Assembly (NCBI RefSeq): GCF_001941975.2
Contig: NZ_CP146991.1
Span: 1,660,524 to 1,724,523 of the forward strand
Direction of reading: 5' to 3'
Source of the DNA: Sporomusa sphaeroides DSM 2875
GTDB lineage: Bacteria > Bacillota > Negativicutes > Sporomusales > Sporomusaceae
DNA: 64,000 bases
In this document: positions 1-64,000 of the stretch, piece by piece
Layout: every line of letters begins with the position of its first letter
Position numbering within the stretch: the stretch's first letter is position 1
Notes under the pieces: model-generated
What the model saw: only the letters and a program-made list of their open reading frames with translations
What the model was told of the DNA's origin: nothing
Database searches by the model: none
Position numbers and translations under genes: made by a program

Positions 1-660
1 AATCTTGATGTAGTTATGGGGCTTGAAAATAGAATTGTCTATGATTTAGTTGACGTGACTGAGGGTAACTGCCGCTTAAAGCAGGCACTGATCAGGGACA
101 AGCGGTACGAGACACTCTACCTGCTGCCTGCTGCCCAAACCAGAGATAAAAACGCCGTTACGCCAGACCAAATGCAGCAGTTATGCAAAGACTTGGCGCA
201 AGAATTTGACTATGTAATTATTGATTGTCCGGCAGGTATTGAACAAGGGTTTAAAAATGCCATTGCCGGTGCAGACCGCGCCATTATTGTTACCACACCG
301 GAAGTGTCGGCTGTTCGCGACGCGGATAGAATTATCGGCTTGTTAGAGTCAGAAGGCAAGCACAACCCTAAGCTGATTGTTAACCGTATCCGGCCACTCA
401 TGGTCAAAAAGGGCGACATGATGGATATTGACGATATCATCGAGATCTTAGCTGTTGATTTATTGGGAATCATTCCTGAAGATGAGTACATTGTCATATC
501 TACCAACAGGGGCGAGCCTGCCGTTGTCAACAACTCCGCCCTGGCCAGTACGGCTTACCGCAACATCGTGCGCCGCCTGACAGGCGAAAATGTTCCGCTC
601 ATGGTTCTTGAGACGAATGAGAGTTTATGGGGCAAGTTTAAAAAAGTGTTGGGATTGTAA
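1..660 (+). CDS. minD: MinD, septum-site-determining ATPase (5' truncated by window edge)
   Basis: The reading frame is open from base 1, so the start lies upstream and the first methionine inside the window (base 16) is internal. MinD is a ParA/MRP-family membrane ATPase that, with MinC and MinE, keeps FtsZ rings away from the poles. Visible parts fit the family: the 'DYVIIDCPAG' Walker B region, 'VTTPEVSAVRDADRI', the 'LIVNRI' strand and a C-terminal amphipathic tail ending 'LWGKFKKVLGL', which serves as the membrane-targeting helix. The Walker A loop is off the window. minE follows 22 bp downstream, as expected for a min operon. Confidence 0.96.
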   Translation, partial: NLDVVMGLENRIVYDLVDVTEGNCRLKQALIRDKRYETLYLLPAAQTRDKNAVTPDQMQQLCKDLAQEFDYVIIDCPAGIEQGFKNAIAGADRAIIVTTPEVSAVRDADRIIGLLESEGKHNPKLIVNRIRPLMVKKGDMMDIDDIIEILAVDLLGIIPEDEYIVISTNRGEPAVVNNSALASTAYRNIVRRLTGENVPLMVLETNESLWGKFKKVLGL

Positions 661-682
661 ATAATGGGTCTAGGAGGAGAAA

Positions 683-961
683 ATGTTGTTTGAACTTATT
701 CAAAAGCTGTTTGGCCGAGAAGCGCAAGGTTCGAAAAATATTGCAAAAGAACGTTTGAGATTTGTTCTGGTGCATGACCGGGTTAATGTATCACCACAGT
801 TTATGGAAGTTATAAAAGATGATATGATTAAAGTTATCTCTAACTATATGGATATTAATGAAACCGAAATGGAAATAAATTTGACCCGGACTAACACCCA
901 GGTGGCATTGGTTGCTAATATTCCGGTAAACCGCATGAAACGGACCATGCCGGGAGAGTAG
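683..961 (+). CDS. minE: MinE, MinD-stimulating cell division topological factor
   Basis: This 92-residue protein has the usual MinE length and architecture: a short amphipathic N-terminus, a central helix that contacts MinD ('RLRFVLVHDRVNVSP'), and a C-terminal topological-specificity region with 'MKVISNY'-like and 'LEVNI'-like strands. It stimulates MinD ATPase activity and drives its release from the membrane. AGGAGG precedes the ATG at optimal spacing, 22 bp after minD, so the two are surely cotranscribed. MinE rather than only DivIVA is typical of Gram-negatives, Clostridia and Negativicutes, and it argues against Bacillus. Confidence 0.95.
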   Translation: MLFELIQKLFGREAQGSKNIAKERLRFVLVHDRVNVSPQFMEVIKDDMIKVISNYMDINETEMEINLTRTNTQVALVANIPVNRMKRTMPGE

Positions 962-1000
962 GGAAAGTAAGATTGATGGCGGCCTCTTACGGCAGCATAC

Positions 1001-1029
1001 TGGACGCGGGCAGAAAATACTATTATAAT
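1001..1029 (+). promoter_or_regulatory. Candidate housekeeping promoter for rodA
   Basis: TGGACG at 1001-1006 and a perfect TATAAT at 1024-1029 are separated by 17 bp, 35 bp before the rodA start. The -35 box matches the consensus at 4 of 6 positions. The site would let rodA be transcribed independently of minDE. Confidence 0.55.
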
Positions 1030-1063
1030 ATATAAGATATTGTTAGAGAGAGGTCACTAGGTT

Positions 1064-2170
1064 ATGCTTAACCAGCGCCTGTTGCGAAATTTAGATTTTA
1101 TTCTGATCGCTGTTACTGCCCTGCTTATTCTTGTAAGTCTTGTTATCATCGGTAGTGCTACTCATATCAACACTCCCAGTGAGGACCGATACTGGTATGT
1201 GCAGCGTCAGGGTTTTTTTGTCCTGGCTAATATTGCTGTTTTCTTTATCATGCTGAATTTTGACTATAAGTCACTGGAAAGATTCTCAGGTTTTTTGTAT
1301 ATCTTTAATCTGATAATGCTGCTTGCCGTTATGTTTGTCGGGCAAACGGCGCTTGGCGCCCAGCGCTGGATTCAGATCGGCCCCATCAGTTTGCAGCCAT
1401 CGGAGTTTTCTAAGCTGATTATGATTATTGGGTTGGCCCAGGTATTGGATAAACGAACAGGTAAGCTTAATTCTTTTAAAGATATTATCCCGATTTTTGT
1501 CTATGTGGGCATACCGTTTATCCTGGTGTTAAAGCAGCCTGATCTTGGCACTTCCCTGGTATTTATGGCCATATTGTTCGGAATGATTTTTGTAGCCGGC
1601 ATTAATATGCGGCTCTTAATGTCTATTATTGGGGCAGGTATTGCCTTTATGCCAATTTTTTGGCATTTTTTAAAGGATTATCAAAAAAAACGGTTAACGG
1701 TATTTATCGATCCCAATGTGGACCCTTTGGGTTCAGGCTACCACATTATTCAGTCTAAGATTGCCATTGGTTCGGGCATGTTGTTTGGCAAAGGCTTATT
1801 TAACGGTACGCAAAGCCAGCTGAATTTTTTGCCGGAAAATCATACCGATTTTATTTTTGCCGTGATTGGGGAAGAACTGGGGTTTGTTGGCGCTGTGATA
1901 ATTTTGCTGCTGTACCTTATCTTACTCTATCGTGGAGTCAAAATTGCCGGTGGTGCCCGTGATAATTTCGGCACACTGCTGGCAACAGGCATTGTTTCGA
2001 TGTTAGCCTTTCATCTGCTTGTTAATGTTGGTATGACCGCGGGAATTATGCCTGTTACCGGTATTCCCCTGCCGCTGATGAGTTACGGTGTAAGTTCACT
2101 GACCACTAATATGATCAGTATCGGGATATTATTAAATATCTACATGCGAAGGCAAAAAATTTTATTTTGA
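1064..2170 (+). CDS. rodA: RodA, SEDS-family peptidoglycan glycosyltransferase
   Basis: This 368-residue polytopic membrane protein belongs to the SEDS family (RodA/FtsW/SpoVE), which polymerises lipid II during elongation or division. Family landmarks are present: 'LGAQRWIQIGPISLQPSEFSK' region, the 'KQPDLGTSLV' motif carrying the catalytic aspartate, a long extracytoplasmic loop with 'LPENHTDFIFAVIGEELG', and the C-terminal 'PVTGIPLPLMSYGVSS'. Its place after minDE and its short N-terminus favour RodA over FtsW, though a SpoVE-like role cannot be excluded from sequence alone. A strong terminator follows at 2247. Confidence 0.9.
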   Translation: MLNQRLLRNLDFILIAVTALLILVSLVIIGSATHINTPSEDRYWYVQRQGFFVLANIAVFFIMLNFDYKSLERFSGFLYIFNLIMLLAVMFVGQTALGAQRWIQIGPISLQPSEFSKLIMIIGLAQVLDKRTGKLNSFKDIIPIFVYVGIPFILVLKQPDLGTSLVFMAILFGMIFVAGINMRLLMSIIGAGIAFMPIFWHFLKDYQKKRLTVFIDPNVDPLGSGYHIIQSKIAIGSGMLFGKGLFNGTQSQLNFLPENHTDFIFAVIGEELGFVGAVIILLLYLILLYRGVKIAGGARDNFGTLLATGIVSMLAFHLLVNVGMTAGIMPVTGIPLPLMSYGVSSLTTNMISIGILLNIYMRRQKILF

Positions 2171-2246
2171 CGGCAAAGCATTGGTATATTTTATCCCACC
2201 GGCATCAGACATCTGCCGACTTCTTTGGTGTAGTGCTATTGTACAT

Positions 2247-2289
2247 AGACAGGCTGTGAATGTTGAAACAGCCTGTCTGTTTGTTTTTG
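2247..2289 (+). terminator. Rho-independent terminator after rodA
   Basis: A perfect 11-bp stem (2247-2257 with 2268-2278, AGACAGGCTGT/ACAGCCTGTCT) is followed by a T-rich run GTTTGTTTTT. The rest of the 299-bp gap between rodA and the next gene holds no convincing gene. Confidence 0.85.
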
Positions 2290-2469
2290 CTCTAACAACC
2301 TATATAAGTTTTACGCGCCAGCAGTTTTTCTTATTTGGGTTTGCTGCTGATTGGTGTGGTAGCGGCCTGCCATTGCTGGAGAGGGAATTTTGCTGCTGGT
2401 TATAAATCTGTAGTTTTAGCATATATATTCCATAAGAACACTTAAGCCGGTACTTATGGAGGGTTTAGG

Positions 2470-3204
2470 ATGACAAAGCTATGGAACCGTTTAAAAAATC
2501 GCTGGAATTTTTCTGCCCGCAATACGGAAAAAACCTGGCAATCTTATTATGAAGAAGAACCTGACTATACTTGGCTTAAAAAAATAATAGCAGCGTTAGC
2601 GATATTTGCGCTGGTTTACGGTGCCCAGGCATCCAATACCAGAGTTGGACAGGAAGTCACAGGTATTGTTCGTCAGGTCCTGGCGACTCAGACTGATTTT
2701 GTCTATTATACAGCCAGAACCATTGAGTATATAAACAGGCATTGGCCTAATGGTGCCGATATATCCGGGATACCTGTGTTGAAACAAATGCAGACAACCA
2801 TTTCCCGTCCTGCCGACCCATTGCGCTATATGACCAAACCGGTAGAGGGGCAGATAGTAACGCAGTATGGCTGGCAGGGCAATACTGCGGTTAAGCAGGA
2901 TATATTCCACGAAGGCATTGATATTGCTGCGCCGGCAGGAGCAAGTGTACGTGCAGCAGCTACCGGCAAAGTCAAAGTCGTTACCGATAGTGTCCAGTTT
3001 GGCACAATCCTTATTATTGACCATGGGCAGAATATCGAGACAATCTACGGTCACTTGACCGATGTATTAGTCAAAGAAAGTGATGAGATCAGTCAGGGGC
3101 AGGTGGTGGCACGGGTTGGAAAAACGGGAGCTGCCGTGTCCGTATTGTACTTTGAACTGCGGGAAAATGGCAAAGCGATTGATCCTTTGTCGAGGATAAA
3201 GTAG
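2470..3204 (+). CDS. spoIVFA: SpoIVFA-like membrane protein with degenerate M23 (LytM) domain
   Basis: The 244-residue protein has a basic cytoplasmic N-terminus, one membrane span (about 38-54) and an extracytoplasmic M23/LytM-like domain (about 125-240). In Bacillus SpoIVFA anchors and inhibits the sigma-K processing protease SpoIVFB in the outer forespore membrane. Here the first M23 zinc motif survives ('HEGIDI', H147 and D151), but the HxH normally found in 'HLHFE' reads 'VLYFE' (225-229), so metal-dependent hydrolysis is unlikely. The position directly before an S2P protease and in the min-spoIVF-rplU neighbourhood supports the SpoIVFA assignment. GGAGG lies just upstream of the ATG. 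Confidence 0.75.
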   Translation: MTKLWNRLKNRWNFSARNTEKTWQSYYEEEPDYTWLKKIIAALAIFALVYGAQASNTRVGQEVTGIVRQVLATQTDFVYYTARTIEYINRHWPNGADISGIPVLKQMQTTISRPADPLRYMTKPVEGQIVTQYGWQGNTAVKQDIFHEGIDIAAPAGASVRAAATGKVKVVTDSVQFGTILIIDHGQNIETIYGHLTDVLVKESDEISQGQVVARVGKTGAAVSVLYFELRENGKAIDPLSRIK

Positions 3205-3238
3205 TGTCGCACGATACTGGCAGATAAGGATGTGAAAT

Positions 3239-4111
3239 ATGCGGGCCGGGAAGATAGCAGGGGTTGAAATCATAGTAAATAATTGGTTCTTGGGGCTGAT
3301 TGCCGTATTCGCTGTTGCCGGTCTTGCCGATAAAGCGCTGCTAATTGTTAGTGCCGTTTTATTGCATGAATTGGCGCATATGCTGATGGCAGGCGGCTTA
3401 GGTTATAAAGTCAAGCAGGTAGAATTGCTGCCTTTTGGCGCTACGGCGCGCGTAGAACGCCTGACCGATGCCGGGGCGGTAAGTGAAATAATGATAGCAG
3501 CCGCCGGACCACTGGCAAGCCTGGGTCTGGCGGCTTTATGTTATGTCGCAGCGGGGGGGGCAGGCAGTTGGCAGGAAGAGATTTATTTTTATGGCGAAAC
3601 ACACCTTATGTTGGCCGGTTTCAATTTGCTGCCGGCATTACCGCTTGACGGTGGCAGAATTTTGCGGGCTGTTCTTACCCGCAGACGTGACTACCGGGCT
3701 GCCACAGCTATTGTTGTAACCATGAGTCATATCATAAGTTGTCTGCTGATCGTGCTGGCAGGATTGATTTTTTTGCTTGATTATACGGTGAATTTGACTA
3801 TGCTGGTAGCTGCCGGGTTTTTGCTGCTTACTGCCCGGACGGAAAACACGCTGGCCGGATTCCGGACCATGCGTATCCTGGCCAGAAAAAAAGCTGAGCT
3901 CATTGCCTGCGGCATTATGCCGACAAGACATCTGACAGCCATTGAGGATGCTGCTATCAGTGAGGTTATTGCCTTATTTGGCCCGGAGCAATATTATATT
4001 GTGCATATTGTTGACCAAAATTTCAAATTGTGCGGAGCGCTGACAGAAACCGAAGTGTGGGAGGGCCTCCTGAAAAAGGGGATAAGAGCCAGGATAAAAG
4101 AGTTTTTGTAG
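3239..4111 (+). CDS. spoIVFB: SpoIVFB-like site-2 intramembrane metalloprotease (M50)
   Basis: The 290-residue polytopic protein has the S2P zinc motif 'HELAH' (H43, E44, H47) within a membrane span, and the second-ligand motif 'LPALPLDGGR' around D137. The remaining spans reach about residue 205, followed by a C-terminal cytoplasmic domain that resembles the CBS-type regulatory tail of SpoIVFB. SpoIVFB cleaves pro-sigma-K in the mother cell. The gene lies 34 bp after the SpoIVFA-like gene, matching the Bacillus pair. A general M50 protease role is possible, but synteny makes the sporulation role most likely. Confidence 0.8.
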   Translation: MRAGKIAGVEIIVNNWFLGLIAVFAVAGLADKALLIVSAVLLHELAHMLMAGGLGYKVKQVELLPFGATARVERLTDAGAVSEIMIAAAGPLASLGLAALCYVAAGGAGSWQEEIYFYGETHLMLAGFNLLPALPLDGGRILRAVLTRRRDYRAATAIVVTMSHIISCLLIVLAGLIFLLDYTVNLTMLVAAGFLLLTARTENTLAGFRTMRILARKKAELIACGIMPTRHLTAIEDAAISEVIALFGPEQYYIVHIVDQNFKLCGALTETEVWEGLLKKGIRARIKEFL

Positions 4112-4268
4112 CCGCATCTTTTTGTCAGGTTTCAAATCTGGCCAAGATGGAAAAAATAAGTCTTGATATTTCCAGTCAAAGAATAGATAATAATTTTTAT
4201 AGCTGTCGCGCTGCCGGCCGTTGGCTTTTGTCTGAATTCTATTGCAGAAATATATTTTGGAGGTACCT

Positions 4269-6128
4269 ATGTCTTCTTTAGATCCTGTCAGTCCCGGGAT
4301 TTTGAGCCGGGTTATGAAACCGGCCCGTTACACTGGTCATGAATGGAACAGTGTTAGCAAAGCCCCTGATGAATATGTCGTAAATTTTGTGCTGGCTATG
4401 CCTGATGTGTATGAAGTGGGCATGTCTAATCTTGGGCTCAAAATATTATATGAAGTATTAAATAACCGTCCGGATACGTTTGCGGAGCGTGTGTATGCGC
4501 CATGGGTGGATATGGAAGCGGAAATGAGAACCGCTGGTATCAAGCTACATACCTTGGAAAGTAAGCGGCCTGTTGATCAATGTGATATTATCGGTTTTTC
4601 CTTACAGTATGAGCTTAGTTACAGTAATGTGCTTAATATGCTTGATTTGGCAGGCATTAGGCTTTTGGCTGCCGAACGGGATGAAAGTCAACCGCTGGTA
4701 GTGTGTGGCGGGCCATGTGCTTTTAATGCCGAGCCGATGACTGATTTTGTCGATTTTTTTATACTTGGTGAGGCTGAAGAGGTTATCGCCGAGGTGGCCG
4801 CTGCTATTGCTGAGTGGAAACAGGCCGGCAGGCCTGGTGGCAAGACGGGGATACTAAAACGGCTTGCCGGCCTGCAGGGAATCTATGTTCCCCGGTTTTA
4901 CGAGGTAGATTATCAGGCTGACGGTGCAGTGGAGGCGATTAAGCCGCTTATACCGGAAGCGAAAGCCGTTATTGTTAAGCGTGTTATTCAAGAGCTTGAT
5001 CAGATAACATTTGCGACAAAGCCGATTGTTCCTTTTATTGAAATTGTGCATGATCGCATCATGCTGGAACTGTTCCGGGGGTGTACGCGCGGCTGCCGTT
5101 TTTGCCAGGCAGGAGTAATCTATCGTCCGGTTCGGGAACGCAAGCTTGAGACACTATTCAATCATGTACAACAGCTTATTGACAATACAGGCTATAATGA
5201 AATTTCGCTGGTATCATTAAGCTCGGCCGATTATTCCTGTCTTAGTCATTTAATTACTGAACTTATTGAGCGGTTTAAAGAGCAGGGAGTAAGTGTGTCG
5301 CTGCCTTCGCTGAGAATTGACAGCTTTTCCATTGATTTGGCCAAGCAAGTGCAGCAAGTGAGAAAAAGCGGACTGACATTTGCGCCGGAAGCCGGGACTC
5401 AGCGGCTCAGAGATGTTATCAATAAAGGAGTTACCGAGGAAAACCTGACAGAAGCGGTAAGTGCTGCTTTTAAGTCCGGGTGGTCAACCATTAAACTCTA
5501 TTTTATGATTGGCTTGCCGACCGAGACGGATGAAGATATCGCAGGTATTGCTGCGTTAGCTCAGCGGGTGGCTGATCTGTATAAACAGCTGAAAGGACGC
5601 AAAGGGGCCAAGGTAACTGTCAGTGTTTCTTCTTTTGTCCCCAAACCGCACACTGCGTTTGAATGGTTTGGCCAAAACCCGGTGGAAGAGCTTGAACGCA
5701 AACAAAAGCTGCTGCGCTCACTCATTAAGGACCGCAGTATTTCGCTAAGCTGGCACGATGCCCGCACCAGTTTTTTGGAAGGCGTGTTTGCCCGCGGTGA
5801 CCGCAGGCTGGGCAAGGTGCTACTCCGGGCCTGGCAGAATGGTGCCAAGTTCGACGGCTGGTCTGAACATTTTAACTATGCTGTGTGGATGGAAGCTTTT
5901 GCTGCCGAAGGAATTGATCCTGTTTTCTATGCCAACCGGGAACGGGTGCTGCAGGAATATTTGCCATGGGAACACTTATCGGCAGGTGTGGACAAGTCTT
6001 TCCTGGCGCGGGAGTGGCAGGCGGCGAAAGATGCTGCGTTTACCCCTGATTGCCGTCATGAAAACTGCATGGCCTGTGGCGTCTGTCAGGAGCTTGAGGT
6101 TAACGTTGTGGATTGGGGGCAGGCATAA
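4269..6128 (+). CDS. TIGR03960-type B12-binding/radical SAM protein
   Basis: I chose the ATG at 4269 because TTGGAGG lies 6 bp before it; an upstream in-frame ATG at 4242 has no such site. The 619-residue product has an N-terminal cobalamin-binding-like region ('MPDVYEVGMSNLGLKILY'), a radical SAM core with CxxxCxxC in 'CTRGCRFCQAG', an 'FAPEAGTQRLRDVINKG' segment, and a cysteine-rich tail 'CRHENCMACGVCQ'. This family is found next to a TIGR03936/DUF2344 protein and RNase G in many bacteria; its reaction is not established. The stop overlaps the next start (TAATG). Confidence 0.88.
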   Translation: MSSLDPVSPGILSRVMKPARYTGHEWNSVSKAPDEYVVNFVLAMPDVYEVGMSNLGLKILYEVLNNRPDTFAERVYAPWVDMEAEMRTAGIKLHTLESKRPVDQCDIIGFSLQYELSYSNVLNMLDLAGIRLLAAERDESQPLVVCGGPCAFNAEPMTDFVDFFILGEAEEVIAEVAAAIAEWKQAGRPGGKTGILKRLAGLQGIYVPRFYEVDYQADGAVEAIKPLIPEAKAVIVKRVIQELDQITFATKPIVPFIEIVHDRIMLELFRGCTRGCRFCQAGVIYRPVRERKLETLFNHVQQLIDNTGYNEISLVSLSSADYSCLSHLITELIERFKEQGVSVSLPSLRIDSFSIDLAKQVQQVRKSGLTFAPEAGTQRLRDVINKGVTEENLTEAVSAAFKSGWSTIKLYFMIGLPTETDEDIAGIAALAQRVADLYKQLKGRKGAKVTVSVSSFVPKPHTAFEWFGQNPVEELERKQKLLRSLIKDRSISLSWHDARTSFLEGVFARGDRRLGKVLLRAWQNGAKFDGWSEHFNYAVWMEAFAAEGIDPVFYANRERVLQEYLPWEHLSAGVDKSFLAREWQAAKDAAFTPDCRHENCMACGVCQELEVNVVDWGQA

Positions 6129-6838
6129 TGGCTAAATTACGGCTTCAGATAACCAAAAGTGATGAAATACGCTATGTTTCCCACTTGGACCTGGCCGGTA
6201 CAATGGAACGGGCCATTCGGCGGGCTAAGCTGCCGGCCGCCTACTCGGAAGGTTTTAATCCCCATATGAAGCTGGCTTTTGCTTCAGCTTTGGCGGTGGG
6301 AGTAACCAGTGAGGCCGAATATCTGGAGCTTGAACTGACTGAAGAAATCAGTGTTGACCAGATAACAGCAAGACTGAAGCCCCAGTTACCTGCAGGCATT
6401 ACTCTGAAAGCCGCTAAATATGTGGGTGGGCGCAGTAAAGCTCTGATGGCAGTGGTTAATTTGGCAACCTATGAAGTTGTTGCTTCCCTGGCGCCAGGAG
6501 CGCACTGGCATACTGTCGAAACGAGCTTGGCAAAGTTTAATAGTGAAGTTGAAGTCATATATAGTAAACAATCGCCTAAAGGCCGGCGTGAAATTGATAT
6601 TAAAGAATATCTTGCCACACCGGTTGCCGTGAGGAAAGTGGCCGACAGCCAGCAGGAAGTCATGAGCCTTGGCTTATCGATAAAGATTACTCCTGGCGGC
6701 AGTGTTAAGCCGGTTGAAGTGCTTGACGCGCTGATTGCCGGTTTTGGGCTGCCTGTTGATAAAGACAATGCCTTAATTAATCGCACCGGGCTGTTTGTAA
6801 GCGATGGCCGGGTACAGCTATCGCCTATGGAATTATAG
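6128..6838 (+). CDS. TIGR03936 / DUF2344 protein, partner of the upstream radical SAM protein
   Basis: The start at 6128 overlaps the preceding stop in a TAATG junction, which indicates translational coupling. The 236-residue protein opens with 'KLRLQITKSDEIRYVSHLDL', typical of DUF2344, and contains 'EGFNPHMKLAFASALAVG'. In some bacteria this domain is fused to the C-terminus of the TIGR03960 protein, so the two probably act together. No catalytic motif is obvious. A role in RNA or ribosome modification has been guessed from the constant rng/rplU neighbourhood but remains unproven. Confidence 0.85.
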   Translation: MAKLRLQITKSDEIRYVSHLDLAGTMERAIRRAKLPAAYSEGFNPHMKLAFASALAVGVTSEAEYLELELTEEISVDQITARLKPQLPAGITLKAAKYVGGRSKALMAVVNLATYEVVASLAPGAHWHTVETSLAKFNSEVEVIYSKQSPKGRREIDIKEYLATPVAVRKVADSQQEVMSLGLSIKITPGGSVKPVEVLDALIAGFGLPVDKDNALINRTGLFVSDGRVQLSPMEL

Positions 6839-6865
6839 GTAGAGAGAACGTAAGAGGAATAAAGT

Positions 6866-8302
6866 ATGAGTAAAAGTATAATCGCCAGCGTGATGCCGGA
6901 AGAAACCAGGGTGGCCCTTTTAGAAGCAGGTGAGCTGATGGAAGTATCGGTGGAACGCAGCGAAAGCGGACATTTGGTCGGCAATATCTACAAAGGCAAA
7001 GTAAAAAATGTTCTTCCGGGTATGCAGGCCGCATTTGTGGATATTGGCCGGGATAAAAATGCTTTTTTATATATGGGGGATGCGGGTCGTCAAGCCGCCT
7101 GTCAGCACTTGACCATCGGCCAGGATGTACTTGTGCAGATTGCCAAGGACGCCATGGGGGACAAAGGACCGCGGGCTACCATTAGTCTGACACTGCCTGG
7201 GCGGTATATTGTGCTGATGCCTACCGTCGACTATATCGGTATTTCGCGCCGCATTGAAGAAGAACCCGAACGTGAACGCCTGCGTCAGATTGCCGAGAAA
7301 ATTCGTCCGGCCGGCATGGGAGTCATTGTCAGAACGGTAGCCATAGGCAAAGGTGAGGAAGACTTAATAAAAGATATGGCTTATTTGGCTAACATGTGGT
7401 CAATATTAAGCTCCAGGGCTAAACGCAGCAATGCTCCGGCGCTCATTTACCGGGATGCCGAGCTTGTTGTGCGGATTGTCAGGGACTATCTGACTGAGGA
7501 TGTTACCGAGTTTGTTATTGATAACCAGGAAGCTTACAACCGGGTTGTTGATTTACTTACCCATATATCGCCCGAGCTGGCAGAGTGTGTTCGCTTGTAT
7601 ACACCAACCGGCCAGGAGAGTGATATATTCAGCCGTTTTAACCTGGATACCCAGTTGGACAGCCTGCGTAACCGGCGGGTAGAATTAGCCTGTGGCGGCT
7701 ATTTAGTCATTGATCATACCGAAGCACTTACTGTCATTGACGTGAACACCGGCAAATTTGTCGGCAAGACCAACCTGTCGGAAACGGTATTTCAGACAAA
7801 CCTGGAGGCAGCGGCACAAATCGTCAGGCAGCTAAGGCTGCGGGATATTGGCGGCATCATTATCATTGACTTTATTGATATGGACAAAGCCGAGCAGCGG
7901 GCAGCCGTGCTTGCCGTACTTGAGCTGGAATTAAAAAAGGATCGTACCAAATCCAATGTGTTAGGCTTTACCAGCCTGGGCTTGGTTGAGATGACCCGGA
8001 AAAAGGCCAGGCAGAGTATTAACGGCATGCTTTACAGTCAATGTCCGTATTGTTTGGGAAAAGGCCGCATTAAATCGCCGGAAACGGTAGTGCTTGACAT
8101 TAAACGGGACTTAAGAAAGCTAAATAAACGGTCACGGCCGGGCGGCAGGCTGTTAATTCAAGTCCATCCCCAGGTAGCTGACTTGTTAACAAAGCAAGGT
8201 GAGCTCAAGCGTCTGGAAGAGGAAACAGCCAGAAGCCTTACGCTAGAATCTGTTGCCGACCTCAATCCGGAGATATTTTCCTTGCTGTGGAAACCAGATT
8301 GA
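6866..8302 (+). CDS. rng: Ribonuclease G/E family endoribonuclease
   Basis: The 478-residue protein has the RNase E/G catalytic-domain layout: an S1-type RNA-binding segment near residues 35-125 ('GNIYKGKVKNVLPGMQAAFVDI' region), the 5'-sensor region, and the DNase I-like subdomain with catalytic aspartates in 'VIDVNTGKFVG' and 'IIDFIDMD'. The zinc-link 'CPYCLGKGR' near residue 392 mediates dimerisation. It lacks the long C-terminal degradosome scaffold of RNase E, so RNase G is the better name. It probably processes rRNA 5' ends and decays mRNA. Its stop codon lies inside the -35 box of the rplU promoter. Confidence 0.93.
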   Translation: MSKSIIASVMPEETRVALLEAGELMEVSVERSESGHLVGNIYKGKVKNVLPGMQAAFVDIGRDKNAFLYMGDAGRQAACQHLTIGQDVLVQIAKDAMGDKGPRATISLTLPGRYIVLMPTVDYIGISRRIEEEPERERLRQIAEKIRPAGMGVIVRTVAIGKGEEDLIKDMAYLANMWSILSSRAKRSNAPALIYRDAELVVRIVRDYLTEDVTEFVIDNQEAYNRVVDLLTHISPELAECVRLYTPTGQESDIFSRFNLDTQLDSLRNRRVELACGGYLVIDHTEALTVIDVNTGKFVGKTNLSETVFQTNLEAAAQIVRQLRLRDIGGIIIIDFIDMDKAEQRAAVLAVLELELKKDRTKSNVLGFTSLGLVEMTRKKARQSINGMLYSQCPYCLGKGRIKSPETVVLDIKRDLRKLNKRSRPGGRLLIQVHPQVADLLTKQGELKRLEEETARSLTLESVADLNPEIFSLLWKPD

Positions 8303-8327
8303 CAAACTATTACCAGTATGATATTAT
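8299..8327 (+). promoter_or_regulatory. Strong promoter for rplU-prp-rpmA, overlapping the rng stop
   Basis: TTGACA at 8299-8304 and TATTAT at 8322-8327 are separated by exactly 17 bp. The rng stop codon TGA (8300-8302) lies within the -35 hexamer. Predicted transcription start is about 8334, giving a leader of about 220 nt. Confidence 0.8.
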
Positions 8328-8333
8328 TTGATG

Positions 8334-8553
8334 ATGTAGGCAGTGTCTACACCACCGCACGGAGAGGTTCTACTAAAACTAGGAACTGCTTAGAAATGCT
8401 CAGGTGCTAGGCGCGATGAGCATGCGACCGTAGTCGTACTGGGAAGTACGTCGCAGGGAGCACGCGCAAGAGCAACAACGCAGATGGGCGTTTATAAGCA
8501 GTTCCGGGTACCGTATTCGGCGAGTCCTAACACAGGGGAGGTGCAAACTAAAC
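8334..8553 (+). promoter_or_regulatory. rplU (L21) mRNA leader
   Basis: The region between the promoter and the rplU start is unusually long for a ribosomal protein operon. It begins with a segment containing 'ACACCACCGCACGG', which resembles the proximal part of L21-type autoregulatory leaders (recalled pattern, not aligned), and ends with 'GGGGAGGTGC' before the ATG. A self-folding element with 11-bp perfect ends (8382-8505) sits in the middle and may interrupt or extend the ancestral leader. Confidence 0.55.
8382..8505 (+). repeat. Compact structured element with terminal inverted repeats, inside the rplU leader
   Basis: The 124-nt segment is bounded by perfect 11-bp inverted repeats, GGAACTGCTTA (8382-8392) and TAAGCAGTTCC (8495-8505). 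The match continues imperfectly for about 26 nt (about 21 identical). An inner hairpin, CGTACT-GGGA-AGTACG (8435-8450), is itself closed by GCGA/TCGC (8424-8427, 8451-8454). It codes for nothing visible. It resembles the element at 51180-51349 in layout: long imperfect arms, a GCGCGA motif, and a central palindrome with a GG-containing loop. It could be a MITE-like repeat or a small structured RNA. Confidence 0.6.
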
Positions 8554-8865
8554 ATGTACGCTATTATCGAAACAGGCGGTAAACAATACCGCGTTACTGA
8601 AGGCGATGTGCTCAACATTGAGAAGCTCGAAGCTGCCGAAGGTCAGACTGTTGATTTTGATCGTGTTCTGACTGTGGTAAAGGACGGCGAGGTCGTTATC
8701 GGCAAACCGCTCATTGCTAATGCCAAAGTTACTGCTGAAGTAGTGGCCCATGGCAAAGGCAAGAAGATTCTGGTTTTCAAATATAAAGCCAAGTCCAATT
8801 ACCGCCGCCGCCAAGGTCATCGTCAGCCGTTCACTAAAGTCCGCATTGCGAAAATTGAAGCATAA
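8554..8865 (+). CDS. rplU: 50S ribosomal protein L21
   Basis: The 103-residue protein is full length for bL21. It starts '[18 protein letters not shown]' and ends with the RNA-binding C-terminus '[21 protein letters not shown]'. It binds 23S rRNA domain VI and neighbours L20 in the large subunit. It heads the rplU-prp-rpmA operon, expressed from the promoter at 8299 through a structured leader that probably controls its synthesis. Confidence 0.98.
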
Positions 8866-8874
8866 GGCCGGATA

Positions 8875-9195
8875 ATGATTACCATTACGTTGGTTCGTGA
8901 TAACAACAAGGCAATTACCGGATTTACGGTCGGCGGTCATGCCAATGTTGCGCCACATGGTCAGGATATTGTCTGTGCCGGAGTATCGGCACTGGTCCAA
9001 TCCTCTATCATGGGAATTGAACGCCATTTGGGGCGGGATATTGAGCTGGTACAGGACACTGATGTTCTTACTATGGAACTTATTGGTCAGCCTGACAGGC
9101 TTACGGACGCAATTTTTGCAACAATGCTGCTGGGTTTAACCGAAATTGCCAGACTATATCCTAAAAGTGTTCGTATTATTGGGCACAGGAGGTGA
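8875..9195 (+). CDS. prp: Prp, ribosomal-processing cysteine protease (YsxB family)
   Basis: The 106-residue protein matches Prp: the catalytic histidine lies in '[10 protein letters not shown]' and the catalytic cysteine in '[13 protein letters not shown]'. Prp removes the N-terminal extension of ribosomal protein L27 in Firmicutes. The gene lies between rplU and rpmA, and the encoded L27 carries the expected cleavage motif, so enzyme and substrate are both present in this operon. Confidence 0.93.
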
Positions 9196-9202
9196 AAGCA
9201 AG

Positions 9203-9511
9203 ATGGAAAAATTTAAATTGAATTCTTTTGATTTACAATTATTTGCTCATAAAAAAGGTGTTGGCAGCTCCCGTAACGGACGCGACAGCGAGGCTAAGCG
9301 CCTGGGTGTGAAGCGTCAAGACGGTGAAGCTGTAACCGCAGGCAGCATTCTGGTGCGCCAGCGTGGTACACATTTCCATCCCGGTAATAACGTCGGTATT
9401 GGCAAGGATGATACTTTGTTTGCCAAAGTTCCCGGCAAAGTCGCTTTCGAGCGTAAAGGCCGTTATGACCGGCAAGTTAGTGTGTATCCTGCAGCTGAAG
9501 AAGCGATGTAA
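9203..9511 (+). CDS. rpmA: 50S ribosomal protein L27 with Prp-cleaved N-terminal extension
   Basis: The start is the ATG at 9203 with AGGAGG 9 bp upstream. The 102-residue precursor begins '[19 protein letters not shown]'; Prp would cut after 'LQLFA', leaving the conserved mature start '[14 protein letters not shown]' at the peptidyl-transferase centre. The rest ('[24 protein letters not shown]') is canonical bL27. It ends the operon, with a strong terminator 7 bp after the stop. Confidence 0.97.
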
Positions 9512-9517
9512 GAAACG

Positions 9518-9548
9518 CCTGCGGCCTAATTGGCCGCAGGTTTTTTTT
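9518..9548 (+). terminator. Rho-independent terminator of the rplU-prp-rpmA operon
   Basis: The perfect 9-bp GC-rich stem CCTGCGGCC/GGCCGCAGG (9518-9526, 9532-9540), with a 5-nt loop, is followed by eight T residues. Confidence 0.95.
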
Positions 9549-9705
9549 ACCCTAACAGAAAGTATAGGTTTGGGTGCCAATACAAGAACCGGCACAGATG
9601 GCCGTGTTTTCTTTAATTTTCAGTGAAAATGTCGAAGTCCGACAGGTATTTTAGCTGCCGGGAGCGAAAGATACATCATCCGCAGTATATTGGAAGGATG
9701 ATAGT

Positions 9706-9921
9706 ATGACCAATACCACTTGCCCTGAAGTAGCTACCTGTGCTGATATGATCAAACTGCTTCGTATTCAGCGGCATGATTTTTTAAATCATCTGCAGGT
9801 CATCCATGCGATGATACAATTAGGACGGGGCGAAAAAGCACTGCAATATATTGAAAAATTGGCGCACGACCCTGATATGATATCCGATCTGCTTGCCGCC
9901 TACCAAAATAAGTCTGTGTAA
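9706..9921 (+). CDS. Short Spo0B-like phosphotransferase domain protein
   Basis: The 71-residue protein contains the helical-hairpin phosphorelay signature 'RHDFLNHLQVIHAMIQLG', in which H24 aligns with the phosphorylated histidine of Spo0B and its kinase relatives. Bacillus Spo0B is about 190 residues and also has a C-terminal ATPase-like domain for docking Spo0F/Spo0A, which is absent here. The position just before obgE is that of Bacillus spo0B. GGAAGGATG precedes the ATG. It may be a minimal dimerisation/phosphotransfer module in the sporulation relay. No continuation in another frame was seen that would make it a frameshifted full-length gene. Confidence 0.7.
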   Translation: MTNTTCPEVATCADMIKLLRIQRHDFLNHLQVIHAMIQLGRGEKALQYIEKLAHDPDMISDLLAAYQNKSV

Positions 9922-10077
9922 AAAATATACTTATGCCTGTGGCTGAATCTCTAAACTTCCCGGAGCTTATATGCTTAATTCTTGTTTGTGGAAGCTGGGA
10001 GTCTTAGCTGGATTGGCTATCGGATAAGAATGGGTGCGAACGCGCATATTACATATAAAAAATGCAAGGGGATTTCT

Positions 10078-11349
10078 ATGTTTATTGATAGAGCCAAAAT
10101 TACGGTTAAGGCTGGTAGCGGTGGAAACGGTATGTCGAGTTTTCGCCGGGAAAAGTATGTTCCGAGAGGCGGGCCCAGCGGCGGCGATGGCGGCCGTGGT
10201 GCCAATGTAGTGTTAATGGGGGATGCCAACCTGAATACCCTTATTGATTTTCGTTACAAGCGCCAGTTCAAAGCCAATAACGGGGCTAACGGCCAGTCCA
10301 GCAACATGCACGGCCGCGGTGCGGAAGACTTATTGATTAAAGTACCGCCGGGAACTATTATCAGAGATGAAGCGACCAACCAAATACTTGGGGATATTAC
10401 CGAACCCGGACAAATGGTTATTGTTGCCAAAGGAGGACGGGGTGGACGTGGTAATGCCCGGTTTGTCAATAGTGTAAACAGGGCACCGACATTTGCCGAA
10501 TTAGGAGAACCCGGTGAAGAACAAACACTGCTGCTTGAACTCAAGCTATTAGCAGATGTTGGTTTGCTCGGCTATCCCAGTGTAGGCAAATCCAGTATCT
10601 TATCTATGGTATCGGCAGCGAAACCTGAAATTGCGGCCTACCATTTTACCACTTTGTCGCCGGTATTGGGAGTTGTCAGCATTGCTGAAGGCCGAAACTT
10701 TGTGCTGGCCGATATTCCGGGATTAATCGAGGGCGCGCATGAAGGTGTGGGGTTAGGGCACGACTTTTTGCGTCATATTGAACGAACTAAGGTGCTGATC
10801 CATGTGCTTGATGTATCCGGGATAGAAGGCCGTGATCCGATAGAGGATTTTCACAAAATTAATAATGAGCTTAAACTGTATAATGAAAAACTGTTTAAGC
10901 GGGCACAAATTGTTGCCGCCAATAAGATGGATTTGCCGGAAGCGCAGGAGAATTATCAGCAGGTAGCCGACTATATGAAGGCTGCCGGGCATGAGATTTA
11001 TCCTATTTCAGCTGCTACCGGCGAGGGTTTGCAGGTTCTTATGCAGCGGGCCTCTCAGCTCCTGGATGCATATGTGGAAGAGCCGGAGGAAATAGAAGAG
11101 GCCAAAGTATATGAAGCCAAACCTGAGGACGAATTCTCCATTACCCGGGAAGACGACGGCGCGTTTGTCGTTCAGGGCGACAATATCGAAAAACTGGTGG
11201 CCATGACCCGGTTTGGTGATGAAGAGGGCTTACGCCGTTTTCAGGCCATTTGGCGTAAACTGGGAATTGATGCAGAACTCCGGGCAAGAGGAATCCAGGA
11301 AGGTGACACAGTTCGAATCGGCGATATGGAATTTGAGTTTAGACCATAG
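10078..11349 (+). CDS. obgE: Obg, ribosome-associated GTPase
   Basis: The start at 10078 has GGGGA upstream and gives the canonical N-terminus 'MFIDRAKITVKAGSGGNG'. The 423-residue protein has the glycine-rich Obg fold (1-158), the G domain with P-loop 'GYPSVGKSS', G3 'DIPGLIEGAHEG' and G4 'NKMD', and a C-terminal OCT domain (about 345-423), as found in Gram-positives. Obg acts in 50S assembly and stress/sporulation control; in Bacillus it is needed for Spo0A activation, consistent with its spo0B neighbour. Confidence 0.96.
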   Translation: MFIDRAKITVKAGSGGNGMSSFRREKYVPRGGPSGGDGGRGANVVLMGDANLNTLIDFRYKRQFKANNGANGQSSNMHGRGAEDLLIKVPPGTIIRDEATNQILGDITEPGQMVIVAKGGRGGRGNARFVNSVNRAPTFAELGEPGEEQTLLLELKLLADVGLLGYPSVGKSSILSMVSAAKPEIAAYHFTTLSPVLGVVSIAEGRNFVLADIPGLIEGAHEGVGLGHDFLRHIERTKVLIHVLDVSGIEGRDPIEDFHKINNELKLYNEKLFKRAQIVAANKMDLPEAQENYQQVADYMKAAGHEIYPISAATGEGLQVLMQRASQLLDAYVEEPEEIEEAKVYEAKPEDEFSITREDDGAFVVQGDNIEKLVAMTRFGDEEGLRRFQAIWRKLGIDAELRARGIQEGDTVRIGDMEFEFRP

Positions 11350-11360
11350 GAGGCTATATT

Positions 11361-11675
11361 TTGCAAGTGCAAGTGAATGAAACAACACTCACAGGTAAAC
11401 AAAAACGATTTTTACGGGCGATGGGCAGCACGCTTGACCCTGTGGTGCAGATTGGTAAAAGTGGCGTAATCGACACTGTTACGGAAAGTGCTGAACAAGC
11501 ATTGGCTGCCAGAGAAATTATCAAAGTCCGGGTGCTGCAAAACAGCCCGGAAGAACCGAAAGCTGCTATTGCCGCACTCGCAAAGGCTACCGGTGCAGAA
11601 TTAGTACAGGTAATTGGCCGCAACGGCTTACTTTATAAAAAAAATGAGGAAAAATCAAAAATAGAATTGCCGTGA
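11361..11675 (+). CDS. yhbY: YhbY-type CRM-domain RNA-binding protein (ribosome assembly)
   Basis: The start is TTG at 11361, with AGGAGGC 7-13 bp upstream. The 104-residue protein is a single CRM (KH-like) domain: 'LTGKQKRFLRAMGSTLDPVVQIGKSG' at the N-terminus, including the GxxG-type loop, and 'GRNGLLYKKNEEKSKIELP' at the end. YhbY associates with pre-50S particles. Synteny obgE-yhbY-proB-proA-nadD is a common Firmicute arrangement and supports the call. Confidence 0.93.
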   Translation: MQVQVNETTLTGKQKRFLRAMGSTLDPVVQIGKSGVIDTVTESAEQALAAREIIKVRVLQNSPEEPKAAIAALAKATGAELVQVIGRNGLLYKKNEEKSKIELP

Positions 11676-11696
11676 ATTGTGGAGGGGAGTATTAGT

Positions 11697-12824
11697 ATGC
11701 TTACCAGAGAGAATTTAAGCAGTGCCAACCGTATTGTTGTTAAGGTTGGAACCAGTACATTAACTCATACGACAGGCAAACTTAATCTTTTGCGGATAGA
11801 GAGACTGGCACGTGAGTTGTCTGATCTTGCCAATCAGGGAAAACAGATTATCCTGGTTACTTCCGGTGCAGTTGGTGCCGGCATGGATCGCCTGGGACTT
11901 AAAGAAAAGCCCAAGACGATTCCTGAAAAGCAAGCGGCGGCTGCTGTTGGGCAGGGAATTTTGCTGCACATTTACGAGAAAATGTTTGGTGAATACGGTC
12001 AGATTGTTGCCCAGGTATTATTAACACGCGCCGACTCTGTTAATCGCAAGCGGTATACTAACTCCCGCAACACATTAATGGCGCTCCTCAATCAGGGCGT
12101 CATTCCCATTATTAACGAAAACGACGCAGTTGCCATTGATGAATTGAAAATTGGTGATAATGACACACTTTCCGCCATGGTAGCCAGCATTATTGACGCC
12201 GACTTGCTGATCATTTTGTCCGATGTGGAAGGCGTTTACACCGCCAATCCTCAGACAGACCCACAGGCCACTCTGCTTGATGAAATTATGGATATTACCC
12301 CGGCGATTGAAGAGTTGGCAGGCGGACCAGGCACTCTTCGGGGAACAGGCGGTATGTATACCAAAATACAGGCAGCGAAAATTGCCGTTAATTCCGGGGT
12401 AACCATGGTGATTGCCTCCGGCGGCCGGGATGGTGTAGTTCGTGAGGTACTGCAAGGCCATAGGGTAGGCACGATTTTTATTTCCAAAGAAAATCGCCTG
12501 CAAATTCGTAAACGCTGGCTGGCTTTTGGCGCCGGCGTGAGCGGCAAGGTAAAAGTTGATAAAGGGTGTGAACAGGCACTGCTAAAGGGCGGCTCCAGCC
12601 TGCTGGCTGCCGGAATAACAGCCGTGGACGGTGACTTTGAGCTAGGCAACACCATCAGTATCGTAAGTGACTGTGGGCGGGAACTGGCGCGAGGCATTAC
12701 CAATTACGGTGCTGATGATGTGAAAAAAGTCATGGGGGTTCACACCCATGAAATTAGTCAGATACTTGGCTCTAAACCCTATGATGAGATTGTACACCGC
12801 GACAACCTGGTATTACTGGTATAG
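11697..12824 (+). CDS. proB: Glutamate 5-kinase
   Basis: The start is ATG 11697, with GGAGGGG at 11681-11687. The 375-residue enzyme phosphorylates glutamate, the first step of proline synthesis. It has an amino-acid kinase fold ('[18 protein letters not shown]', '[11 protein letters not shown]', '[20 protein letters not shown]') and a C-terminal PUA domain (about 275-365) as in long-form ProB. It should be followed directly by proA, but a 1.5-kb IS110 element has inserted after its stop. The coding frame is intact. Confidence 0.97.
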
Positions 12825-12945
12825 AGAGACTAACTATTAAAAGTCAAGCCCGAAATTGAGGATGGTGGACAAAAAACAGATGGTTCCAAAAAGGGTATAG
12901 CAAAGCAGACGTCCACAGGACGCCATGCGGGCTATCGAGAGAGAA

Positions 12946-14121
12946 TCAGGCTGCCAGACGATAAGGCTCGCCGGATTTCACCAGAGCATAAATGAGCCGC
13001 ACCAGCTTCTTGGCAGCATGAGAGATGGCCACATTGTAATGCTTTCCCTCGGCGCGTTTCCTGGCGAGGTAAGCGGCAAAGACAGGGTCCCAAAGGCAAA
13101 CAAATTTTGTGGCATTGAAGATGGCATAGCGTAGGTATCTGGAGCCGCGCTTCTCCATATGGGCATAGCAATTTTTAAGCTGCCCGGATTGGTAGGTAGA
13201 GGGCGACAGGCCGGCATAGGCCAAAATCTTGTCAGGGGAATCAAAGCGTGAAAAGTCACCCACCTCAGACAGAATCATAGCCCCCATCCTGTAGCCAATG
13301 CCGGGAATCGTGGTAATAGGCGAAAGCATCTTGTCCATGATGCGTTGGATGACCTGTTCAATTTCCGCAATCTCGGCATCGAGTTCACGGATGAGCCGGA
13401 TGGTATGCCGCAGTTCCAGTGATTTCGCGGTCGTCACAGAGCCAATCGATTGCCTGGCGGCTTCACGTATCTCTATGGCTTTGTCCCGTCCGTAACGGCC
13501 TTTGGAGGATTCGGCAAGCAAATGGGTGAGCCGCGTCAGATGTGCCGCTGCAATCTGCTTAGCCCCCGGGAACTCATCGAGCAAGGCGTAAACAGAGGCC
13601 ATATGGAGTGACGATACCAGCTTTTCCAGCTCCGGGAACAGGATGCATACCAGCCTGGCAATTGAGGACTTCAGCTTAGCGCGTACCTTCACCTTGTCGA
13701 ACCGGTATCTGGTGAGTGACTTTAGCTCCTCATTGTGGTAAGCTGTGTCTGTGTAGGGCTTGAGGCCCACATCAGACATGAGCATAGCCGCAATTGTTCG
13801 CGCATCGACACGGTCAGTCTTCGTCTTTCGCAGGGTGAGGCTTTTCCGGTAAAGATTGGTGTGCAAGGGGTTAATGACATAGGTGTCCAGACCATTGTCA
13901 AGGAGAAACCCGAGAATGTTGTAGCTGTAGTGTCCGGTAGCCTCAAGCCCTACCTTTATTTTGTCCAGGGGCAAAGAACAGGCACGGATTTTTTCCAACA
14001 GGTAGCCAAATCCTTCCATGCTGTTTTGGATGGTGAACACATTTGCAAGGACTTTACCCTCCGAACTGATGATGAAGCAGTCGTGTTTATCCTTAGCGAC
14101 ATCAATCCCGACACAAATCAT
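12946..14121 (-). CDS. IS110-family DEDD transposase (bridge-RNA-type recombinase)
   Basis: The start is the ATG at 14121 with GGAGG 8 bp upstream; an earlier in-frame ATG at 14160 lacks this. The 391-residue protein begins 'MICVGIDVAKDKHDCFII', the RuvC-like domain with the first catalytic aspartate, continues with 'TGHYSYNILGFLLDNG' and 'RKTKTDRVDARTIA', and ends with the IS116/IS110/IS902 domain ('TTIPGIGYRMGAMILSEVGD', 'AYAGLSPSTYQSGQ') containing the serine used in recombination. The frame is intact, so the element may still be active. Family members use a bridge RNA to pair donor and target DNA. Confidence 0.95.
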   Translation of the reverse strand: MICVGIDVAKDKHDCFIISSEGKVLANVFTIQNSMEGFGYLLEKIRACSLPLDKIKVGLEATGHYSYNILGFLLDNGLDTYVINPLHTNLYRKSLTLRKTKTDRVDARTIAAMLMSDVGLKPYTDTAYHNEELKSLTRYRFDKVKVRAKLKSSIARLVCILFPELEKLVSSLHMASVYALLDEFPGAKQIAAAHLTRLTHLLAESSKGRYGRDKAIEIREAARQSIGSVTTAKSLELRHTIRLIRELDAEIAEIEQVIQRIMDKMLSPITTIPGIGYRMGAMILSEVGDFSRFDSPDKILAYAGLSPSTYQSGQLKNCYAHMEKRGSRYLRYAIFNATKFVCLWDPVFAAYLARKRAEGKHYNVAISHAAKKLVRLIYALVKSGEPYRLAA

Positions 14122-14232
14122 AGCAAGACCTCCAACGGTATTATTTGATGCTGTACCCACAGAACACTTTGCTCTTGTAACCTTGTTCTACATCAACCGT
14201 CTGGCGGTATCTAACTGATTAACAAACCTGCA

Positions 14233-14302
14233 AAGGGCTGCGGTTGGAGCCTCTCTTGAACCATCTGGTGGTAGGAGATAAAACCAATCCACAGCATCCC
14301 TT
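14233..14302 (-). ncRNA. Candidate bridge RNA region of the IS110 element
   Basis: Upstream of the transposase, the minus strand folds into a long interrupted stem: AAGGGATGCTGTGGATTGG (from 14302 down) can pair with CCAACCGCAGCCCTT (ending at 14233). The internal part contains a smaller hairpin ACCA/TGGT (14260-14263, 14269-14272). IS110-family bridge RNAs are encoded in this position and have internal loops that match donor and target. The loops were not matched to the flanks here, so this is a structural inference. Confidence 0.45.
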
Positions 14303-14371
14303 ACAGTGTAGCATATAGCCCTTGGAGAGGGGCTCTAATAACTACTACTCTATAATACAAGGAGACAAGGT

Positions 14372-15625
14372 ATGGATTACATAACTGAACTCACCGAAAA
14401 AGGCGGCAAAGCTAAGCTCGCAGCCCGCAAACTGGCGACATTATCTACTGCGGTGAAAAACCAGGCACTCTTGGCGATGGCAGCAGCGTTGGCAGACAAT
14501 CAGGCAGTAATTATTGCCGCCAATGCCAAAGATATTGCGCAAGCAAGGGAAAATGGCATGGCTAAACCCCTCGTTGACCGGCTGATGCTTGATGAAACCA
14601 GAATCAAAGCCATAGCTGACGGCTTACGGCAAATTGCGGCACTGCCAGACCCTGTCGGGGAGAGTATCAGCGGCTGGCTGCGGCCTAATGGCCTTAAGGT
14701 CACAAAAATGAGGGTGCCATTAGGGGTTATTGGTATTATTTATGAAGCCCGCCCCAATGTTACGGTAGATGCTGCCGGACTTTGCCTAAAAGCCGGTAAT
14801 GCCGTTATTTTGCGCGGCGGCTCGGAAGCCATCCATTCGAATACTGCTATTGCGTCCATCCTGGCCAATGCCGCGCAGGCGGCCGGCGTACCGGCAGGAG
14901 CCATTCAGCTTATCGAGACCACTGACCGTTTGGCTGTCACTGCCATGCTTAAGCTTAATCAATATTTGGATGTAATTATCCCCAGAGGCGGGGCCGGGCT
15001 GATTAAGACTGTTGTTGAAAACAGCACGGTACCTGTTATTGAAACAGGTACAGGTGTCTGTCATACCTTTGTCGATGCTGCGGCTGATCTTACCATGGCT
15101 CAGGACATTGCCTTCAATGCCAAGGTTTCGCGACCGGGCGTGTGTAATGCCATGGAGACTTTGCTGGTTCATGAAAAAATCGCGCCTCAGTTCCTGCCTG
15201 CCATGCTGGAACGGTATATCCAAGCCGGTGTTGAAATAAGGGGCTGCACCCAGACTATGACATATCATACCGCTGTTAAGCCAGCGACAGAAGCAGACTG
15301 GGCGGCCGAATTTCTGGATCTTATTCTGGCAGTACGGGTAGTCGGCAGTTTGGATATGGCGCTGGATCATATTGCAGCATACAGCACGCGGCACTCGGAA
15401 GCCATTGTCACCTGCGACTATGACAATGCTAACCGCTTCCAGCAGGAGGTCGATGCTGCTGCCGTATATGTTAACGCCTCAACCCGGTTTACCGATGGTT
15501 TTGAGTTTGGGTTTGGCGCTGAAATCGGCATAAGTACTCAGAAGCTTCACGCCAGAGGGCCGATGGGGCTGCCGGAGTTGACCAGCATTAAATATATAGT
15601 AAACGGCAATGGGCAAATACGATAG
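14372..15625 (+). CDS. proA: Glutamate-5-semialdehyde dehydrogenase (gamma-glutamyl phosphate reductase)
   Basis: The 417-residue enzyme reduces gamma-glutamyl phosphate to glutamate semialdehyde with NADPH, the second step of proline synthesis. It has the aldehyde dehydrogenase fold with 'VPLGVIGIIYEARPNVTVDAAGLCLK', 'GNAVILRGGSEA', the active-site cysteine in 'SRPGVCNAMETLLVH', and the C-terminal 'GFGAEIGISTQKLHARGPMG'. AAGGAGAC precedes the ATG. It is separated from proB by the IS110 element and may now depend on a promoter within or beside the element. Confidence 0.97.
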   Translation: MDYITELTEKGGKAKLAARKLATLSTAVKNQALLAMAAALADNQAVIIAANAKDIAQARENGMAKPLVDRLMLDETRIKAIADGLRQIAALPDPVGESISGWLRPNGLKVTKMRVPLGVIGIIYEARPNVTVDAAGLCLKAGNAVILRGGSEAIHSNTAIASILANAAQAAGVPAGAIQLIETTDRLAVTAMLKLNQYLDVIIPRGGAGLIKTVVENSTVPVIETGTGVCHTFVDAAADLTMAQDIAFNAKVSRPGVCNAMETLLVHEKIAPQFLPAMLERYIQAGVEIRGCTQTMTYHTAVKPATEADWAAEFLDLILAVRVVGSLDMALDHIAAYSTRHSEAIVTCDYDNANRFQQEVDAAAVYVNASTRFTDGFEFGFGAEIGISTQKLHARGPMGLPELTSIKYIVNGNGQIR

Positions 15626-15644
15626 TTTGGCATAGCAGGCACTG

Positions 15645-15803
15645 ATGAATAAGCTAAAACAGCTGTCAGGTTATTATTATGCTGTAATGAATTATTTGCG
15701 TACGCCAAAGGGACGGCATGACGCTGTTGATTATGCGCAGGCAGCCGCCCTTATCGCCACAGTAGCTGGCATAGTGTGGTTCATCATAACATGTAGCCGA
15801 TGA
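15645..15803 (+). CDS. Possible 52-aa single-span membrane protein
   Basis: An ATG at 15645 opens a 52-codon frame: a basic N-terminal half ('YLRTPKGRHDAVDYAQ') followed by a hydrophobic stretch ('AAALIATVAGIVWFII') and a short basic end. The amphipathic-then-hydrophobic pattern looks protein-like, but no good ribosome-binding site is visible and I recognise no family. The remainder of the 349-bp gap after proA holds only the nadD promoter. Confidence 0.3.
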   Translation: MNKLKQLSGYYYAVMNYLRTPKGRHDAVDYAQAAALIATVAGIVWFIITCSR

Positions 15804-15901
15804 CTGACCGCGCTGAGACTCACGCTTCTCCAGGCAAGAGTAAGAGCGATTAAGTCTCCGGATAAAAGCAGCCAAGCTTTGTGGTGCAGCACTTAAATAT
15901 C

Positions 15902-15930
15902 TTTTCATGGTGACAAGCATTTGCTATAAT
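15902..15930 (+). promoter_or_regulatory. Candidate nadD promoter
   Basis: A perfect TATAAT (15925-15930), preceded by TTGC (near-extended -10), and TTTTCA (15902-15907, 4/6 match) at 17-bp spacing lie 45 bp before the nadD start. Confidence 0.55.
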
Positions 15931-15974
15931 GAAAGTGAATTTGGATTTTTTGGATATTTTGAAAGGCAGATACT

Positions 15975-16589
15975 ATGGTGTGCGCAACAGCTAAAGTAGG
16001 TATTATGGGTGGGACCTTTGACCCTATTCATGTCGGTCATTTAGTAACGGCGGAAGCTGTCCGTATTGAATACAACCTGGATAAAGTCTTATTTATTCCT
16101 GCCAGCAATCCGCCGCATAAACAAGAATCACTGGTTACGCCAGCCATCCACCGTTATATTATGACAGTGATGGCTACTTATTCTAATCCCCATTTTTTTG
16201 TGTCAGGCATTGAACTTGAGCGTTCCGGTCCCTCCTATACGGTTGATACTGTCAGAGCATTAATTGATTGCTATGGTGCCAGTACCGAATTTTATTTTAT
16301 TACCGGTGCCGACGCGGTAAAAGATTTGCCCACATGGCGGCATATCGACCAGCTTCTGGATTTATGTTTCTTTGTGGCCGCTACCCGGCCGGGCTGCATC
16401 AGTTATATTGATCAGGTAATAAAACAGTTTGGCGCCAAAGGACGCCGCAGCATTCAGCGGCTGGCCACACCGGAGCTTGAAATATCTTCAACCGATATTC
16501 GTGAACGGGTGAAGAAGGGGCGGTCGATTAAATATATCGTGCCGGAAAGTGTGGAAGCTTACATCTACAAGGAAGGCTTGTACCGATAG
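15975..16589 (+). CDS. nadD: Nicotinate-nucleotide adenylyltransferase
   Basis: The 204-residue protein has the nucleotidyltransferase phosphate-binding motif 'GGTFDPIHVGHL' and the C-terminal 'ISSTDIRERVKKGRSIKYIV' (ISSTxIR motif). It adenylates nicotinate mononucleotide in NAD synthesis. Its length is normal. Neighbours yqeK and rsfS, further downstream, complete a widespread Firmicute cluster (obg-yhbY-proBA-nadD-yqeK-rsfS). Confidence 0.96.
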   Translation: MVCATAKVGIMGGTFDPIHVGHLVTAEAVRIEYNLDKVLFIPASNPPHKQESLVTPAIHRYIMTVMATYSNPHFFVSGIELERSGPSYTVDTVRALIDCYGASTEFYFITGADAVKDLPTWRHIDQLLDLCFFVAATRPGCISYIDQVIKQFGAKGRRSIQRLATPELEISSTDIRERVKKGRSIKYIVPESVEAYIYKEGLYR

Positions 16590-16708
16590 TAGTCCGCCAA
16601 TTTAAAAAGGTAGAATCAGGCAGGCATAAATACCGTGCTTTTGCAAATAATGTTAACGTAAAACTTATTTTGTTTAAAAGTATCCTGAGGTAACGGAGGT
16701 GATTCCCT

Positions 16709-16960
16709 TTGGCAAAAACACTTTATGTCGGCAATCTGCCCTGGACTACTACAGACACAGAGCTTGCAGATACTTTCCGCCCACATGGTTCTGTAATTTC
16801 GAGCAGAATCATCACGGATAAGGAAACAGGACGTTCCCGTGGGTTTGGGTTTGTAGAAGTAGAGGACGCTGATGCCGACAAAATGATCGAGGCTATGAAT
16901 GGTTCTCAAGTCGGCGGCCGGCAAATCGTTGTCAATGAAGCTAAGCCACGGCAAGGGTAA
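16709..16960 (+). CDS. Single-RRM RNA-binding protein
   Basis: The start is TTG 16709 with a strong GGAGGTGATT site 10 bp upstream. The 83-residue protein is one RRM domain: RNP2 'LYVGNLPW' at residues 4-11 and RNP1 'RSRGFGFVEV' near 43-52, with the conserved aromatic residues in place. Bacterial stand-alone RRM proteins resemble cyanobacterial Rbp proteins, and in several anaerobes they are abundant or cold-induced; the RNA target here is unknown. It lies between nadD and yqeK and has its own terminator, so it is probably a separately expressed insertion in the cluster. Confidence 0.92.
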   Translation: MAKTLYVGNLPWTTTDTELADTFRPHGSVISSRIITDKETGRSRGFGFVEVEDADADKMIEAMNGSQVGGRQIVVNEAKPRQG

Positions 16961-17011
16961 AAGGCCGGTGTAGCAGCTTGTAGTTTATAATAAACTGTAA
17001 CCCTATATATT

Positions 17012-17044
17012 AACCTCCTATATATTTAGGAGGTTTTTTATTTG
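17012..17044 (+). terminator. Rho-independent terminator after the RRM gene
   Basis: The perfect 9-bp stem AACCTCCTA/TAGGAGGTT (17012-17020, 17027-17035) runs into TTTTTTATTT. Confidence 0.9.
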
Positions 17045-17139
17045 CCTCTTTCAGCAAAGCCAGCAGTTTATTGCACAACCTGCCTGCAATTGTTGGATAC
17101 TATATATGTAAGAGGATTTTTGCAAAAAACTGCCGAATT

Positions 17140-17259
17140 TTATCTGATGACTAACCCGCTCTAAGACTCCCGTCTTCTAAAAGTGGGAGTTTAAGAGCGG
17201 TTATGCCCCTGGATAATAGCGACTAACCTTCAGATGGGGTTTAAAACCCCACCCTGAAG
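17140..17259 (+). repeat. IS200/IS605-end-like hairpin repeat, copy A
   Basis: A TTATC...GGATAAT-bounded segment (17140-17217) contains CGCTCTAAGACTCCCG, a hairpin ACTCCCG/GTGGGAGT and GAGCGG. It is followed by a second hairpin with CTTCAG/CTGAAG arms around TGGGGT/ACCCCA (17228-17259). The first part closely matches the reverse complement of 22573-22664, so it is a repeat. Such paired hairpins resemble ends of IS200/IS605 elements or their TnpB guide RNAs. No tnpA/tnpB is present, so this is a remnant or a nonautonomous copy. It fills most of the 342-bp gap before yqeK. Confidence 0.6.
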
Positions 17260-17302
17260 CTAAGTCTACTTTATAATAAGAACAACAAGGTGGTGTCAAA
17301 TC

Positions 17303-17863
17303 ATGGAGTATAACCAGGCTATGGACAAGCTGTCACAAGTATTGTCTGCCAAACGCTTTCAACATTCATTGGGAGTAAGTCAGACTGCCGGTGAACTTGC
17401 CGGCAGATTTGGCGTAGATGTACAAACAGCCCGCCTGGCCGGGCTGTTGCATGACTGTGCCCGCAACATTTCCAGCGATAGCCTATTGCAAAAGGCAGAA
17501 GCTTTTGCTATAGTGATGAATGATGTCGAACGTTGCCAACCCGTGTTATTGCACGCGCCGGTCGGCGCGTTTCTGGCCAACACGGAATATGGGGTCGATG
17601 ATCCTGATATTCTGGCTGCCATTAGGCTTCATACTACTGGCGGGCGTACTATGTCAACCTTGGCAAAAATCATTTATCTGGCTGATTGTATAGAACCGGG
17701 CAGGAAGTTTCCCGGGGTAGACAAGCTTCGCCGTTTAGCTGACGCCGATCTTAATGCGGCTTTGCTTGCCGCCTTTGATCAGTCCCTTTACTATGTTATT
17801 GAGCAAGGCTTGCTTATACATCCGGCCACAATAGAAGGCCGTAATTATTTATTACAAAGATAA
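17303..17863 (+). CDS. yqeK: YqeK-type HD-domain nucleotide hydrolase
   Basis: The 186-residue protein is an HD-superfamily metal-dependent phosphohydrolase with 'RFQHSLGVSQTAGELA' (first histidine), 'LAGLLHDCARNIS' (HD pair), 'LLHAPVGAFLA' and 'IIYLADCIEPGR' (last aspartate). YqeK homologues in Firmicutes hydrolyse diadenosine tetraphosphate symmetrically. It belongs to the nadD-yqeK-rsfS cluster. AAGGTGGTG precedes the ATG. Confidence 0.92.
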   Translation: MEYNQAMDKLSQVLSAKRFQHSLGVSQTAGELAGRFGVDVQTARLAGLLHDCARNISSDSLLQKAEAFAIVMNDVERCQPVLLHAPVGAFLANTEYGVDDPDILAAIRLHTTGGRTMSTLAKIIYLADCIEPGRKFPGVDKLRRLADADLNAALLAAFDQSLYYVIEQGLLIHPATIEGRNYLLQR

Positions 17864-17946
17864 AGAAAACACGGCTTGCGCCGAGCCTTTGGCGGCGGTG
17901 GAAGCCGATGTTGGTCCTGTTAATCTCTTGGAGAGGAGATGATACC

Positions 17947-18957
17947 ATGAATGAAGCAGACAATAGAACAAAGCAGCGGCGACGCAAAATTCGCTGGGAT
18001 CGCATTCTTATTCTGCTGGTGCTGCTGCTGCTGGCGGTAGTGGCTATTGCGGGAGCCACTGTTTATGCATACCTTAGTATGGCTCGTGTACCGGCAGTAA
18101 CGCCGGTGGTAAAGTCTACCGAACGTCCGCCGGAAACACTTAAGAACAGAGTCAATATCCTACTCCTAGGTCTTGATGATCAAGATCATGAAAACCCTTA
18201 TGATAAGGCCAGACGATCAGATACCATGATGGTTGCCAGCCTTAATCCGGATGATGGCACAATCAATTTGTTGTCCCTGCCGCGTGACACTAAGGTGAAC
18301 ATCCCCGGACGCAAGGGCTATGACAAGCTTAACCATGCTTACGCTTATGGCGGCGCTGAACTTGCCCGCAGCACCGTGGAGCAGTTTTTGCATATTCCGG
18401 TTAATTATTATGTAGTAATTGACTGGCAGGCATTTATCAAAGTCATTGATATTTTAGGTGGTGTGGATCTTTACGTCGAGCATGATATGCACTATCGTGA
18501 CCCTTATGCTGATCTTACGATAGATATTGATAAAGGCTATCAGCATTTAGATGGTGAAATGGCGGGGCAATATGTTCGATTCCGCAGTGATGAACTTGGT
18601 GATATTGGCCGGGTGCAGCGACAGCAGCGTTTTGTAAAAGCCCTGGCTAAAGAGACCATGCAGGTGGGCACTCTCTTAAAGGTACCCGCACTTGTCAGTA
18701 CCCTTAATCAATATGTTGATACCGATATGTCGGTGATGACTATGGCCAAAGTAGCCAATAGTCTCAAAAGCTTTGACTCAAATAATTTTAATGCGGAAAT
18801 GCTGCCAGGTGATTTTGCCACCATCGAAGGCTTGAGCTATTGGGTGCCGAATACCGAGCAGACAACACAGGTAATAGAAAAAATGTTTTTTTCTAAAAAG
18901 GCAGCCGATGGCATATCCAGGGATGGTTCAAGTCCGGCCAGCACCAGAAACAACTAA
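17947..18957 (+). CDS. LytR-CpsA-Psr (LCP) family cell-wall ligase
   Basis: I start at ATG 17947, with GGAGAGGAG upstream, rather than at an earlier TTG/ATG without a site. The 336-residue protein has a basic cytoplasmic N-terminus, one membrane span (about 18-42) and an extracytoplasmic LCP domain with 'VNILLLGLDDQD', 'RRSDTMMVASLNPD', 'LLSLPRDTKVNI' and 'QQRFVKALAKE'. LCP enzymes transfer undecaprenyl-linked glycopolymers to peptidoglycan. A terminator follows directly. Its insertion between yqeK and rsfS is common in Firmicutes. Confidence 0.92.
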   Translation: MNEADNRTKQRRRKIRWDRILILLVLLLLAVVAIAGATVYAYLSMARVPAVTPVVKSTERPPETLKNRVNILLLGLDDQDHENPYDKARRSDTMMVASLNPDDGTINLLSLPRDTKVNIPGRKGYDKLNHAYAYGGAELARSTVEQFLHIPVNYYVVIDWQAFIKVIDILGGVDLYVEHDMHYRDPYADLTIDIDKGYQHLDGEMAGQYVRFRSDELGDIGRVQRQQRFVKALAKETMQVGTLLKVPALVSTLNQYVDTDMSVMTMAKVANSLKSFDSNNFNAEMLPGDFATIEGLSYWVPNTEQTTQVIEKMFFSKKAADGISRDGSSPASTRNN

Positions 18958-18966
18958 AATGTTCGA

Positions 18967-19000
18967 GGGTAAAGCTTATTTTTGAGGCTTTACCCTTTTT
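18967..19000 (+). terminator. Rho-independent terminator after the LCP gene
   Basis: The stem GGGTAAAGC/GCTTTACCC (18967-18975, 18987-18995) is followed by five T residues. Confidence 0.9.
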
Positions 19001-19089
19001 GGCAGGAAACTGGCCTGTCTGGTCCGAATAAAATAATTTTGGAAAGAAAAAGCTATAACGAAGAGTTTCCAGGAGGTAATGTTTAACCG

Positions 19090-19437
19090 ATGATTGATAA
19101 TCATAATTTAGCTGAATTAGTGGCCAAAGCTGCCAGCGACAAAAAAGCGCGTGACATCATTATTATGGATTTGCTGGGAATATCACCAGTTACTGACTCC
19201 TTTGTCATTTGCAGCGCTAATTCAACTACCCAAGTACAAGCCATTGCCGATAACATTGTGGAACAGATGGAAGAACAAGGCATTAGGCTGTTGCGTAAAG
19301 AAGGATACCGGGAAGCGCGATGGGTGCTACTCGATTATGGCAGTTGTGTGGCCCATATTTTTGTGGAAGATGACCGTGTATTTTACAATCTCGAGCGGTT
19401 GTGGAGCGATGCCAAACAAATGTCTTACCAAGGTTAG
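19090..19437 (+). CDS. rsfS: Ribosome silencing factor RsfS
   Basis: The 115-residue protein matches RsfS/YbeB/Iojap: 'DIIIMDLLGISPVTDSFVICSA', 'STTQVQAIADNI' and 'WVLLDYGSCVAHIFVEDDR'. It binds L14 and blocks subunit joining when nutrients are short. AGGAGG lies 11 bp before the ATG. The next gene starts 9 bp after its stop, so the two are likely cotranscribed. Confidence 0.95.
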   Translation: MIDNHNLAELVAKAASDKKARDIIIMDLLGISPVTDSFVICSANSTTQVQAIADNIVEQMEEQGIRLLRKEGYREARWVLLDYGSCVAHIFVEDDRVFYNLERLWSDAKQMSYQG

Positions 19438-19445
19438 GTGTGAGT

Positions 19446-20327
19446 ATGGATAGAAATAAACATGCATTCAGGCCTGGTGATGTAGTAGAGCTGGCAGTGG
19501 TACGGAAAAGTGACTTAGGCGTATTTTTAGACGCCGGTACAGGCAATACCAGTGATGATATTTTGCTGCATAATGCCCAACAGACAGAACCTGTTGCCGT
19601 AGGACAAACTGTTAAGGTATACCTCTATACAGATCCCAAAGGCAGGCTGACGGCCAGTATGCGCCTGCCGCAAATGCGGGAAGGCCAGGTCGCCAGAGTG
19701 GAAGTTATTAACACGACCCGTGACGGCACTTTTGTCAACATTGGCGCTGAGCGAGGTGTATTCATGCCGCATGCCGGCAGGCGGGGCCTGCCGCGCCGCG
19801 GTGAAAAAGTGTGGGTCAAGCTGTATCGCGATAAGTCCGGCCGTCCGGCTGTTACTATGGAGGTGGAAGACGAACTCAGACAGGCTTCCCGGCCGGCTGA
19901 AGGCGTTAAAGTCGGTGATATGGTAACCGGGTCGGTATACAATTATAATGAGCAGGGCGCCTTTCTTTTTACTAAAGACCGGTTTATTGCCTTCCTGCAC
20001 AATGATGAGATGACAGAACGGCCCCGGGTAGGTGCTGAACTTGACACCCGGGTTACTTATATCAGAGAAGACGGCCGCATCAATGTATCCATGCGTCCGG
20101 CCAAAGAAAATGCCATGGACGAGGATACCGCCAAAATACTGCAGGTGCTTCGCAGCAGGGGCGGCCAGATGCCTTATAGTGATAATTCACCGCCGGAGAT
20201 CATTAAGGAAAAATTTAATATAAGTAAGGCGGCCTTTAAACGTGCGATGGGTCGTTTGCTCAAAGACCGGCTTATTGAACAGAAAGAGGGCTGGACTTAC
20301 TTAATAAATAATGAAGGTGGCGAATAG
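19446..20327 (+). CDS. cvfB: CvfB/YitL-like multi-S1-domain RNA-binding protein
   Basis: The start is ATG 19446, just after the rsfS stop. The 293-residue protein has tandem S1-like domains ('FRPGDVVELAVVRKSDLGVFL', 'GQVARVEVINTTRDGTFVNI', 'VKVGDMVTGSVYNYNEQGAF') and a C-terminal winged-helix region with 'DNSPPEIIKEKFNISKAAFKRA'. This is the CvfB layout (S1 domains plus winged helix) known from Staphylococcus as an RNA-binding virulence regulator; the role in an environmental anaerobe is unknown. The stop codon lies at the loop of a 23-bp hairpin. Confidence 0.88.
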   Translation: MDRNKHAFRPGDVVELAVVRKSDLGVFLDAGTGNTSDDILLHNAQQTEPVAVGQTVKVYLYTDPKGRLTASMRLPQMREGQVARVEVINTTRDGTFVNIGAERGVFMPHAGRRGLPRRGEKVWVKLYRDKSGRPAVTMEVEDELRQASRPAEGVKVGDMVTGSVYNYNEQGAFLFTKDRFIAFLHNDEMTERPRVGAELDTRVTYIREDGRINVSMRPAKENAMDEDTAKILQVLRSRGGQMPYSDNSPPEIIKEKFNISKAAFKRAMGRLLKDRLIEQKEGWTYLINNEGGE

Positions 20328-20349
20328 CCACCTTCATTATTTATTAAGT
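20299..20349. terminator. 23-bp perfect hairpin shared by convergent genes
   Basis: Bases 20299-20321 pair perfectly with 20327-20349 around a 5-nt loop. The plus-strand stop of the CvfB-like gene (20325-20327) reaches from the loop into the stem, and the minus-strand stop of the small gene lies in the right arm. There is no classical T-run, but each outer arm is A/T-rich. It probably acts as a bidirectional terminator. Confidence 0.7.
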
Positions 20350-20472
20350 GGGAAGGGAGTTTTTGCAAGGTGCATGCTTTTTTTTGTCGGCAGGCTTGTC
20401 GGTGGGATGCATTTTGTCGGCAAGTTCATTGCTCTTGGTATTGTTTGCCTTCCTTGTCTGTTTGTCAGCCAT
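20344..20472 (-). CDS. Small basic hydrophilic protein, 42 aa
   Basis: An ATG at 20472 follows AAGGAGGG at good spacing, which makes this short frame credible. The 42-residue product is rich in lysine, aspartate, alanine and asparagine, begins 'MADKQTRKANNTKSNELAD', has no hydrophobic segment, and has a single cysteine near the end. I do not recognise a family; size and composition recall minor small acid-soluble spore proteins, which is only a guess. The stop lies within the hairpin shared with the CvfB-like gene. Confidence 0.6.
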   Translation of the reverse strand: MADKQTRKANNTKSNELADKMHPTDKPADKKKHAPCKNSLPT

Positions 20473-20530
20473 AGAATAATCCCTCCTTAAAAGTTTGCCT
20501 GCGGCACAACTACCGCTTTTTTTTGTTGGG

Positions 20531-20731
20531 TCAGCCAGGGGTGTGTTTGCCAGCAGTATCCGGAGCTTCTGCGTTGGCCTGGAGGTCAGTGGCAGAGACG
20601 GTATCTGTGCTTACCTGATATTTTGACTGGGTAGGGCTTGTGCGCGGCCCTTCACTGATTAACCCTTTAACACCCGCATGTGATTCGCCGGCCATGTTTT
20701 TGCCGTTCCAGAAGCCAGTCTTTTTTGTCAA
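20531..20731 (-). CDS. Small hydrophilic protein, 66 aa
   Basis: The start is TTG 20731, preceded by AGGAGGTGAT at optimal distance. The 66-residue product is Gly/Thr/Ser/Lys-rich, begins 'MTKKTGFWNGKNMAG', and looks disordered with no membrane segment. No family recognised. It lies 58 bp upstream of the 42-aa gene on the same strand and may be cotranscribed with it. Confidence 0.6.
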   Translation of the reverse strand: MTKKTGFWNGKNMAGESHAGVKGLISEGPRTSPTQSKYQVSTDTVSATDLQANAEAPDTAGKHTPG

Positions 20732-20870
20732 ATTATCACCTCCTGTGCTGGTGTTAGTTTTCCCGGATGCAAAATAAGCATGAGCGACAATGATTGCTAA
20801 TCCCAATGCTTACATGTTTTTTATGATGAGGGAAAGACTATAAATACAAGACAATAAGGAGGAATATTGC

Positions 20871-21059
20871 ATGGACCAGCAGTTACAGACTATTTCTCTG
20901 CAGGTTAAAGCACTTAGGCAACAGCTTAATGAACTTATGCAGACTTCTAATTCGGCTGATGCCGAGATCATAACAGCCAGCAGCACGTTAAGCACACAGC
21001 TTGAGGAGTATGCTCATACAATTAATGAAAAACGCACTCCGTCAATGCGAACTTTTTAG
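20871..21059 (+). CDS. Spo0E-like regulatory protein with altered signature
   Basis: The 62-residue protein has AAGGAGG 8 bp before its ATG. Its helical-hairpin pattern ('VKALRQQLNELMQ' then 'AEIITASSTLSTQLEEYAH') matches the Spo0E family, small phosphatases that dephosphorylate Spo0A~P. The family motif SQxLDxLI reads 'SSTLSTQL' here, with serine in place of the aspartate. It may be an inactive or divergent Spo0E. The gene ends next to a bidirectional hairpin terminator. Confidence 0.65.
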   Translation: MDQQLQTISLQVKALRQQLNELMQTSNSADAEIITASSTLSTQLEEYAHTINEKRTPSMRTF

Positions 21060-21118
21060 CACCGGTTTGGTGGCTGCTTTCGCCAAAGGTCAAGCCATGT
21101 TTTCGCTATAAATAGAAC

Positions 21119-21151
21119 GCAGCCCTGCGAATTGCAAATTCGCAGGGCTGC
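21119..21151. terminator. Bidirectional hairpin terminator between the Spo0E-like and CBS-protein genes
   Basis: A perfect 15-bp stem (21119-21133 with 21137-21151, arms GCAGCCCTGCGAATT) lies between two convergent genes. T-rich sequence follows on the plus side. Confidence 0.8.
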
Positions 21152-21158
21152 TATGTTA

Positions 21159-22556
21159 TTATTCTGTTGAACGATCGCCATGTACCTGTGGCAACTGACG
21201 GGTAATAAGCACTTTGTCAACCCGGGCCTTATCCATGTCAACGATTTCAAAGGTATAGCCGTTCCACTCGAAACTTTCGGCAGTTGCCGGGATGCGGCCA
21301 AGGAAAGAGACAATGAAACCGCCAAGGGTTTGAAAATACCCTCTTTCTTCACCGGGAAAATGGTCTACATCCAGTAATTCTTTCAATTCCTCGGCAGAAA
21401 GCATACCATCTACCAGCCAGGATGTATCATCACGAATGATGACATCAGGATCTTCATCTTCACCAAGATAGGGCATATCACCGACAATGTGCTCAGCAAT
21501 ATCATAAAGGCTGATCAAACCGGAAATACCGCCATATTCATCAACTACCAGGGCCACATATACATCGGTTTCCCTGATTTTTTCCAGAACCTTCAGGGCT
21601 GGGGTGTTTTTGGGAACATAGAGCGGTTGGCGGGCAGCCTTCTCCAGGCGTAAGGGCACTCCGGGAATATAGTTTGCCAGGAGTTCGTTAGAGTAAACAA
21701 CGCCGATTATATCGTCTAAACTGCCGCGAGCTACCGGAAAAAACAGATGGTTAGAGTTGCGGATGATGCGCAGGTTATATTGATCATTATCTTCAAGATC
21801 CAGCCATTTGATCTGGGTCCGGGGCGTCATAAGAGCACCGACGCGCATATCGCCAAGAATAAAAATCTTTTCCAGCATTTCGCGTTCAGATTTTTCAAAG
21901 ACACCATATTGTGCTCCCTGCCCAATCAGTCCCCTGACTTCCTCTTCTGTTACCGGTGGTTCATCAGGCGCTTTGGTTCCAAGCAGCTTCATTACCATAA
22001 CTGTCGAAAGACTTAACAAATGGACCAGCGGACGGTTAAGACGTACAAAAGCAGACATGGGTCTGGCAATGGCTGCTGCAATTGGCTCAGGGTTATTGAG
22101 CGCCAGTTTTTTCGGCACCAGTTCCCCGATAATCAGCGATAAATAGGTGATTATGCCAACGACAATAGCAAGGCTGATGGCCTCACTGTAACCGCGCAGA
22201 AAGGGGATGGTATTTAACGGTACGACAAGATAGCTCGATAATCTGGCTCCGCCAAAAGCGCCTGTCAATATGCCAATTAGGGTAATCCCAATCTGTACGG
22301 CGGATAGCAATGGTGTAGGGTCTTCTGCCAGCTTAATGGCGGCCTGCGCGCCCTTACTGCCGCTGGTGGCCATACTTTCTAAACGGCTTTTACGGGAAGA
22401 AACAATGGACATTTCGGTCATAGCAAATAGCCCGTTGGCTAAAATAAGAACAAGGATAATTATAATCTCGGTACCAATCGAAGCTGTGTCCAAAATTACA
22501 ATAGCACTCTCCCTTTGATAAATGTAGACTTGATTCGGGTGGGGTTTTAACCTCAT
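21159..22556 (-). CDS. CNNM/CorC-HlyC family membrane protein with CBS pair
   Basis: The protein (up to 465 residues) has an N-terminal DUF21/CNNM domain with four hydrophobic segments ('EIIIILVLILANGLFAMTEMS' region), a CBS pair (about 225-345, 'VGALMTPRTQIKWLD', 'YVALVVDEYGGISGLISLYD') and a C-terminal CorC_HlyC/FAD-like domain ending near 'WNGYTFEIVDMD'. Family members are implicated in magnesium/divalent cation export; the name hemolysin is historical. The start is uncertain: ATG 22556 has only a weak site, and an ATT or TTG about 20 codons further in lies after GGGAGAG. Confidence 0.88.
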   Translation of the reverse strand: MRLKPHPNQVYIYQRESAIVILDTASIGTEIIIILVLILANGLFAMTEMSIVSSRKSRLESMATSGSKGAQAAIKLAEDPTPLLSAVQIGITLIGILTGAFGGARLSSYLVVPLNTIPFLRGYSEAISLAIVVGIITYLSLIIGELVPKKLALNNPEPIAAAIARPMSAFVRLNRPLVHLLSLSTVMVMKLLGTKAPDEPPVTEEEVRGLIGQGAQYGVFEKSEREMLEKIFILGDMRVGALMTPRTQIKWLDLEDNDQYNLRIIRNSNHLFFPVARGSLDDIIGVVYSNELLANYIPGVPLRLEKAARQPLYVPKNTPALKVLEKIRETDVYVALVVDEYGGISGLISLYDIAEHIVGDMPYLGEDEDPDVIIRDDTSWLVDGMLSAEELKELLDVDHFPGEERGYFQTLGGFIVSFLGRIPATAESFEWNGYTFEIVDMDKARVDKVLITRQLPQVHGDRSTE

Positions 22557-22572
22557 TGAATCCTAATCGGAA

Positions 22573-22664
22573 TTATCCAGAGGCTTAGTCGCTCGCCTGT
22601 GCCCGTAGGGGTATACTCCCACCTAAAGCGGCGGGAGTCTTAGAGCGAGTTAGCCATTGGATAA
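22573..22664 (-). repeat. IS200/IS605-end-like hairpin repeat, copy B
   Basis: Read on the minus strand, the segment starts TTATCCAATGGCTAACTCGC, continues CTCTAAGACTCCCG, forms an ACTCCCG/GTGGGAGT hairpin and ends CTCTGGATAA. It shares its first half with the plus-strand copy at 17140. The outer arms (TTATCCA.../...TGGATAA) form an inverted repeat. No transposase is attached. The remainder of the gap up to 22782 shows no gene. Confidence 0.6.
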
Positions 22665-22782
22665 AGTAAAATTCATGTACAGGTACAGTCATATCATATC
22701 CTTTTATGCACAGTATCAAACACGCGCGGTTGCTATAGGATGATCATGATCGCCATCTCGTTGCTAAACCTCCTTATAATAA

Positions 22783-22814
22783 ACTGCCCGCTGGCTTTGA
22801 CTGCAGCGGGCAGT
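22783..22814 (-). terminator. Rho-independent terminator after the DedA-like gene
   Basis: On the minus strand ACTGCCCGCTG pairs with CAGCGGGCAGT (22804-22814 with 22783-22793), then TTTATTAT follows. Confidence 0.8.
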
Positions 22815-22819
22815 GGGTA

Positions 22820-23407
22820 TTACAATTCATCAATCACGGTATCGTTTTTTTTACTTCTTTTTATAATATAAGTCACCACACCGACGATGGCAATGAGAAT
22901 GAGTGAAATGATCAACATATCATCTTTGTGCTGGGTAAACATTTCCACCGCCTGCGGGCCAAAATAATAGATAAGCACACCTTCCAGTAAAAAACGTTTG
23001 CCGCGGCCCAGGCAGGAAATGATTAAAAAAATTGACATATTTATTCTTAACGCTCCGGCTGTGATACTGACAAACTTGTACGGAATAGGGGACAAAGCAG
23101 CTAGAAATATTGCCAGCAGCGCATTTTTTTCCACAGTGGTGTGTATTTTGCTCAGATATTTGGCCGGCATACACTTACGGGCGGCCGGCAGGCCGATTTT
23201 TAAACCGATGCCATAGCCAACTAAACCGCCTAAGACAGATACAACCGTGGCAGCTAGCCCGTAATATATGGCGTAGTGCGGATTTGCTAAAGCTAATGGG
23301 ATGAGAAGCAGGTCAGGCAACACCGGCGATATAAAGGATTCTGTAAAAGCGGCAAGTAAGAGACCGGGAAAACCCCATTCCAAAAGTATTTCTACTAACG
23401 ATTCCAT
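22820..23407 (-). CDS. DedA/YqaA-type membrane protein (SNARE-associated family)
   Basis: I start at ATG 23407, with GGAGAGGAG upstream, rather than at GTG 23413, which is too close to the site. The 195-residue polytopic protein matches the YqaA branch of the DedA/VTT family: 'GFPGLLLAAFTESFISPVLPD', 'LVGYGIGLKIG', and the amphipathic 'ALSPIPYKFVSITAGALRI' re-entrant motif containing the conserved 'PIPYK'. Family members act as undecaprenyl-phosphate or phospholipid flippases. The C-terminus is basic and cytoplasmic. Confidence 0.88.
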   Translation of the reverse strand: MESLVEILLEWGFPGLLLAAFTESFISPVLPDLLLIPLALANPHYAIYYGLAATVVSVLGGLVGYGIGLKIGLPAARKCMPAKYLSKIHTTVEKNALLAIFLAALSPIPYKFVSITAGALRINMSIFLIISCLGRGKRFLLEGVLIYYFGPQAVEMFTQHKDDMLIISLILIAIVGVVTYIIKRSKKNDTVIDEL

Positions 23408-23517
23408 TAACACGCTCCTCTCCTTCTAAATAGTTTATCTTACATCCGGGCGTCAGTCAAGGTAAGGAGTAGATAAAATAGCAGGCGGACTTAACCCGGA
23501 GCAGTGCAGGATAAAAA

Positions 23518-23559
23518 AGCAAGAAGAATTAACCAGATGAACAGTTAATTCTTCTTGCT
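23518..23559 (-). terminator. Rho-independent terminator after tRNA-Ala
   Basis: A perfect 16-bp stem (23544-23559 with 23518-23533) begins right after the tRNA CCA end, followed on the minus strand by TTTTTTA (23512-23517). Confidence 0.93.
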
Positions 23560-23635
23560 TGGTGGAGATAAGCGGGATCGAACCGCTGGCCTCTTGAATG
23601 CCATTCAAGCGCTCTCCCAGCTGAGCTATACCCCC
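23560..23635 (-). tRNA. tRNA-Ala (anticodon GGC)
   Basis: The 76-nt minus-strand sequence folds as a cloverleaf: acceptor GGGGGTA/TATCTCC (two G-U pairs), D arm with AGCTCAGCTGGGAGAGC, anticodon arm CTTGA-ATGGCAT-TCAAG (anticodon GGC, reading GCC/GCU), T arm with GGTTCGATCC, discriminator A and encoded CCA. It stands alone, with a consensus promoter upstream and a strong terminator immediately downstream. Confidence 0.97.
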
Positions 23636-23668
23636 AAATTTTATAATATTACACTGAATTACATTGTA

Positions 23669-23697
23669 ATTATACTTATCTGGCAAGATAATGTCAA
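23669..23697 (-). promoter_or_regulatory. Consensus promoter of the tRNA-Ala gene
   Basis: On the minus strand TTGACA (23697-23692) and TATAAT (23674-23669) are separated by exactly 17 bp: a perfect match to the housekeeping consensus. The predicted start is about 27 nt before the mature tRNA 5' end. Confidence 0.92.
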
Positions 23698-23816
23698 GAA
23701 TTTTACAGAAAAATCCGGGAGCGGCAGGGACTTAATCGCAGCATGAAGAATACTGTGAAAATGTACACTCAGCTAAATTTTACAAGCAAAGTCAGGTGTG
23801 GGAAAGAAGGACGAGC

Positions 23817-25001
23817 ATGAATTTGTTTAAGATAGGTCTGCTAATAGAGGGAACAGGCCGCTACCGCGAGACCTGTTACTTGGCTGTAGAGCAGGGACGC
23901 ATTGCCGGTATCGGTCAAGCCGGCGATTTTGCTGCTGACTGTGTGGCCGCAGCCGTTGATTATACTCAGTACACCGTTATGCCAGGTCTCGTTGATCCTC
24001 ATGTCCATTTATTTTTGGAAGGCATTTCAGACGCAAAAGCACGTACTTTGCGCTGGAAGGAGGATAAGGAAACAACACTGCTCCGGGCGGTCAATAACCT
24101 AAGGCGAACCATTTGTCAGGGCGTAACGACGGTTCGTGATTTAGGCGGCCCCTACGGGATAAGCACCTTTTTAAAAAAGGCTGTAAATCAGGGAACTATT
24201 CCGGGCCCCAGAGTGTTTACGGCCGGACAAGCTATTTCCATAACCGGCGGGCATTTTCATTATGCCGGCGGGCGGGAGGCTGACGGACCGGATGAAATGG
24301 TTAAGGCGGTGCGGGAACAGGTCAGAAGCGGTGCCGATTGCATCAAGCTTATGATGACAGGCTGTGTCAACTTTGTTGCCCAAGACGCCGGTATTGTGGA
24401 ACTGTCGCTGGCAGAAGCCAAGACAGGCGTCAATGAAGCGCAGCGGTTAAACCGGCAGGTTGCTGTACACGCAAACGGTATAGCCGGCGTGCGTCAGGCA
24501 CTGGCTGTCGGTGTGGCTACCATCGAGCATGGGGCGCTAATTGATGAAGCTACGGCAGATATCATGGCTGACAGTGCTGTGTATTGGATACCCACCCTGG
24601 TGCCGTTTGAGCGTATGCTGGACTATGGCCGTACCCATCAGACCAGGACCTTGCCGCCGGCGGGCATTGAGACAGTATACTTGCGGCATAAAGCGATGGT
24701 AGTGCGGGCCTATCGGTCAGGTGCCAGGATTGTTGCCGGTACTGATGCCGGAGCACTCGGGGTAGAGCATGGTGATATCTGGCGGGAGCTTTATTTGCTG
24801 GCCGAGTGTGGCTTGCCGGCCGCTGCGGTGCTTCAGGCTGCTACCGGCTTAGCGGCGCAGGCGATAGGTGCCGATCAGGAACTTGGGACCCTGGAAATGG
24901 GTAAACGGGCAGATTTGCTGGTGCTGGCCGGCAATCCGCTAACCGATATCGCGTGTATAAAAAATGTTGTAAAAGTATTTAAGGATGGGGTGGCTCAATA
25001 A
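23817..25001 (+). CDS. Amidohydrolase (imidazolonepropionase-like superfamily)
   Basis: The start is ATG 23817 with GAAGGA 8 bp upstream. The 394-residue protein is an amidohydrolase-superfamily TIM barrel with the metal motif 'DPHVHLFLEG', the bridging lysine region 'GADCIKLMMTG', later histidines 'VAVHAN' and 'TIEHGALID', and the catalytic aspartate in 'IVAGTDAGALGVEHGD'. The C-terminus ('GKRADLLVLAGNPLTDI') closes the composite domain. Such enzymes are prolidase- or imidazolonepropionase-like; the substrate cannot be read. The next gene starts 22 bp after the stop. Confidence 0.9.
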   Translation: MNLFKIGLLIEGTGRYRETCYLAVEQGRIAGIGQAGDFAADCVAAAVDYTQYTVMPGLVDPHVHLFLEGISDAKARTLRWKEDKETTLLRAVNNLRRTICQGVTTVRDLGGPYGISTFLKKAVNQGTIPGPRVFTAGQAISITGGHFHYAGGREADGPDEMVKAVREQVRSGADCIKLMMTGCVNFVAQDAGIVELSLAEAKTGVNEAQRLNRQVAVHANGIAGVRQALAVGVATIEHGALIDEATADIMADSAVYWIPTLVPFERMLDYGRTHQTRTLPPAGIETVYLRHKAMVVRAYRSGARIVAGTDAGALGVEHGDIWRELYLLAECGLPAAAVLQAATGLAAQAIGADQELGTLEMGKRADLLVLAGNPLTDIACIKNVVKVFKDGVAQ

Positions 25002-25023
25002 TCAGTTAATGGAGTTGGTAGTG

Positions 25024-25884
25024 ATGGAAGCAATTGAGAACCTGAAAGCCGGCTTAGCGGCAAACGGCTATCTGGCTGATAATAATTTAGCGGCAGCAAT
25101 GTATTTGGCCGAGAACCTGGAGAAGCCGCTGCTCTTGGAAGGGCCGGCCGGTGTTGGCAAAACCGAGTTGGCAAAGGCGTGGTCACGGCTGCGCAACCGG
25201 CGGCTTATCCGTCTGCAATGTTATGAAGGTCTTGACGAAAGCAAGGCGCTGTATGAGTGGAACTATCAAAAACAGCTGTTATACATCCAGATTGAGGCAT
25301 TGGCGCAAAGCGGCTGGGAAACAGGGCGGCAGCAGATCTTTGATCAGGAATTCCTGCTAAAACGACCGCTGCTAACGGCGCTTACCAGTCCGGAACCGGT
25401 GGTGCTCTTAATTGATGAGATTGACAAAAGCGATCAGGAGTTTGAAAGCTTCCTCCTGGAGGCCTTATCTGACTGGCAGGTAACCATTCCCGAACTTGGC
25501 ACCATAAGTGCCGTTACCCGGCCGCATGTTGTGCTGACTTCCAATAGCACCCGGGAATTAGGTGATGCGCTGCGCCGCCGGTGCCTGCATTTTCACATTG
25601 ATTATCCTGATTTTGAACGGGAAATGGCGATTGTTGAGTTGAATGCTCCGCAAATTGACCGGAAGTTTGCCAATCAGCTTGTCGAATTTGTTCAAAATCT
25701 TCGCAAACAGCCGCTCAAGAAGCCGCCCAGTGTTACCGAGAGTATTGATTGGGCATTATCCATGCATCTTTTTGGCGGCGAATTAACGCCAGAAGCAGTC
25801 CGCGCTACGCTTACCGCACTGCTCAAATATACCAAAGACCGTGAGCTTGTCGCCGATAAGCTGCCATATTTACTTAAGCCATGA
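25024..25884 (+). CDS. MoxR-type AAA+ ATPase
   Basis: The start is taken as ATG 25024, with GGAG about 10 bp upstream; a nearer ATG at 25009 is possible. The 286-residue protein has Walker A 'EGPAGVGKTELAKA', Walker B 'VVLLIDEIDKSD', sensor 1 'VVLTSNSTRELGDALRRR' (arginine finger) and the C-terminal lid. MoxR ATPases act as chaperones that mature metal cofactor enzymes together with VWA proteins. Its stop overlaps the start of the VWA gene (ATGA), indicating coupling. Confidence 0.93.
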   Translation: MEAIENLKAGLAANGYLADNNLAAAMYLAENLEKPLLLEGPAGVGKTELAKAWSRLRNRRLIRLQCYEGLDESKALYEWNYQKQLLYIQIEALAQSGWETGRQQIFDQEFLLKRPLLTALTSPEPVVLLIDEIDKSDQEFESFLLEALSDWQVTIPELGTISAVTRPHVVLTSNSTRELGDALRRRCLHFHIDYPDFEREMAIVELNAPQIDRKFANQLVEFVQNLRKQPLKKPPSVTESIDWALSMHLFGGELTPEAVRATLTALLKYTKDRELVADKLPYLLKP

Positions 25885-27254
25885 AACATTTGATTGTCGA
25901 ATTTGTCCGTTTACTGCGGAAAGCCGGTCTAACGGTAACCACCATGGAAGCCGCCGATGCCCTGCGGTCGGCCGAACTCATTGGCTTTAACCCGGTGCTG
26001 CTGCGGGGCGTGCTGGAAACCACGCTGGTCAAAAGCATGTGGGAGCGGCCGGTCTTTGCTGCTTTATTTGATCTTTATTTTGATTTAGCACCGCCGGCGT
26101 CCGAACAAGCGGCTCATAATCAGGAACTGCTGACAATTAAAGCCGCTACCGCTGATGGCAGTGGCCGCAGTTCAGCAGGCGCCGGTGGCGATGCCGAAGG
26201 TCTGCTGGAAACCATTGATAGTCAGCCGGCCGTTGTGCTGGAAGACTTGGCCAGGCAATTTACCAGAGATATAGCTCTTGCCAGTGCAGAGCCGGAAGAA
26301 ATATCGCAAAAGCTGCGGGCTGTTCAGGTCAAACTCAGATGGTTTGAAGCCGTTAACAAAATTGAGCGTCAATATGTAAATAAACAGATGAAAGAAGGCC
26401 GGTTTCAGAATTGGCAAAAGCTGTTTGCCCAGTTGGAGGCACTTATCCGCCGGGAACTGGAGCGTAAAGCGGTCAGGCAATTTGGCCGTCAGCATATCGT
26501 GCAGTTGGTTGAGTATGCTAACATCAGGCGCCGGGAATTTGATGGCCTGGCTGCGGCAGAAATTATCACCGTGGAGCAGGAGATTGCCAAACTGGCCAAA
26601 AAATTGGCCGAAAGGCCTGGCATTCGGCTGCGGCGGGCCAAACGCGGCAAGGTGGATCTTCGCCGCACCTTCCGGGAAGTAGTTCGCACCGGCGGCTGCC
26701 CGCTGCATTTAAAATACCGGGATAAGAGCAAGAGTAAGGTGGATTTATGGCTATTATGTGACGTTTCCAACTCGGTAGAACAGTTTAGCCGGTTTATGCT
26801 GCAACTGGTGCAGGCGGCTAACAGGCGTTATGCCAACATCCGCTCGTTTGTGTTTGTTGATGAAGCCGTTGAAGTTACCGAGTGGTTTAAAAATCAGGAT
26901 GTTAATGCTTTTTTGCAGGCCAGGCATTTACGCGACCGATTTAACCGCCGGGTAGGTTTGTCACGTTATGATTTTGTTTTTGAACAACTGGCCCGGCATG
27001 AGCTTTCGGCCATTAGTAGCCGCACTAAACTAATTATTTTAGGGGATGGCCGGAATAACTGGCATCCGGGCGGGGCGGACGAACTGGCTAAAATTGCCGA
27101 ACAGGCTGAGGCCATCTACTGGCTGAATCCTCTGCCGGAGAAAGAGTGGTTTACCGGAGACTGTCTCATGCAAGAGTATTTGCCATATTGCCGGCAAGTG
27201 TTTGAATGCCGCAATTTGGAGCAATTAACCAATGTAGCCAGCCATATTCTATGA
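25881..27254 (+). CDS. CoxE-like von Willebrand factor A domain protein
   Basis: The start overlaps the MoxR stop by 4 nt. The 457-residue protein has an alpha-helical N-terminal half and a C-terminal VWA domain (about 280-457) with the MIDAS motif DxSxS in 'LLCDVSNSVEQFSRF' and a conserved threonine/aspartate region around 'LIILGDGRNNWHPGG'. It matches the CoxE/YehP-like partners of MoxR ATPases, which in CO dehydrogenase systems help insert the active-site metal. No molybdenum hydroxylase is visible nearby, so the client is unknown. Confidence 0.92.
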   Translation: MKHLIVEFVRLLRKAGLTVTTMEAADALRSAELIGFNPVLLRGVLETTLVKSMWERPVFAALFDLYFDLAPPASEQAAHNQELLTIKAATADGSGRSSAGAGGDAEGLLETIDSQPAVVLEDLARQFTRDIALASAEPEEISQKLRAVQVKLRWFEAVNKIERQYVNKQMKEGRFQNWQKLFAQLEALIRRELERKAVRQFGRQHIVQLVEYANIRRREFDGLAAAEIITVEQEIAKLAKKLAERPGIRLRRAKRGKVDLRRTFREVVRTGGCPLHLKYRDKSKSKVDLWLLCDVSNSVEQFSRFMLQLVQAANRRYANIRSFVFVDEAVEVTEWFKNQDVNAFLQARHLRDRFNRRVGLSRYDFVFEQLARHELSAISSRTKLIILGDGRNNWHPGGADELAKIAEQAEAIYWLNPLPEKEWFTGDCLMQEYLPYCRQVFECRNLEQLTNVASHIL

Positions 27255-27280
27255 ATGTGGCCGACTAGTATATTCCACAA

Positions 27281-27315
27281 TAAAATTGCCGGTGCAGGCA
27301 GCACCTGAAACCGGC
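27281..27315. terminator. Hairpin between convergent CoxE and YdjM-like genes
   Basis: GCCGGT (27288-27293) pairs with ACCGGC (27310-27315) around an inner GCAGG/CCTG hairpin. On the minus strand AATTTTATT follows. Probable terminator of the YdjM-like gene. Confidence 0.5.
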
Positions 27316-27321
27316 TTGGCT

Positions 27322-28269
27322 TTAACAGGGTATTTTTATTTTTTGTCCGTAGGTCTTAATATAGGAATCACAAGGCTGTTGATCGCTGCCAAAAATAATC
27401 GTGGCACTATGCAGGAAGGTCTGATTGAAAAAATAACGCAGATCATAAATGTGCACAAATTTAGCATGTTGCTGGTGATCCTGATGTTCAGTAAAATAGC
27501 TAAACGGCGTAAACGACGAAAAAAATTCGCCCAAAACGGTTTTTTGTGCACCCTGGGCAGCCGGAGATAAGGCTTGTTTGGCCAGTTCGGTATGAATCAT
27601 GAACGCCTGATGAAATACACCGATTTGCCCGACATAATAGTGGTTATTGGTTTCAATAACAAAATCCCAGAAGCGGGTACTCTTAAGGGATGGCATAAGC
27701 AGCATTCGCATAATTGCATTGCTGCCAAAATGGTGTCTGCACCGATTGGTTGCACGTAGCTTAAGTATAAATCTTACCGCAATATACAAACCGGTTACGG
27801 CAAAAAAGAGCAGGGAAGTCTCCCGCGCCGGCAGGCCTGGAACAAATACGGCAAGCATAATGATTAGCAGTAACGGATCAAACACATTTAACAGACTGAA
27901 GCTTTTGCGTTCCCGGCTAAATGGCCACAAGACGGCTGCGCCATGGGCATTAAAGAAATCCATAATACTATGTGACAGACCTCCGAGAAAAGACCAAACA
28001 AAAACGTCAACAGGTGCTGTCGCTGGTGACGCTAAGAAAAAGCCGGCAGTAATCAAACCTGACCACAGGATAAGCCCGGGGATGGAATGCGAGAAAGCCC
28101 GGTGCTGACGGAGTAAAGCGAGTTTTCCCCGGACGCTGGCAATAACATCAAAATCAGGTGCCTGAGCACCGATAATACTTGCTACATAAATAGGGTCGCC
28201 AATGCTTAACGGGTGTCCTGATAAACCTGCAACAGCAATACCCAGCAAGGCATGGGAGAAAGTATCCAT
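27322..28269 (-). CDS. YdjM-like membrane-bound metal-dependent hydrolase (PF04307 type)
   Basis: I start at the ATG at 28269, with GGGGAGG upstream. The 315-residue protein begins 'MDTFSHALLGIAVAGL' and contains the metal-binding histidine/aspartate motifs 'IIGAQAPDFDVI', 'HRAFSHSIPGL' and 'GGLSHSIMDFFNAHGA', with several membrane spans. These features define the YdjM/YbcI family, annotated as LexA-regulated inner-membrane hydrolases of unknown substrate. It is convergent with the CoxE-like gene. Confidence 0.85.
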   Translation of the reverse strand: MDTFSHALLGIAVAGLSGHPLSIGDPIYVASIIGAQAPDFDVIASVRGKLALLRQHRAFSHSIPGLILWSGLITAGFFLASPATAPVDVFVWSFLGGLSHSIMDFFNAHGAAVLWPFSRERKSFSLLNVFDPLLLIIMLAVFVPGLPARETSLLFFAVTGLYIAVRFILKLRATNRCRHHFGSNAIMRMLLMPSLKSTRFWDFVIETNNHYYVGQIGVFHQAFMIHTELAKQALSPAAQGAQKTVLGEFFSSFTPFSYFTEHQDHQQHAKFVHIYDLRYFFNQTFLHSATIIFGSDQQPCDSYIKTYGQKIKIPC

Positions 28270-28464
28270 GCGATCGAAACCTCCCCAACTAGGTGACATA
28301 ACATATCAATACTTGCTAATTATATCACAGCTGACGGGGAGGAGGTCTATTGGTAATTGCAGGCAAGCAGAGTGAGGCGGCTGCAAATTTTCATTAGATA
28401 CTATCTATATTGACGCAAGCCAAAGTTTGTAAAACACAAATTAATTGTAAGGGGGATTTTTACA

Positions 28465-28545
28465 ATGAAACCAGCAGTGTCAGGCAGGTATTGGCGGAAA
28501 AAACGGATATACTCTTACAGCGGCGAGGCCAGCTATGGAGCTTGA
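28465..28545 (+). CDS. Possible 26-aa leader peptide before the CdaR-kinase
   Basis: AAGGGGG (28449-28455) is a strong ribosome-binding site for ATG 28465, which opens only 26 codons ending in TGA at 28543-28545. The product is basic and tyrosine/serine-rich (begins 'MKPAVSGRYWRKKR'). It overlaps the kinase start at 28535 by 11 nt in another frame, so ribosomes ending here could reinitiate on the kinase. It may be a regulatory upstream frame or a trace of a shifted N-terminus. Confidence 0.35.
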   Translation: MKPAVSGRYWRKKRIYSYSGEASYGA

Positions 28546-29623
28546 TCCCCGTTTTGCTCAAACACTTGTTGATATTGTTGCCGCAGAACTAAATCAAAAC
28601 GTCAATATTACAGATAATCACGGTGTTATTATTGCATCCTTCAGCAAGGAGCGTATCTCGCATATTCATGAAGCGGCTGCAAAAATGCTGCTTAGTGGTC
28701 CGATCCGGGAATTTTCCGTTACAGATAAGGAAGAACGGCAATTAAAAGGGGTACGGGCAGGATTCAATGTGCCGATTATGGTAAATGATTGCTGTGTTGG
28801 GGTTATTGGCGTTTCCGGTGAACCTCATACGGCAGCGCCTTACGCCCGATTGGCTGCAAGATTTGTCGAAGCGGCCTTAGAATCCAATGCCAGACAGGAA
28901 AAGCTGGTGCGCGCTCTGCTGGAAAAGGAAGAGCTTCAATCCACGTTGTTAAACAAGGTGATTAGTGTTCAGGAAGAGGAACGTAAAAAGATATCGCGTG
29001 AGCTGCATGATGAAACCAGTCAGGCCTTAACGTCAATTATCGTTGGTTTACGGGTGTTATCCGAGCATGTGCATAGTGAGAATGAGCGGATGAAGATTTT
29101 GGAGATGCGTGATTTGGTGGTAACAACACTGGAGGCTGTGCATCACCTGGCCGTGCAGCTTAGACCGGCCTTGCTGGATGACCTGGGGCTGGTGGCAGCA
29201 GCGCAAAAGTATATTGAGAACTATTCACGCCAATATAATATTTTTGTGGACCTGGCTGTTGTTAATTTGTCGCGGCAAAGGTTTTTGCCGGAGATTGAAA
29301 TTACCTTGTACCGGATTTTGCAGGAGGCTTTAACCAATATTGCCAAACATGCCAAAGCCAGTAAGGTGAAAGTTACCCTGAAAAAGCACAAGGGAAGACT
29401 GATGCTGATAGTAAAAGACAGCGGTATTGGTTTTAATGCCAAGCGGATCAGCGGTACTGCCAGTGATAATTGTCTTGGTATTCACGGTATGCATGAAAGG
29501 GTTGCACTTTTGTCAGGCGATTTTACCATTCATTCCTCTGAAGGGGAAGGAACGACCATTGCGGTAGAGATTCCTATCCGACAGCATAAAAAAACAGAAA
29601 GCGGTTTGGGCCAAGCCCATTAA
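28535..29623 (+). CDS. Sensor histidine kinase with CdaR-type sugar-diacid recognition domain
   Basis: The start ATG 28535 has GAGG 7 bp upstream and begins at the natural edge of the domain ('MELDPRFAQTLVDIV'). The N-terminal region (about 1-115) matches the CdaR diacid-recognition domain: 'IHEAAAKMLLSG', 'LKGVRAGFNVPIMV', 'CVGVIGVSGEP'. It is followed by a coiled linker, HisKA_3 with the phosphohistidine H158 ('KKISRELHDETSQAL'), and HATPase_c ('VKDSGIGFNAKRI', 'LGIHGMHERV'). There is no membrane span, so it senses a cytoplasmic ligand. The partner is probably the NarL-type regulator at 32610, on the far side of glcDF. Confidence 0.88.
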   Translation: MELDPRFAQTLVDIVAAELNQNVNITDNHGVIIASFSKERISHIHEAAAKMLLSGPIREFSVTDKEERQLKGVRAGFNVPIMVNDCCVGVIGVSGEPHTAAPYARLAARFVEAALESNARQEKLVRALLEKEELQSTLLNKVISVQEEERKKISRELHDETSQALTSIIVGLRVLSEHVHSENERMKILEMRDLVVTTLEAVHHLAVQLRPALLDDLGLVAAAQKYIENYSRQYNIFVDLAVVNLSRQRFLPEIEITLYRILQEALTNIAKHAKASKVKVTLKKHKGRLMLIVKDSGIGFNAKRISGTASDNCLGIHGMHERVALLSGDFTIHSSEGEGTTIAVEIPIRQHKKTESGLGQAH

Positions 29624-29638
29624 CCGCTTTCCATTTTT
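29597..29638 (+). terminator. Terminator overlapping the end of the kinase gene
   Basis: GAAAGCGGTT (29597-29606) pairs with AACCGCTTTC (29622-29631), extended inside by TGGGC/GCCCA, then CATTTTTT. The kinase stop (29621-29623) lies in the right arm. Confidence 0.85.
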
Positions 29639-29728
29639 TACTCTGGACTTAATTTACACATTACTGTGATAATGACTGGGGGGTGAGTCAGACCATCGGC
29701 CACCATCACAGCCTATGTGGAGTAAGCT

Positions 29729-31057
29729 TTACTTGCGCTGGCCGGCTTTATAAGCTCTGTCTAACAGTTGAATGACATGGAATACGTTTTGGTTCATGTT
29801 GTTTTGGACCAGGCCGTCGGTGATATGCATGCGGCAGGTGCCGCAGCTGGTGGCCACTGTGTCCGCTTTAGTCTGAGCGATATTGGCGATTTTACGGTCG
29901 TTAATTTTACGCGAGATTTCGTAGTTCGCCAGACTGAAAGAGCCGCCGGAACCGCAGCAACGGTCGGCTTCTTTCATTTCTACGAAGGTCAGACCGGGGA
30001 TGGATTTTAATATTTCACGCGGTTCAGCGGTAACTTTGATACCACGCGCCATGTGACAGGGGTCGTGCATGGTGACTGTGGCATTGACCGGACCGAGCCT
30101 GCTTTTGTCAAGTTTCACAACATTAACTAAGAATTGGCTGATTTCATAGGTCTTACTAGCCAGTTTCTCAGCCTTGGCTTTCATTACCGGGTTATCGTGG
30201 AACAATTCGATGAACTCTATCTTCCAGGCTTCGGCACAGGAGCCGCAGGCGGCAATGATGTAATCAATATCATATTGCTCGAAGACTTCGATATTGTGTT
30301 TGGCTAAGAGTTTAGCCGACTCAACATCGCCGGACATAAATATCGGTGTGCCACAACAATGCTGCATAGGCGGAATGACAATTTCAACATTGTTGGCCTT
30401 GAGTACATCAATGACTGCCTGACCTACATCGGTGTAAATATAATTGATAGTACAGCCGGTGAAAAAACCGACTTTCATTTTGGGTTTATCAACTTTAATT
30501 ACTTCCGGGTTTTGGCTGCGCAACGGCGTAGCGGCAAACGGCGCGGTTACGCGGCGCTTATCAAGTCCGGGCATCGGGAAACGGGCTACGGCCGCCATGG
30601 GGCGGGGCAGTTTTTTCATGCTTAGCGGGCCAAAGAGACCGGCCATTCTTAGTGCCAGGTCAAACATGGCCCGGTTTTTCAGCAGGTTAAACACCTGTTT
30701 CTTTACCGGATGCAGACCACGGGCTTTTACGGCAGCCTGGCGGCCGCGGACGATAAGTTCGTCAGCCGGTACACCGCAAGGACATTTTACCGAACACGCT
30801 TTACAAGATACGCATTTGGCCATCCATTTATCGAAGTTTTCACTGATGGGAATTTTACCGCTTAATACCGCCTCCATCAGTGCGAGTTTACCTCTGGCAA
30901 CTGCTGTTTCGGTGCCCAGCTCTTTGTAGATGGGGCACACTTCCATACAGTTACCGCATTTCATACAGTTGGCAAGCGCATCCTGAATGTCAGCCAACAG
31001 TTCCTTATCCTGCGCATTGATGGCCTGCGCGGTGACGGATTTGTTAGAATCACTCAT
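29729..31057 (-). CDS. glcF: GlcF-type Fe-S subunit of glycolate/D-lactate dehydrogenase
   Basis: The 442-residue protein has two ferredoxin-like cluster motifs ('CMKCGNCMEVCP' and 'CVSCKACSVKCPCG') and two cysteine-rich CCG domains ('MQHCCGTPIFMSGD' and 'DRCCGSGGSFSL'), followed by 'CGTCRMHI'. This is the LldE/GlcF/HdrB-type electron-transfer subunit that passes electrons from the flavin subunit to a membrane or soluble acceptor. It starts one base after the stop of glcD, so the pair is translated together. The electron acceptor is not visible. Confidence 0.92.
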   Translation of the reverse strand: MSDSNKSVTAQAINAQDKELLADIQDALANCMKCGNCMEVCPIYKELGTETAVARGKLALMEAVLSGKIPISENFDKWMAKCVSCKACSVKCPCGVPADELIVRGRQAAVKARGLHPVKKQVFNLLKNRAMFDLALRMAGLFGPLSMKKLPRPMAAVARFPMPGLDKRRVTAPFAATPLRSQNPEVIKVDKPKMKVGFFTGCTINYIYTDVGQAVIDVLKANNVEIVIPPMQHCCGTPIFMSGDVESAKLLAKHNIEVFEQYDIDYIIAACGSCAEAWKIEFIELFHDNPVMKAKAEKLASKTYEISQFLVNVVKLDKSRLGPVNATVTMHDPCHMARGIKVTAEPREILKSIPGLTFVEMKEADRCCGSGGSFSLANYEISRKINDRKIANIAQTKADTVATSCGTCRMHITDGLVQNNMNQNVFHVIQLLDRAYKAGQRK

Positions 31058-31058
31058 T

Positions 31059-32441
31059 TTAACACTCTCCTACTAGTTTTCCGGGATTTAAAATGAGGTT
31101 GGGGTCAAGGGCGCGTTTAATATTGCGCATAGCTTCCATCGCTACCGGACCGAATTGATCTTCCATATATTTAAGTTTGCCAAGGCCAATACCATGTTCG
31201 CCAGACAGTGTGCCGCCCAGTTTAATAGCGGTACCGAAAATTTCGTCCATGGCCTTATATACCCGGCTCATTTCTTCCTCATCACGGATGTCACAGACAA
31301 TAGTCGGATGCATGTTGCCGTCGCCGGCATGGCCGAAGGTACCAATAGTGACATTGTATTTTTTGGCAATTTCATTTACGGCGCGAATCATCTCAGGAAC
31401 CTTGTTTCTGGGGACGGTGGCATCTTCCACAAAGGTTGTGGGGCGGAGCTTGGCCAGGGCCGGGAGCGCGGCGCGGCGGGCAGCCCAGATTTTATCGCGT
31501 TCAGCCGCATCTTTGGCCTGTCTCACTTCATCTGCCTTATTAATGGTCAGCACTTCCAGGACTTTTGCAGCTTCTTTTTCCACTACCTCGGGAATACCGT
31601 CAACTTCAATCAGCAGGACGGCCTCGGCATCAACCGGCAGGCCAACTTTGGCATAATCTTCGACCGTGCGGATGGTGGCATTATCCATAATTTCCAGTGT
31701 TGCCGGAATAATCTTGGCGGCGATGATGGCCGCTATGGAATTACCGGCATTGTCAAGGTTCTTAAAAATAGCCATCATGCTCTTTTTGGCCTCAGGAGCG
31801 GGGACCAGTTTAACAATAATTTTAGTAATTACGCCTAAGGTGCCTTCCGCACCGGTAAAGAGCTTGGTCATGTCATAGCCTGACACGTCTTTTACATTTT
31901 TGCCGCCGACATTCATAACTTGTCCGCTGGCAAGCACTACTTCAAGGCCCATCACATAGTGTTTGGTTACGCCATATTTGAGCCCGCGCAGTCCGCCGGC
32001 GTTTTCAGAGACGGTGCCGCCTAAGGTAGCTGTGGTTACGGTGCCGGGGTCCGGCGGATAGATGAGCCCGTGGGTTTCAACTGCTTTATTAAGGTCAGAG
32101 ACAATGACGCCGGGCTGGGCTACTGCCACCAGGTTTTCGGTATCAATTTCAATAATTTGATTCATGCGGGTCATGAGGAGCACAATGCCGCCTTTTGTCG
32201 GTATGGTGCCTGCAGACAAATTGGTGCCCGAACCGCGGGTATAAACCGGAATTTTTTCGCTGTTGGCCAACGCCAGCACCTTGGCTACTTCTTCCGTAGT
32301 GCCTGGTATGACAACAACGTCGGGCATATGGGAAAACCCTGGAGTAGCATCATACGAGTAGCAGTGCAGCTCTTCCGCACTTGTTAGTACATGCTCAGTA
32401 CCTACAATTCTTTTGAGCGCCTCAATATGTTGGTTTTGCAT
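31059..32441 (-). CDS. glcD: GlcD-type FAD-linked 2-hydroxyacid oxidase subunit
   Basis: I prefer ATG 32441, with AAGGGG 10 bp upstream, to ATG 32459, which lacks a site. The 460-residue flavoprotein has the PCMH FAD-binding domain ('PVYTRGSGTNLSAGTI', 'VTTATLGGTVSENAGGLRG', 'DVSGYDMTKLFTGAEGTLG') and the FAD-oxidase C-terminal domain ('GHAGDGNMHPTIV', 'LGGTLSGEHGIGLGK'). It oxidises a 2-hydroxyacid such as glycolate or D-lactate; sequence alone does not separate them. The CdaR-kinase/NarL pair around the operon favours a small hydroxyacid or diacid-responsive pathway. Confidence 0.92.
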   Translation of the reverse strand: MQNQHIEALKRIVGTEHVLTSAEELHCYSYDATPGFSHMPDVVVIPGTTEEVAKVLALANSEKIPVYTRGSGTNLSAGTIPTKGGIVLLMTRMNQIIEIDTENLVAVAQPGVIVSDLNKAVETHGLIYPPDPGTVTTATLGGTVSENAGGLRGLKYGVTKHYVMGLEVVLASGQVMNVGGKNVKDVSGYDMTKLFTGAEGTLGVITKIIVKLVPAPEAKKSMMAIFKNLDNAGNSIAAIIAAKIIPATLEIMDNATIRTVEDYAKVGLPVDAEAVLLIEVDGIPEVVEKEAAKVLEVLTINKADEVRQAKDAAERDKIWAARRAALPALAKLRPTTFVEDATVPRNKVPEMIRAVNEIAKKYNVTIGTFGHAGDGNMHPTIVCDIRDEEEMSRVYKAMDEIFGTAIKLGGTLSGEHGIGLGKLKYMEDQFGPVAMEAMRNIKRALDPNLILNPGKLVGEC

Positions 32442-32494
32442 TTGCTCATACCCCTTCATGTTTAAAATTTTCCGACAGTAAAGAAAATTAGCAT

Positions 32495-32523
32495 TTGATA
32501 ATATTGTCGCTAAATTTCGTCAA
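32495..32523 (-). promoter_or_regulatory. Candidate glcDF promoter
   Basis: On the minus strand TTGACG (32523-32518) and TATCAA (32500-32495) are 17 bp apart, about 50 bp before the glcD start. The weak -10 box suits an activated promoter, and a 17-bp inverted repeat lies just upstream. Confidence 0.5.
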
Positions 32524-32532
32524 AATGTAAAT

Positions 32533-32578
32533 CAGGCACTTACAGTAATATTATGTGGGGGATTACTGTAAGTGCCTG
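32533..32578. promoter_or_regulatory. 17-bp perfect inverted repeat between regulator gene and glcDF promoter
   Basis: CAGGCACTTACAGTAAT (32533-32549) is perfectly inverted at 32562-32578 with a 12-nt spacer. On the minus strand it follows the NarL-type regulator stop by 31 nt and precedes the glcD -35 box by 10 nt. It can act as the regulator gene's terminator; T-content after it is modest, so an operator role is also possible. Confidence 0.6.
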
Positions 32579-32609
32579 TAAGGGAAAATCCGACAAATAG
32601 TCTTAATTT

Positions 32610-33266
32610 TCACATATTAATAAGTTTATACTGCAGAGCGTAATTGACCAGTTCGGATTTTTTCCGGACATTAAGTTTGGTCATGACGCGTGAACGGTAG
32701 GTGTCTATCGTTTTGGTGCTTAAAGACAGGTGACTGGCAATTTCACTATTGGTATGCCCCTGGGCCAACAGCCGCAGCACTTGGCGCTCCCGCGCGCTTA
32801 AGAGGGTATAGGGATCGCGCTGGTCGTTTTTTTCGTCTGGAATTTTGAGCAGACTATTCAGCAGGGTTTGCGACATGGTTTCATTGAGATGTTTTTTTCC
32901 TGAGGAAATTTTAAGGATACCTTCAACCAGTTCGGTGTCTGCCGATTTTTTTAGTACATAGCCGTCGGCACCGGCCCGCATGACTTCTTTGATATATTCA
33001 TCACCATCATACATTGTCAGGACAAGTATGCGGCAGGAAAGTCCCCGGGACTTCATTTCTTTGATACACTCTACGCCGCTCATAACCGGCATGGATATAT
33101 CGAGCAGCAGTACATCCGGACGGAGCTGTTCTACCATGCGAATGGCCTGTTGACCATCACCGGCTTCGCCAATGACTTCAAATAATGGTGAACAATTCAG
33201 CAATGCTTTGAGTCCCGAACGCAATACGGCATGATCGTCAGCAATTACAATACGTATTCTATCCAT
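32610..33266 (-). CDS. NarL/FixJ-type response regulator
   Basis: The 218-residue protein has a receiver domain (acidic pair D10/D11, phosphoacceptor D56 in 'DVLLLDISMPV', K106 region 'YVLKKSADTELV') and a C-terminal LuxR/GerE helix-turn-helix ('LSARERQVLRLLAQGHTNSEIA'). HisKA_3 kinases such as the one at 28535 pair with this class. The two genes bracket glcDF, so they probably form its dedicated two-component system. Confidence 0.92.
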   Translation of the reverse strand: MDRIRIVIADDHAVLRSGLKALLNCSPLFEVIGEAGDGQQAIRMVEQLRPDVLLLDISMPVMSGVECIKEMKSRGLSCRILVLTMYDGDEYIKEVMRAGADGYVLKKSADTELVEGILKISSGKKHLNETMSQTLLNSLLKIPDEKNDQRDPYTLLSARERQVLRLLAQGHTNSEIASHLSLSTKTIDTYRSRVMTKLNVRKKSELVNYALQYKLINM

Positions 33267-33400
33267 ATTTTAGCCTCCACTTAGTTAACCTGTAATTTCA
33301 TGTTGGAAAATTTTTTTTCTTGCCCCATACCTAATAATATTATGTTACAATAGTATCATATAAAATATCAATCACTATTTACCGGACCGGAGGCGTTACA

Positions 33401-35431
33401 ATGGTTGCCGAAGTTTTATTGTATTTTTCCCTGTTTTTCTTTATCGCAGGTGTACTGTCACCATTTTTCACTAAAAGTAACAAAATAGTCAACTATGTTG
33501 CACATGGAATGGCGGCGCTGGGGTGTCTGGCGGTTGTACTGTGTGCGATTTTTATTTTTGCCGGTGGCAAAGTTGACTTAATGACACCGTTATTGCTGTT
33601 AGGCGAACCGGTTCACATCCGGCTGGATTATCTGGCGGCGTACTTTTTGTTGATTATTGGGGTAGTAGGCGCTGCAGCCAGTATATATGCTGTTGGTTAC
33701 AGCCGTGAGTATGCGGGGGACGGACGTCGCTATCAGGTTATGGTATCGATGTATTGTGCTTTTTTGCTGTCGATGGTGCTGGTGGTTGCTGTTAGTCATG
33801 TGGCCGCCTTTATTGTTGTTTGGGAATTGATGGCTGTTACTTCGTTTTTTCTGGTCAATTATGAGCATCATCATAATGAAGTCAGGCGGGCAGCTTTTGT
33901 CTACATTGTCATGACCCATGTGGGGACGGCTTTTGTTATCACTGCTTTTTTTCTGCTGGCTCACAAGGCCGGCAGTTTGGACTTTGGCAGCCTGGTTCAG
34001 GCAGCAGGCAGTCTTGATACTTGGACTAAGAACATGGTATTTTTGTGTGCCTGGATTGGTTTTGGTGCTAAGGCCGGTATTATTCCGCTACACATTTGGC
34101 TGCCGCTGGCGCATCCGGCGGCTCCCAGCCATGTATCGGCACTCATGTCAGGCGTAATGCTTAAAACCGCCATTTATGGCTTGTGCCGGTTTTATCTTGA
34201 GTTTTTGGGCACAGGCCCGGTCTGGTGGGGCGTAGTGGTGCTGGTATTTGCTATTGTGTCTGCCGTATTGGGTGTGCTTTATGCGCTGATGGAGTCGGAT
34301 GTAAAACGTTTGCTTGCTTATTCCAGTGCGGAGAATATGGGTATTATTTTGCTGGGAATGGGGGCCGGCATGGTATTTATGGCCAAAGGAATGGGAACGC
34401 TGGCAGCGCTGGCCTGGGCGGCAGCGCTTTATCATGTGCTAAACCATGCTATTTTTAAGTCGCTGCTGTTTATGGGAGCCGGAGCTGTGCTTACGGCTGT
34501 CAGGACCAAGGAACTGGAACGCCTGGGCGGCCTGATAAAAAAGATGCCTTACACGGCTGTGTGTGTGTTGGCTGGTACTGCTGCTATTTCGGCATTGCCG
34601 CCGTTAAATGGTTTTATCAGCGAGTGGTTAACCTTTCAGTCTTTGCTCTATTTGCCGCAAGCCTTGCAAGGAGTGCTGGGGAAGGTGCTGGCAGCGCTTT
34701 TGCTGGCGCTGCTCGGGCTTACCGGGGGGCTGGCAGCGGCTTGCTTTGTGAAGGCGTTCGGCATTGCTTTTTTGGGCAAACCGCGCAGTAGCCAGGCCGA
34801 GCAGGCTGGGGAGGCTAACAAGCCTATGCTGGTGTCTATGGCGGCTCTTGCCGGCTTGTGCGTATTTTTTGGTGTATGGCCGCAGCTGGTTATTGAGGCT
34901 CTTAAACAGGTGCTTTTTGGGATACCTGGTGTAAATGCTTTGCCGGCTTTTGCCGATACGGCCTGGTATCTGGCCGGGGTTCAGCCGGCCGGCGGCAATA
35001 CCAGTCTGGAGATGCCTGTGGTCGTGCTTATTATGTTTTTTGGCGCAGCTCTTGCCTGGGCGTTATACCGGTTATACGGCAAACCGCAGATTGTTGGCGG
35101 TGAGACCTGGACCTGCGGGATTGTGCCGACAGCCAGGATGGAATATACTGCTACCGGCTTTTCCAAGCCAATCCGCATGGCTTTCCGGGCAATTTTACGG
35201 CCCCAGCGTGAGACGGTTGCGGATGTAAGCCCTAACCGCTACTTTGGGCGCCGCTTGAGTTACCATGTCAGTATTACCGATATATTTAACGCCCTTTACC
35301 GGCCTGTTAATCATGCCATCATCCAGGCGGCTCAGTTTATGAAGGGTATTCAAACAGGCAGTGTCCAGCTTTATGTCGGATATATCACGGCAATTACCGT
35401 GCTGGCACTCATTATAAGTAACGGGTGGTGA
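33401..35431 (+). CDS. hyfB: HyfB-like antiporter subunit of group-4 hydrogenase
   Basis: The 676-residue polytopic protein belongs to the NuoL/MrpA-type proton-translocating subunits: 'VVWELMAVTSFFLVNYEH', 'GFGAKAGIIPLHIWLPLAHPAAPSHVSALMSG' region with the conserved lysine, and 'MESDVKRLLAYSSAENMG'. Its C-terminal extension after about residue 560 is HyfB/HycC-like. GGAGGCG precedes the ATG. It heads a six-gene set for a membrane-bound energy-converting hydrogenase, in which it would pump ions while electrons reduce protons to H2. Confidence 0.92.
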   Translation: MVAEVLLYFSLFFFIAGVLSPFFTKSNKIVNYVAHGMAALGCLAVVLCAIFIFAGGKVDLMTPLLLLGEPVHIRLDYLAAYFLLIIGVVGAAASIYAVGYSREYAGDGRRYQVMVSMYCAFLLSMVLVVAVSHVAAFIVVWELMAVTSFFLVNYEHHHNEVRRAAFVYIVMTHVGTAFVITAFFLLAHKAGSLDFGSLVQAAGSLDTWTKNMVFLCAWIGFGAKAGIIPLHIWLPLAHPAAPSHVSALMSGVMLKTAIYGLCRFYLEFLGTGPVWWGVVVLVFAIVSAVLGVLYALMESDVKRLLAYSSAENMGIILLGMGAGMVFMAKGMGTLAALAWAAALYHVLNHAIFKSLLFMGAGAVLTAVRTKELERLGGLIKKMPYTAVCVLAGTAAISALPPLNGFISEWLTFQSLLYLPQALQGVLGKVLAALLLALLGLTGGLAAACFVKAFGIAFLGKPRSSQAEQAGEANKPMLVSMAALAGLCVFFGVWPQLVIEALKQVLFGIPGVNALPAFADTAWYLAGVQPAGGNTSLEMPVVVLIMFFGAALAWALYRLYGKPQIVGGETWTCGIVPTARMEYTATGFSKPIRMAFRAILRPQRETVADVSPNRYFGRRLSYHVSITDIFNALYRPVNHAIIQAAQFMKGIQTGSVQLYVGYITAITVLALIISNGW

Positions 35432-35436
35432 GCAAT

Positions 35437-36321
35437 ATGGAACCAGTAACGCTAATTAAAAATTTTGTTTGTGCTTTCGCTATTGTGGCTGTTTCACCGT
35501 TAGTGGCCGGTATGATTAAAACCGCCAAAGCCGGCATGCAAAACCGTCGTGGTCCGGGAGTACTGCAAGTATATTATGATTTGTCTAAACTACTGCAAAA
35601 AGACAGTGTGGTATCGCCGACCACCTCGTGGATTTTTTCCCGGGCGCCCTTTATTTATTTTGCCGGCGCTTTTGCTGCGGCAGCACTCTTGCCGGCAGGC
35701 GATTTATTTACTTTGCTCTATGTGCTGGCGGCCGGACGTTTTTTTCTGGTGCTGGCTTCTCTTGACGCCGGTAGCAGTTTTGGCGGCATGGGCGGCTCGC
35801 GGGAGATGTATATCAGTGTGCTGGTAGAGCCTGTGCTATTATTAACCATGCTGACAGTGGCTGTGAGAGCCGGAACAACCGGGCTGGCGGCTATGACCGG
35901 AGCGGCAGCGGCTACTCCTTTTTCGCTGCCTTATATTTTTTCTGCTATTGCTTTTTTTCTTATATTAGTGACAGAAACAGGACGCATTCCTGTTGACAAT
36001 CCTGATACGCATCTGGAGCTGACCATGATTCACGAGGGAATGGTGCTGGAATATTCCGGCCGCTGGCTGGGGCTGATTTTTTGGGCATCGGCCATTAAAC
36101 AATTAGTCTTTATCATTTTGTTTGTTGTATTGTTTTTACCCTGGCAGCCGGGCGGTTTATCGCCGGTTATGGCATTTTTCTGGACAGCCGGCAAGGTACT
36201 GCTTACGGCCCTGATCTTAGCGGTTGTCGAGACCAGTACTAACAAAATGCGGCTGTTTAAAGTACCGGGTTTTATGGGAGTAGCTGCTATGCTGGCGCTG
36301 CTGGCGTTGGTGGCACAGTAA
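35437..36321 (+). CDS. hyfC: HyfC-like membrane subunit (NuoH family)
   Basis: I take ATG 35437, with GGTGGTGAG upstream; an in-frame GTG at 35425 overlaps hyfB. The 294-residue protein is NuoH-like: 'GMIKTAKAGMQNRRGPGVLQVY' near the start, 'GSSFGGMGGSREM', and the quinone-chamber loop 'RIPVDNPDTHLELTMIHEGM' with its conserved acidic residues. It connects the hydrophilic electron-transfer arm to the ion-pumping subunits. Confidence 0.92.
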   Translation: MEPVTLIKNFVCAFAIVAVSPLVAGMIKTAKAGMQNRRGPGVLQVYYDLSKLLQKDSVVSPTTSWIFSRAPFIYFAGAFAAAALLPAGDLFTLLYVLAAGRFFLVLASLDAGSSFGGMGGSREMYISVLVEPVLLLTMLTVAVRAGTTGLAAMTGAAAATPFSLPYIFSAIAFFLILVTETGRIPVDNPDTHLELTMIHEGMVLEYSGRWLGLIFWASAIKQLVFIILFVVLFLPWQPGGLSPVMAFFWTAGKVLLTALILAVVETSTNKMRLFKVPGFMGVAAMLALLALVAQ

Positions 36322-36336
36322 GAAGGGGGTGAGGCT

Positions 36337-36963
36337 GTGAATGTGCTTATCATTATTTTGTTATTTCTGGCACTGCTGTTAAGCCGGGTTACCAACCTGA
36401 AAACAGCGGTTATTATTTTACTGGGCCAATCCATCCTGGTGGCACTGGCTTGTGCCATTGTAGCTGCTGAAACCGGCGCGGTGCACACTTACATTGCGGC
36501 TGCGCTTACACTGGTTATAAAAGCCGGCCTGATTCCTTACGCTCTGTTCCGTATTGTCGGTATGCTGCGGCGGGAACGGGAAGTTAATCCTATTTTACAG
36601 CCTAATTATTCAGCCATGGTAGCCGGGATTATGATTGTATTGGCCTATGGATTAACTGACAAGGCGCTGCCGGAAATCGTCAGCCGGGATGCGCTGGCTG
36701 CCGCGGTCGCCATGATGTTAATTGGCCTGACGATGATTATGATCAGGCGTCAGGCGGTACTGCAGATTGTTGGCCTGATTACGATGGAAAATGGCCTGTA
36801 TCTGGTTGGACTGTCGGTAACGCAGGGCTTGCCGCTCATTATTGAGCTTGGCGTGGTTCTGGATGTGATGGTGGCGGTAGTGGTACTGGTTATTTTGACT
36901 TACCGGCTGAAACGCTCGTTTATGTCGACAGATACCAGTGTGTTAAAAAAGTTAAAGGGATGA
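36337..36963 (+). CDS. hyfE: HyfE-like membrane subunit (NuoK-like)
   Basis: The start is GTG 36337 after GGGGGTGAGG. The 208-residue protein has five to six membrane spans and matches HyfE/HycD-associated subunits, distant relatives of NuoK, with 'LGQSILVALACAIVAAETGAVH' and 'GLITMENGLYLVGLSV' carrying the conserved glutamate in the membrane. Position between hyfC and hyfF is the usual one. Confidence 0.88.
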   Translation: MNVLIIILLFLALLLSRVTNLKTAVIILLGQSILVALACAIVAAETGAVHTYIAAALTLVIKAGLIPYALFRIVGMLRREREVNPILQPNYSAMVAGIMIVLAYGLTDKALPEIVSRDALAAAVAMMLIGLTMIMIRRQAVLQIVGLITMENGLYLVGLSVTQGLPLIIELGVVLDVMVAVVVLVILTYRLKRSFMSTDTSVLKKLKG

Positions 36964-36967
36964 TAGT

Positions 36968-38446
36968 ATGGAGCAATGGATAGTTCTGGCACTGGTTCTG
37001 CCATTGGCAACTAGTCTTTTAAATATGGCACAATTGACAGAGCAAGCCATCAGGCGGCTTAATCTGACCGGCAGTTGTCTGGTAAGTTTGACTTTGCTGG
37101 TTATCGTTTATCAGGTGGCGGTGAATGGGAATATTCAGGCCGGTCAATTCTATGTTGATGCCCTGAGCGCCGTGTTGTTGCTGGTGATTGCGATACTTAC
37201 CTGCACGGCCACACTATTTTCGCTGTCATACATGAAGCTGGAGATTGTGCAGGGGCATGCTTCCTTAAAGATGCTGAAACGTTATTATATTTTGCTAAAC
37301 TTATTTGTATTTACGATGGTATGTGTGCCGGTAGTAGAGAATATGGGGCTGCTGTGGGTTGCCATTGAGGCCACTACTTTAAGTTCGGCCTTGCTGGTGG
37401 CGTTCTATTTTGACCGCCCGGCACTGGAAGCAGCCTGGAAGTATGTAATGGTGTGTACTGTAGGGATTTGTTTGGCACTTTTAGGCACCATTTTGCTGTA
37501 CTATGCGCAGGTCAGCGCCGATATCGGCGGCGGGCAGGCACTAAGCTGGCAGGCGCTTAAAGCTGCCAGCGGCCGGCTTGATCCTGGTATGGTTAAACTG
37601 GCTTTTGTATTTATTTTAATCGGCTATGGCACTAAGGCTGGTTTGGCTCCCATGCACACCTGGCTGCCTGACGCCCACAGCCAGGCGCCATCGCCGGTCA
37701 GCGGTTTTTTATCCGGTGCACTCTTAAGCTGTGCGCTGTATGCCATTATCCGTACCTCTATTATAGTTAAAGGCGCTGTAGGGCCTGCTTTTACTGAACA
37801 ATTTTTGACAGGCTTCGGTTTATTGTCCATTGTCATTGCGGTTCCGTTTATTTTAGTGCAGCATGACCTAAAACGGTTATTGGCTTATTCGAGTATTGAA
37901 CATATGGGGCTGATTACACTGGGGTTGGGGATTGGCACACCGCTCGCCATGTACGGGGCGCTGCTGCATGTAATTAATCATGCGATAACGAAATCAGCCC
38001 TGTTTTATCTGGCAGGTGCTGTTATCCAACACTATGGCACCAAGAATATCCTGCGTATCCGGGGCCTGGTAGGCGCCGCACCGGTTATGGGAGCCTTGTT
38101 TGTGGCTGCCGTGCTGGCTATTGCCGGCTTGCCGCCGTTTAGCATCTTTTACAGTAAGCTTACCATTGTCTGGGCCGCCTTTCAGTCAGGCAGTGCCTGG
38201 CTGGGAGTGATAATATTATTGCTGATGGCAGCTATTTTTGCCGGTATGATTTATTATACTTTAAAGCTGGGCTTTGCTTCAGCGCCACGGCGGGTTGCCG
38301 CCAGCGGCTACCGGCCTGGCAAACCGGCGATGGCAGCCATAGTGGTATCGCTGGTGCTGATGGCCGGCGGCGGCATTTACCTGCCGGCCTGGCTTGATAC
38401 TCTTATCACCAGGGCTGTGGCTATTATGACAGGAGGGGGATTATGA
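36968..38446 (+). CDS. hyfF: HyfF-like antiporter subunit (NuoN/NuoL family)
   Basis: The 492-residue polytopic subunit has antiporter-family landmarks: 'GLLWVAIEATTLSSALLVAFY', 'GTKAGLAPMHTWLPDAHSQAPSPVSGF', 'HDLKRLLAYSSIEHMG' and 'HVINHAITKSALFYLAGA'. It is the second ion-pumping subunit of the complex. E. coli hyf also has hyfD, a third such subunit, which is absent here. The stop overlaps the next start (ATGA). Confidence 0.92.
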   Translation: MEQWIVLALVLPLATSLLNMAQLTEQAIRRLNLTGSCLVSLTLLVIVYQVAVNGNIQAGQFYVDALSAVLLLVIAILTCTATLFSLSYMKLEIVQGHASLKMLKRYYILLNLFVFTMVCVPVVENMGLLWVAIEATTLSSALLVAFYFDRPALEAAWKYVMVCTVGICLALLGTILLYYAQVSADIGGGQALSWQALKAASGRLDPGMVKLAFVFILIGYGTKAGLAPMHTWLPDAHSQAPSPVSGFLSGALLSCALYAIIRTSIIVKGAVGPAFTEQFLTGFGLLSIVIAVPFILVQHDLKRLLAYSSIEHMGLITLGLGIGTPLAMYGALLHVINHAITKSALFYLAGAVIQHYGTKNILRIRGLVGAAPVMGALFVAAVLAIAGLPPFSIFYSKLTIVWAAFQSGSAWLGVIILLLMAAIFAGMIYYTLKLGFASAPRRVAASGYRPGKPAMAAIVVSLVLMAGGGIYLPAWLDTLITRAVAIMTGGGL

Positions 38447-39954
38447 CAGCAACAATAGAAGTAATACCGGTGGCAACCCTCCGGGCGGCCGCCAATGTAC
38501 TCAGCCATGGTGGCCGCTACCGGCTGACAGCTATGTTTGCGAACGATGAACGTGCTATCAATGGTTGTTTTGCCATCTATGCCGTATTTGCCGGTAAGGC
38601 AGACAGGCTGATTAAAACCATTAAAGCCCTGATCAAGCAGGAGGACCCGCCCGAATTTCCTTCCCTTACGCCTTTGATGGCGTCTGCCGCCTGGTATGAG
38701 CGGGAGATTCATGATTTATTTGGGTTAGTACCGCTTGGACATCCGGATTTAAGGCGGCTTGTGCTGCATGAAAACTGGCCCCAGGGCCTATACCCGCTCC
38801 GGAAGGATTTCGATCCGGGCGCGCCTGTGCCTAATGCCGACAGTGAGTATACAATGGCGCCTGTTCAGGGCAAAGGTGTATTTGAAGTGCCTGTCGGCCC
38901 GATTCACGCCGGCATTATCGAGCCAGGTCATTTTCGGTTTAGTCAGGCAGGTGAAAATGTCATTAATTTGGAGGCTAAGCTGTTTTTTACTCACCGCGGC
39001 ATTGAAAAAGCGGTGGAAGGCATGTCCTTTGGCCGGGCATTATATCAGGCGGAACGCATTTGCGGTGCTTGTTCGGTGGCCAATACGCTGGCTTTTGTTC
39101 AAGCAGTGGAAACCATGACTGCGGTCGAAATTCCCGTTCGGGCCGAATACCTGCGGGTACTGGCGGCCGAACTGGAACGACTGTACAATCATGTTGGTGA
39201 TATTGGCAATTTGTGTGCCGGGCTGGGCTTTGCGCCGGGAGTAAGCCATGGCGCGCGGTTAAAAGAGCAGGTGATGCGCCTGAATGAACGCCTGGCAGGC
39301 AACCGGTTTTTGCGTGGTTGGGTGACATTGGGCGGGGTTACTATGGATATTACTAAGGATATGATCAATGACATTCGCCGTACCCTTGTCAGACTTACGC
39401 GGGATTTTAACGAGCTACTGGGGCTGCTCAGGGAGAATGATGCCTTTTTGGACAGGGTTAATACTACCGGCATCTTGCCGCAGCGGGCAGCCACTGATTT
39501 GGGGGTTGTCGGGGTGGCCGCCAGGGCATCAGGTATTGATTCTGATATGCGGCGGGATTTTCCTTATGCGGCATACGGGCGGTTTGATTTTGAAGTGCCG
39601 GTGTATAAGAAGGGCGATGTGGCAGCCCGTTTATGGGTGCGGGCTGATGAGGCCGGCGAGTCCCTGAGAATTATTGACCAAATACTGGTAGGGTTACCTG
39701 GTGGCAAGCTGTTAGTTGAAGTACCGCCTGCCCCGCTATATAAAGCAGGCTGCGGTTATGCCGAATCGCCCCGCGGCTCTGTTTTGCACTGGCTGATGGC
39801 AGGTGAAAATAATACTGTCTACCGTTATTTTTCCCGGTCGGCTTCTTATGCTAACTGGCCGGCGCTTACGGTTGCTGCTCCCGGGAATATTATTCCTGAT
39901 TTTCCCTTAATCAATAAAAGTTTTGAATTATGTTATGCGTGTCTTGATCGCTAA
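38443..39954 (+). CDS. hyfG: HyfG-like [NiFe]-hydrogenase large subunit (NuoCD-type)
   Basis: The 503-residue protein fuses a NuoC-like domain (about 1-120, 'WYEREIHDLFGLVPLGHPDLRR') to a NuoD/hydrogenase catalytic domain. Nickel ligands are present as C207/C210 in 'ERICGACSVAN' and C497/C500 in the final 'LCYACLDR'. The histidine that normally follows the first CxxC is N214, and the usual DPC before the last pair reads ELC. The protein ends three residues after C500, so there is no C-terminal tail for an endopeptidase, as in CooH-type subunits. It probably makes H2 from reduced ferredoxin. Confidence 0.88.
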   Translation: MTATIEVIPVATLRAAANVLSHGGRYRLTAMFANDERAINGCFAIYAVFAGKADRLIKTIKALIKQEDPPEFPSLTPLMASAAWYEREIHDLFGLVPLGHPDLRRLVLHENWPQGLYPLRKDFDPGAPVPNADSEYTMAPVQGKGVFEVPVGPIHAGIIEPGHFRFSQAGENVINLEAKLFFTHRGIEKAVEGMSFGRALYQAERICGACSVANTLAFVQAVETMTAVEIPVRAEYLRVLAAELERLYNHVGDIGNLCAGLGFAPGVSHGARLKEQVMRLNERLAGNRFLRGWVTLGGVTMDITKDMINDIRRTLVRLTRDFNELLGLLRENDAFLDRVNTTGILPQRAATDLGVVGVAARASGIDSDMRRDFPYAAYGRFDFEVPVYKKGDVAARLWVRADEAGESLRIIDQILVGLPGGKLLVEVPPAPLYKAGCGYAESPRGSVLHWLMAGENNTVYRYFSRSASYANWPALTVAAPGNIIPDFPLINKSFELCYACLDR

Positions 39955-39965
39955 GGAGGAATACT

Positions 39966-40685
39966 ATGCTGGAACTTCTCAAAAAAATAGTGAAAACAGG
40001 CCGCGTAACCGAACCCTATGATGGTGGCATGGTGCCTCCCCGGTTCCGCGGTGAGGTGACGAAAGCAGCCGGTTTGTGCCAACAGTGCCAAAGTTGCTGT
40101 AAGGCTTGTCCTACCGGAGCCATCCGGATTACGGACGGGCAGCTCCTCATTGATAACCGGGCCTGTATTTTTTGCGGGGCATGTGTTGCTGCCTGTGAGC
40201 ATGCTGTCTTAGATCATTCGGACGAATACCGGTTGGCTGAGCTGACAACCCGGTTGTCGGAAAAAATTAAAGCCACGCTGAAACGGTCACTGCATATCCG
40301 GCATGTGGATGCCGGGTCGTGCAACGCTTGTGACTGGGAAATGACGGCGCTGAATAATCCTGTTTATGATTTGCAGCAATATGGTATTGATTTTGTGGCT
40401 TCGCCGCGGCATGCCGATATGCTGATGGTGACAGGAGTAGTTACCCGTAATCTGGAGCAAGCCCTAACTATGACTTATGAAGCTGTGCCGGCACCGAAAT
40501 TGGTTATGGCGGTAGGCGCCTGTGCCGCCAGCGGCAAAGTTTTTGGCAGCAGTTATGCCATTCGCGGCGCTGTCGGCACAATCGTTCCTGTAGATATCTA
40601 TGTGCCAGGCTGCCCGCCGCGTCCGGCGGCTCTTATCTATGGTTTGCTGCTGGCGCTGGACAGACTGGGAGGCAAGGATAAGTAA
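39966..40685 (+). CDS. HyfH-HyfI fusion: ferredoxin domain joined to hydrogenase small subunit
   Basis: The 239-residue protein joins two functions. Residues about 36-80 are a 2[4Fe-4S] ferredoxin domain (C38/C41/C44/C48 and C67/C70/C73/C77), as in HyfH/HycF. Residues about 110-235 are a NuoB-like small subunit with the proximal-cluster cysteines in 'GSCNACDWEM', 'GACAASG' and 'PGCPPRP', as in HyfI. In E. coli these are separate proteins. The fusion gives a direct electron path to the [NiFe] site. Its stop overlaps the sdaAB start (TAATG). Confidence 0.88.
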   Translation: MLELLKKIVKTGRVTEPYDGGMVPPRFRGEVTKAAGLCQQCQSCCKACPTGAIRITDGQLLIDNRACIFCGACVAACEHAVLDHSDEYRLAELTTRLSEKIKATLKRSLHIRHVDAGSCNACDWEMTALNNPVYDLQQYGIDFVASPRHADMLMVTGVVTRNLEQALTMTYEAVPAPKLVMAVGACAASGKVFGSSYAIRGAVGTIVPVDIYVPGCPPRPAALIYGLLLALDRLGGKDK

Positions 40686-41362
40686 TGAATATTTTTGATA
40701 TTATTGGTCCGGTTATGGTTGGCCCTTCAAGTTCTCATACCGCAGGGGCGGTACGCCTGGGTAATGCTGCCAGGGCAATTTTAGGTCAGCCGGTCATTGA
40801 GGCCACTATCGGCCTGCATGGATCGTTTGCTCAGACCGGACGGGGGCATGGAACTGATTTGGCACTGGTAGCAGGTCTTATGGGCTGGCCGACCGATGAT
40901 CTGAGGATCCCGCAGGCGTTTGACTATGCCCGGGAAGCCGGTTTACATTATTTTTTTCGGACAATTGATGCCGGTGATGCGGCTCACCCCAATTTTGTGA
41001 AATTCTGGCTGACCGGGCAAAACGGAGTTAAGAGTCAGGTCGCGGGAGCATCCATTGGCGGCGGACGTGTGGTAATTAGTGAAGTGGATGATTTCCCGCT
41101 GGCCTTTACCGGCGATTTTCCGACAATCCTGACCTTGCATGAAGACCGTCCCGGTGCAGTGGCTGAGGTAACAGGAATATTATCCAAATGTGGCGTTAAT
41201 ATTGCTCAGATGAAAGTGTTCAGAAAAAATAAAGGCGGTTTGGCCAGTATGGTGCTTGAGACCGACCAGCCGCTGGCTGAGGCAGACCTGGCTGCTGTGG
41301 CCGGTCTGCCGATGATAAAAACCGTACGTTGTATTCATGCCATTAGCGGACAAGGAGTGTAA
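40685..41362 (+). CDS. sdaAB: L-serine dehydratase, beta subunit
   Basis: The 225-residue protein starts within the stop of the hydrogenase fusion gene (TAATG). It has the SDH beta signature 'GPSSSHTAGAVRLGNAAR' and a C-terminal ACT domain (about 147-222, 'TLHEDRPGAVAEVTGILSKCGVNIA'). With the alpha subunit it forms the oxygen-sensitive [4Fe-4S] enzyme that converts L-serine to pyruvate and ammonia in Firmicutes. The two-subunit form is typical of Clostridia and Negativicutes. Confidence 0.95.
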   Translation: MNIFDIIGPVMVGPSSSHTAGAVRLGNAARAILGQPVIEATIGLHGSFAQTGRGHGTDLALVAGLMGWPTDDLRIPQAFDYAREAGLHYFFRTIDAGDAAHPNFVKFWLTGQNGVKSQVAGASIGGGRVVISEVDDFPLAFTGDFPTILTLHEDRPGAVAEVTGILSKCGVNIAQMKVFRKNKGGLASMVLETDQPLAEADLAAVAGLPMIKTVRCIHAISGQGV

Positions 41363-41366
41363 GGGA

Positions 41367-42248
41367 ATGTCATTAGCAAAATTGTCGCTTGCCGAGTGGA
41401 TTACGGCGGCTGAAGCAGAGGCACTGCCGTTTGCAGAATTTTGTTTAGGGCTGCAGGTCAAACAGACAGAATTATCGTCTGCTGAAATTACTGCACGGAT
41501 GGAAGCCATGCTTGCCGTAATGGAAGAATCAATTGCTGCCGGGCTAAAGGGGCCTCGTTCCAAAGGGGGCCTAGTGGGCGGCGATGCCAGGAAATTACAG
41601 CAATACAGCCAAAGCCGGCAAAAAACGCTGATGGGGCGTTTTAGCGGCAAAGCGGTGGCCTACGCTCTGGCTGTCGGGGAAGCCAATGCTGCTATGGGAC
41701 GGATTGTCGCCGCTCCTACCGCCGGTTCCAGCGGTGTATTGCCAGGCATCTTATTTGCCCTGAAGGAAGAATATGACCTTGATCAGATACAATTGGCCGG
41801 TGGGCTGATTGTAGCCGGTGCCATTGGGATGGTTATTGCTTCACGGGCTTCACTGGCCGGTGCGGCAGGCGGCTGCCAGGCTGAATGCGGTTCAGCCGGA
41901 GCTATGGCGGCAGGCGCGATGGTGGCTCTGTTAGGCGGTACAGCAGCTCAAGTCGGACAAGCGGTAGCTATTACAATTAAAAATATGCTGGGGTTGGTGT
42001 GTGATCCGGTAGCCGGCTTAGTAGAAGTACCGTGTGTTAAGCGTAATGCCGGCGCTGTGGCTCAGGCTATCATCGCGGCGGAAATGGCATTGGCCGGCAT
42101 TACCAGTGTTATTCCGGTGGATGAAGTAATTGATGCCATGGAGTCTGTAGGCCGATCCATGCATTGTTCGCTTAAAGAAACGGCTCAGGGTGGTTTGGCA
42201 GTTACACCTACCGGCCTGGAGTTGACAGAAAAAATCAGTGCCAGATAG
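41367..42248 (+). CDS. sdaAA: L-serine dehydratase, alpha subunit (Fe-S)
   Basis: The start is ATG 41367, 5 bp after the beta-subunit stop, with AAGGAG upstream. The 293-residue protein has the catalytic and cluster-binding segments '[17 protein letters not shown]', '[18 protein letters not shown]', '[18 protein letters not shown]' with the conserved cysteines. It completes the heterodimeric enzyme. The neighbouring ridA could remove the reactive 2-aminoacrylate that serine dehydration releases. Confidence 0.95.
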
Positions 42249-42309
42249 CAGGTTTTTTCAGATATATGGAGAATACTTCAAAAAAATATATTTTCCGGAG
42301 GGCTGCAGC

Positions 42310-42690
42310 ATGAAAACCGTGATTAGTTCTGATCGTGCCCCGCAGGCCATTGGTCCCTACTCTCAGGCTATCAAGGCCAATGGATTTCTATTTGTATCAG
42401 GACAGATTCCGCTTGATCCAACTACCGGCCAAATTGTCTACGGCGGTATAGAAAGCCAAACCTACCAGGTTATTGCCAATTTGCGGGCAATCTTGGAAAA
42501 AGAGGGTCTCACTTTTGCCAATGTTGTCAAGACAACGGTATTTTTGAAAGATATGGAAGATTTTGCGGTGATGAATAAGGTATATGCGCAAGCATTTGCC
42601 GATGAGCCGCCTGCTCGCGCTTGTGTGCAAGTGGCCAGGCTGCCGCGTGATGTCAGTGTAGAAATTGAATTGATAGCCGTATATCCATAA
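42310..42690 (+). CDS. ridA: RidA family enamine/imine deaminase
   Basis: I start at ATG 42310 with GGAGGG 8 bp upstream. The 126-residue protein is canonical RidA/YjgF: '[27 protein letters not shown]', and the C-terminal '[24 protein letters not shown]' with the active-site arginine. RidA hydrolyses 2-aminoacrylate and similar intermediates to ketoacids. The position behind serine dehydratase suggests a protective role. A bidirectional terminator follows. Confidence 0.95.
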
Positions 42691-42699
42691 AATTATAAA

Positions 42700-42746
42700 G
42701 AGGCTGTGGGAAAACTTAGTGATAAGTCATCCACAGCCTCGCTTTA
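42700..42746. terminator. Bidirectional terminator between ridA and lgt
   Basis: GAGGCTGTGG (42700-42709) pairs with CCACAGCCTC (42731-42740) between two convergent genes, with A/T-rich flanks on both sides. Confidence 0.8.
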
Positions 42747-42758
42747 TAATAGTTTTTA

Positions 42759-43553
42759 TTATTTACTTTTGCCGCCGAGGCCGATACGTTCGGCATAATA
42801 TCCTTGTCGGATAAATAGGATCAGGCCAATGAGTATGATGCCCAGGCTGGTGAGCTGGGCGGATTTTAAGCCAAATAAAAGTGTGCCATAGTCTCCCCTG
42901 AGGAATTCGAGGAAAAAGCGGGCGGCTGAATACAAAATCGCATAAAGGATAAAAACCTGGCCTTTGGCATGGTTGGTTGTTCTAAAGAGCAGTAGCAGTA
43001 CAAAAATAATAACATCGATCTGGCCTTCCCACACTTCAGCCGGCCATAACGGTTTGTCGCCATACACCTGGTAGGCTAAGGTTGTCGGCGGATAAATTAT
43101 GCCAAAGTTGCCGCCGGTAGGATTGCCAAAAGCATCACCGTTCATTAGATTGGCCATCCTGCCAATAGCTTGTCCCATGATAACCGCTGGAGCGGCAACA
43201 ATATCGGCAAAAGCCCAGGTGTCGATTTTGTGGATCTTAGTGTAGACGATACCAGCGATAGCCCCCAGCAGGACACCGCCCTGAATGGCCATTCCCCCCT
43301 GCCAGACAAAGGGTATCTCCAGCAGGTGGTGTTGGTAGTAATCCCAGTCAAAGAAAAAGACATCCCATAATCTTGCACCGACAATACCGGCTAAGCCACA
43401 ATAAATTCCAATATCCGGCACATGCTGATGCCAGCGCCCATCCTGCTTGGCAAAAAAATAAGCAGTGCAGGTAGCCAGAATAATACTAAGACTTAAAATG
43501 AGCCCGTAAGCCCGGATGGGGAAGTCTCCGATAAAAAAAAGATACTGATGCAT
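42759..43553 (-). CDS. lgt: Prolipoprotein diacylglyceryl transferase
   Basis: The 264-residue protein has the seven-span Lgt layout and signature 'AIGRMANLMNGDAFG', with the arginine and asparagine of the active-site region, plus 'HQYLFFIGDFPIRAYGLI' at the start. Lgt attaches diacylglycerol to the lipobox cysteine of prolipoproteins. GGAGG precedes the ATG. It is divergent from the tlpA-ccdA pair. Confidence 0.95.
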   Translation of the reverse strand: MHQYLFFIGDFPIRAYGLILSLSIILATCTAYFFAKQDGRWHQHVPDIGIYCGLAGIVGARLWDVFFFDWDYYQHHLLEIPFVWQGGMAIQGGVLLGAIAGIVYTKIHKIDTWAFADIVAAPAVIMGQAIGRMANLMNGDAFGNPTGGNFGIIYPPTTLAYQVYGDKPLWPAEVWEGQIDVIIFVLLLLFRTTNHAKGQVFILYAILYSAARFFLEFLRGDYGTLLFGLKSAQLTSLGIILIGLILFIRQGYYAERIGLGGKSK

Positions 43554-43642
43554 AGTGCGGCCTCCATTATAATATTGGTGTTAGTAATTCGCGGATTCTG
43601 TATATTCCTTAGTAAGCATATAGTGTATGAGAGGAGATTATT

Positions 43643-44176
43643 ATGCCAAAAAGACTTATCATTTTAGCAGTGGCTGTTATTTGCATGACTGTTGCCATGG
43701 GATTTGTCGCCATGCAGCCTGATAGTTTTTCCGGGGCGGAACCCCAGAAACCGCCAGCCGAGACTGGCGTTACAGTAGGCAACGCTCTGCCAGAATTTAC
43801 ATTGCCTGCTTTGGACGGAAGGCAGGTCACAGTTGCCCCGGCCGGACAGATTCTGGTACTCAACTTCTGGGCGACCTGGTGTCCGCCTTGTCGTCAGGAG
43901 ATGCCGGAATTGGATAAGTTTGCTGAGCAGTATAGTGGCAAGGTTGAATTCCACGCCGTCAACATTCAGGAGCCTGGTGATAAAGTGGCTGCGTTCATGG
44001 CTCAGAACAAGTATACCATGAGCGTCTTAAGCGATACAGAGGGGGAGGTGGCAAAGCTCTTTCGTATTAACGCCATTCCTACCACTTTAGTGGTGGATAA
44101 GCAAGGGATTATCAAATACCGGAAGTCAGGCCCGGTAACGCTGGCCGAACTGGAAGGAGTGCTGAATGGATTATAG
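43643..44176 (+). CDS. TlpA/ResA-like membrane-anchored thiol-disulfide oxidoreductase
   Basis: The 177-residue protein has an N-terminal signal anchor (about 4-22) and an extracytoplasmic thioredoxin fold with the active site 'WATWCPPCRQEM' and the cis-proline 'NAIPTTLVVD'. The CPPC dithiol and the CcdA gene overlapping its end by 11 nt indicate a ResA/CcsX-like role: reducing apocytochrome c heme-binding cysteines outside the membrane. NrfH and NrfA elsewhere in the window would need this activity. Confidence 0.92.
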   Translation: MPKRLIILAVAVICMTVAMGFVAMQPDSFSGAEPQKPPAETGVTVGNALPEFTLPALDGRQVTVAPAGQILVLNFWATWCPPCRQEMPELDKFAEQYSGKVEFHAVNIQEPGDKVAAFMAQNKYTMSVLSDTEGEVAKLFRINAIPTTLVVDKQGIIKYRKSGPVTLAELEGVLNGL

Positions 44177-44867
44177 CATCACCCTGATAACGGTTTTCGG
44201 GGCGGGATTGATCTCTTTTTTGTCACCCTGTGTGTTACCTATGCTGCCCACCTATACTGCGCTCTTGGCCGGAGGCGGGGCCCAGACCATGGCGGACAAT
44301 CACTGGCGGTTTTTAGCCAATGCCATTAGTTTTCTCAGCGGTTTTACGCTCATATTCGTGGCTATGGGCGCAACGGCCTCCTATATTGGTGAGCTGTTTT
44401 TGGACTATCAGGAGGTTATTCGTAAAATAGGGGCAGTATTCATGATGATCATGGGAATACATGTGCTTGGTATACTGAAGCTGCCTGGCCTTGCCCGCGA
44501 ATACCGGCCATTTTTACAAAGCACGTTTACCGGCCCGGCAGGGGCGTTTTTCTTAGGGCTGGCGTTTACCGCCGGCTGGACACCTTGTACCGGTCCTATT
44601 TTGGCTACCGTGCTTATGTATGCAGGAGCAACGGCCACCGTTAGCCAGGGAGCATTTCTCCTGTTTATTTACGCTATGGGTTTTTGTCTGCCATTTTTGG
44701 CCCTGGCGCTGCTGATAAACCGCTATATGAGTAAAATTCAGGGAATCTATAAATGGCTGCCGATTGTTCAGCAAGTGGCTGGCATCATACTCATTGCCGC
44801 AGGTCTGTTTATTTACTTTGATTTGATGCAAAAGGGCATAGGCATATTGTGGAACCTATTGGGTTGA
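44166..44867 (+). CDS. ccdA: CcdA-type cytochrome c biogenesis / thiol transport membrane protein
   Basis: The 233-residue protein has six membrane spans and the two conserved cysteines in 'LSPCVLPMLPTY' and 'GWTPCTGPILA'. CcdA relays electrons from cytoplasmic thioredoxin to extracytoplasmic TlpA/ResA proteins. Its start lies 11 nt inside tlpA, so the two are coupled. Confidence 0.94.
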   Translation: MDYSITLITVFGAGLISFLSPCVLPMLPTYTALLAGGGAQTMADNHWRFLANAISFLSGFTLIFVAMGATASYIGELFLDYQEVIRKIGAVFMMIMGIHVLGILKLPGLAREYRPFLQSTFTGPAGAFFLGLAFTAGWTPCTGPILATVLMYAGATATVSQGAFLLFIYAMGFCLPFLALALLINRYMSKIQGIYKWLPIVQQVAGIILIAAGLFIYFDLMQKGIGILWNLLG

Positions 44868-44909
44868 ACTATATAGTCAGCCGGTTTACATCACAGCAAG
44901 GAGGAGCGG

Positions 44910-45602
44910 CTAAATCAACTGCTTGAGCTGAAACTCCAGCGCATCGCAAGATACAAGATGGTAGGCGGCACCGTTAATTATACCGGTTGCCGCATTTTTT
45001 ATGGAATCGCTGTGCAGATGACCGTAGATGCAGATCTCTGCTTTGTACTTAGTAATCAGCTGGGCAAAGCCTGTATGGCTCTGGTGGTCATAAAACGGGG
45101 GGAAATGCAGCATAAGAATGATGCGGGTAAAGCCCGCATCCCGGGCGGCCTGCAGGGAAGCTTCGACACGCAGCAATTCCCGTTCGAAAATGGGCCGGTC
45201 CTTGGCTTTGAACAGCGGGTCTTCGGGGCATGTCCAGCCGCGGCTGCCGCAGATGGCCCATTCGCCGACAGGGGCAAAACTGTTATTAAGAAACTCCAGC
45301 TTCCCATCGACGGCTTTGGTTAGTTTGCTTACTGTCTGCCACCAATAATCATGATTGCCGCGTATTATAATTTTTCTCCCAGGCAGACCGGCAATAGCGT
45401 GTAAATCGACAAGTGCGTCCGGCAGCTTCATTGCCCAGGAAGTGTCGCCGGCAATCAGAACCACATCGTCATCAGTGACTAGTTCGTGCCAATTTGCTTT
45501 AAGTTTTTCCCAATGCCCTTCCCAGTGTGCGCCGAAAATGCTCATCGGCTTAGCCGGAGGTGTTCCTGACAAATGAAGGTCAGCAATAGCAAATATCTTC
45601 AT
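44910..45602 (-). CDS. Metallophosphoesterase (calcineurin-like)
   Basis: I choose ATG 45602, after GGTGAGG, giving 230 residues; an in-frame GTG at 45620 has no site. Metal motifs are 'IADLHLSG', 'LIAGDTSWAM', 'IIRGNHDYWW', 'LMLHFPPFYD' and 'IYGHLHSD'. This is the YkuE-like/predicted phosphohydrolase group; the substrate is unknown. It is convergent with ccdA and lies behind the helicase gene on the same strand. Confidence 0.92.
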   Translation of the reverse strand: MKIFAIADLHLSGTPPAKPMSIFGAHWEGHWEKLKANWHELVTDDDVVLIAGDTSWAMKLPDALVDLHAIAGLPGRKIIIRGNHDYWWQTVSKLTKAVDGKLEFLNNSFAPVGEWAICGSRGWTCPEDPLFKAKDRPIFERELLRVEASLQAARDAGFTRIILMLHFPPFYDHQSHTGFAQLITKYKAEICIYGHLHSDSIKNAATGIINGAAYHLVSCDALEFQLKQLI

Positions 45603-45738
45603 AACTAAAAGTATCCTCACCTATATTTCTGGAATATATTTTATCTAATAATGGGGTGAATAGCAATGCCATGAGTAAGAGTGCCATGGCTGCCAACGAT
45701 CCGGAAACGGCAAGGATGCTGGCAGCAGGTTGCTGCAC
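45580..45738 (-). CDS. Possible 52-aa membrane peptide between helicase and phosphoesterase genes
   Basis: A GTG at 45738 opens a 52-codon frame with a clear hydrophobic segment ('ILAVSGSLAAMALLLMALLF') and a polar tail that overlaps the first codons of the phosphoesterase gene. No convincing ribosome-binding site is seen, and the family is unknown. It could be a small coupled membrane protein or chance. Confidence 0.25.
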   Translation of the reverse strand: MQQPAASILAVSGSLAAMALLLMALLFTPLLDKIYSRNIGEDTFSYEDICYC

Positions 45739-45745
45739 CGGCGTC

Positions 45746-48700
45746 TTATAGGGTGAACAGTTCCCGGATTTCAGACTCACTCATCTTGGTCAGGAAATTC
45801 TCCCCAGGCTTAATGAGGGTATCAATCATTTCTTTCTTCTGCTGCTGCAGCAGATAAATTTTTTCTTCAATGGTATTTTTCGTAATCAGCTTGTAGACCT
45901 GAACCGAATTTTTTTGTCCAATCCGGTAGGCGCGGTCGGTCGCCTGATCTTCGACGGCAGGATTCCACCACGGGTCGTAGTGAATAACCATATCGGCGCC
46001 GGTAAGATTGAGGCCGGTGCCGCCGGCTTTGAGTGAAATAAGGAAAATTTCGTTTTCCCCGGCGTTAAAAGCATTTACCAGCCGGAGGCGTTCATCGGCC
46101 TTGGTAGCGCCATCCAGATAAAAATAGCTGAGCTGCATGGCGGTAAGTGTTTGTTTAATCAAGGCCAACATCCCGGTAAATTGAGAAAATAGTAAGATCC
46201 GGTGTCTGCTGCCGATAGCATCCCTGATTAGTTCCTGCAGCATTTCCAGCTTGCCGCTGCCGGCTTCATAGTTTTCAATAAACAGAGCCGGATGACAGCA
46301 AATTTGTCTAAGCCTGGTCAGCAGGGAGAGAATTTTAATCTGGCTTTTTTCAAAGCCGTTGGCGCTGACTTCGGCTTCGAACTCTGATTTGGCCTTTAAG
46401 AGCCAGGCGGCATACAGCTTGGTTTGTTCTGGGGTCATTTCGCTGACCATCTTAGTCTCGACCTTTTCCGGCAGTTCTTTAAGAACTGCTTTTTTCATGC
46501 GCCGCATAATAAAGGGTTTGATGTGCCGCCCCAGTTCTGCTAACGCTCTCTTGTCGCCATTTTTAACAATGGGAATTTCAAACCGGCTGGTAAACGTTTT
46601 GTGTGAGCGCAAATAACCGGGCATCAGGAAATCAAAAATCGACCACAGCTCGGTTAAGGTGTTTTCAATCGGGGTGCCGGTAAGGGCAAAATAACTGCCG
46701 GCCTTAATCTGCTTAACTGATTTGGCATTTAGCGTGTTGGGATTTTTAATATGCTGGGCTTCATCCAGGAAACAGTATTTAAAAGCAGTTTTTTGATAAA
46801 ATGTTACGTCACGGCGAATCAGGCCATAGGAGGTTATGACCAGATCGGCATTACCGATATCCTGGAGCTGTTCTACCCGTTCATCAGGCTGACCGGAGAT
46901 AACAACTGCATTTAGGCTGGGCGCAAACTTGAACACTTCTTCCTGCCAGTTGTAGACAAGTGAGGTAGGAGCGATGACCAGTGACGGCGCTTGACAGTTA
47001 GCCTTTTCTGAAAGGACAAAAGCAATTACCTGCAGGGTTTTTCCCAGCCCCATATCATCGGCTAAGATACCGCCTAACCCGTAATTGGCAAGAGATTTGA
47101 GCCATTTAAAGCCAGTTTTTTGATAATCTCTGAGTTTGCCTTGGATGCCTTGCGGAATAACGCATTCGCTATCCTGCGGTTCGCGGATGTCTTGTACCAT
47201 GCGTTTAAAGGTACTGCTGCGTTCCATGGTAAAGTCCGGTGACTCCCTTGCCAGGCTGTCAAGATACAGGGCGCGGTATTTGGGCAGTTCTACCACTTGT
47301 TTCTCAATGTCAGACGGGCGCAGGCCCAGTGCGTCGATCAGCCTGGCTGCTGTTTGAAATTCGGTGGAATCAAGCGGAATGAATGCACCATTTGGCAGAC
47401 GGTGATAGCGCTTTTTCAATTTATATGCGGCTAATAATTCGATTAATTCTTTAGCAGAGATATCGTCCAGCTGCAGTGAAAACTCCAGCATGTCGGTATG
47501 GGTATTCAGTCTTACACCGGCGGCAATCCTGGCGGCAGGCTGAATCTTGATATGGTGAAACGCATCAGCATAAAATATTTCGGCAATATCCTGCAGCTTC
47601 GGCAAACCTTGCTGCAGAAACGTATAGGCAGCATCTTCGTCAGGCAAAACCAGGCTGCCATTTTCCCAAACAAAACCGTGCTGCTGAAAAACACCCAACA
47701 GCTCCCGTTCTTGCGCTGTAGACCGCAACAGCCATTTTTCCTCCGGGGCAGAAGGAACTGCGTTGGTGTCGGCAGCCGGGTTGATGATCACAGTACCATA
47801 GCAAAACTCGATTTTGGCGCTGATCCCTTCCGCGAATTTATCCAGATACACTTGTTTTACCAAAGGTTCTTTGTGGAATTTGCTGTAAACAGTGGCATCT
47901 ACCTTTACTGAAGCAATAGTTTCCAACACCGGTAGGGTACCTGACACAAAATCAGACACTGTTATTGCCGGAATAGCTATTTCGGCTTTTCTGGTTTCGT
48001 ATAAGCACTCAAGCAGCCGTTTAACGTAGCCGGCAAATACCGCATCGGTATGATAGATAGTGTTGTTATGGTAAATGTAGCGGTAATCGGTATCAAGTCC
48101 GTAAAATACTTCATCTTTGGTCGCCATAGACAAGCGTAAACCGTCTTCAGTGGCTTCAACTGCAAGCTGTATTGGCGGTCTGCCTTTTTGCACAGTAAGC
48201 TTAGCCGGTGTTTGACCGTTAATTATGGCAGTAAAAGGCTGAGAGTGCATAATCTCGAAGAAGCGCATAAGATAGGTATTGGTTAGTTTAAAATGCCTGG
48301 CTTCACTAAAAGCAGAGTTGGCAGATGACCCGGAAAACGAATGATAATTCCATAAGGCTCGCTGAGTTTCTTCGTCGTAAGCATTTTTCAGCAGCTGCAG
48401 CAGAGCGGCTGAAGGTTCATCAAAGACAGCTTCGCCGGGATGTAAGGTAAAGTTTTTACCAAAGACAAACTCTTGCTTAGTATCCATAGCGGTGATGAGT
48501 TGTGGAATATTCTTCACAACATACATCCGGTCAGTGCCAATGGTAAAATCCAGCCGACTTAGTTTTTGGTCAGGATACCAGTGAAAGCTATAGGTGGGGA
48601 TAAGCTTTAACCGCGAGGCTGAGTAGGGCTTGTCCACTCGGGCTTCAAGCCCGGTATTCTGAAAAAAATCCAGCATTGCTTTGGTTGTACGCGTTATTGG

Positions 48701-49012
48701 GACATAGCTGGCTGTAGTGAAATAGGTATCCCAATTCTGCTGGATGGCCTTCAACACAGCGACAATATGCTTGCAAGCGCCATGATATCTGAAAAAAGCC
48801 GGACAATCGCAGTGATATTGTTCAATCTTTTGTGCCGGGGTAAATGTCACAGCTATTCTATACAGGTCGTTTCCCAGCACTTTGGCTTCAAAGGTGCTGT
48901 CAGAGGCTGAGAAGTGCAAAGTTTTGACACAGCTATTGCGATAATAGTGCAATCCTCTGGTATATGAAGCATCAATATCCGCTTCGTGCCGAATCTGTTC
49001 ATCTGTTAGCAT
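45746..49012 (-). CDS. SNF2-family helicase with N-terminal SWIM zinc finger
   Basis: The 1088-residue protein has a SWIM zinc finger ('CDCPAFFRYHGACKHI', about 68-83), a long SNF2-associated middle region, and a C-terminal SNF2/RecA-like ATPase pair: motif I 'DDMGLGKTLQ', motif II 'FLDEAQ', 'TGTPIENTLTELWSIFDFL', and motifs V/VI 'LKAGGTGLNLTGADMVIHYD' and 'QATDRAYRIGQ'. Bacterial SWIM-SNF2 proteins are common in Firmicutes; the role (transcription recycling or DNA repair) is not settled. No methyltransferase or nuclease partner is visible. Confidence 0.93.
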   Translation of the reverse strand: MLTDEQIRHEADIDASYTRGLHYYRNSCVKTLHFSASDSTFEAKVLGNDLYRIAVTFTPAQKIEQYHCDCPAFFRYHGACKHIVAVLKAIQQNWDTYFTTASYVPITRTTKAMLDFFQNTGLEARVDKPYSASRLKLIPTYSFHWYPDQKLSRLDFTIGTDRMYVVKNIPQLITAMDTKQEFVFGKNFTLHPGEAVFDEPSAALLQLLKNAYDEETQRALWNYHSFSGSSANSAFSEARHFKLTNTYLMRFFEIMHSQPFTAIINGQTPAKLTVQKGRPPIQLAVEATEDGLRLSMATKDEVFYGLDTDYRYIYHNNTIYHTDAVFAGYVKRLLECLYETRKAEIAIPAITVSDFVSGTLPVLETIASVKVDATVYSKFHKEPLVKQVYLDKFAEGISAKIEFCYGTVIINPAADTNAVPSAPEEKWLLRSTAQERELLGVFQQHGFVWENGSLVLPDEDAAYTFLQQGLPKLQDIAEIFYADAFHHIKIQPAARIAAGVRLNTHTDMLEFSLQLDDISAKELIELLAAYKLKKRYHRLPNGAFIPLDSTEFQTAARLIDALGLRPSDIEKQVVELPKYRALYLDSLARESPDFTMERSSTFKRMVQDIREPQDSECVIPQGIQGKLRDYQKTGFKWLKSLANYGLGGILADDMGLGKTLQVIAFVLSEKANCQAPSLVIAPTSLVYNWQEEVFKFAPSLNAVVISGQPDERVEQLQDIGNADLVITSYGLIRRDVTFYQKTAFKYCFLDEAQHIKNPNTLNAKSVKQIKAGSYFALTGTPIENTLTELWSIFDFLMPGYLRSHKTFTSRFEIPIVKNGDKRALAELGRHIKPFIMRRMKKAVLKELPEKVETKMVSEMTPEQTKLYAAWLLKAKSEFEAEVSANGFEKSQIKILSLLTRLRQICCHPALFIENYEAGSGKLEMLQELIRDAIGSRHRILLFSQFTGMLALIKQTLTAMQLSYFYLDGATKADERLRLVNAFNAGENEIFLISLKAGGTGLNLTGADMVIHYDPWWNPAVEDQATDRAYRIGQKNSVQVYKLITKNTIEEKIYLLQQQKKEMIDTLIKPGENFLTKMSESEIRELFTL

Positions 49013-49163
49013 AACGACTCCTTCGGGCTATCTTTAATGGTTCAATAGTAGATAATTATTCTCTGGTCTCTGAAAATCCTGCATTGCTATTCCCCCGGCT
49101 TGACCGGTTGCATAAATTATATTGACGGCGTATTAAAAAAATAATGAAAAGTGGGGTTGAAAT

Positions 49164-50543
49164 ATGATTTACCGGAACCCAGGAAGTTATTTTCGAACCC
49201 TAGTGACCGGATGTGATACTAAAGTCACATTGGCAAATGGCCGGCAGGTTACGGCGATCAATTTTGATAATGCAGCCACCACGCCGCCGTTAAGCCCGGT
49301 AATAAAAGCAATTTCCCGGTTTGCTCCCTGGTATGCTTCGGTTCATCGGGGCAGAGGTTATAAATCGATTCTGACTTCCGAGCTTTATGACCGTGGGCGG
49401 GAAGTTGTCAGGCATTTTGTTAAGGCTGATCCAGGTGATGTCATTATTTTTACCAAAAATACCACCGAATCTATCAATATACTGGCCTATGCCCTGGCAG
49501 CAGGCGGCAAAGAGCAGGTCGTGTTATCAACAGATATGGAACATTTAGCCAATGACATGCCTTGGCGGGATAAATTCACTGTCGACTATGTAGGCTTAAC
49601 CAAATCAGGCAGATTGTCATTAGAAGACCTGGAAACCAAGCTGCGGACCTATCGGGGAAAAGTAAGCCTGGTAGCTGTTACCGGTGCTTCTAATGTTACC
49701 GGCTATATCAATCCTATTCCTAAAATTGCCAGATTGGCCCATAAATACGGGGCCAGGATTTTTGTTGATGGTGCCCAATGGGTTCCGCATGCTCCGGTGA
49801 ACATGAAACCGCAGCATTCGCCCGAACATATTGATTTTCTGGCTTTTTCAGCCCATAAAATGTATGCGCCGTTTGGCACCGGCGTGTTGATTGGGCCGAA
49901 GAAATGCTTTGAACAGGCTGTTCCCGTGTATCAGGGGGGAGGAGCAGTTGGCCTGGTTTCACAGCAACATATTGAGTGGGATGACCCACCGGCAAAATAT
50001 GAAGCTGGCACTCCCAATATGATGGGGGTGCTGGCGCTGATTACCGCCATAGAAGCACTGTCCCGTCTGTCTATTACTGAAATCCATAATTACGAACAGG
50101 CACTTATTGAGTATGCTATCGACAGCTTGGCAGAGATTCCCGGTGTTACTTTATACAGTTGCCAGGAAAGAAGAGAGGAGCGGGTAAGCCTGATATCTTT
50201 CAGTCTGGAAGGCTTGCACCATAGTCAGGTTGCCGAACTTTTGTCCCAGGAAGCCGGAATTGCCATTCGCAGCGGCTTATTCTGCGCCCACCCCTATGTC
50301 GAAAAGCTGCTGAACTTGAATGAAGCGGAAATCAAATACTATCAAACCCATGATGATAAAAGGATACCCGGTTTAGCCCGGATTAGTTTCGGTATATATA
50401 ATAACTTTGAGGAAATAGATATATTTTACACCCTATTGGCTCATGCCGCCAAGCACAGGAACCACTATGCACGCAAATATGCCTATGTATTGTCACCCGG
50501 GCGCTGCAACGGCAGTGAAAAAGATGCTTATCCCTATTGCTAG
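49164..50543 (+). CDS. Class V aminotransferase / cysteine desulfurase-like PLP enzyme
   Basis: The 459-residue protein has the fold-type I PLP features of SufS/CsdA-like enzymes: 'NFDNAATTPPLSP' at the start, 'HLANDMPW' with the PLP-stacking histidine, 'VDGAQWVPHAPV', the PLP lysine in 'FSAHKMYAPFGTG', and 'GIAIRSGLFCAHPY', which places a cysteine near the desulfurase position. No SufU/SufE/IscU partner is nearby, so cysteine desulfuration is possible but unproven. Its expression is isolated, with a terminator after it. Confidence 0.88.
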   Translation: MIYRNPGSYFRTLVTGCDTKVTLANGRQVTAINFDNAATTPPLSPVIKAISRFAPWYASVHRGRGYKSILTSELYDRGREVVRHFVKADPGDVIIFTKNTTESINILAYALAAGGKEQVVLSTDMEHLANDMPWRDKFTVDYVGLTKSGRLSLEDLETKLRTYRGKVSLVAVTGASNVTGYINPIPKIARLAHKYGARIFVDGAQWVPHAPVNMKPQHSPEHIDFLAFSAHKMYAPFGTGVLIGPKKCFEQAVPVYQGGGAVGLVSQQHIEWDDPPAKYEAGTPNMMGVLALITAIEALSRLSITEIHNYEQALIEYAIDSLAEIPGVTLYSCQERREERVSLISFSLEGLHHSQVAELLSQEAGIAIRSGLFCAHPYVEKLLNLNEAEIKYYQTHDDKRIPGLARISFGIYNNFEEIDIFYTLLAHAAKHRNHYARKYAYVLSPGRCNGSEKDAYPYC

Positions 50544-50552
50544 GAACAAACT

Positions 50553-50600
50553 AAAACCACCCGGATTCCGATTTGGTTTCAAGGTGGTTTTGGTTGTTTC
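50553..50600 (+). terminator. Terminator after the class V aminotransferase
   Basis: AAAACCACC (50553-50561) pairs with GGTGGTTTT (50583-50591), followed by GGTTGTTTC. Confidence 0.7.
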
Positions 50601-50632
50601 CCCGTTACTTCTGACTTGTCCGTAAGTGCCGG

Positions 50633-51043
50633 TTATGTATGGGTTTGGGAATTTTGAGAACTTACCCATTCTTCTAATCTTTTCAAAACGTCCTGACGCG
50701 CTAACTCGCATTCCTGCCCCCGCCACTCCTGACCTGTTTCGCTGTCAAACCATAAATCTTTTTGGGAAAAGGTTCCGGTGGGATAGAATTTCTCTTTGGC
50801 GGCATCTAAGACACCGTCAAGCATACTTTGGGTAATGGATTTTCTGATCATGCGGCAACCGGCTTTTTCCGTGCAGGCAACCTCAATACCGTCTGGTCCG
50901 GTACTAAGTTCAACATGGGAGAGTAGCTTGCCCTGCTGGCTGGCAGCGGCAATCGCCTGTTTGCCATAAGCGGCGGCCTGCTCCCGCTTAATACTGTCAT
51001 CATTTACGGTCACTCTGACATTGCCGATAATAAGCTTATACAT
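50633..51043 (-). CDS. Hypothetical protein, 136 aa
   Basis: The start is ATG 51043, with a perfect AAGGAGGTG site 4 bp upstream. The 136-residue product begins 'MYKLIIGNVRVTVNDDSIK' and has a mixed alpha/beta character with two cysteines near the centre ('VACTEKAGC') and a tryptophan-rich C-terminal half. It has no signal or membrane segment. I do not recognise a family. It is flanked by a terminator and by the structured element at 51180. Confidence 0.75.
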   Translation of the reverse strand: MYKLIIGNVRVTVNDDSIKREQAAAYGKQAIAAASQQGKLLSHVELSTGPDGIEVACTEKAGCRMIRKSITQSMLDGVLDAAKEKFYPTGTFSQKDLWFDSETGQEWRGQECELARQDVLKRLEEWVSSQNSQTHT

Positions 51044-51179
51044 GACGCACCTCCTTATGAACAGTGTATGAAGGTTTGACTGAGATAGAACAGTTTTCAC
51101 CATCTATCCCTAAGTTGACTTTTGTTTTCATTTGCCTGCCGGTACTCCAGAGCTGGCTTGATGGACAGCCGCTCCTGTA

Positions 51180-51349
51180 GCTTAGTAGTCCACCAAGCCT
51201 AAATCCATGGTGTTCTTGTCGCGATATTTTCCGCCCAACTTCGTTGTCGTCACCTTACATATGTCCGATATGCGCGGCTCCTCCGCCTTGCTGGACGAAA
51301 AATCTCGCGCAATTCATCCTATAGCTTTAGACTTGGCAGACTACTAGGC
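51180..51349 (-). repeat. Structured element with 24-nt imperfect terminal inverted repeats
   Basis: Bases 51180-51203 and 51326-51349 are inverted copies with 20 of 24 identical (most differences keep G-U pairing). Read on the minus strand, the inside contains GCGCGAGATTTTTCGTCC, GGCGGAGGAGCCGCGC, and a palindromic CATAT-CGGAC-ATATG hairpin. The 3' arm includes the stop codon of the ABC-transporter gene (51344-51346). It is noncoding. The layout resembles 8382-8505. It fills most of the 300-bp gap between the hypothetical gene and the ABC genes. Confidence 0.6.
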
Positions 51350-53140
51350 CCGCTGCCGCAGTCTTTGGGCAGCAATCCTGCCGTCTTGAATTTCCAGCAC
51401 CATGTCTACATCCCGGATGGTGTTTAAACGGTGAGCGATAATAAACGTGGTCCGGCCCTGCATAATGGTCTTCAACGCAGCCTGGATATACCCTTCTGTC
51501 CGGGTATCAATGCTGCTGGTGGCTTCATCTAATACCAAGATGGAGGGGTCGGCCAGGATAACCCGGGCAATGGCTAACAATTGCCGCTGTCCCTGACTTA
51601 AGTTACTGCCGTTTTCCGTCAGTTCGGTTTCATACCCCAGTGGGAAGCGCTCAATAAACCCGGCCGCATTGGCTTTGGCGGCTGCGGCCGCCACATCCGT
51701 ATCGGATGCCTCCGGCCGGCCATAACGGATGTTATCCCGGATTGTCCCAGAGAACAGGTAGGTGTCCTGCAGGACAATGCCGAACGTGCTGCGCACACTG
51801 TCGCGGGTATAGTCGCGGATATCCCGCCCGTCAATGTAAATGGTTCCGCCGGTAACGTCATAAAAACGGGTTAACAGATTGACGATGGTCGTCTTGCCGG
51901 CGCCAGTCGGGCCGATAAGGGCAATGCTGCTGCCGGCAACGGCTGTAAAACTAATAGCATGCAAAATTGGCCGGTCCGGCCGGTAGCCAAAGGAAACCCT
52001 GTCAAAGATCACTTCGCCCCGTGGCTTATGCAGCACTGCCGCCCCTGGCGGATCGGGCGGCTCTTCGGCAGTATCCAGCAGCTCTATGACCCGTTCGGCA
52101 CCGGCGACCCCTGACTGGAGTGTATTAAAGGTATTACCCAAGTCGTTGAGTGGCCGGACAAACTGACGGGAATACCCGAGGAAGCTGGCGATGACGCCGA
52201 CGGTAATCCCCTGATTGACGGCCAGAATACCGCCGACGATGGCAATGGCGGCAAAGCCTATATTGTTGATGACATTCATAATCGGCATTAAAAATCCTGA
52301 CCAGATTTGTGCTTTAAGCCCCACCTGACAGAGCTGGTCATTGATCAGGTTGAATTCGGTAATGGCTTTTGCCTCATGATTATAGGCCCTAATCACTTCA
52401 ATCCCGCTGATAGTTTCTTCAGCATGAGCATTGAGACGGCCTAACTGATCCTGCTGTTCCTTAAACAGCTGTCCGGTCCGCCGGGAAATTGCCTTGGTCA
52501 GCAAAACCAACAGCGGCACCGTAATCATAGCAGCCAGTGTCAGGAGCGGACTCAGCCACAGCATCATGACCAATGAACCCACAATTGCGATCGAGCCGCC
52601 CATTATCTGGCTGGCCGCTTGCGAAACCGTTGTACTTACAATATCAATGTCATTGGTAAAACGGCTCATGACATCACCGTGGCCACGGGTATCGATATAT
52701 ACCAGCGGAACCTTCTGCAGCTTGGTAAACAGTTCCCGGCGCAGGACCGCCACCAGCCGCTGAGATACGCCCACAATCAACCAGCCCTCGCCGGCAGACA
52801 GTGCAGCCGTGCTCAGATACACAGTCAGCAGCATAAAGATGAGCTGCTCCAGCCGGGCGGAAGAACCTCCCTGCCCGTAGGCTGTCACCGCATCCACTGC
52901 CACACCGACCAGATAGGGGCCGGCCAGCGCCAGCGCCCCTTCCAGCAGTACCATGCCAAAGATAACGCTTAGTTGTTCTTTCTCCCGCCCAAGATAGCAC
53001 CACAACCGGCCAAGTGTTGACCAAAAATGCTGCGGCTTGGTCACTGCTTGCTGTTTGCTCCGGCCCAAACCCTTGCCGCCGCGCAAAAATCCCCGGTAAG
53101 ATCCGGAGCCGGAATTTTCCCGCCGGTCCTGCTCTGCCAT
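51344..53140 (-). CDS. ABC exporter half-transporter with consensus ATPase site
   Basis: The start ATG 53140 overlaps the upstream gene's TGA (TGATG). The 598-residue protein has a six-span exporter domain (about 50-330) and a nucleotide-binding domain with Walker A 'GPTGAGKTT', signature 'LSQGQRQ', Walker B with catalytic glutamate 'ILVLDEATSSID' and H-loop 'IIAHRL'. It pairs with the upstream gene as a heterodimeric multidrug or lipid exporter (BmrCD/TM287-288 type). The stop lies in the end of the structured element. Confidence 0.93.
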   Translation of the reverse strand: MAEQDRRENSGSGSYRGFLRGGKGLGRSKQQAVTKPQHFWSTLGRLWCYLGREKEQLSVIFGMVLLEGALALAGPYLVGVAVDAVTAYGQGGSSARLEQLIFMLLTVYLSTAALSAGEGWLIVGVSQRLVAVLRRELFTKLQKVPLVYIDTRGHGDVMSRFTNDIDIVSTTVSQAASQIMGGSIAIVGSLVMMLWLSPLLTLAAMITVPLLVLLTKAISRRTGQLFKEQQDQLGRLNAHAEETISGIEVIRAYNHEAKAITEFNLINDQLCQVGLKAQIWSGFLMPIMNVINNIGFAAIAIVGGILAVNQGITVGVIASFLGYSRQFVRPLNDLGNTFNTLQSGVAGAERVIELLDTAEEPPDPPGAAVLHKPRGEVIFDRVSFGYRPDRPILHAISFTAVAGSSIALIGPTGAGKTTIVNLLTRFYDVTGGTIYIDGRDIRDYTRDSVRSTFGIVLQDTYLFSGTIRDNIRYGRPEASDTDVAAAAAKANAAGFIERFPLGYETELTENGSNLSQGQRQLLAIARVILADPSILVLDEATSSIDTRTEGYIQAALKTIMQGRTTFIIAHRLNTIRDVDMVLEIQDGRIAAQRLRQRA

Positions 53141-54855
53141 CAGCAACCGCCTAACTGCGACTGGCAAATTTCCCGGTATACCGCGCAACTTGCCAGCAAC
53201 TTTTCATGTTGTCCCAGTCCGACCAGTTTTCCTTCATCCAGAACTGCAATTTTATCGGCTGTCATAATAGAAGAAATCCGCTGGGCGATAATAAAACAGG
53301 TCAGCCCGGCCGCATAGGCCGCTAAAGCCTGTCTAATCCGGGCCTCGGTAGCAACATCTACCGCACTGGTGGCATCGTCGAGAATCAAAATGGCTGGCTT
53401 GCGCACCAGTGCCCGGGCAATGGCCAGCCGCTGTTTCTGCCCGCCGGATAAATTGACGCCTCCCTGCCCAATCCGGGTTTCATAGCCTTCCGGGAAATCC
53501 ATGACAAAGTCATGGGCCTGGGCCATGCGGGCGGCAGTTTCTATTTCGGCCGACGTTGCCCCCTCTTTGCCCCAGCGGATATTGTCCAGAATCGTGCCGG
53601 AAAATAGCAAGGCCTTTTGCGGCACAAAGGCTATCCTATCCCGCAGCAGCCGGGGATTTAGCCGGTGGATATCGAGGCCGTCCAGCTTCACAGTGCCGGC
53701 TGCAGGTTCATACAGTCTTGGAATCAACTGCACCAGCGTGCTTTTTCCTGCACCGGTCGGCCCGATAATGCCGACGGTTTCTCCCGGCAGGCAGGTCAGC
53801 GAAATATTATCCAGTGCCAGCGTTCCATCATAGGCAAAAGAGACCTGTTCGAAGTCAATCCTGCCCCGGAAGGAAAGAGGCGCCGGGTCGGCTGCCAGTT
53901 CCTCCGTCCCGTCTGCCTGGACATTCAGCACTTCTTCGATCCGGCGGGCCGATACCCGGGCCCGGACAAATACGTTGAATACCAGCGCAATAATGACCAG
54001 TGCAAATAATATTTGGGTCATGTAATTTATAAAAGCAATAATATGGCCGACCTGCATCTCGCCGCTTTTCACCCCGCGGCCGCCCAGCCAGAGGACGGCG
54101 ACCACTCCCAGATTCATCGTCAGGGCAATGCTTGGTCCGAAAACTGCCATCCGGCGCAGCGCAGTCTCCGACCGCTCCCGGAAATAGGTATTAACAGTCG
54201 CAAACTTGGTTTGTTCATAACTAAACCGGTTAAAGGCCCTTACCACCCGGACCCCGGACACTGTCTCCCGTACTGTCCGGTTCATTTGATCAAGGGCGGA
54301 CTGCACCGCCAGAAACATGGGATACCCGATTTTCATATTAATGGCAATCAGCAAGCCCACCACCGGCACAACGCCGGCCAGCACCACGCTCAGGCGAGGG
54401 TTTAGACTGACTGCCATAATCAGGCCACCAATGCAAAGAATAGGTGCTTTCAGCGAAATGCGCATCATGCCGTTTACCAGCGACTGAATCTGGGTTACGT
54501 CATTGGTCAGCCGGGTTATCAGGGCTGCCCGGTCAAATTTGTCAACCATGGTAAACGGCAGGGTCTGAATTTTTTCATAGACCTGGCTGCGCAGTTCGGT
54601 GCCCACCCGCTGGGATACTGTACTGGAAATGATATTGCGGGCGGTTGCCGCCAAAGCGCCTGCCGCCGTCACCAGCAGCATGATGCCGCCCTGCTGCAGT
54701 ACATAATCCAGATCCCGGTTGGCCACACCAATATCAATAATACTGGCCATAATGGTCGGCTGCAGCAAATCGCATACCGCCTCCAGCGCGACAAACAAGG
54801 CCGCTCCGCTAAAATGCAGCCGGTATCTTTGCCAGTAACCTTGCCAATGCTTCAT
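53140..54855 (-). CDS. ABC exporter half-transporter with degenerate ATPase site
   Basis: I start at ATG 54855, 7 bp after AAGGGG. The 571-residue protein has an exporter membrane domain (about 1-310) and an NBD with 'GPTGAGKST' and 'LSGGQKQ'. Walker B reads 'ILILDDATSAVD', with aspartate in place of the catalytic glutamate, and the H-loop reads 'IIAQRI', lacking the histidine. This marks it as the noncatalytic partner, so the pair is an asymmetric heterodimer. Confidence 0.93.
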   Translation of the reverse strand: MKHWQGYWQRYRLHFSGAALFVALEAVCDLLQPTIMASIIDIGVANRDLDYVLQQGGIMLLVTAAGALAATARNIISSTVSQRVGTELRSQVYEKIQTLPFTMVDKFDRAALITRLTNDVTQIQSLVNGMMRISLKAPILCIGGLIMAVSLNPRLSVVLAGVVPVVGLLIAINMKIGYPMFLAVQSALDQMNRTVRETVSGVRVVRAFNRFSYEQTKFATVNTYFRERSETALRRMAVFGPSIALTMNLGVVAVLWLGGRGVKSGEMQVGHIIAFINYMTQILFALVIIALVFNVFVRARVSARRIEEVLNVQADGTEELAADPAPLSFRGRIDFEQVSFAYDGTLALDNISLTCLPGETVGIIGPTGAGKSTLVQLIPRLYEPAAGTVKLDGLDIHRLNPRLLRDRIAFVPQKALLFSGTILDNIRWGKEGATSAEIETAARMAQAHDFVMDFPEGYETRIGQGGVNLSGGQKQRLAIARALVRKPAILILDDATSAVDVATEARIRQALAAYAAGLTCFIIAQRISSIMTADKIAVLDEGKLVGLGQHEKLLASCAVYREICQSQLGGC

Positions 54856-55208
54856 ACCCATACCCCTTCGAAAACGTCTCACCGTATAATTATACCATAT
54901 AGATGTTGGCTGCAAAATTTACTGCGGTCGCGGAGCCAGCCAACCATCTGCTAAAAACAGCTGCTTGCGTTTATAGTCTGCTGCACATGGTGCTATTTAT
55001 GTCAAACAGGGGCCGAGGTGCCATCAACCCGACTTATGACGGTGCGGTCATTTCTGTCGTACTGGTAGAAATACTTCCGCCTATTAGAGCCGGCTCAGCC
55101 GACACCCATGTACTGCTGGTTATCATCAATCCCGGCGTTGATCCGCGGCTATGTGCCGTGGACAAGTTTAATTGACCGGAGCGGCACAAAGACCCATTTA
55201 TCCATAAG

Positions 55209-55237
55209 TTGACTTTTGCAAATTATTACTATATAAT
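55209..55237 (+). promoter_or_regulatory. leuS promoter
   Basis: TTGACT (55209-55214) and TATAAT (55232-55237) with 17-bp spacing. Predicted start is about 55244, at the head of the T-box leader. The region from 54856 to 55208 holds nothing else that I can support. Confidence 0.85.
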
Positions 55238-55243
55238 TGAGAA

Positions 55244-55478
55244 TGCAAATCTTAAGAGGCAGAATAGTAAATGATAGCTGCGGTTCAGAAAGTTGGCGGT
55301 CGCTGTGAGCCAATCTGTACTATTATTGAACTCGCTGCTGAAGAGCGACTGTGAACGTGTGTAGTGGTCGACGCGAGGCTGGCGTTATTGGCAAATGAGT
55401 GGATGACAATTGTCATCAAACAGGGTGGTACCGCGAGAAGCCTCGTCCCTGGCGTTAGCCACGGGATTTTTTTATATT
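55244..55478 (+). promoter_or_regulatory. T-box leader controlling leuS (leucine specifier CTC)
   Basis: The leader carries the T-box AGGGTGGTACCGCG at 55422-55435 and a downstream terminator (CCCTGGC/GCCACGGG around 55448-55465, followed by seven T residues), which competes with the antiterminator. The specifier loop shows GAA-CTC-G with the leucine codon CTC at 55331-55333. Uncharged tRNA-Leu would stabilise the antiterminator and let transcription reach leuS. Confidence 0.92.
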
Positions 55479-55570
55479 CTACGGGTATAGAAATTAATCG
55501 GCTTCTCTTACGCTAAAGCTTAGTGTAAGCTATAGTTTATTATCTTATCTGTCCAAGGGGGATTTACTCG

Positions 55571-58051
55571 ATGAATGAAAAATACATGCCAGGCGAGATT
55601 GAGGCCAAATGGCAAAAACTCTGGGCTGAAAGCAATGCTTTCTGCACAACTATTAACCGCCAGCGACCAGAATATTATGTTTTGGAGATGTTTCCCTATC
55701 CATCAGGAAATTTGCACATGGGCCATGTACGTAATTATTCGATTGGTGATGTTGTCGCCAGATTCAAAGTCATGCAAGGCTACAATGTGCTGCATCCTAT
55801 GGGGTGGGATGCTTTTGGCATGCCTGCCGAAAACGCCGCTATTAAGCATGGCATTCATCCTTCGTCCTGGACTAAGGATAATATTGCTAACATGCGCCGC
55901 CAGCAGCAAGAGCTGGGGTTGTCTTATGACTGGGACCGCGAAGTAGCCACCTGCCATCCGAATTATTATCATTGGACTCAGTGGCTGTTCTTGTTGTTTT
56001 TTGAACGTGGATTAGCGTATAAAAAGAAAGCGGCAGTAAACTGGTGTAATGACTGTAATACCGTACTGGCCAATGAGCAGGTGGTTGACGGACGCTGCTG
56101 GCGCTGTGACTCTGATGTTGTTAAAAAAGACCTCGAACAATGGTTTTTAAAGATAACAGAGTATGCTGACCGGCTTTTAGACGATTTGCCTGAGCTTAAA
56201 GGCTGGCCTGAACGGGTTAAGACTATGCAGGAAAACTGGATTGGCCGTAGTGAAGGCGCTGAATTCAGTTTTGCCGTGCCTGAAATAAATGATAAGATTG
56301 CCGTGTACACCACCCGTCATGATACGGTTTTTGGTGTCAGCTATATTGTACTGGCACCGGAGCATGCGCTGGTGGACAAGCTTGTTACCGGCAAACCGGA
56401 GGAAGCGGCTGTCAGAGCCTTTATCGAGAAGGTTAGAGGACAAAGTGAAATTGCCCGCACGTCCACTGAGACGGAAAAAGAGGGCATCTTTACCGGGGCG
56501 TATGCTCTTCACCCGTTTACCGGTGAGCAGGTGCCTATCTGGATAGCCAACTATGTATTGGCAGAATACGGTACCGGTGCAGTTATGGGTGTACCGGCTC
56601 ATGACCAGCGTGACTGGGAATTTGCCAATAAGTATGATTTGCCGAAAAAGCTGGTAGTTCAGCCGGCTGACCAAGCGCTAGACCTTAATGATATGACTGG
56701 CGCGTATGATGGCCAGGGTATTATGGTTAATTCAGGCGAATTCAGTGGTCTGGATAACGAAGCCGGCAAGGTCAAAATTGCGCAATGGTTCGAAACACAA
56801 GGCATTGGCAAGCGGCGGATTAACTATCGTCTGCGTGATTGGCTCATTTCCCGTCAGCGTTATTGGGGCGCACCGATTCCTGTCATCTATTGCCCTGATT
56901 GTGGTACAGTACCTGTTCCCAAAGAACAATTACCGGTTTTATTGCCTGAAAACGTTGATTTTACCAGCGGCTCGGTATCGCCACTGGCTAAAGCCGAGGA
57001 GTTTATCAACTGTACTTGTCCGAAATGCGGTGGCAAGGCGCGGCGGGAAACAGATACTATGGATACCTTTATCTGCTCCTCCTGGTATTACTTCCGGTAT
57101 ACCAGCCCGCATAGTGCGGACGAGCCCTTTGATCCTGATAAAGCCAACTATTGGATGCCTGTTGATCAATATATCGGTGGCATAGAACACGCCATTTTGC
57201 ACCTTCTGTATTCACGGTTTTTTACCAAAGTATTAAAAGATGCCGGCCTGGTTAATGTCAATGAGCCGTTTAAGAACCTGTTAACCCAAGGGATGGTTAT
57301 CAAAGACGGTGCCAAAATGTCCAAGTCCAAAGGCAATGTTGTTTCGCCGGAAGAGATTATTGGCAAGTACGGCGCCGATACCGCCAGATTGTTTATCTTA
57401 TTTGCGGCACCCCCGGAACGGGATTTGGAATGGAGTGACCAGGGCGTTGAGGGTGCATACCGTTTCTTAGGACGTCTGTGGCGGATTATCGGTCATTATG
57501 GACCGTATATCCAGGCAGAGACGGCAAGCTATGATCCAAGCCAACTGACTAAAGCAGAAAAAGAACTTCGCCGCATTCTGCACATAACCATCAAACGGGT
57601 AACCGAGGACATCGGTCAGCGGTTTAACTTTAATACAGCCATCAGTGCGATTATGGAACTGGTTAATGCGATGTATGCCCTAAAAGAGCAAGGTATAACA
57701 CCCAACGCTGCTTTGTTGCGGGAGGTAGTCGCAAGTCTGCTGAAAATGCTTGCTCCGTTCGCTCCTCATGTCACCGAAGAATTATGGCTGGAGACCATTG
57801 CCGACGGCAGTGTTCATAAGCAATTCTGGCCGACATTTGATGCGTCTGCCCTGGAAGTCGAAGAAGTCGAGATTGTTCTTCAGATTAACGGCAAAGTCCG
57901 CGATAAAGTGGTTGTCGCAGCAGGCCTCAGTGCAAAAGAACTGGAAAGGACAGCGCTTGAGCAGGAAAGAGTCCGTGAGCTTATTGCCGGTAAAGAGGTT
58001 GTCAGAGTAATATCTGTGCCGCAGAAACTGGTTAATATTGTTGTGAAATAG
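55571..58051 (+). CDS. leuS: Leucyl-tRNA synthetase
   Basis: The 826-residue class I synthetase is full length: HIGH-type motif in '[13 protein letters not shown]', zinc-like '[12 protein letters not shown]' segment, the CP1 editing domain ('[19 protein letters not shown]', '[19 protein letters not shown]'), KMSKS in '[12 protein letters not shown]', and the C-terminal anticodon-binding domain. It charges tRNA-Leu and edits misactivated residues. A T-box leader controls it; GGGGGA lies before the ATG. trxA follows 33 bp downstream. Confidence 0.98.
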
Positions 58052-58084
58052 AGATAATAAGTCCATTAGTAAGGAGGCGGGAAA

Positions 58085-58408
58085 ATGAGTATAATTACCA
58101 TTACAAACGCGGTTGAATTTAATGACAATGTCATTAAAGCCGACAAACCGGTGCTTGTCGACTTTTGGGCGCCCTGGTGTGGTCCTTGCAAAATGGTGGG
58201 ACCGGAAGTGGAGGCTGTGGCCAAAAACTTCGAAGGCCGGGCAGATGTGGCTAAGATTAATGTGGATGAGCAACAGGAACTGGCCAGCCAATACAATGTT
58301 ATGAGTATTCCTACGCTGGTATTCTTTAAAGGCGGCAGGGAAGTCGCCAGGATTACCGGCTATCGTCCGAAAAAAGATATTGGTGATGCTTTGGAAAAGC
58401 TGTTTTAA
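58085..58408 (+). CDS. trxA: Thioredoxin
   Basis: The 107-residue protein is a standard cytoplasmic thioredoxin with 'DFWAPWCGPCKMVGPE' at residues about 26-41, 'VMSIPTLVFFKGG' with the cis-proline, and no signal peptide. It reduces ribonucleotide reductase and other disulfides and could feed electrons to CcdA. AAGGAGG precedes the ATG. It probably shares transcription from the leuS promoter and ends at a strong hairpin. Confidence 0.96.
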   Translation: MSIITITNAVEFNDNVIKADKPVLVDFWAPWCGPCKMVGPEVEAVAKNFEGRADVAKINVDEQQELASQYNVMSIPTLVFFKGGREVARITGYRPKKDIGDALEKLF

Positions 58409-58412
58409 AACC

Positions 58413-58455
58413 ACAACTCCCGGGTACTATATGGTATCCGGGAGTTGTACTATAT
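58413..58455 (+). terminator. Hairpin terminator after trxA
   Basis: A 15-bp stem with one G-U pair (58413-58427 with 58434-58448, ACAACTCCCGGGTAC arm) is followed by ACTATATAAA. Weak T-run but stable stem. Confidence 0.7.
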
Positions 58456-58479
58456 AAAATCCAATACAGATTTTCCTCT

Positions 58480-58545
58480 ACAGCAGGTTGTTAGTTATGT
58501 TCCGACGCAGGCACTTAACCTGCGCTCTTACCAACAACCTACTGT
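58480..58545 (+). promoter_or_regulatory. Structured region upstream of ahbC
   Basis: An outer stem (ACAGCAGGTTGTT at 58480-58492 with AACAACCTACTGT near 58533-58545, one mismatch) encloses an inner hairpin CGCAGG/CCTGCG (58506-58511, 58519-58524). The T-run expected for a terminator is missing. It may be a leader RNA of ahbC or a second terminator of leuS-trxA. Confidence 0.4.
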
Positions 58546-58689
58546 AAATCCTTATGGGATACTATATATTCCCCGTCAACTATAGGGCTTGTTTACAATT
58601 ATCGGAAAAGTTTGTAAGGCCAGCAGGGAACTTTTCGCCGTATGTCGAAATTATTATAAAACTTAAAATCGAAGGAGAAATAATACAAG

Positions 58690-59862
58690 ATGATAGGTTG
58701 CACCAAATTGCTTTGCGGCACGGCGACTGTGTCCGACATCGTAAAATATGGTCGTAGTTCCCGCCACTTGCCGCCCCAGATGCTTCAATTTTCCTCAGAC
58801 GCAACACCCATTGTCGTATGGAATTCGACCAACCGCTGTAATCTCAATTGCCAGCACTGTTATATCTGTGCTGAAGACCGTGATTATGCAGGTGAGTTTA
58901 CTACTGCTGAAGCCAAGAGTTTTATTGATGACCTGGCAGGCATGAAAGTGCCTGTATTACTGTTTTCCGGCGGTGAACCACTTGTCCGCCAGGATTTGTT
59001 TGAACTGGGGGCTTATACCCTTGAGAAGGGCATTCGCCCGGTTATTTCAACAAATGGCACGCTCATTACCCCGCAGATGGCCAAACGTATTAAAGATACC
59101 GGCTTCCAGTATGTTGGCGTTAGTGTTGACGGCAATGAAGAAGTCCACGACTATTTCCGGGGGAAAAAAGGGGCCTTTAAAGAAACTCTTGCCGGCATCC
59201 GCAACTCTATTGCTGCCGGTAATAAAACAGGGATCCGTTTTACTGTTAACAAGCTGAATTATCATACATTGCCCGATATTTTAGATATTGTTGAACAAGA
59301 GAAGATTCCTCGTTTCTGTATGTATCATCTGGTATATGCCGGACGAGGCAAGGAAATGGCTGAACTTGATACCACTGCTGAACAGAAACGCCAGACAATT
59401 GAATATTTAATTGAACGGACACTGGATTTTCACAAGCGTGGCGTGGAAGTTGAAATTCTTACCACCGATAATCATGCCGACGGCATCTACATTCTGCAAC
59501 ATTTTGAGCGTACTCAGCCGGAACGGGTACCCGAAATTAAAGAGCTTTTGGGTATGCATGGCGGCTGTTCGGCCGGACAGAAAATGGCCAATGTTGATCC
59601 CCAGGGTGATGTTCATGCCTGTCAGTTCTGGGGCCATAAATCGCTTGGCAATGTTCGCACACAATCATTCAGTCAAATCTGGCACAATGCACAAGATGAA
59701 TTTTTGTGCAAGCTGCGTGATAAACAAAGCCATGTCACCGGTCGCTGTGGCGAGTGCCGCTACAAAAGTTTCTGTGGTGGCTGCCGGATAAGGGCAGAGG
59801 CAGTATCGGGTGATATGTGGAGCGAAGATCCGGCGTGCTATCTTACTGATTACAAGGAGTAA
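58690..59862 (+). CDS. ahbC: AhbC-like radical SAM protein (NirJ1 type), siroheme-dependent heme synthesis
   Basis: The 390-residue radical SAM enzyme has CxxxCxxC at C50/C54/C57 ('NRCNLNCQHCYI'), 'LLFSGGEPLVRQDLFELG', and a C-terminal SPASM-like auxiliary cluster region ('CGECRYKSFCGGCRIRAEA'). It matches AhbC/NirJ1, which removes acetate side chains from 12,18-didecarboxysiroheme to make Fe-coproporphyrin III. The next gene, AhbD, does the following step. AAGGAG lies upstream. Confidence 0.88.
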   Translation: MIGCTKLLCGTATVSDIVKYGRSSRHLPPQMLQFSSDATPIVVWNSTNRCNLNCQHCYICAEDRDYAGEFTTAEAKSFIDDLAGMKVPVLLFSGGEPLVRQDLFELGAYTLEKGIRPVISTNGTLITPQMAKRIKDTGFQYVGVSVDGNEEVHDYFRGKKGAFKETLAGIRNSIAAGNKTGIRFTVNKLNYHTLPDILDIVEQEKIPRFCMYHLVYAGRGKEMAELDTTAEQKRQTIEYLIERTLDFHKRGVEVEILTTDNHADGIYILQHFERTQPERVPEIKELLGMHGGCSAGQKMANVDPQGDVHACQFWGHKSLGNVRTQSFSQIWHNAQDEFLCKLRDKQSHVTGRCGECRYKSFCGGCRIRAEAVSGDMWSEDPACYLTDYKE

Positions 59863-59866
59863 CTGC

Positions 59867-60853
59867 ATGATAATCTCATGGAATACCACACAACAGTGTA
59901 ATATCAATTGTATACACTGTTACCGCGATGCGGGCGCTAAACGTTCTGATGAGCTAAGCACCGCTGAAGGCAAAAAATTGCTTAGCGAGATCGCCAGAGC
60001 CGGCTTTAAGATTATGATTTTAAGCGGTGGCGAGCCCATGCTGCGCGCTGATATCTATGAACTCATTACCCATGCTGCTGCCGTCGGGCTTAGACCAGTA
60101 CTCGGCACCAATGGCATTATGCTAACCGGTGAGGTTCCGGCCAGGCTGAAGTCTGCCGGGTTAATGTGCGCAGGCATAAGTGTAGACAGCTGTGATGCTG
60201 AACGTCATGACACCTTCCGGGGAGTGAAAGGCGCTTGGCAGCAAACCATGGAGGGGATTAAAAGCTGCCGGGAAGCCGGTTTGCCTTTCCAGCTCCATAC
60301 CACCGTGACCAACTGGAATGAAAATGAAATTACCAGGATTACCGATCTGGCTGTTGAGTTAGGTGCTGTTGCCCACCATATCTTTTTTCTTGTGCCTGCC
60401 GGACGGGGAAAAGACATTGAAGAAACTACGCTTAAGACAGCAGAGTATGAAGCCCTGCTGACACGTATTCTTGACAAGCAGGCAACCACCTCTATTGAAA
60501 TAAAACCAACCTGTGCCCCACAGTTTATGCGTATTGCTAAAGAACGCGGCGTGCCTATGCGTTATACCCGCGGCTGTCTGGCAGGTACTACCTATTGTGT
60601 CATATTGCCTAATGGTGATGTCCAGCCTTGTCCGTATTTACCGCTGAAAGTAGGTAACGTGAGAGAGGCTGCTTTTGATACAATATGGCAAGACAGTAAG
60701 GTCTTTCAAGAACTGCGCCAGGAACCGCTCAAAGGCGGCTGCGGTTCTTGTGGTTATGACAGCCTGTGTGGTGGTTGCCGTGCCAGAGCGTATTATTACT
60801 CTGACGGAGATTATTTGGCTGAAGAGCCTTGGTGTAACCGGGGAAATAGATGA
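59867..60853 (+). CDS. ahbD: AhbD-like radical SAM heme synthase (NirJ2 type)
   Basis: I start at ATG 59867, 4 bp after the ahbC stop, with AAGGAG upstream. The 328-residue enzyme has C11/C15/C18 ('QCNINCIHCYRD'), 'MILSGGEPMLRADIYELIT', 'HHIFFLVPAGRGKDI' and a C-terminal cysteine-rich region ('CGSCGYDSLCGGCRARAYYY'). AhbD decarboxylates Fe-coproporphyrin III to protoheme without oxygen. Together with AhbC it supplies heme for the cytochromes encoded next. Confidence 0.88.
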   Translation: MIISWNTTQQCNINCIHCYRDAGAKRSDELSTAEGKKLLSEIARAGFKIMILSGGEPMLRADIYELITHAAAVGLRPVLGTNGIMLTGEVPARLKSAGLMCAGISVDSCDAERHDTFRGVKGAWQQTMEGIKSCREAGLPFQLHTTVTNWNENEITRITDLAVELGAVAHHIFFLVPAGRGKDIEETTLKTAEYEALLTRILDKQATTSIEIKPTCAPQFMRIAKERGVPMRYTRGCLAGTTYCVILPNGDVQPCPYLPLKVGNVREAAFDTIWQDSKVFQELRQEPLKGGCGSCGYDSLCGGCRARAYYYSDGDYLAEEPWCNRGNR

Positions 60854-60861
60854 TACTGCTA

Positions 60862-60909
60862 AAAAAGAAGCTGTGCTGAAACTTTGTTTCGGCCAGCTTC
60901 TTTTTTTTT
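60862..60909 (+). terminator. Strong terminator after ahbD
   Basis: A long stem (AAGAAGCTG and GCTGAAAC on the left, GTTTCGGC and CAGCTTCTT on the right, 60865-60902) is followed by a run of T residues to 60909. It separates ahbCD from nrfHA. Confidence 0.92.
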
Positions 60910-60989
60910 GGCATAAACCCTTCCAAAAATGGGAATCTAATAATGCTGAATAGTACGCAGACTGAACCGGTTATCGGGAGGTGGCTATA

Positions 60990-61466
60990 TTGGAATGGAA
61001 AAATTATCTGGAAAGAAAAACTCTTACCTTCATGCTGATTGGCGCATTAGCAGCCATTGCCGGGTTTGCCATAGCAGGCGGCGGCATAGCTTATGCAGAT
61101 AAGGCTTCCTTTTGCAGCAGCTGCCACTCCATGCAGCATGCAGCGGTTACCTGGCAAGCGTCCAATCACCGTCAGTTTAGCTGCGGGGATTGCCATTTGC
61201 CTCAGGAGAACCTGGTTGAGAAAATGATTGTCAAAGGACAAACCGGTATGCATGACACCTATCATGAATTCTTGCGTGATTATCCTGATACTATTCGGAT
61301 TAGCGCCAAAGGCAGAGCTATTGTAAACGATAACTGTGCCCGTTGCCATGCCTATACGATCGGCAATACATTTATGTCGGCAAGCGGCGGGCACGCCTGC
61401 ACCAAATGCCACCGCGGCATGATTCATAATCAGATTGTAGTTAAGGAGGGTGTTCCTGTTGAATAA
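60990..61466 (+). CDS. nrfH: NrfH, tetraheme quinol dehydrogenase subunit
   Basis: I take TTG 60990, 9 bp after GGGAGG; the in-frame GTG at 60981 abuts the site. The 158-residue protein has an N-terminal membrane anchor (about 12-35) and four CxxCH motifs: 'CSSCHSM' (with the NrfH-specific methionine at heme 1), 'CGDCH', 'CARCH', 'CTKCH'. NrfH takes electrons from menaquinol and hands them to NrfA on the outer face. nrfA starts 8 nt inside this gene. Confidence 0.95.
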   Translation: MEWKNYLERKTLTFMLIGALAAIAGFAIAGGGIAYADKASFCSSCHSMQHAAVTWQASNHRQFSCGDCHLPQENLVEKMIVKGQTGMHDTYHEFLRDYPDTIRISAKGRAIVNDNCARCHAYTIGNTFMSASGGHACTKCHRGMIHNQIVVKEGVPVE

Positions 61467-62745
61467 GACCCAAAAAGTCTTGGCTGCTTTCCTCGTGCTT
61501 ATTATCCTGTTTACAGGAGCGGTGCTTAGCCGTATATGGTTGTTTAAACCGCAATCAGCAGTGCAGTTGGTTAAACTTCCGGCAGGAGAATATAACATCG
61601 AAACCTGGGGTAAAAACTACCCGCTGTATTACGAAAGCTATCAGAAGAATTTAGAAACCGCACCTTCGCCGACAGGTTATGGTGGCGGCATTAATATTCA
61701 AAAATCAGAAAGACAGCCTGAATTATTTGTCAACTTCAAAGGCAATCCCTTCAGCAAAGATTATACCGAAGATCGCGGTCACCAGTATGCGATGCACGAT
61801 TTGCGGGAATCCAAGCGTATTGGTCCGGCAGCTAAAGGGGCATGCGTTACCTGTAAAACACCGTATCTGGAGCAATTTTATCAGGAAATGGGCTGGGGTT
61901 ATGCCAGTCGACCGCTTAATGAACTCATGGACCGGGCCAAAGATCATCCGATCAACTGTGCTAACTGTCATGATCCTGAGACTATGGGATTGCGGGTAAT
62001 TAATCCGGCCTTTATCGAAGCTATGCAACGGCGTGGCATAGATGTCAGCAAGGCCAGCCGTGAAGAGATGCGTTCTTATGTATGTGGTCAATGCCATTCT
62101 GAGTACTATTTTGAGCCAGGTACCTTCAAAGTAATATTTCCCTGGGATAAAGGCCTGACTCCTCAGGAAATGTATGAGTATTATTCCGGCAAACCGAACG
62201 GATTTGAATATGATTTTCTGCAAACCGATTCAAAAGTGCCTGTTTTAAAGGCGCAACATCCCGATTATGAAGAATGGCAAAATGGGGTTCATGGCAAATT
62301 TGGTGTGTCCTGTGCTGATTGCCATATGCCCTATATGCGAAAAAACGGACAGAAGTATAGTTCGCACTGGATGACAAGCCCGTTAAAGACGCTCAATGAA
62401 TCTTGTTCCCCCTGCCATACCCAGGGACAGGAACTTTTATTCAACCAGGTTAAGGCCTATCAGGATAATACCTGGCAGCTTCAGCATATGGCGGGAGAAA
62501 ATGTTGCCAGAGCCCATGAAGCCATTCAAAAAGCCAGTCAAATCCCGAATGTCAATCAGACTGAACTGGCCAATGCCCGTGAATTGCTGCGCCGGGCTCA
62601 ATGGTATTGGGATTACATGGCAGCCTCCAACAGTATGGGGTTCCATAATCCGGTTCAAGGACTTAACACGCTGGGGCAGTCCATTGATTTATCTCATCAG
62701 GCTGTTAATGCTGCCAATAAAGCAGCAGGAACCAACTCTCTATGA
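61459..62745 (+). CDS. nrfA: NrfA, pentaheme cytochrome c nitrite reductase
   Basis: I choose TTG 61459 with GGAGGG 8 bp upstream; an alternative GTG is at 61450. The 428-residue protein has a signal anchor, the catalytic lysine-ligated heme 'CVTCK' (C129-K133) and four CxxCH hemes ('CANCH', 'CGQCH', 'CADCH', 'CSPCH'), with the 'KAQHPDYEEW' motif near the active site. It reduces nitrite to ammonium with six electrons. It forms the NrfHA complex; heme comes from AhbCD and assembly help from TlpA/CcdA (inference). Confidence 0.97.
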   Translation: MNKTQKVLAAFLVLIILFTGAVLSRIWLFKPQSAVQLVKLPAGEYNIETWGKNYPLYYESYQKNLETAPSPTGYGGGINIQKSERQPELFVNFKGNPFSKDYTEDRGHQYAMHDLRESKRIGPAAKGACVTCKTPYLEQFYQEMGWGYASRPLNELMDRAKDHPINCANCHDPETMGLRVINPAFIEAMQRRGIDVSKASREEMRSYVCGQCHSEYYFEPGTFKVIFPWDKGLTPQEMYEYYSGKPNGFEYDFLQTDSKVPVLKAQHPDYEEWQNGVHGKFGVSCADCHMPYMRKNGQKYSSHWMTSPLKTLNESCSPCHTQGQELLFNQVKAYQDNTWQLQHMAGENVARAHEAIQKASQIPNVNQTELANARELLRRAQWYWDYMAASNSMGFHNPVQGLNTLGQSIDLSHQAVNAANKAAGTNSL

Positions 62746-62779
62746 GTAATTAACAAGTGAAAGCAGTTTGTAGTGCAGG

Positions 62780-62815
62780 CGGGTGGTGTATTGCCTATAC
62801 ATCACCCGCTTGTAA
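62780..62815 (+). terminator. Terminator after nrfA
   Basis: GCGGGTGGTGTA (62780-62791) pairs with TACATCACCCGC (62799-62810, one G-U), followed by TTGTAAATT. Confidence 0.75.
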
Positions 62816-62955
62816 ATTGCCTGTATAGCTGCGGCATAATAAGTTCTAATTGTAATTTATTATTTTTTGACAAGTGCGACAGGAAACTGGAAAAATAAGC
62901 AGAATATCAGAAGAAGGATTAATTTGTAAACAGTATTATTTTAAGGGGGGCGACT

Positions 62956-64000
62956 ATGGAAAAGCGGGATACCCTTTGGGGATTATTTCAAAAGAAAAAT
63001 ATCAGCAGGCGTGATTTCGTTAAAACATGCGTGGCTCTGACCAGTATTATGGGGCTGTCTACCGAACTAATACCCCGTGTCATTGAAGCGGCAGAGAAAA
63101 AACCGTTGCTGCCGGTCATTTGGCTGCATGGTCATGAGTGTACAGGTTGCGACGAGAGCTTTATTCGTTCCCAGTCACCGTTGGCTTCCGATCTGGTACT
63201 TAATATGATTGCTCTTGAATACATGGATGTATTGGCTGCCACTGCCGGCGAGCCACTGGAACATCACCTGGAAGAAACAATAAAAAAATATGCGGGTCAG
63301 TATGTTCTGGTTTTTGAAGGTGCTGTGCCTACTGCGGAAGCTGGCATATACTGTATGGTTGGCGGAAAACCCATGCTTGAGACATTGAAGCATGTCGCTA
63401 AAAATGCGGCAGCGATTATTGAAAATGGTTCCTGTGCCGCCTGGGGCGGAATTCAAGCCGCCAGACCCAATCCCACCAAGTCGGTGGCAGTAAGTGAAAT
63501 TGTTAGTGGCAAGCCGATTATCAAGGTGCCTGGCTGTCCGCCGATTCCGGAAGTGCTGACAGGTACCATTATGCATTATGTTCTTTTCGGCCAGTTACCA
63601 CCTGTTGATAATCAGGGACGGCCTAAACAATTTTTTGGCAATCGCATCCATGATACTTGTTATCGGCGTCCATTTTTTGATTCCGGTATGTTTGTGGAAA
63701 AATTTGACGATATTGCCAGCAAGGCCGGCTGGTGTCTGTACAAGGTGGGCTGCCGGGGGCCGGAAGCTTATAATTCCTGCGGCAATATACGCTGGTGGAA
63801 TGGTCTGAGTTATCCCATCCAGGCAGGTGCGCCCTGTGTTGCCTGTGCCGCCAATAACTTCTGGGATAATGATCCTTTCTATGAACGGCTGCCTAACATC
63901 CCTGTGCCTAATACTATTGTCAATGCAGACAAAGTTGGCGCTATCTTGGCCGGCGTGACTGCCGCCGGTGTAGCGACTCATGGTATTGCATCTTATGTTC
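62956..64000 (+). CDS. [NiFe]-hydrogenase small subunit, Tat-exported (3' truncated by window edge)
   Basis: The start ATG 62956 follows AAGGGGGG. The 348 visible residues begin with a twin-arginine signal ('SRRDFVKTCVALTSIMG'), then cluster motifs: proximal 'GHECTGCDESF', 'NGSCAAWGG', 'VPGCPPIPEV'; distal 'IHDTCYRR' and 'GWCLYKVGCRGPEAYNSCGN'; and 'APCVACAANNFW'. This is the small subunit of a periplasmic-type uptake hydrogenase (HyaA/HybO group). The large subunit should follow beyond the window. A terminator separates it from nrfA, so H2-driven nitrite reduction is only suggested by proximity. Confidence 0.94.
   Translation, partial: MEKRDTLWGLFQKKNISRRDFVKTCVALTSIMGLSTELIPRVIEAAEKKPLLPVIWLHGHECTGCDESFIRSQSPLASDLVLNMIALEYMDVLAATAGEPLEHHLEETIKKYAGQYVLVFEGAVPTAEAGIYCMVGGKPMLETLKHVAKNAAAIIENGSCAAWGGIQAARPNPTKSVAVSEIVSGKPIIKVPGCPPIPEVLTGTIMHYVLFGQLPPVDNQGRPKQFFGNRIHDTCYRRPFFDSGMFVEKFDDIASKAGWCLYKVGCRGPEAYNSCGNIRWWNGLSYPIQAGAPCVACAANNFWDNDPFYERLPNIPVPNTIVNADKVGAILAGVTAAGVATHGIASYV

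Follow-up and report, generated by a model that had tools for sequence, protein, structure and literature searches.

The 124-nt segment at positions 8382–8505 on the plus strand of the 64,000-nucleotide stretch of the Sporomusa sphaeroides DSM 2875 genome analyzed here (hereinafter, the window) is probably one member of a family of dispersed palindromic repeats, non-autonomous, ~124–130 bp long, and resembling MITEs and ERIC, and its presence in the leader of rplU, the gene of the ribosomal protein L21, would represent a tolerated insertion. Most likely, it was mobility as a repeat, and not a role in regulating the L21 operon, that brought the element there. Its copies occur at many unrelated loci and in both orientations, share one fold maintained by compensatory changes, carry strand-specific wobble pairs, and have their 3′ ends biased toward genes. 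The habitat of the element comprises intergenic regions and spacers of the stable-RNA operons in its class, with a thinner distribution in other Bacillota. An earlier note on this DNA had offered two options. A mobile repeat that landed in a ribosomal leader is favored by the many copies at unrelated loci and by the rplU leaders of 11 relatives, in which the full element is missing, whereas a dedicated rplU leader RNA is disfavored, since conservation of the element upstream of rplU is lacking and copies elsewhere lie in both orientations.

The segment forms a single long hairpin with a minimum free energy (MFE) of −57.0 kcal/mol, a stability that no member of a set of 200 dinucleotide shuffles attained (mean −35.9 ± 3.4 kcal/mol, z −6.2); this confirms the self-folding 124-nt unit, with perfect 11-bp ends extending imperfectly to about 26 nt, described in the earlier note. 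Inward from the perfect end stem (GGAACTGCTTA/TAAGCAGTTCC), the arm of ~26 nt continues with one mismatch, nine pairs, a two-base internal loop, and three further pairs. The 5′ arm of this outer helix (8382–8407) is paired in the MFE fold with the 3′ arm (8480–8505), and both-side changes are found in 18 of its 22 pairs (columns 6–30 with 107–131) in A2, an alignment of 44 copies from which the covariance model R1 was built. The outer helix encloses an internal core (8408–8479) made up of internal loops, a middle stem, and an apical hairpin; the core columns of A2 are near-invariant, with both-side changes present in the internal pairs. The apical hairpin CGTACT-GGGA-AGTACG (8435–8450), the GTA..TAC columns of which are invariant across 26 distant copies, had been recognized in the note as well; the flanking GCGA/TCGC pairing claimed there was not upheld, as GCGA (8424–8427) is not contiguous with the hairpin and the two tetranucleotides are not paired with each other in the MFE fold. 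Together with the fold and the homologous copies, the R1 match at 8379–8508 (plus strand, 140.3 bits) delimits the element in the window. At this position, the minus strand gave an R1 score of 36.2 bits, and the single further hit of R1 in the window was at chance level (E 0.89).

A BLAST search with the 124 bases returned three places in the same genome and copies in nine of nine genus genomes. With R1, eight places were found in the S. sphaeroides genome, three of them strong (134–140 bits) and five at 42–80 bits; among the latter, one copy contains N letters and another is shortened internally. Copies were detected by R1 in 12 of 12 family genomes, in 88 of the 300 genomes surveyed for the class (with scoring limited to 11 candidates per genome), and in 33 of the 398 genomes surveyed for the phylum, 29 of them outside the class (with a limit of eight candidates per genome); the threshold in the latter two surveys was E ≤ 1e-4, and their E-values are rough. 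In genome G010, a contiguous stretch of 400 kb harbors 42 R1 matches spread over its length, i.e., about one copy per 10 kb, four of them covering the inner part only; provided that this stretch is typical, extrapolation gives ~500 copies in total. A pattern scan of named genomes retrieved 14 stretches, two of them in Bacillota MAGs and the other 12 in Sporomusa (five species or strains). The search for other copies in related genomes, proposed in the earlier note, thus revealed many of them at unrelated intergenic loci, which argues for a repeat. A solitary copy of 121 bits (L122), the only match at the threshold in genome G504 from outside the class, may stem from recent transfer or contamination.

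The family appears to be new, judging from searches of collections and of the literature. The window copy had no match in phage and plasmid collections or among 20,395 E. coli records (E 0.01), nor did two exact core patterns match the viral contigs scanned. None of the Rfam families reached its cut-off on the hairpins of the loci scanned; the end of one copy (L115), located beside a true 5S gene, is overlapped by a 5S match that stays below threshold (30.4 bits vs. a cut-off of 38). No title or abstract listed in the literature searches described the element family, and a text search for six core stretches of the element, in a collection lacking most subscription papers, found no paper.

The conservation of the fold with compensatory change is strongly supported. 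Over the 35 pairs of A2, 96.0% of cells are paired vs. 82.9% in shuffled alignments, both-side changes occur in 24 of the 35 pairs, and the covariation score is 0.401, compared with 0.148 for shuffled versions and no more than 0.094 for slid ones. Since the structure was partly read off A2 itself, it was checked independently on 26 hand-chosen copies from other orders and classes (some from other families of the same order) aligned by sequence only; RNAalifold returned the same hairpin for this set, and 27 of its 34 pairs show changes on both sides. The covariance model proposed in the earlier note did reveal very strong covariation; the expectation that it would mark only a leader RNA failed: it is the repeat family itself that covaries, and therefore the dichotomy of repeat and leader drawn there was too sharp. 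As a more general warning, a dispersed repeat can be the source of strong covariation found ahead of a ribosomal gene.

The pairing is also strand-specific. Cells with G-U outnumber those with A-C by 119:13 in A2, 80:3 in A4, and 120:18 in A3, the last two alignments being fitted to the model and A3 taking in three weak opposite-strand hits on a copy. Such an excess implies that it is the plus strand that folds, be it RNA or single-stranded DNA. The folded plus strand would then be recognized by the mobilizing or maintaining machinery, and such recognition could account for the drift of the outer-stem sequence with its pairing kept. More broadly, and tentatively, these elements might be phylum-spanning mobile hairpins recognized via the folded plus strand instead of a fixed terminal sequence, with ends free to diverge as long as they pair, extra hairpin arms fitted in at set internal-loop positions, and 3′ ends situated at the borders of genes, possibly being kept by the host as cis-acting RNA. 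The fold may be maintained for mobility, for use by the host, or in part through mutation bias, and all three are entertained below.

The position of the copies relative to genes, taken here as long ORFs only, combines indifference to gene orientation with a preference for one end. Within the 400 kb of G010, co-directional gaps hold 15 sense and 14 antisense copies (17 and 19 in a second count on another copy list); in a broader copy set, about half of those in such gaps (42 of 83) are antisense to both flanking genes. Of the two ends, the 3′ one is the closer to a gene in 24 of 32 intergenic copies of the G010 stretch (one-sided binomial 0.0035) and in 57 of 79 copies at other loci (5e-5, orthologous copies included). 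The distances were obtained for 111 copies, which remained of 170 distinct ones after restriction to those with usable flanks (129) and removal of 18 overlapping a called ORF; this set contains orthologous copies, so its members are not independent. When the neighbor on the 3′ side is antisense, the distance between its gene end and the stem end is 0–8 nt for 22 of 58 copies; a 5′ neighbor within 0–8 nt of the stem was encountered in four of the 111. Between an antisense 5′ and a sense 3′ neighbor (divergent-type gaps), the 3′ end is the nearer one in only six of 12 copies. Copies also reside within spacers of rRNA and tRNA operons: those at L178 (G025), L160–L163 and L177 (G035, G016), and L115 either have tRNA genes on both sides or adjoin genes for 23S/5S rRNA and tRNA.

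Some of these traits would be expected if the element were a structured RNA maintained by the host, the transcribed hairpin acting in mRNA processing, stability, or translation as a dispersed cis-acting RNA, in a manner comparable to that reported for ERIC and NEMIS. Apart from the phylum-wide compensatory changes, the G-U strand specificity, and the proximity of the 3′ end to gene starts or stops, this explanation draws on a site orthologous in seven Sporomusa genomes, where the element persists and its flank diverges. The outer stem at this site displays paired changes (CTGCTTA/TAAGCAG vs. CGATTA/TAATCG), so that the element, kept at sites shared across the genus, looks like a subject of host-level constraint or gene conversion and not like neutral debris. 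However, a transcript-borne function is difficult to reconcile with the half of co-directional copies (42 of 83) lying antisense to both flanking genes, with the unrelated gene contexts, and with copy numbers varying within one order from none found (G013, G034, G073, and G123) to an extrapolated several hundred (G010). On balance, maintenance by the host as RNA is conceivable, if doubtful.

The covariation could also originate from mutation, e.g., from template switching correcting the palindrome arms or from gene conversion, and not from selection on the folded strand. The predominance of Watson–Crick pairs in the outer ten pairs (393 of 440 cells in A2) conforms to such an origin, as do the inner modules at the above orthologous site, which differ between close genomes and would suggest gene conversion. 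The next nine pairs speak against it: U-G wobbles are kept there in most copies (39 of 44 and 32 of 44 at two pairs) and A-C is almost absent, whereas correction of the arms would erase wobbles and has no strand preference. Such a mutational origin is considered unlikely.

For the preferred reading, a mobile repeat, the ends of the mobile unit and its potential mobilizers are of special importance. A clear target duplication (CTAG) was observed in one genome, G106, where four copies at unrelated loci share a common unit of ~180 bp bounded by CTAG at both ends, with the terminal sequences GNAGTCTGTTGCAAAAC / GGAGACTGCTGCAAAAG in most of the four. The DUF772 elements of G091 used in this comparison, which we take to be of the IS1182 type, also have CTAG on both sides, followed by GAGTGTGTTGCAAAACCC, and their ends are similar to those of the G106 element. 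These parallels form the case for a MITE of IS1182-type (DUF772) transposons inserting at CTAG. Against it, a DUF772 match was present in 12 of 17 carrier genomes and not found in G016, G048, G059, G068, and G505; R1 was run on 30 DUF772 loci without detecting a hairpin; in the window copy, CTAG is confined to the left side; and no CTAG pair was seen in Sporomusa, where inspection by eye of 57 copies in 21 site clusters revealed no evident target duplication and conservation largely ends at the stem ends. As a general origin of the family, an IS1182-derived MITE seems improbable, and IS1182 was rejected as a general partner because of the five carriers lacking DUF772 and the 30 loci free of the hairpin. 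No target duplication was evident by eye in G010 either; conservation of its type A copies reaches ~19 nt on the 5′ and ~15 nt on the 3′ side (42 of 55 copies used). A separate observation concerns Sporomusa IS1182-type copies (L180, L183, L184, L192–L194, L203, and L204), which are often found inside inverted-repeat flanks such as GGGGACGGTTC...GAACCGTCCCC, as if they inserted into other palindromic repeats.

Another candidate partner, the Y1 transposase, which would be expected in carriers of a REP/RAYT or IS200/IS605-derived element, does not clearly track with the element over 24 genomes. Y1_Tnp is present in 20 of them, including G014, G020, G029, and G073, where no copy of the element was found; it is missing from the carriers G009 and G106, both represented by incomplete genomes, and from G013 and G034, in which no copy was found. 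Overall, none of the transposase families searched tracks the element, and no transposition event was seen.

The internal organization of the copies is flexible. Long variants of ~180–300 nt possess extra hairpin arms at recurring internal-loop positions, e.g., at L061, L068, L075, L264, L270, L277, L278, L280, and L281, where some of the extra arms start with ACGATTCTG and end with TTGTGCGG; the arms possibly constitute a nested system of small elements. A search for 5′ and 3′ halves up to 4 kb apart yielded 22 pairs with a gap of more than 60 nt, the 11 unpaired 5′ halves being set aside; the longest gap was 301 nt, and no coding arm was found inside copies in this search, which covered the fetched loci. 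Two kinds of larger structures were considered and dismissed. Intergenic islands in G392 and G354 (L316–L320) consist of mosaic repeated pieces including the hairpin, with neighboring copies ~730–820 bp apart; as autonomous parents they were rejected, being mosaic repeats in which three inner ORFs had no Pfam match and the others were only inspected. Likewise, no transposase lies between inverted pairs of copies 1.1–1.3 kb apart at the six loci inspected: these are conserved loci with no transposon, the pairs flanking a transketolase half and a YitT gene (two of the genes were checked in Pfam).

The rplU leader itself offers a well-defined host site. A promoter-like pair at 8299–8327 on the plus strand (TTGACA, 8299–8304, as −35; TATTAT, 8322–8327, as −10) precedes the element, and the rplU ORF (8554–8865, plus strand; PF00829 Ribosomal_L21p, 144 bits) follows it. 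The location between promoter and start given in the earlier note is thereby corroborated, and judging from this position the element is expected to be part of the rplU mRNA. The L21 protein was found in 12 of 12 family genomes, and their aligned rplU leaders retain the promoter (−35 identical, −10 similar in the relatives) and two native boxes separated by a variable loop: box 1 (ACCGCACGGAGAGGTT, 8354–8369, plus strand) and box 2 (TACCGTATTCGGCGAGTCC, 8509–8527, plus strand), which is predicted to pair with box 1. Both boxes are represented in the RF00559 alignment of the relatives and are somewhat changed in G009. The native boxes occur in all 12 genomes and the full element in the leader of one, that of the window; the leaders of the other 11 lack it and have a shorter loop that is not alignable to the base. 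The Rfam family L21_leader (RF00559) matches four element-free relatives below the cut-off (23.8–28.6 bits vs. 36; four of eight loci scanned) and does not match the element itself. The sub-threshold likeness to L21_leader belongs to the native leader hosting the element; the element is not part of that family and, in the genome of the window, fills the apical loop of this leader. An RNA dedicated to regulation of the L21 operon, in keeping with the sense orientation, the stable fold, and the location between promoter and rplU, is very improbable and largely refuted by the copies at unrelated genes, by the 11 of 11 relatives with a shorter loop in place of the full element, and by the four element-free leaders resembling the L21 leader family.

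For the rplU copy, the best interpretation is an insertion into the leader loop that is tolerated there. In this lineage, a copy of the repeat would have landed in the apical hairpin of the pre-existing leader. The predicted fold of 8336–8553 keeps the pairing of boxes 1 and 2 around the element, which extends the leader hairpin. The insertion would be tolerated because the complementary ends of the element only lengthen this hairpin, leaving the two boxes still able to pair. The event may be older than it looks, because four other Sporomusa leaders bear a short AT-rich hairpin at the place of the element, which might, on weak grounds, be a deleted copy: when aligned to the element, its score was reached by none of 500 shuffles for G003 and G006, by two for G005, and by 11 for G001, and half-model HMMs gave no hit in these four leaders. 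In G010, a half-model HMM located a copy (L155) on the other side, downstream of rplU.

Small dispersed palindromic repeats are already known, e.g., ERIC, RUP, and NEMIS (PMC2229807, PMC2267715). ERIC (IRU, RU-1) is a 127-bp enterobacterial intergenic repeat (PMC2229807); the element is alike in being ~125 bp long, in pairing its 5′ and 3′ ends into one hairpin, and in being intergenic, dispersed, and non-autonomous. It differs in spanning a class and reaching other classes of Bacillota, in an outer stem that varies with pairing kept, and in the extra inner arms of some copies; the distinction from ERIC proper relies on the lack of a match for the window copy in enterobacterial (E. coli) records. 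RUP and Correia/NEMIS MITEs are of similar size, ~105–155 bp, and an internal segment may be present or absent in some, as in NEMIS (107/155 bp); the terminal repeats of RUP are shared with an indicated IS630 partner (PMC2229807). In contrast to RUP, the terminal sequence of the element is not constant, and it has no established partner.

The similarity to IS1182-type MITEs comes down to the CTAG boundary and the similar ends in G106 and G091; the ends differ in the other lineages examined, and DUF772 is missing in five of the 17 carriers. HEARO and omegaRNA-type mobile RNAs are mobile structured RNA-like units with many ORF-less copies. The element is also structured and RNA-like, with many ORF-less copies; in contrast to them, no copy with a coding arm was found (gaps of up to 301 nt in the 4-kb search of the fetched loci). 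In common with MITE- and ERIC-like repeats, it occupies many unrelated intergenic loci and has an end-to-end inverted repeat forming one long hairpin. It departs from ordinary MITEs in its phylum-wide occurrence, ends that drift yet pair, strand-specific wobbles, and optional arms. The compensating outer stems, the optional arms, and the 3′ end near genes make it unusual for its kind.

The present findings bring in a family of structured repeats that seems to have escaped cataloguing and that occurs in 88 of the 300 genomes surveyed for one class; the covariance model makes it searchable. If the folded strand is indeed recognized, the family would provide a direct test of strand-dependent mobility or host use of hairpins. 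Elsewhere in the window, an IS110-family transposase gene (PF01548 and PF02371) is located on the minus strand at 12946–14160, and a T-box leader (RF00230, 135.5 bits) at 55245–55453.
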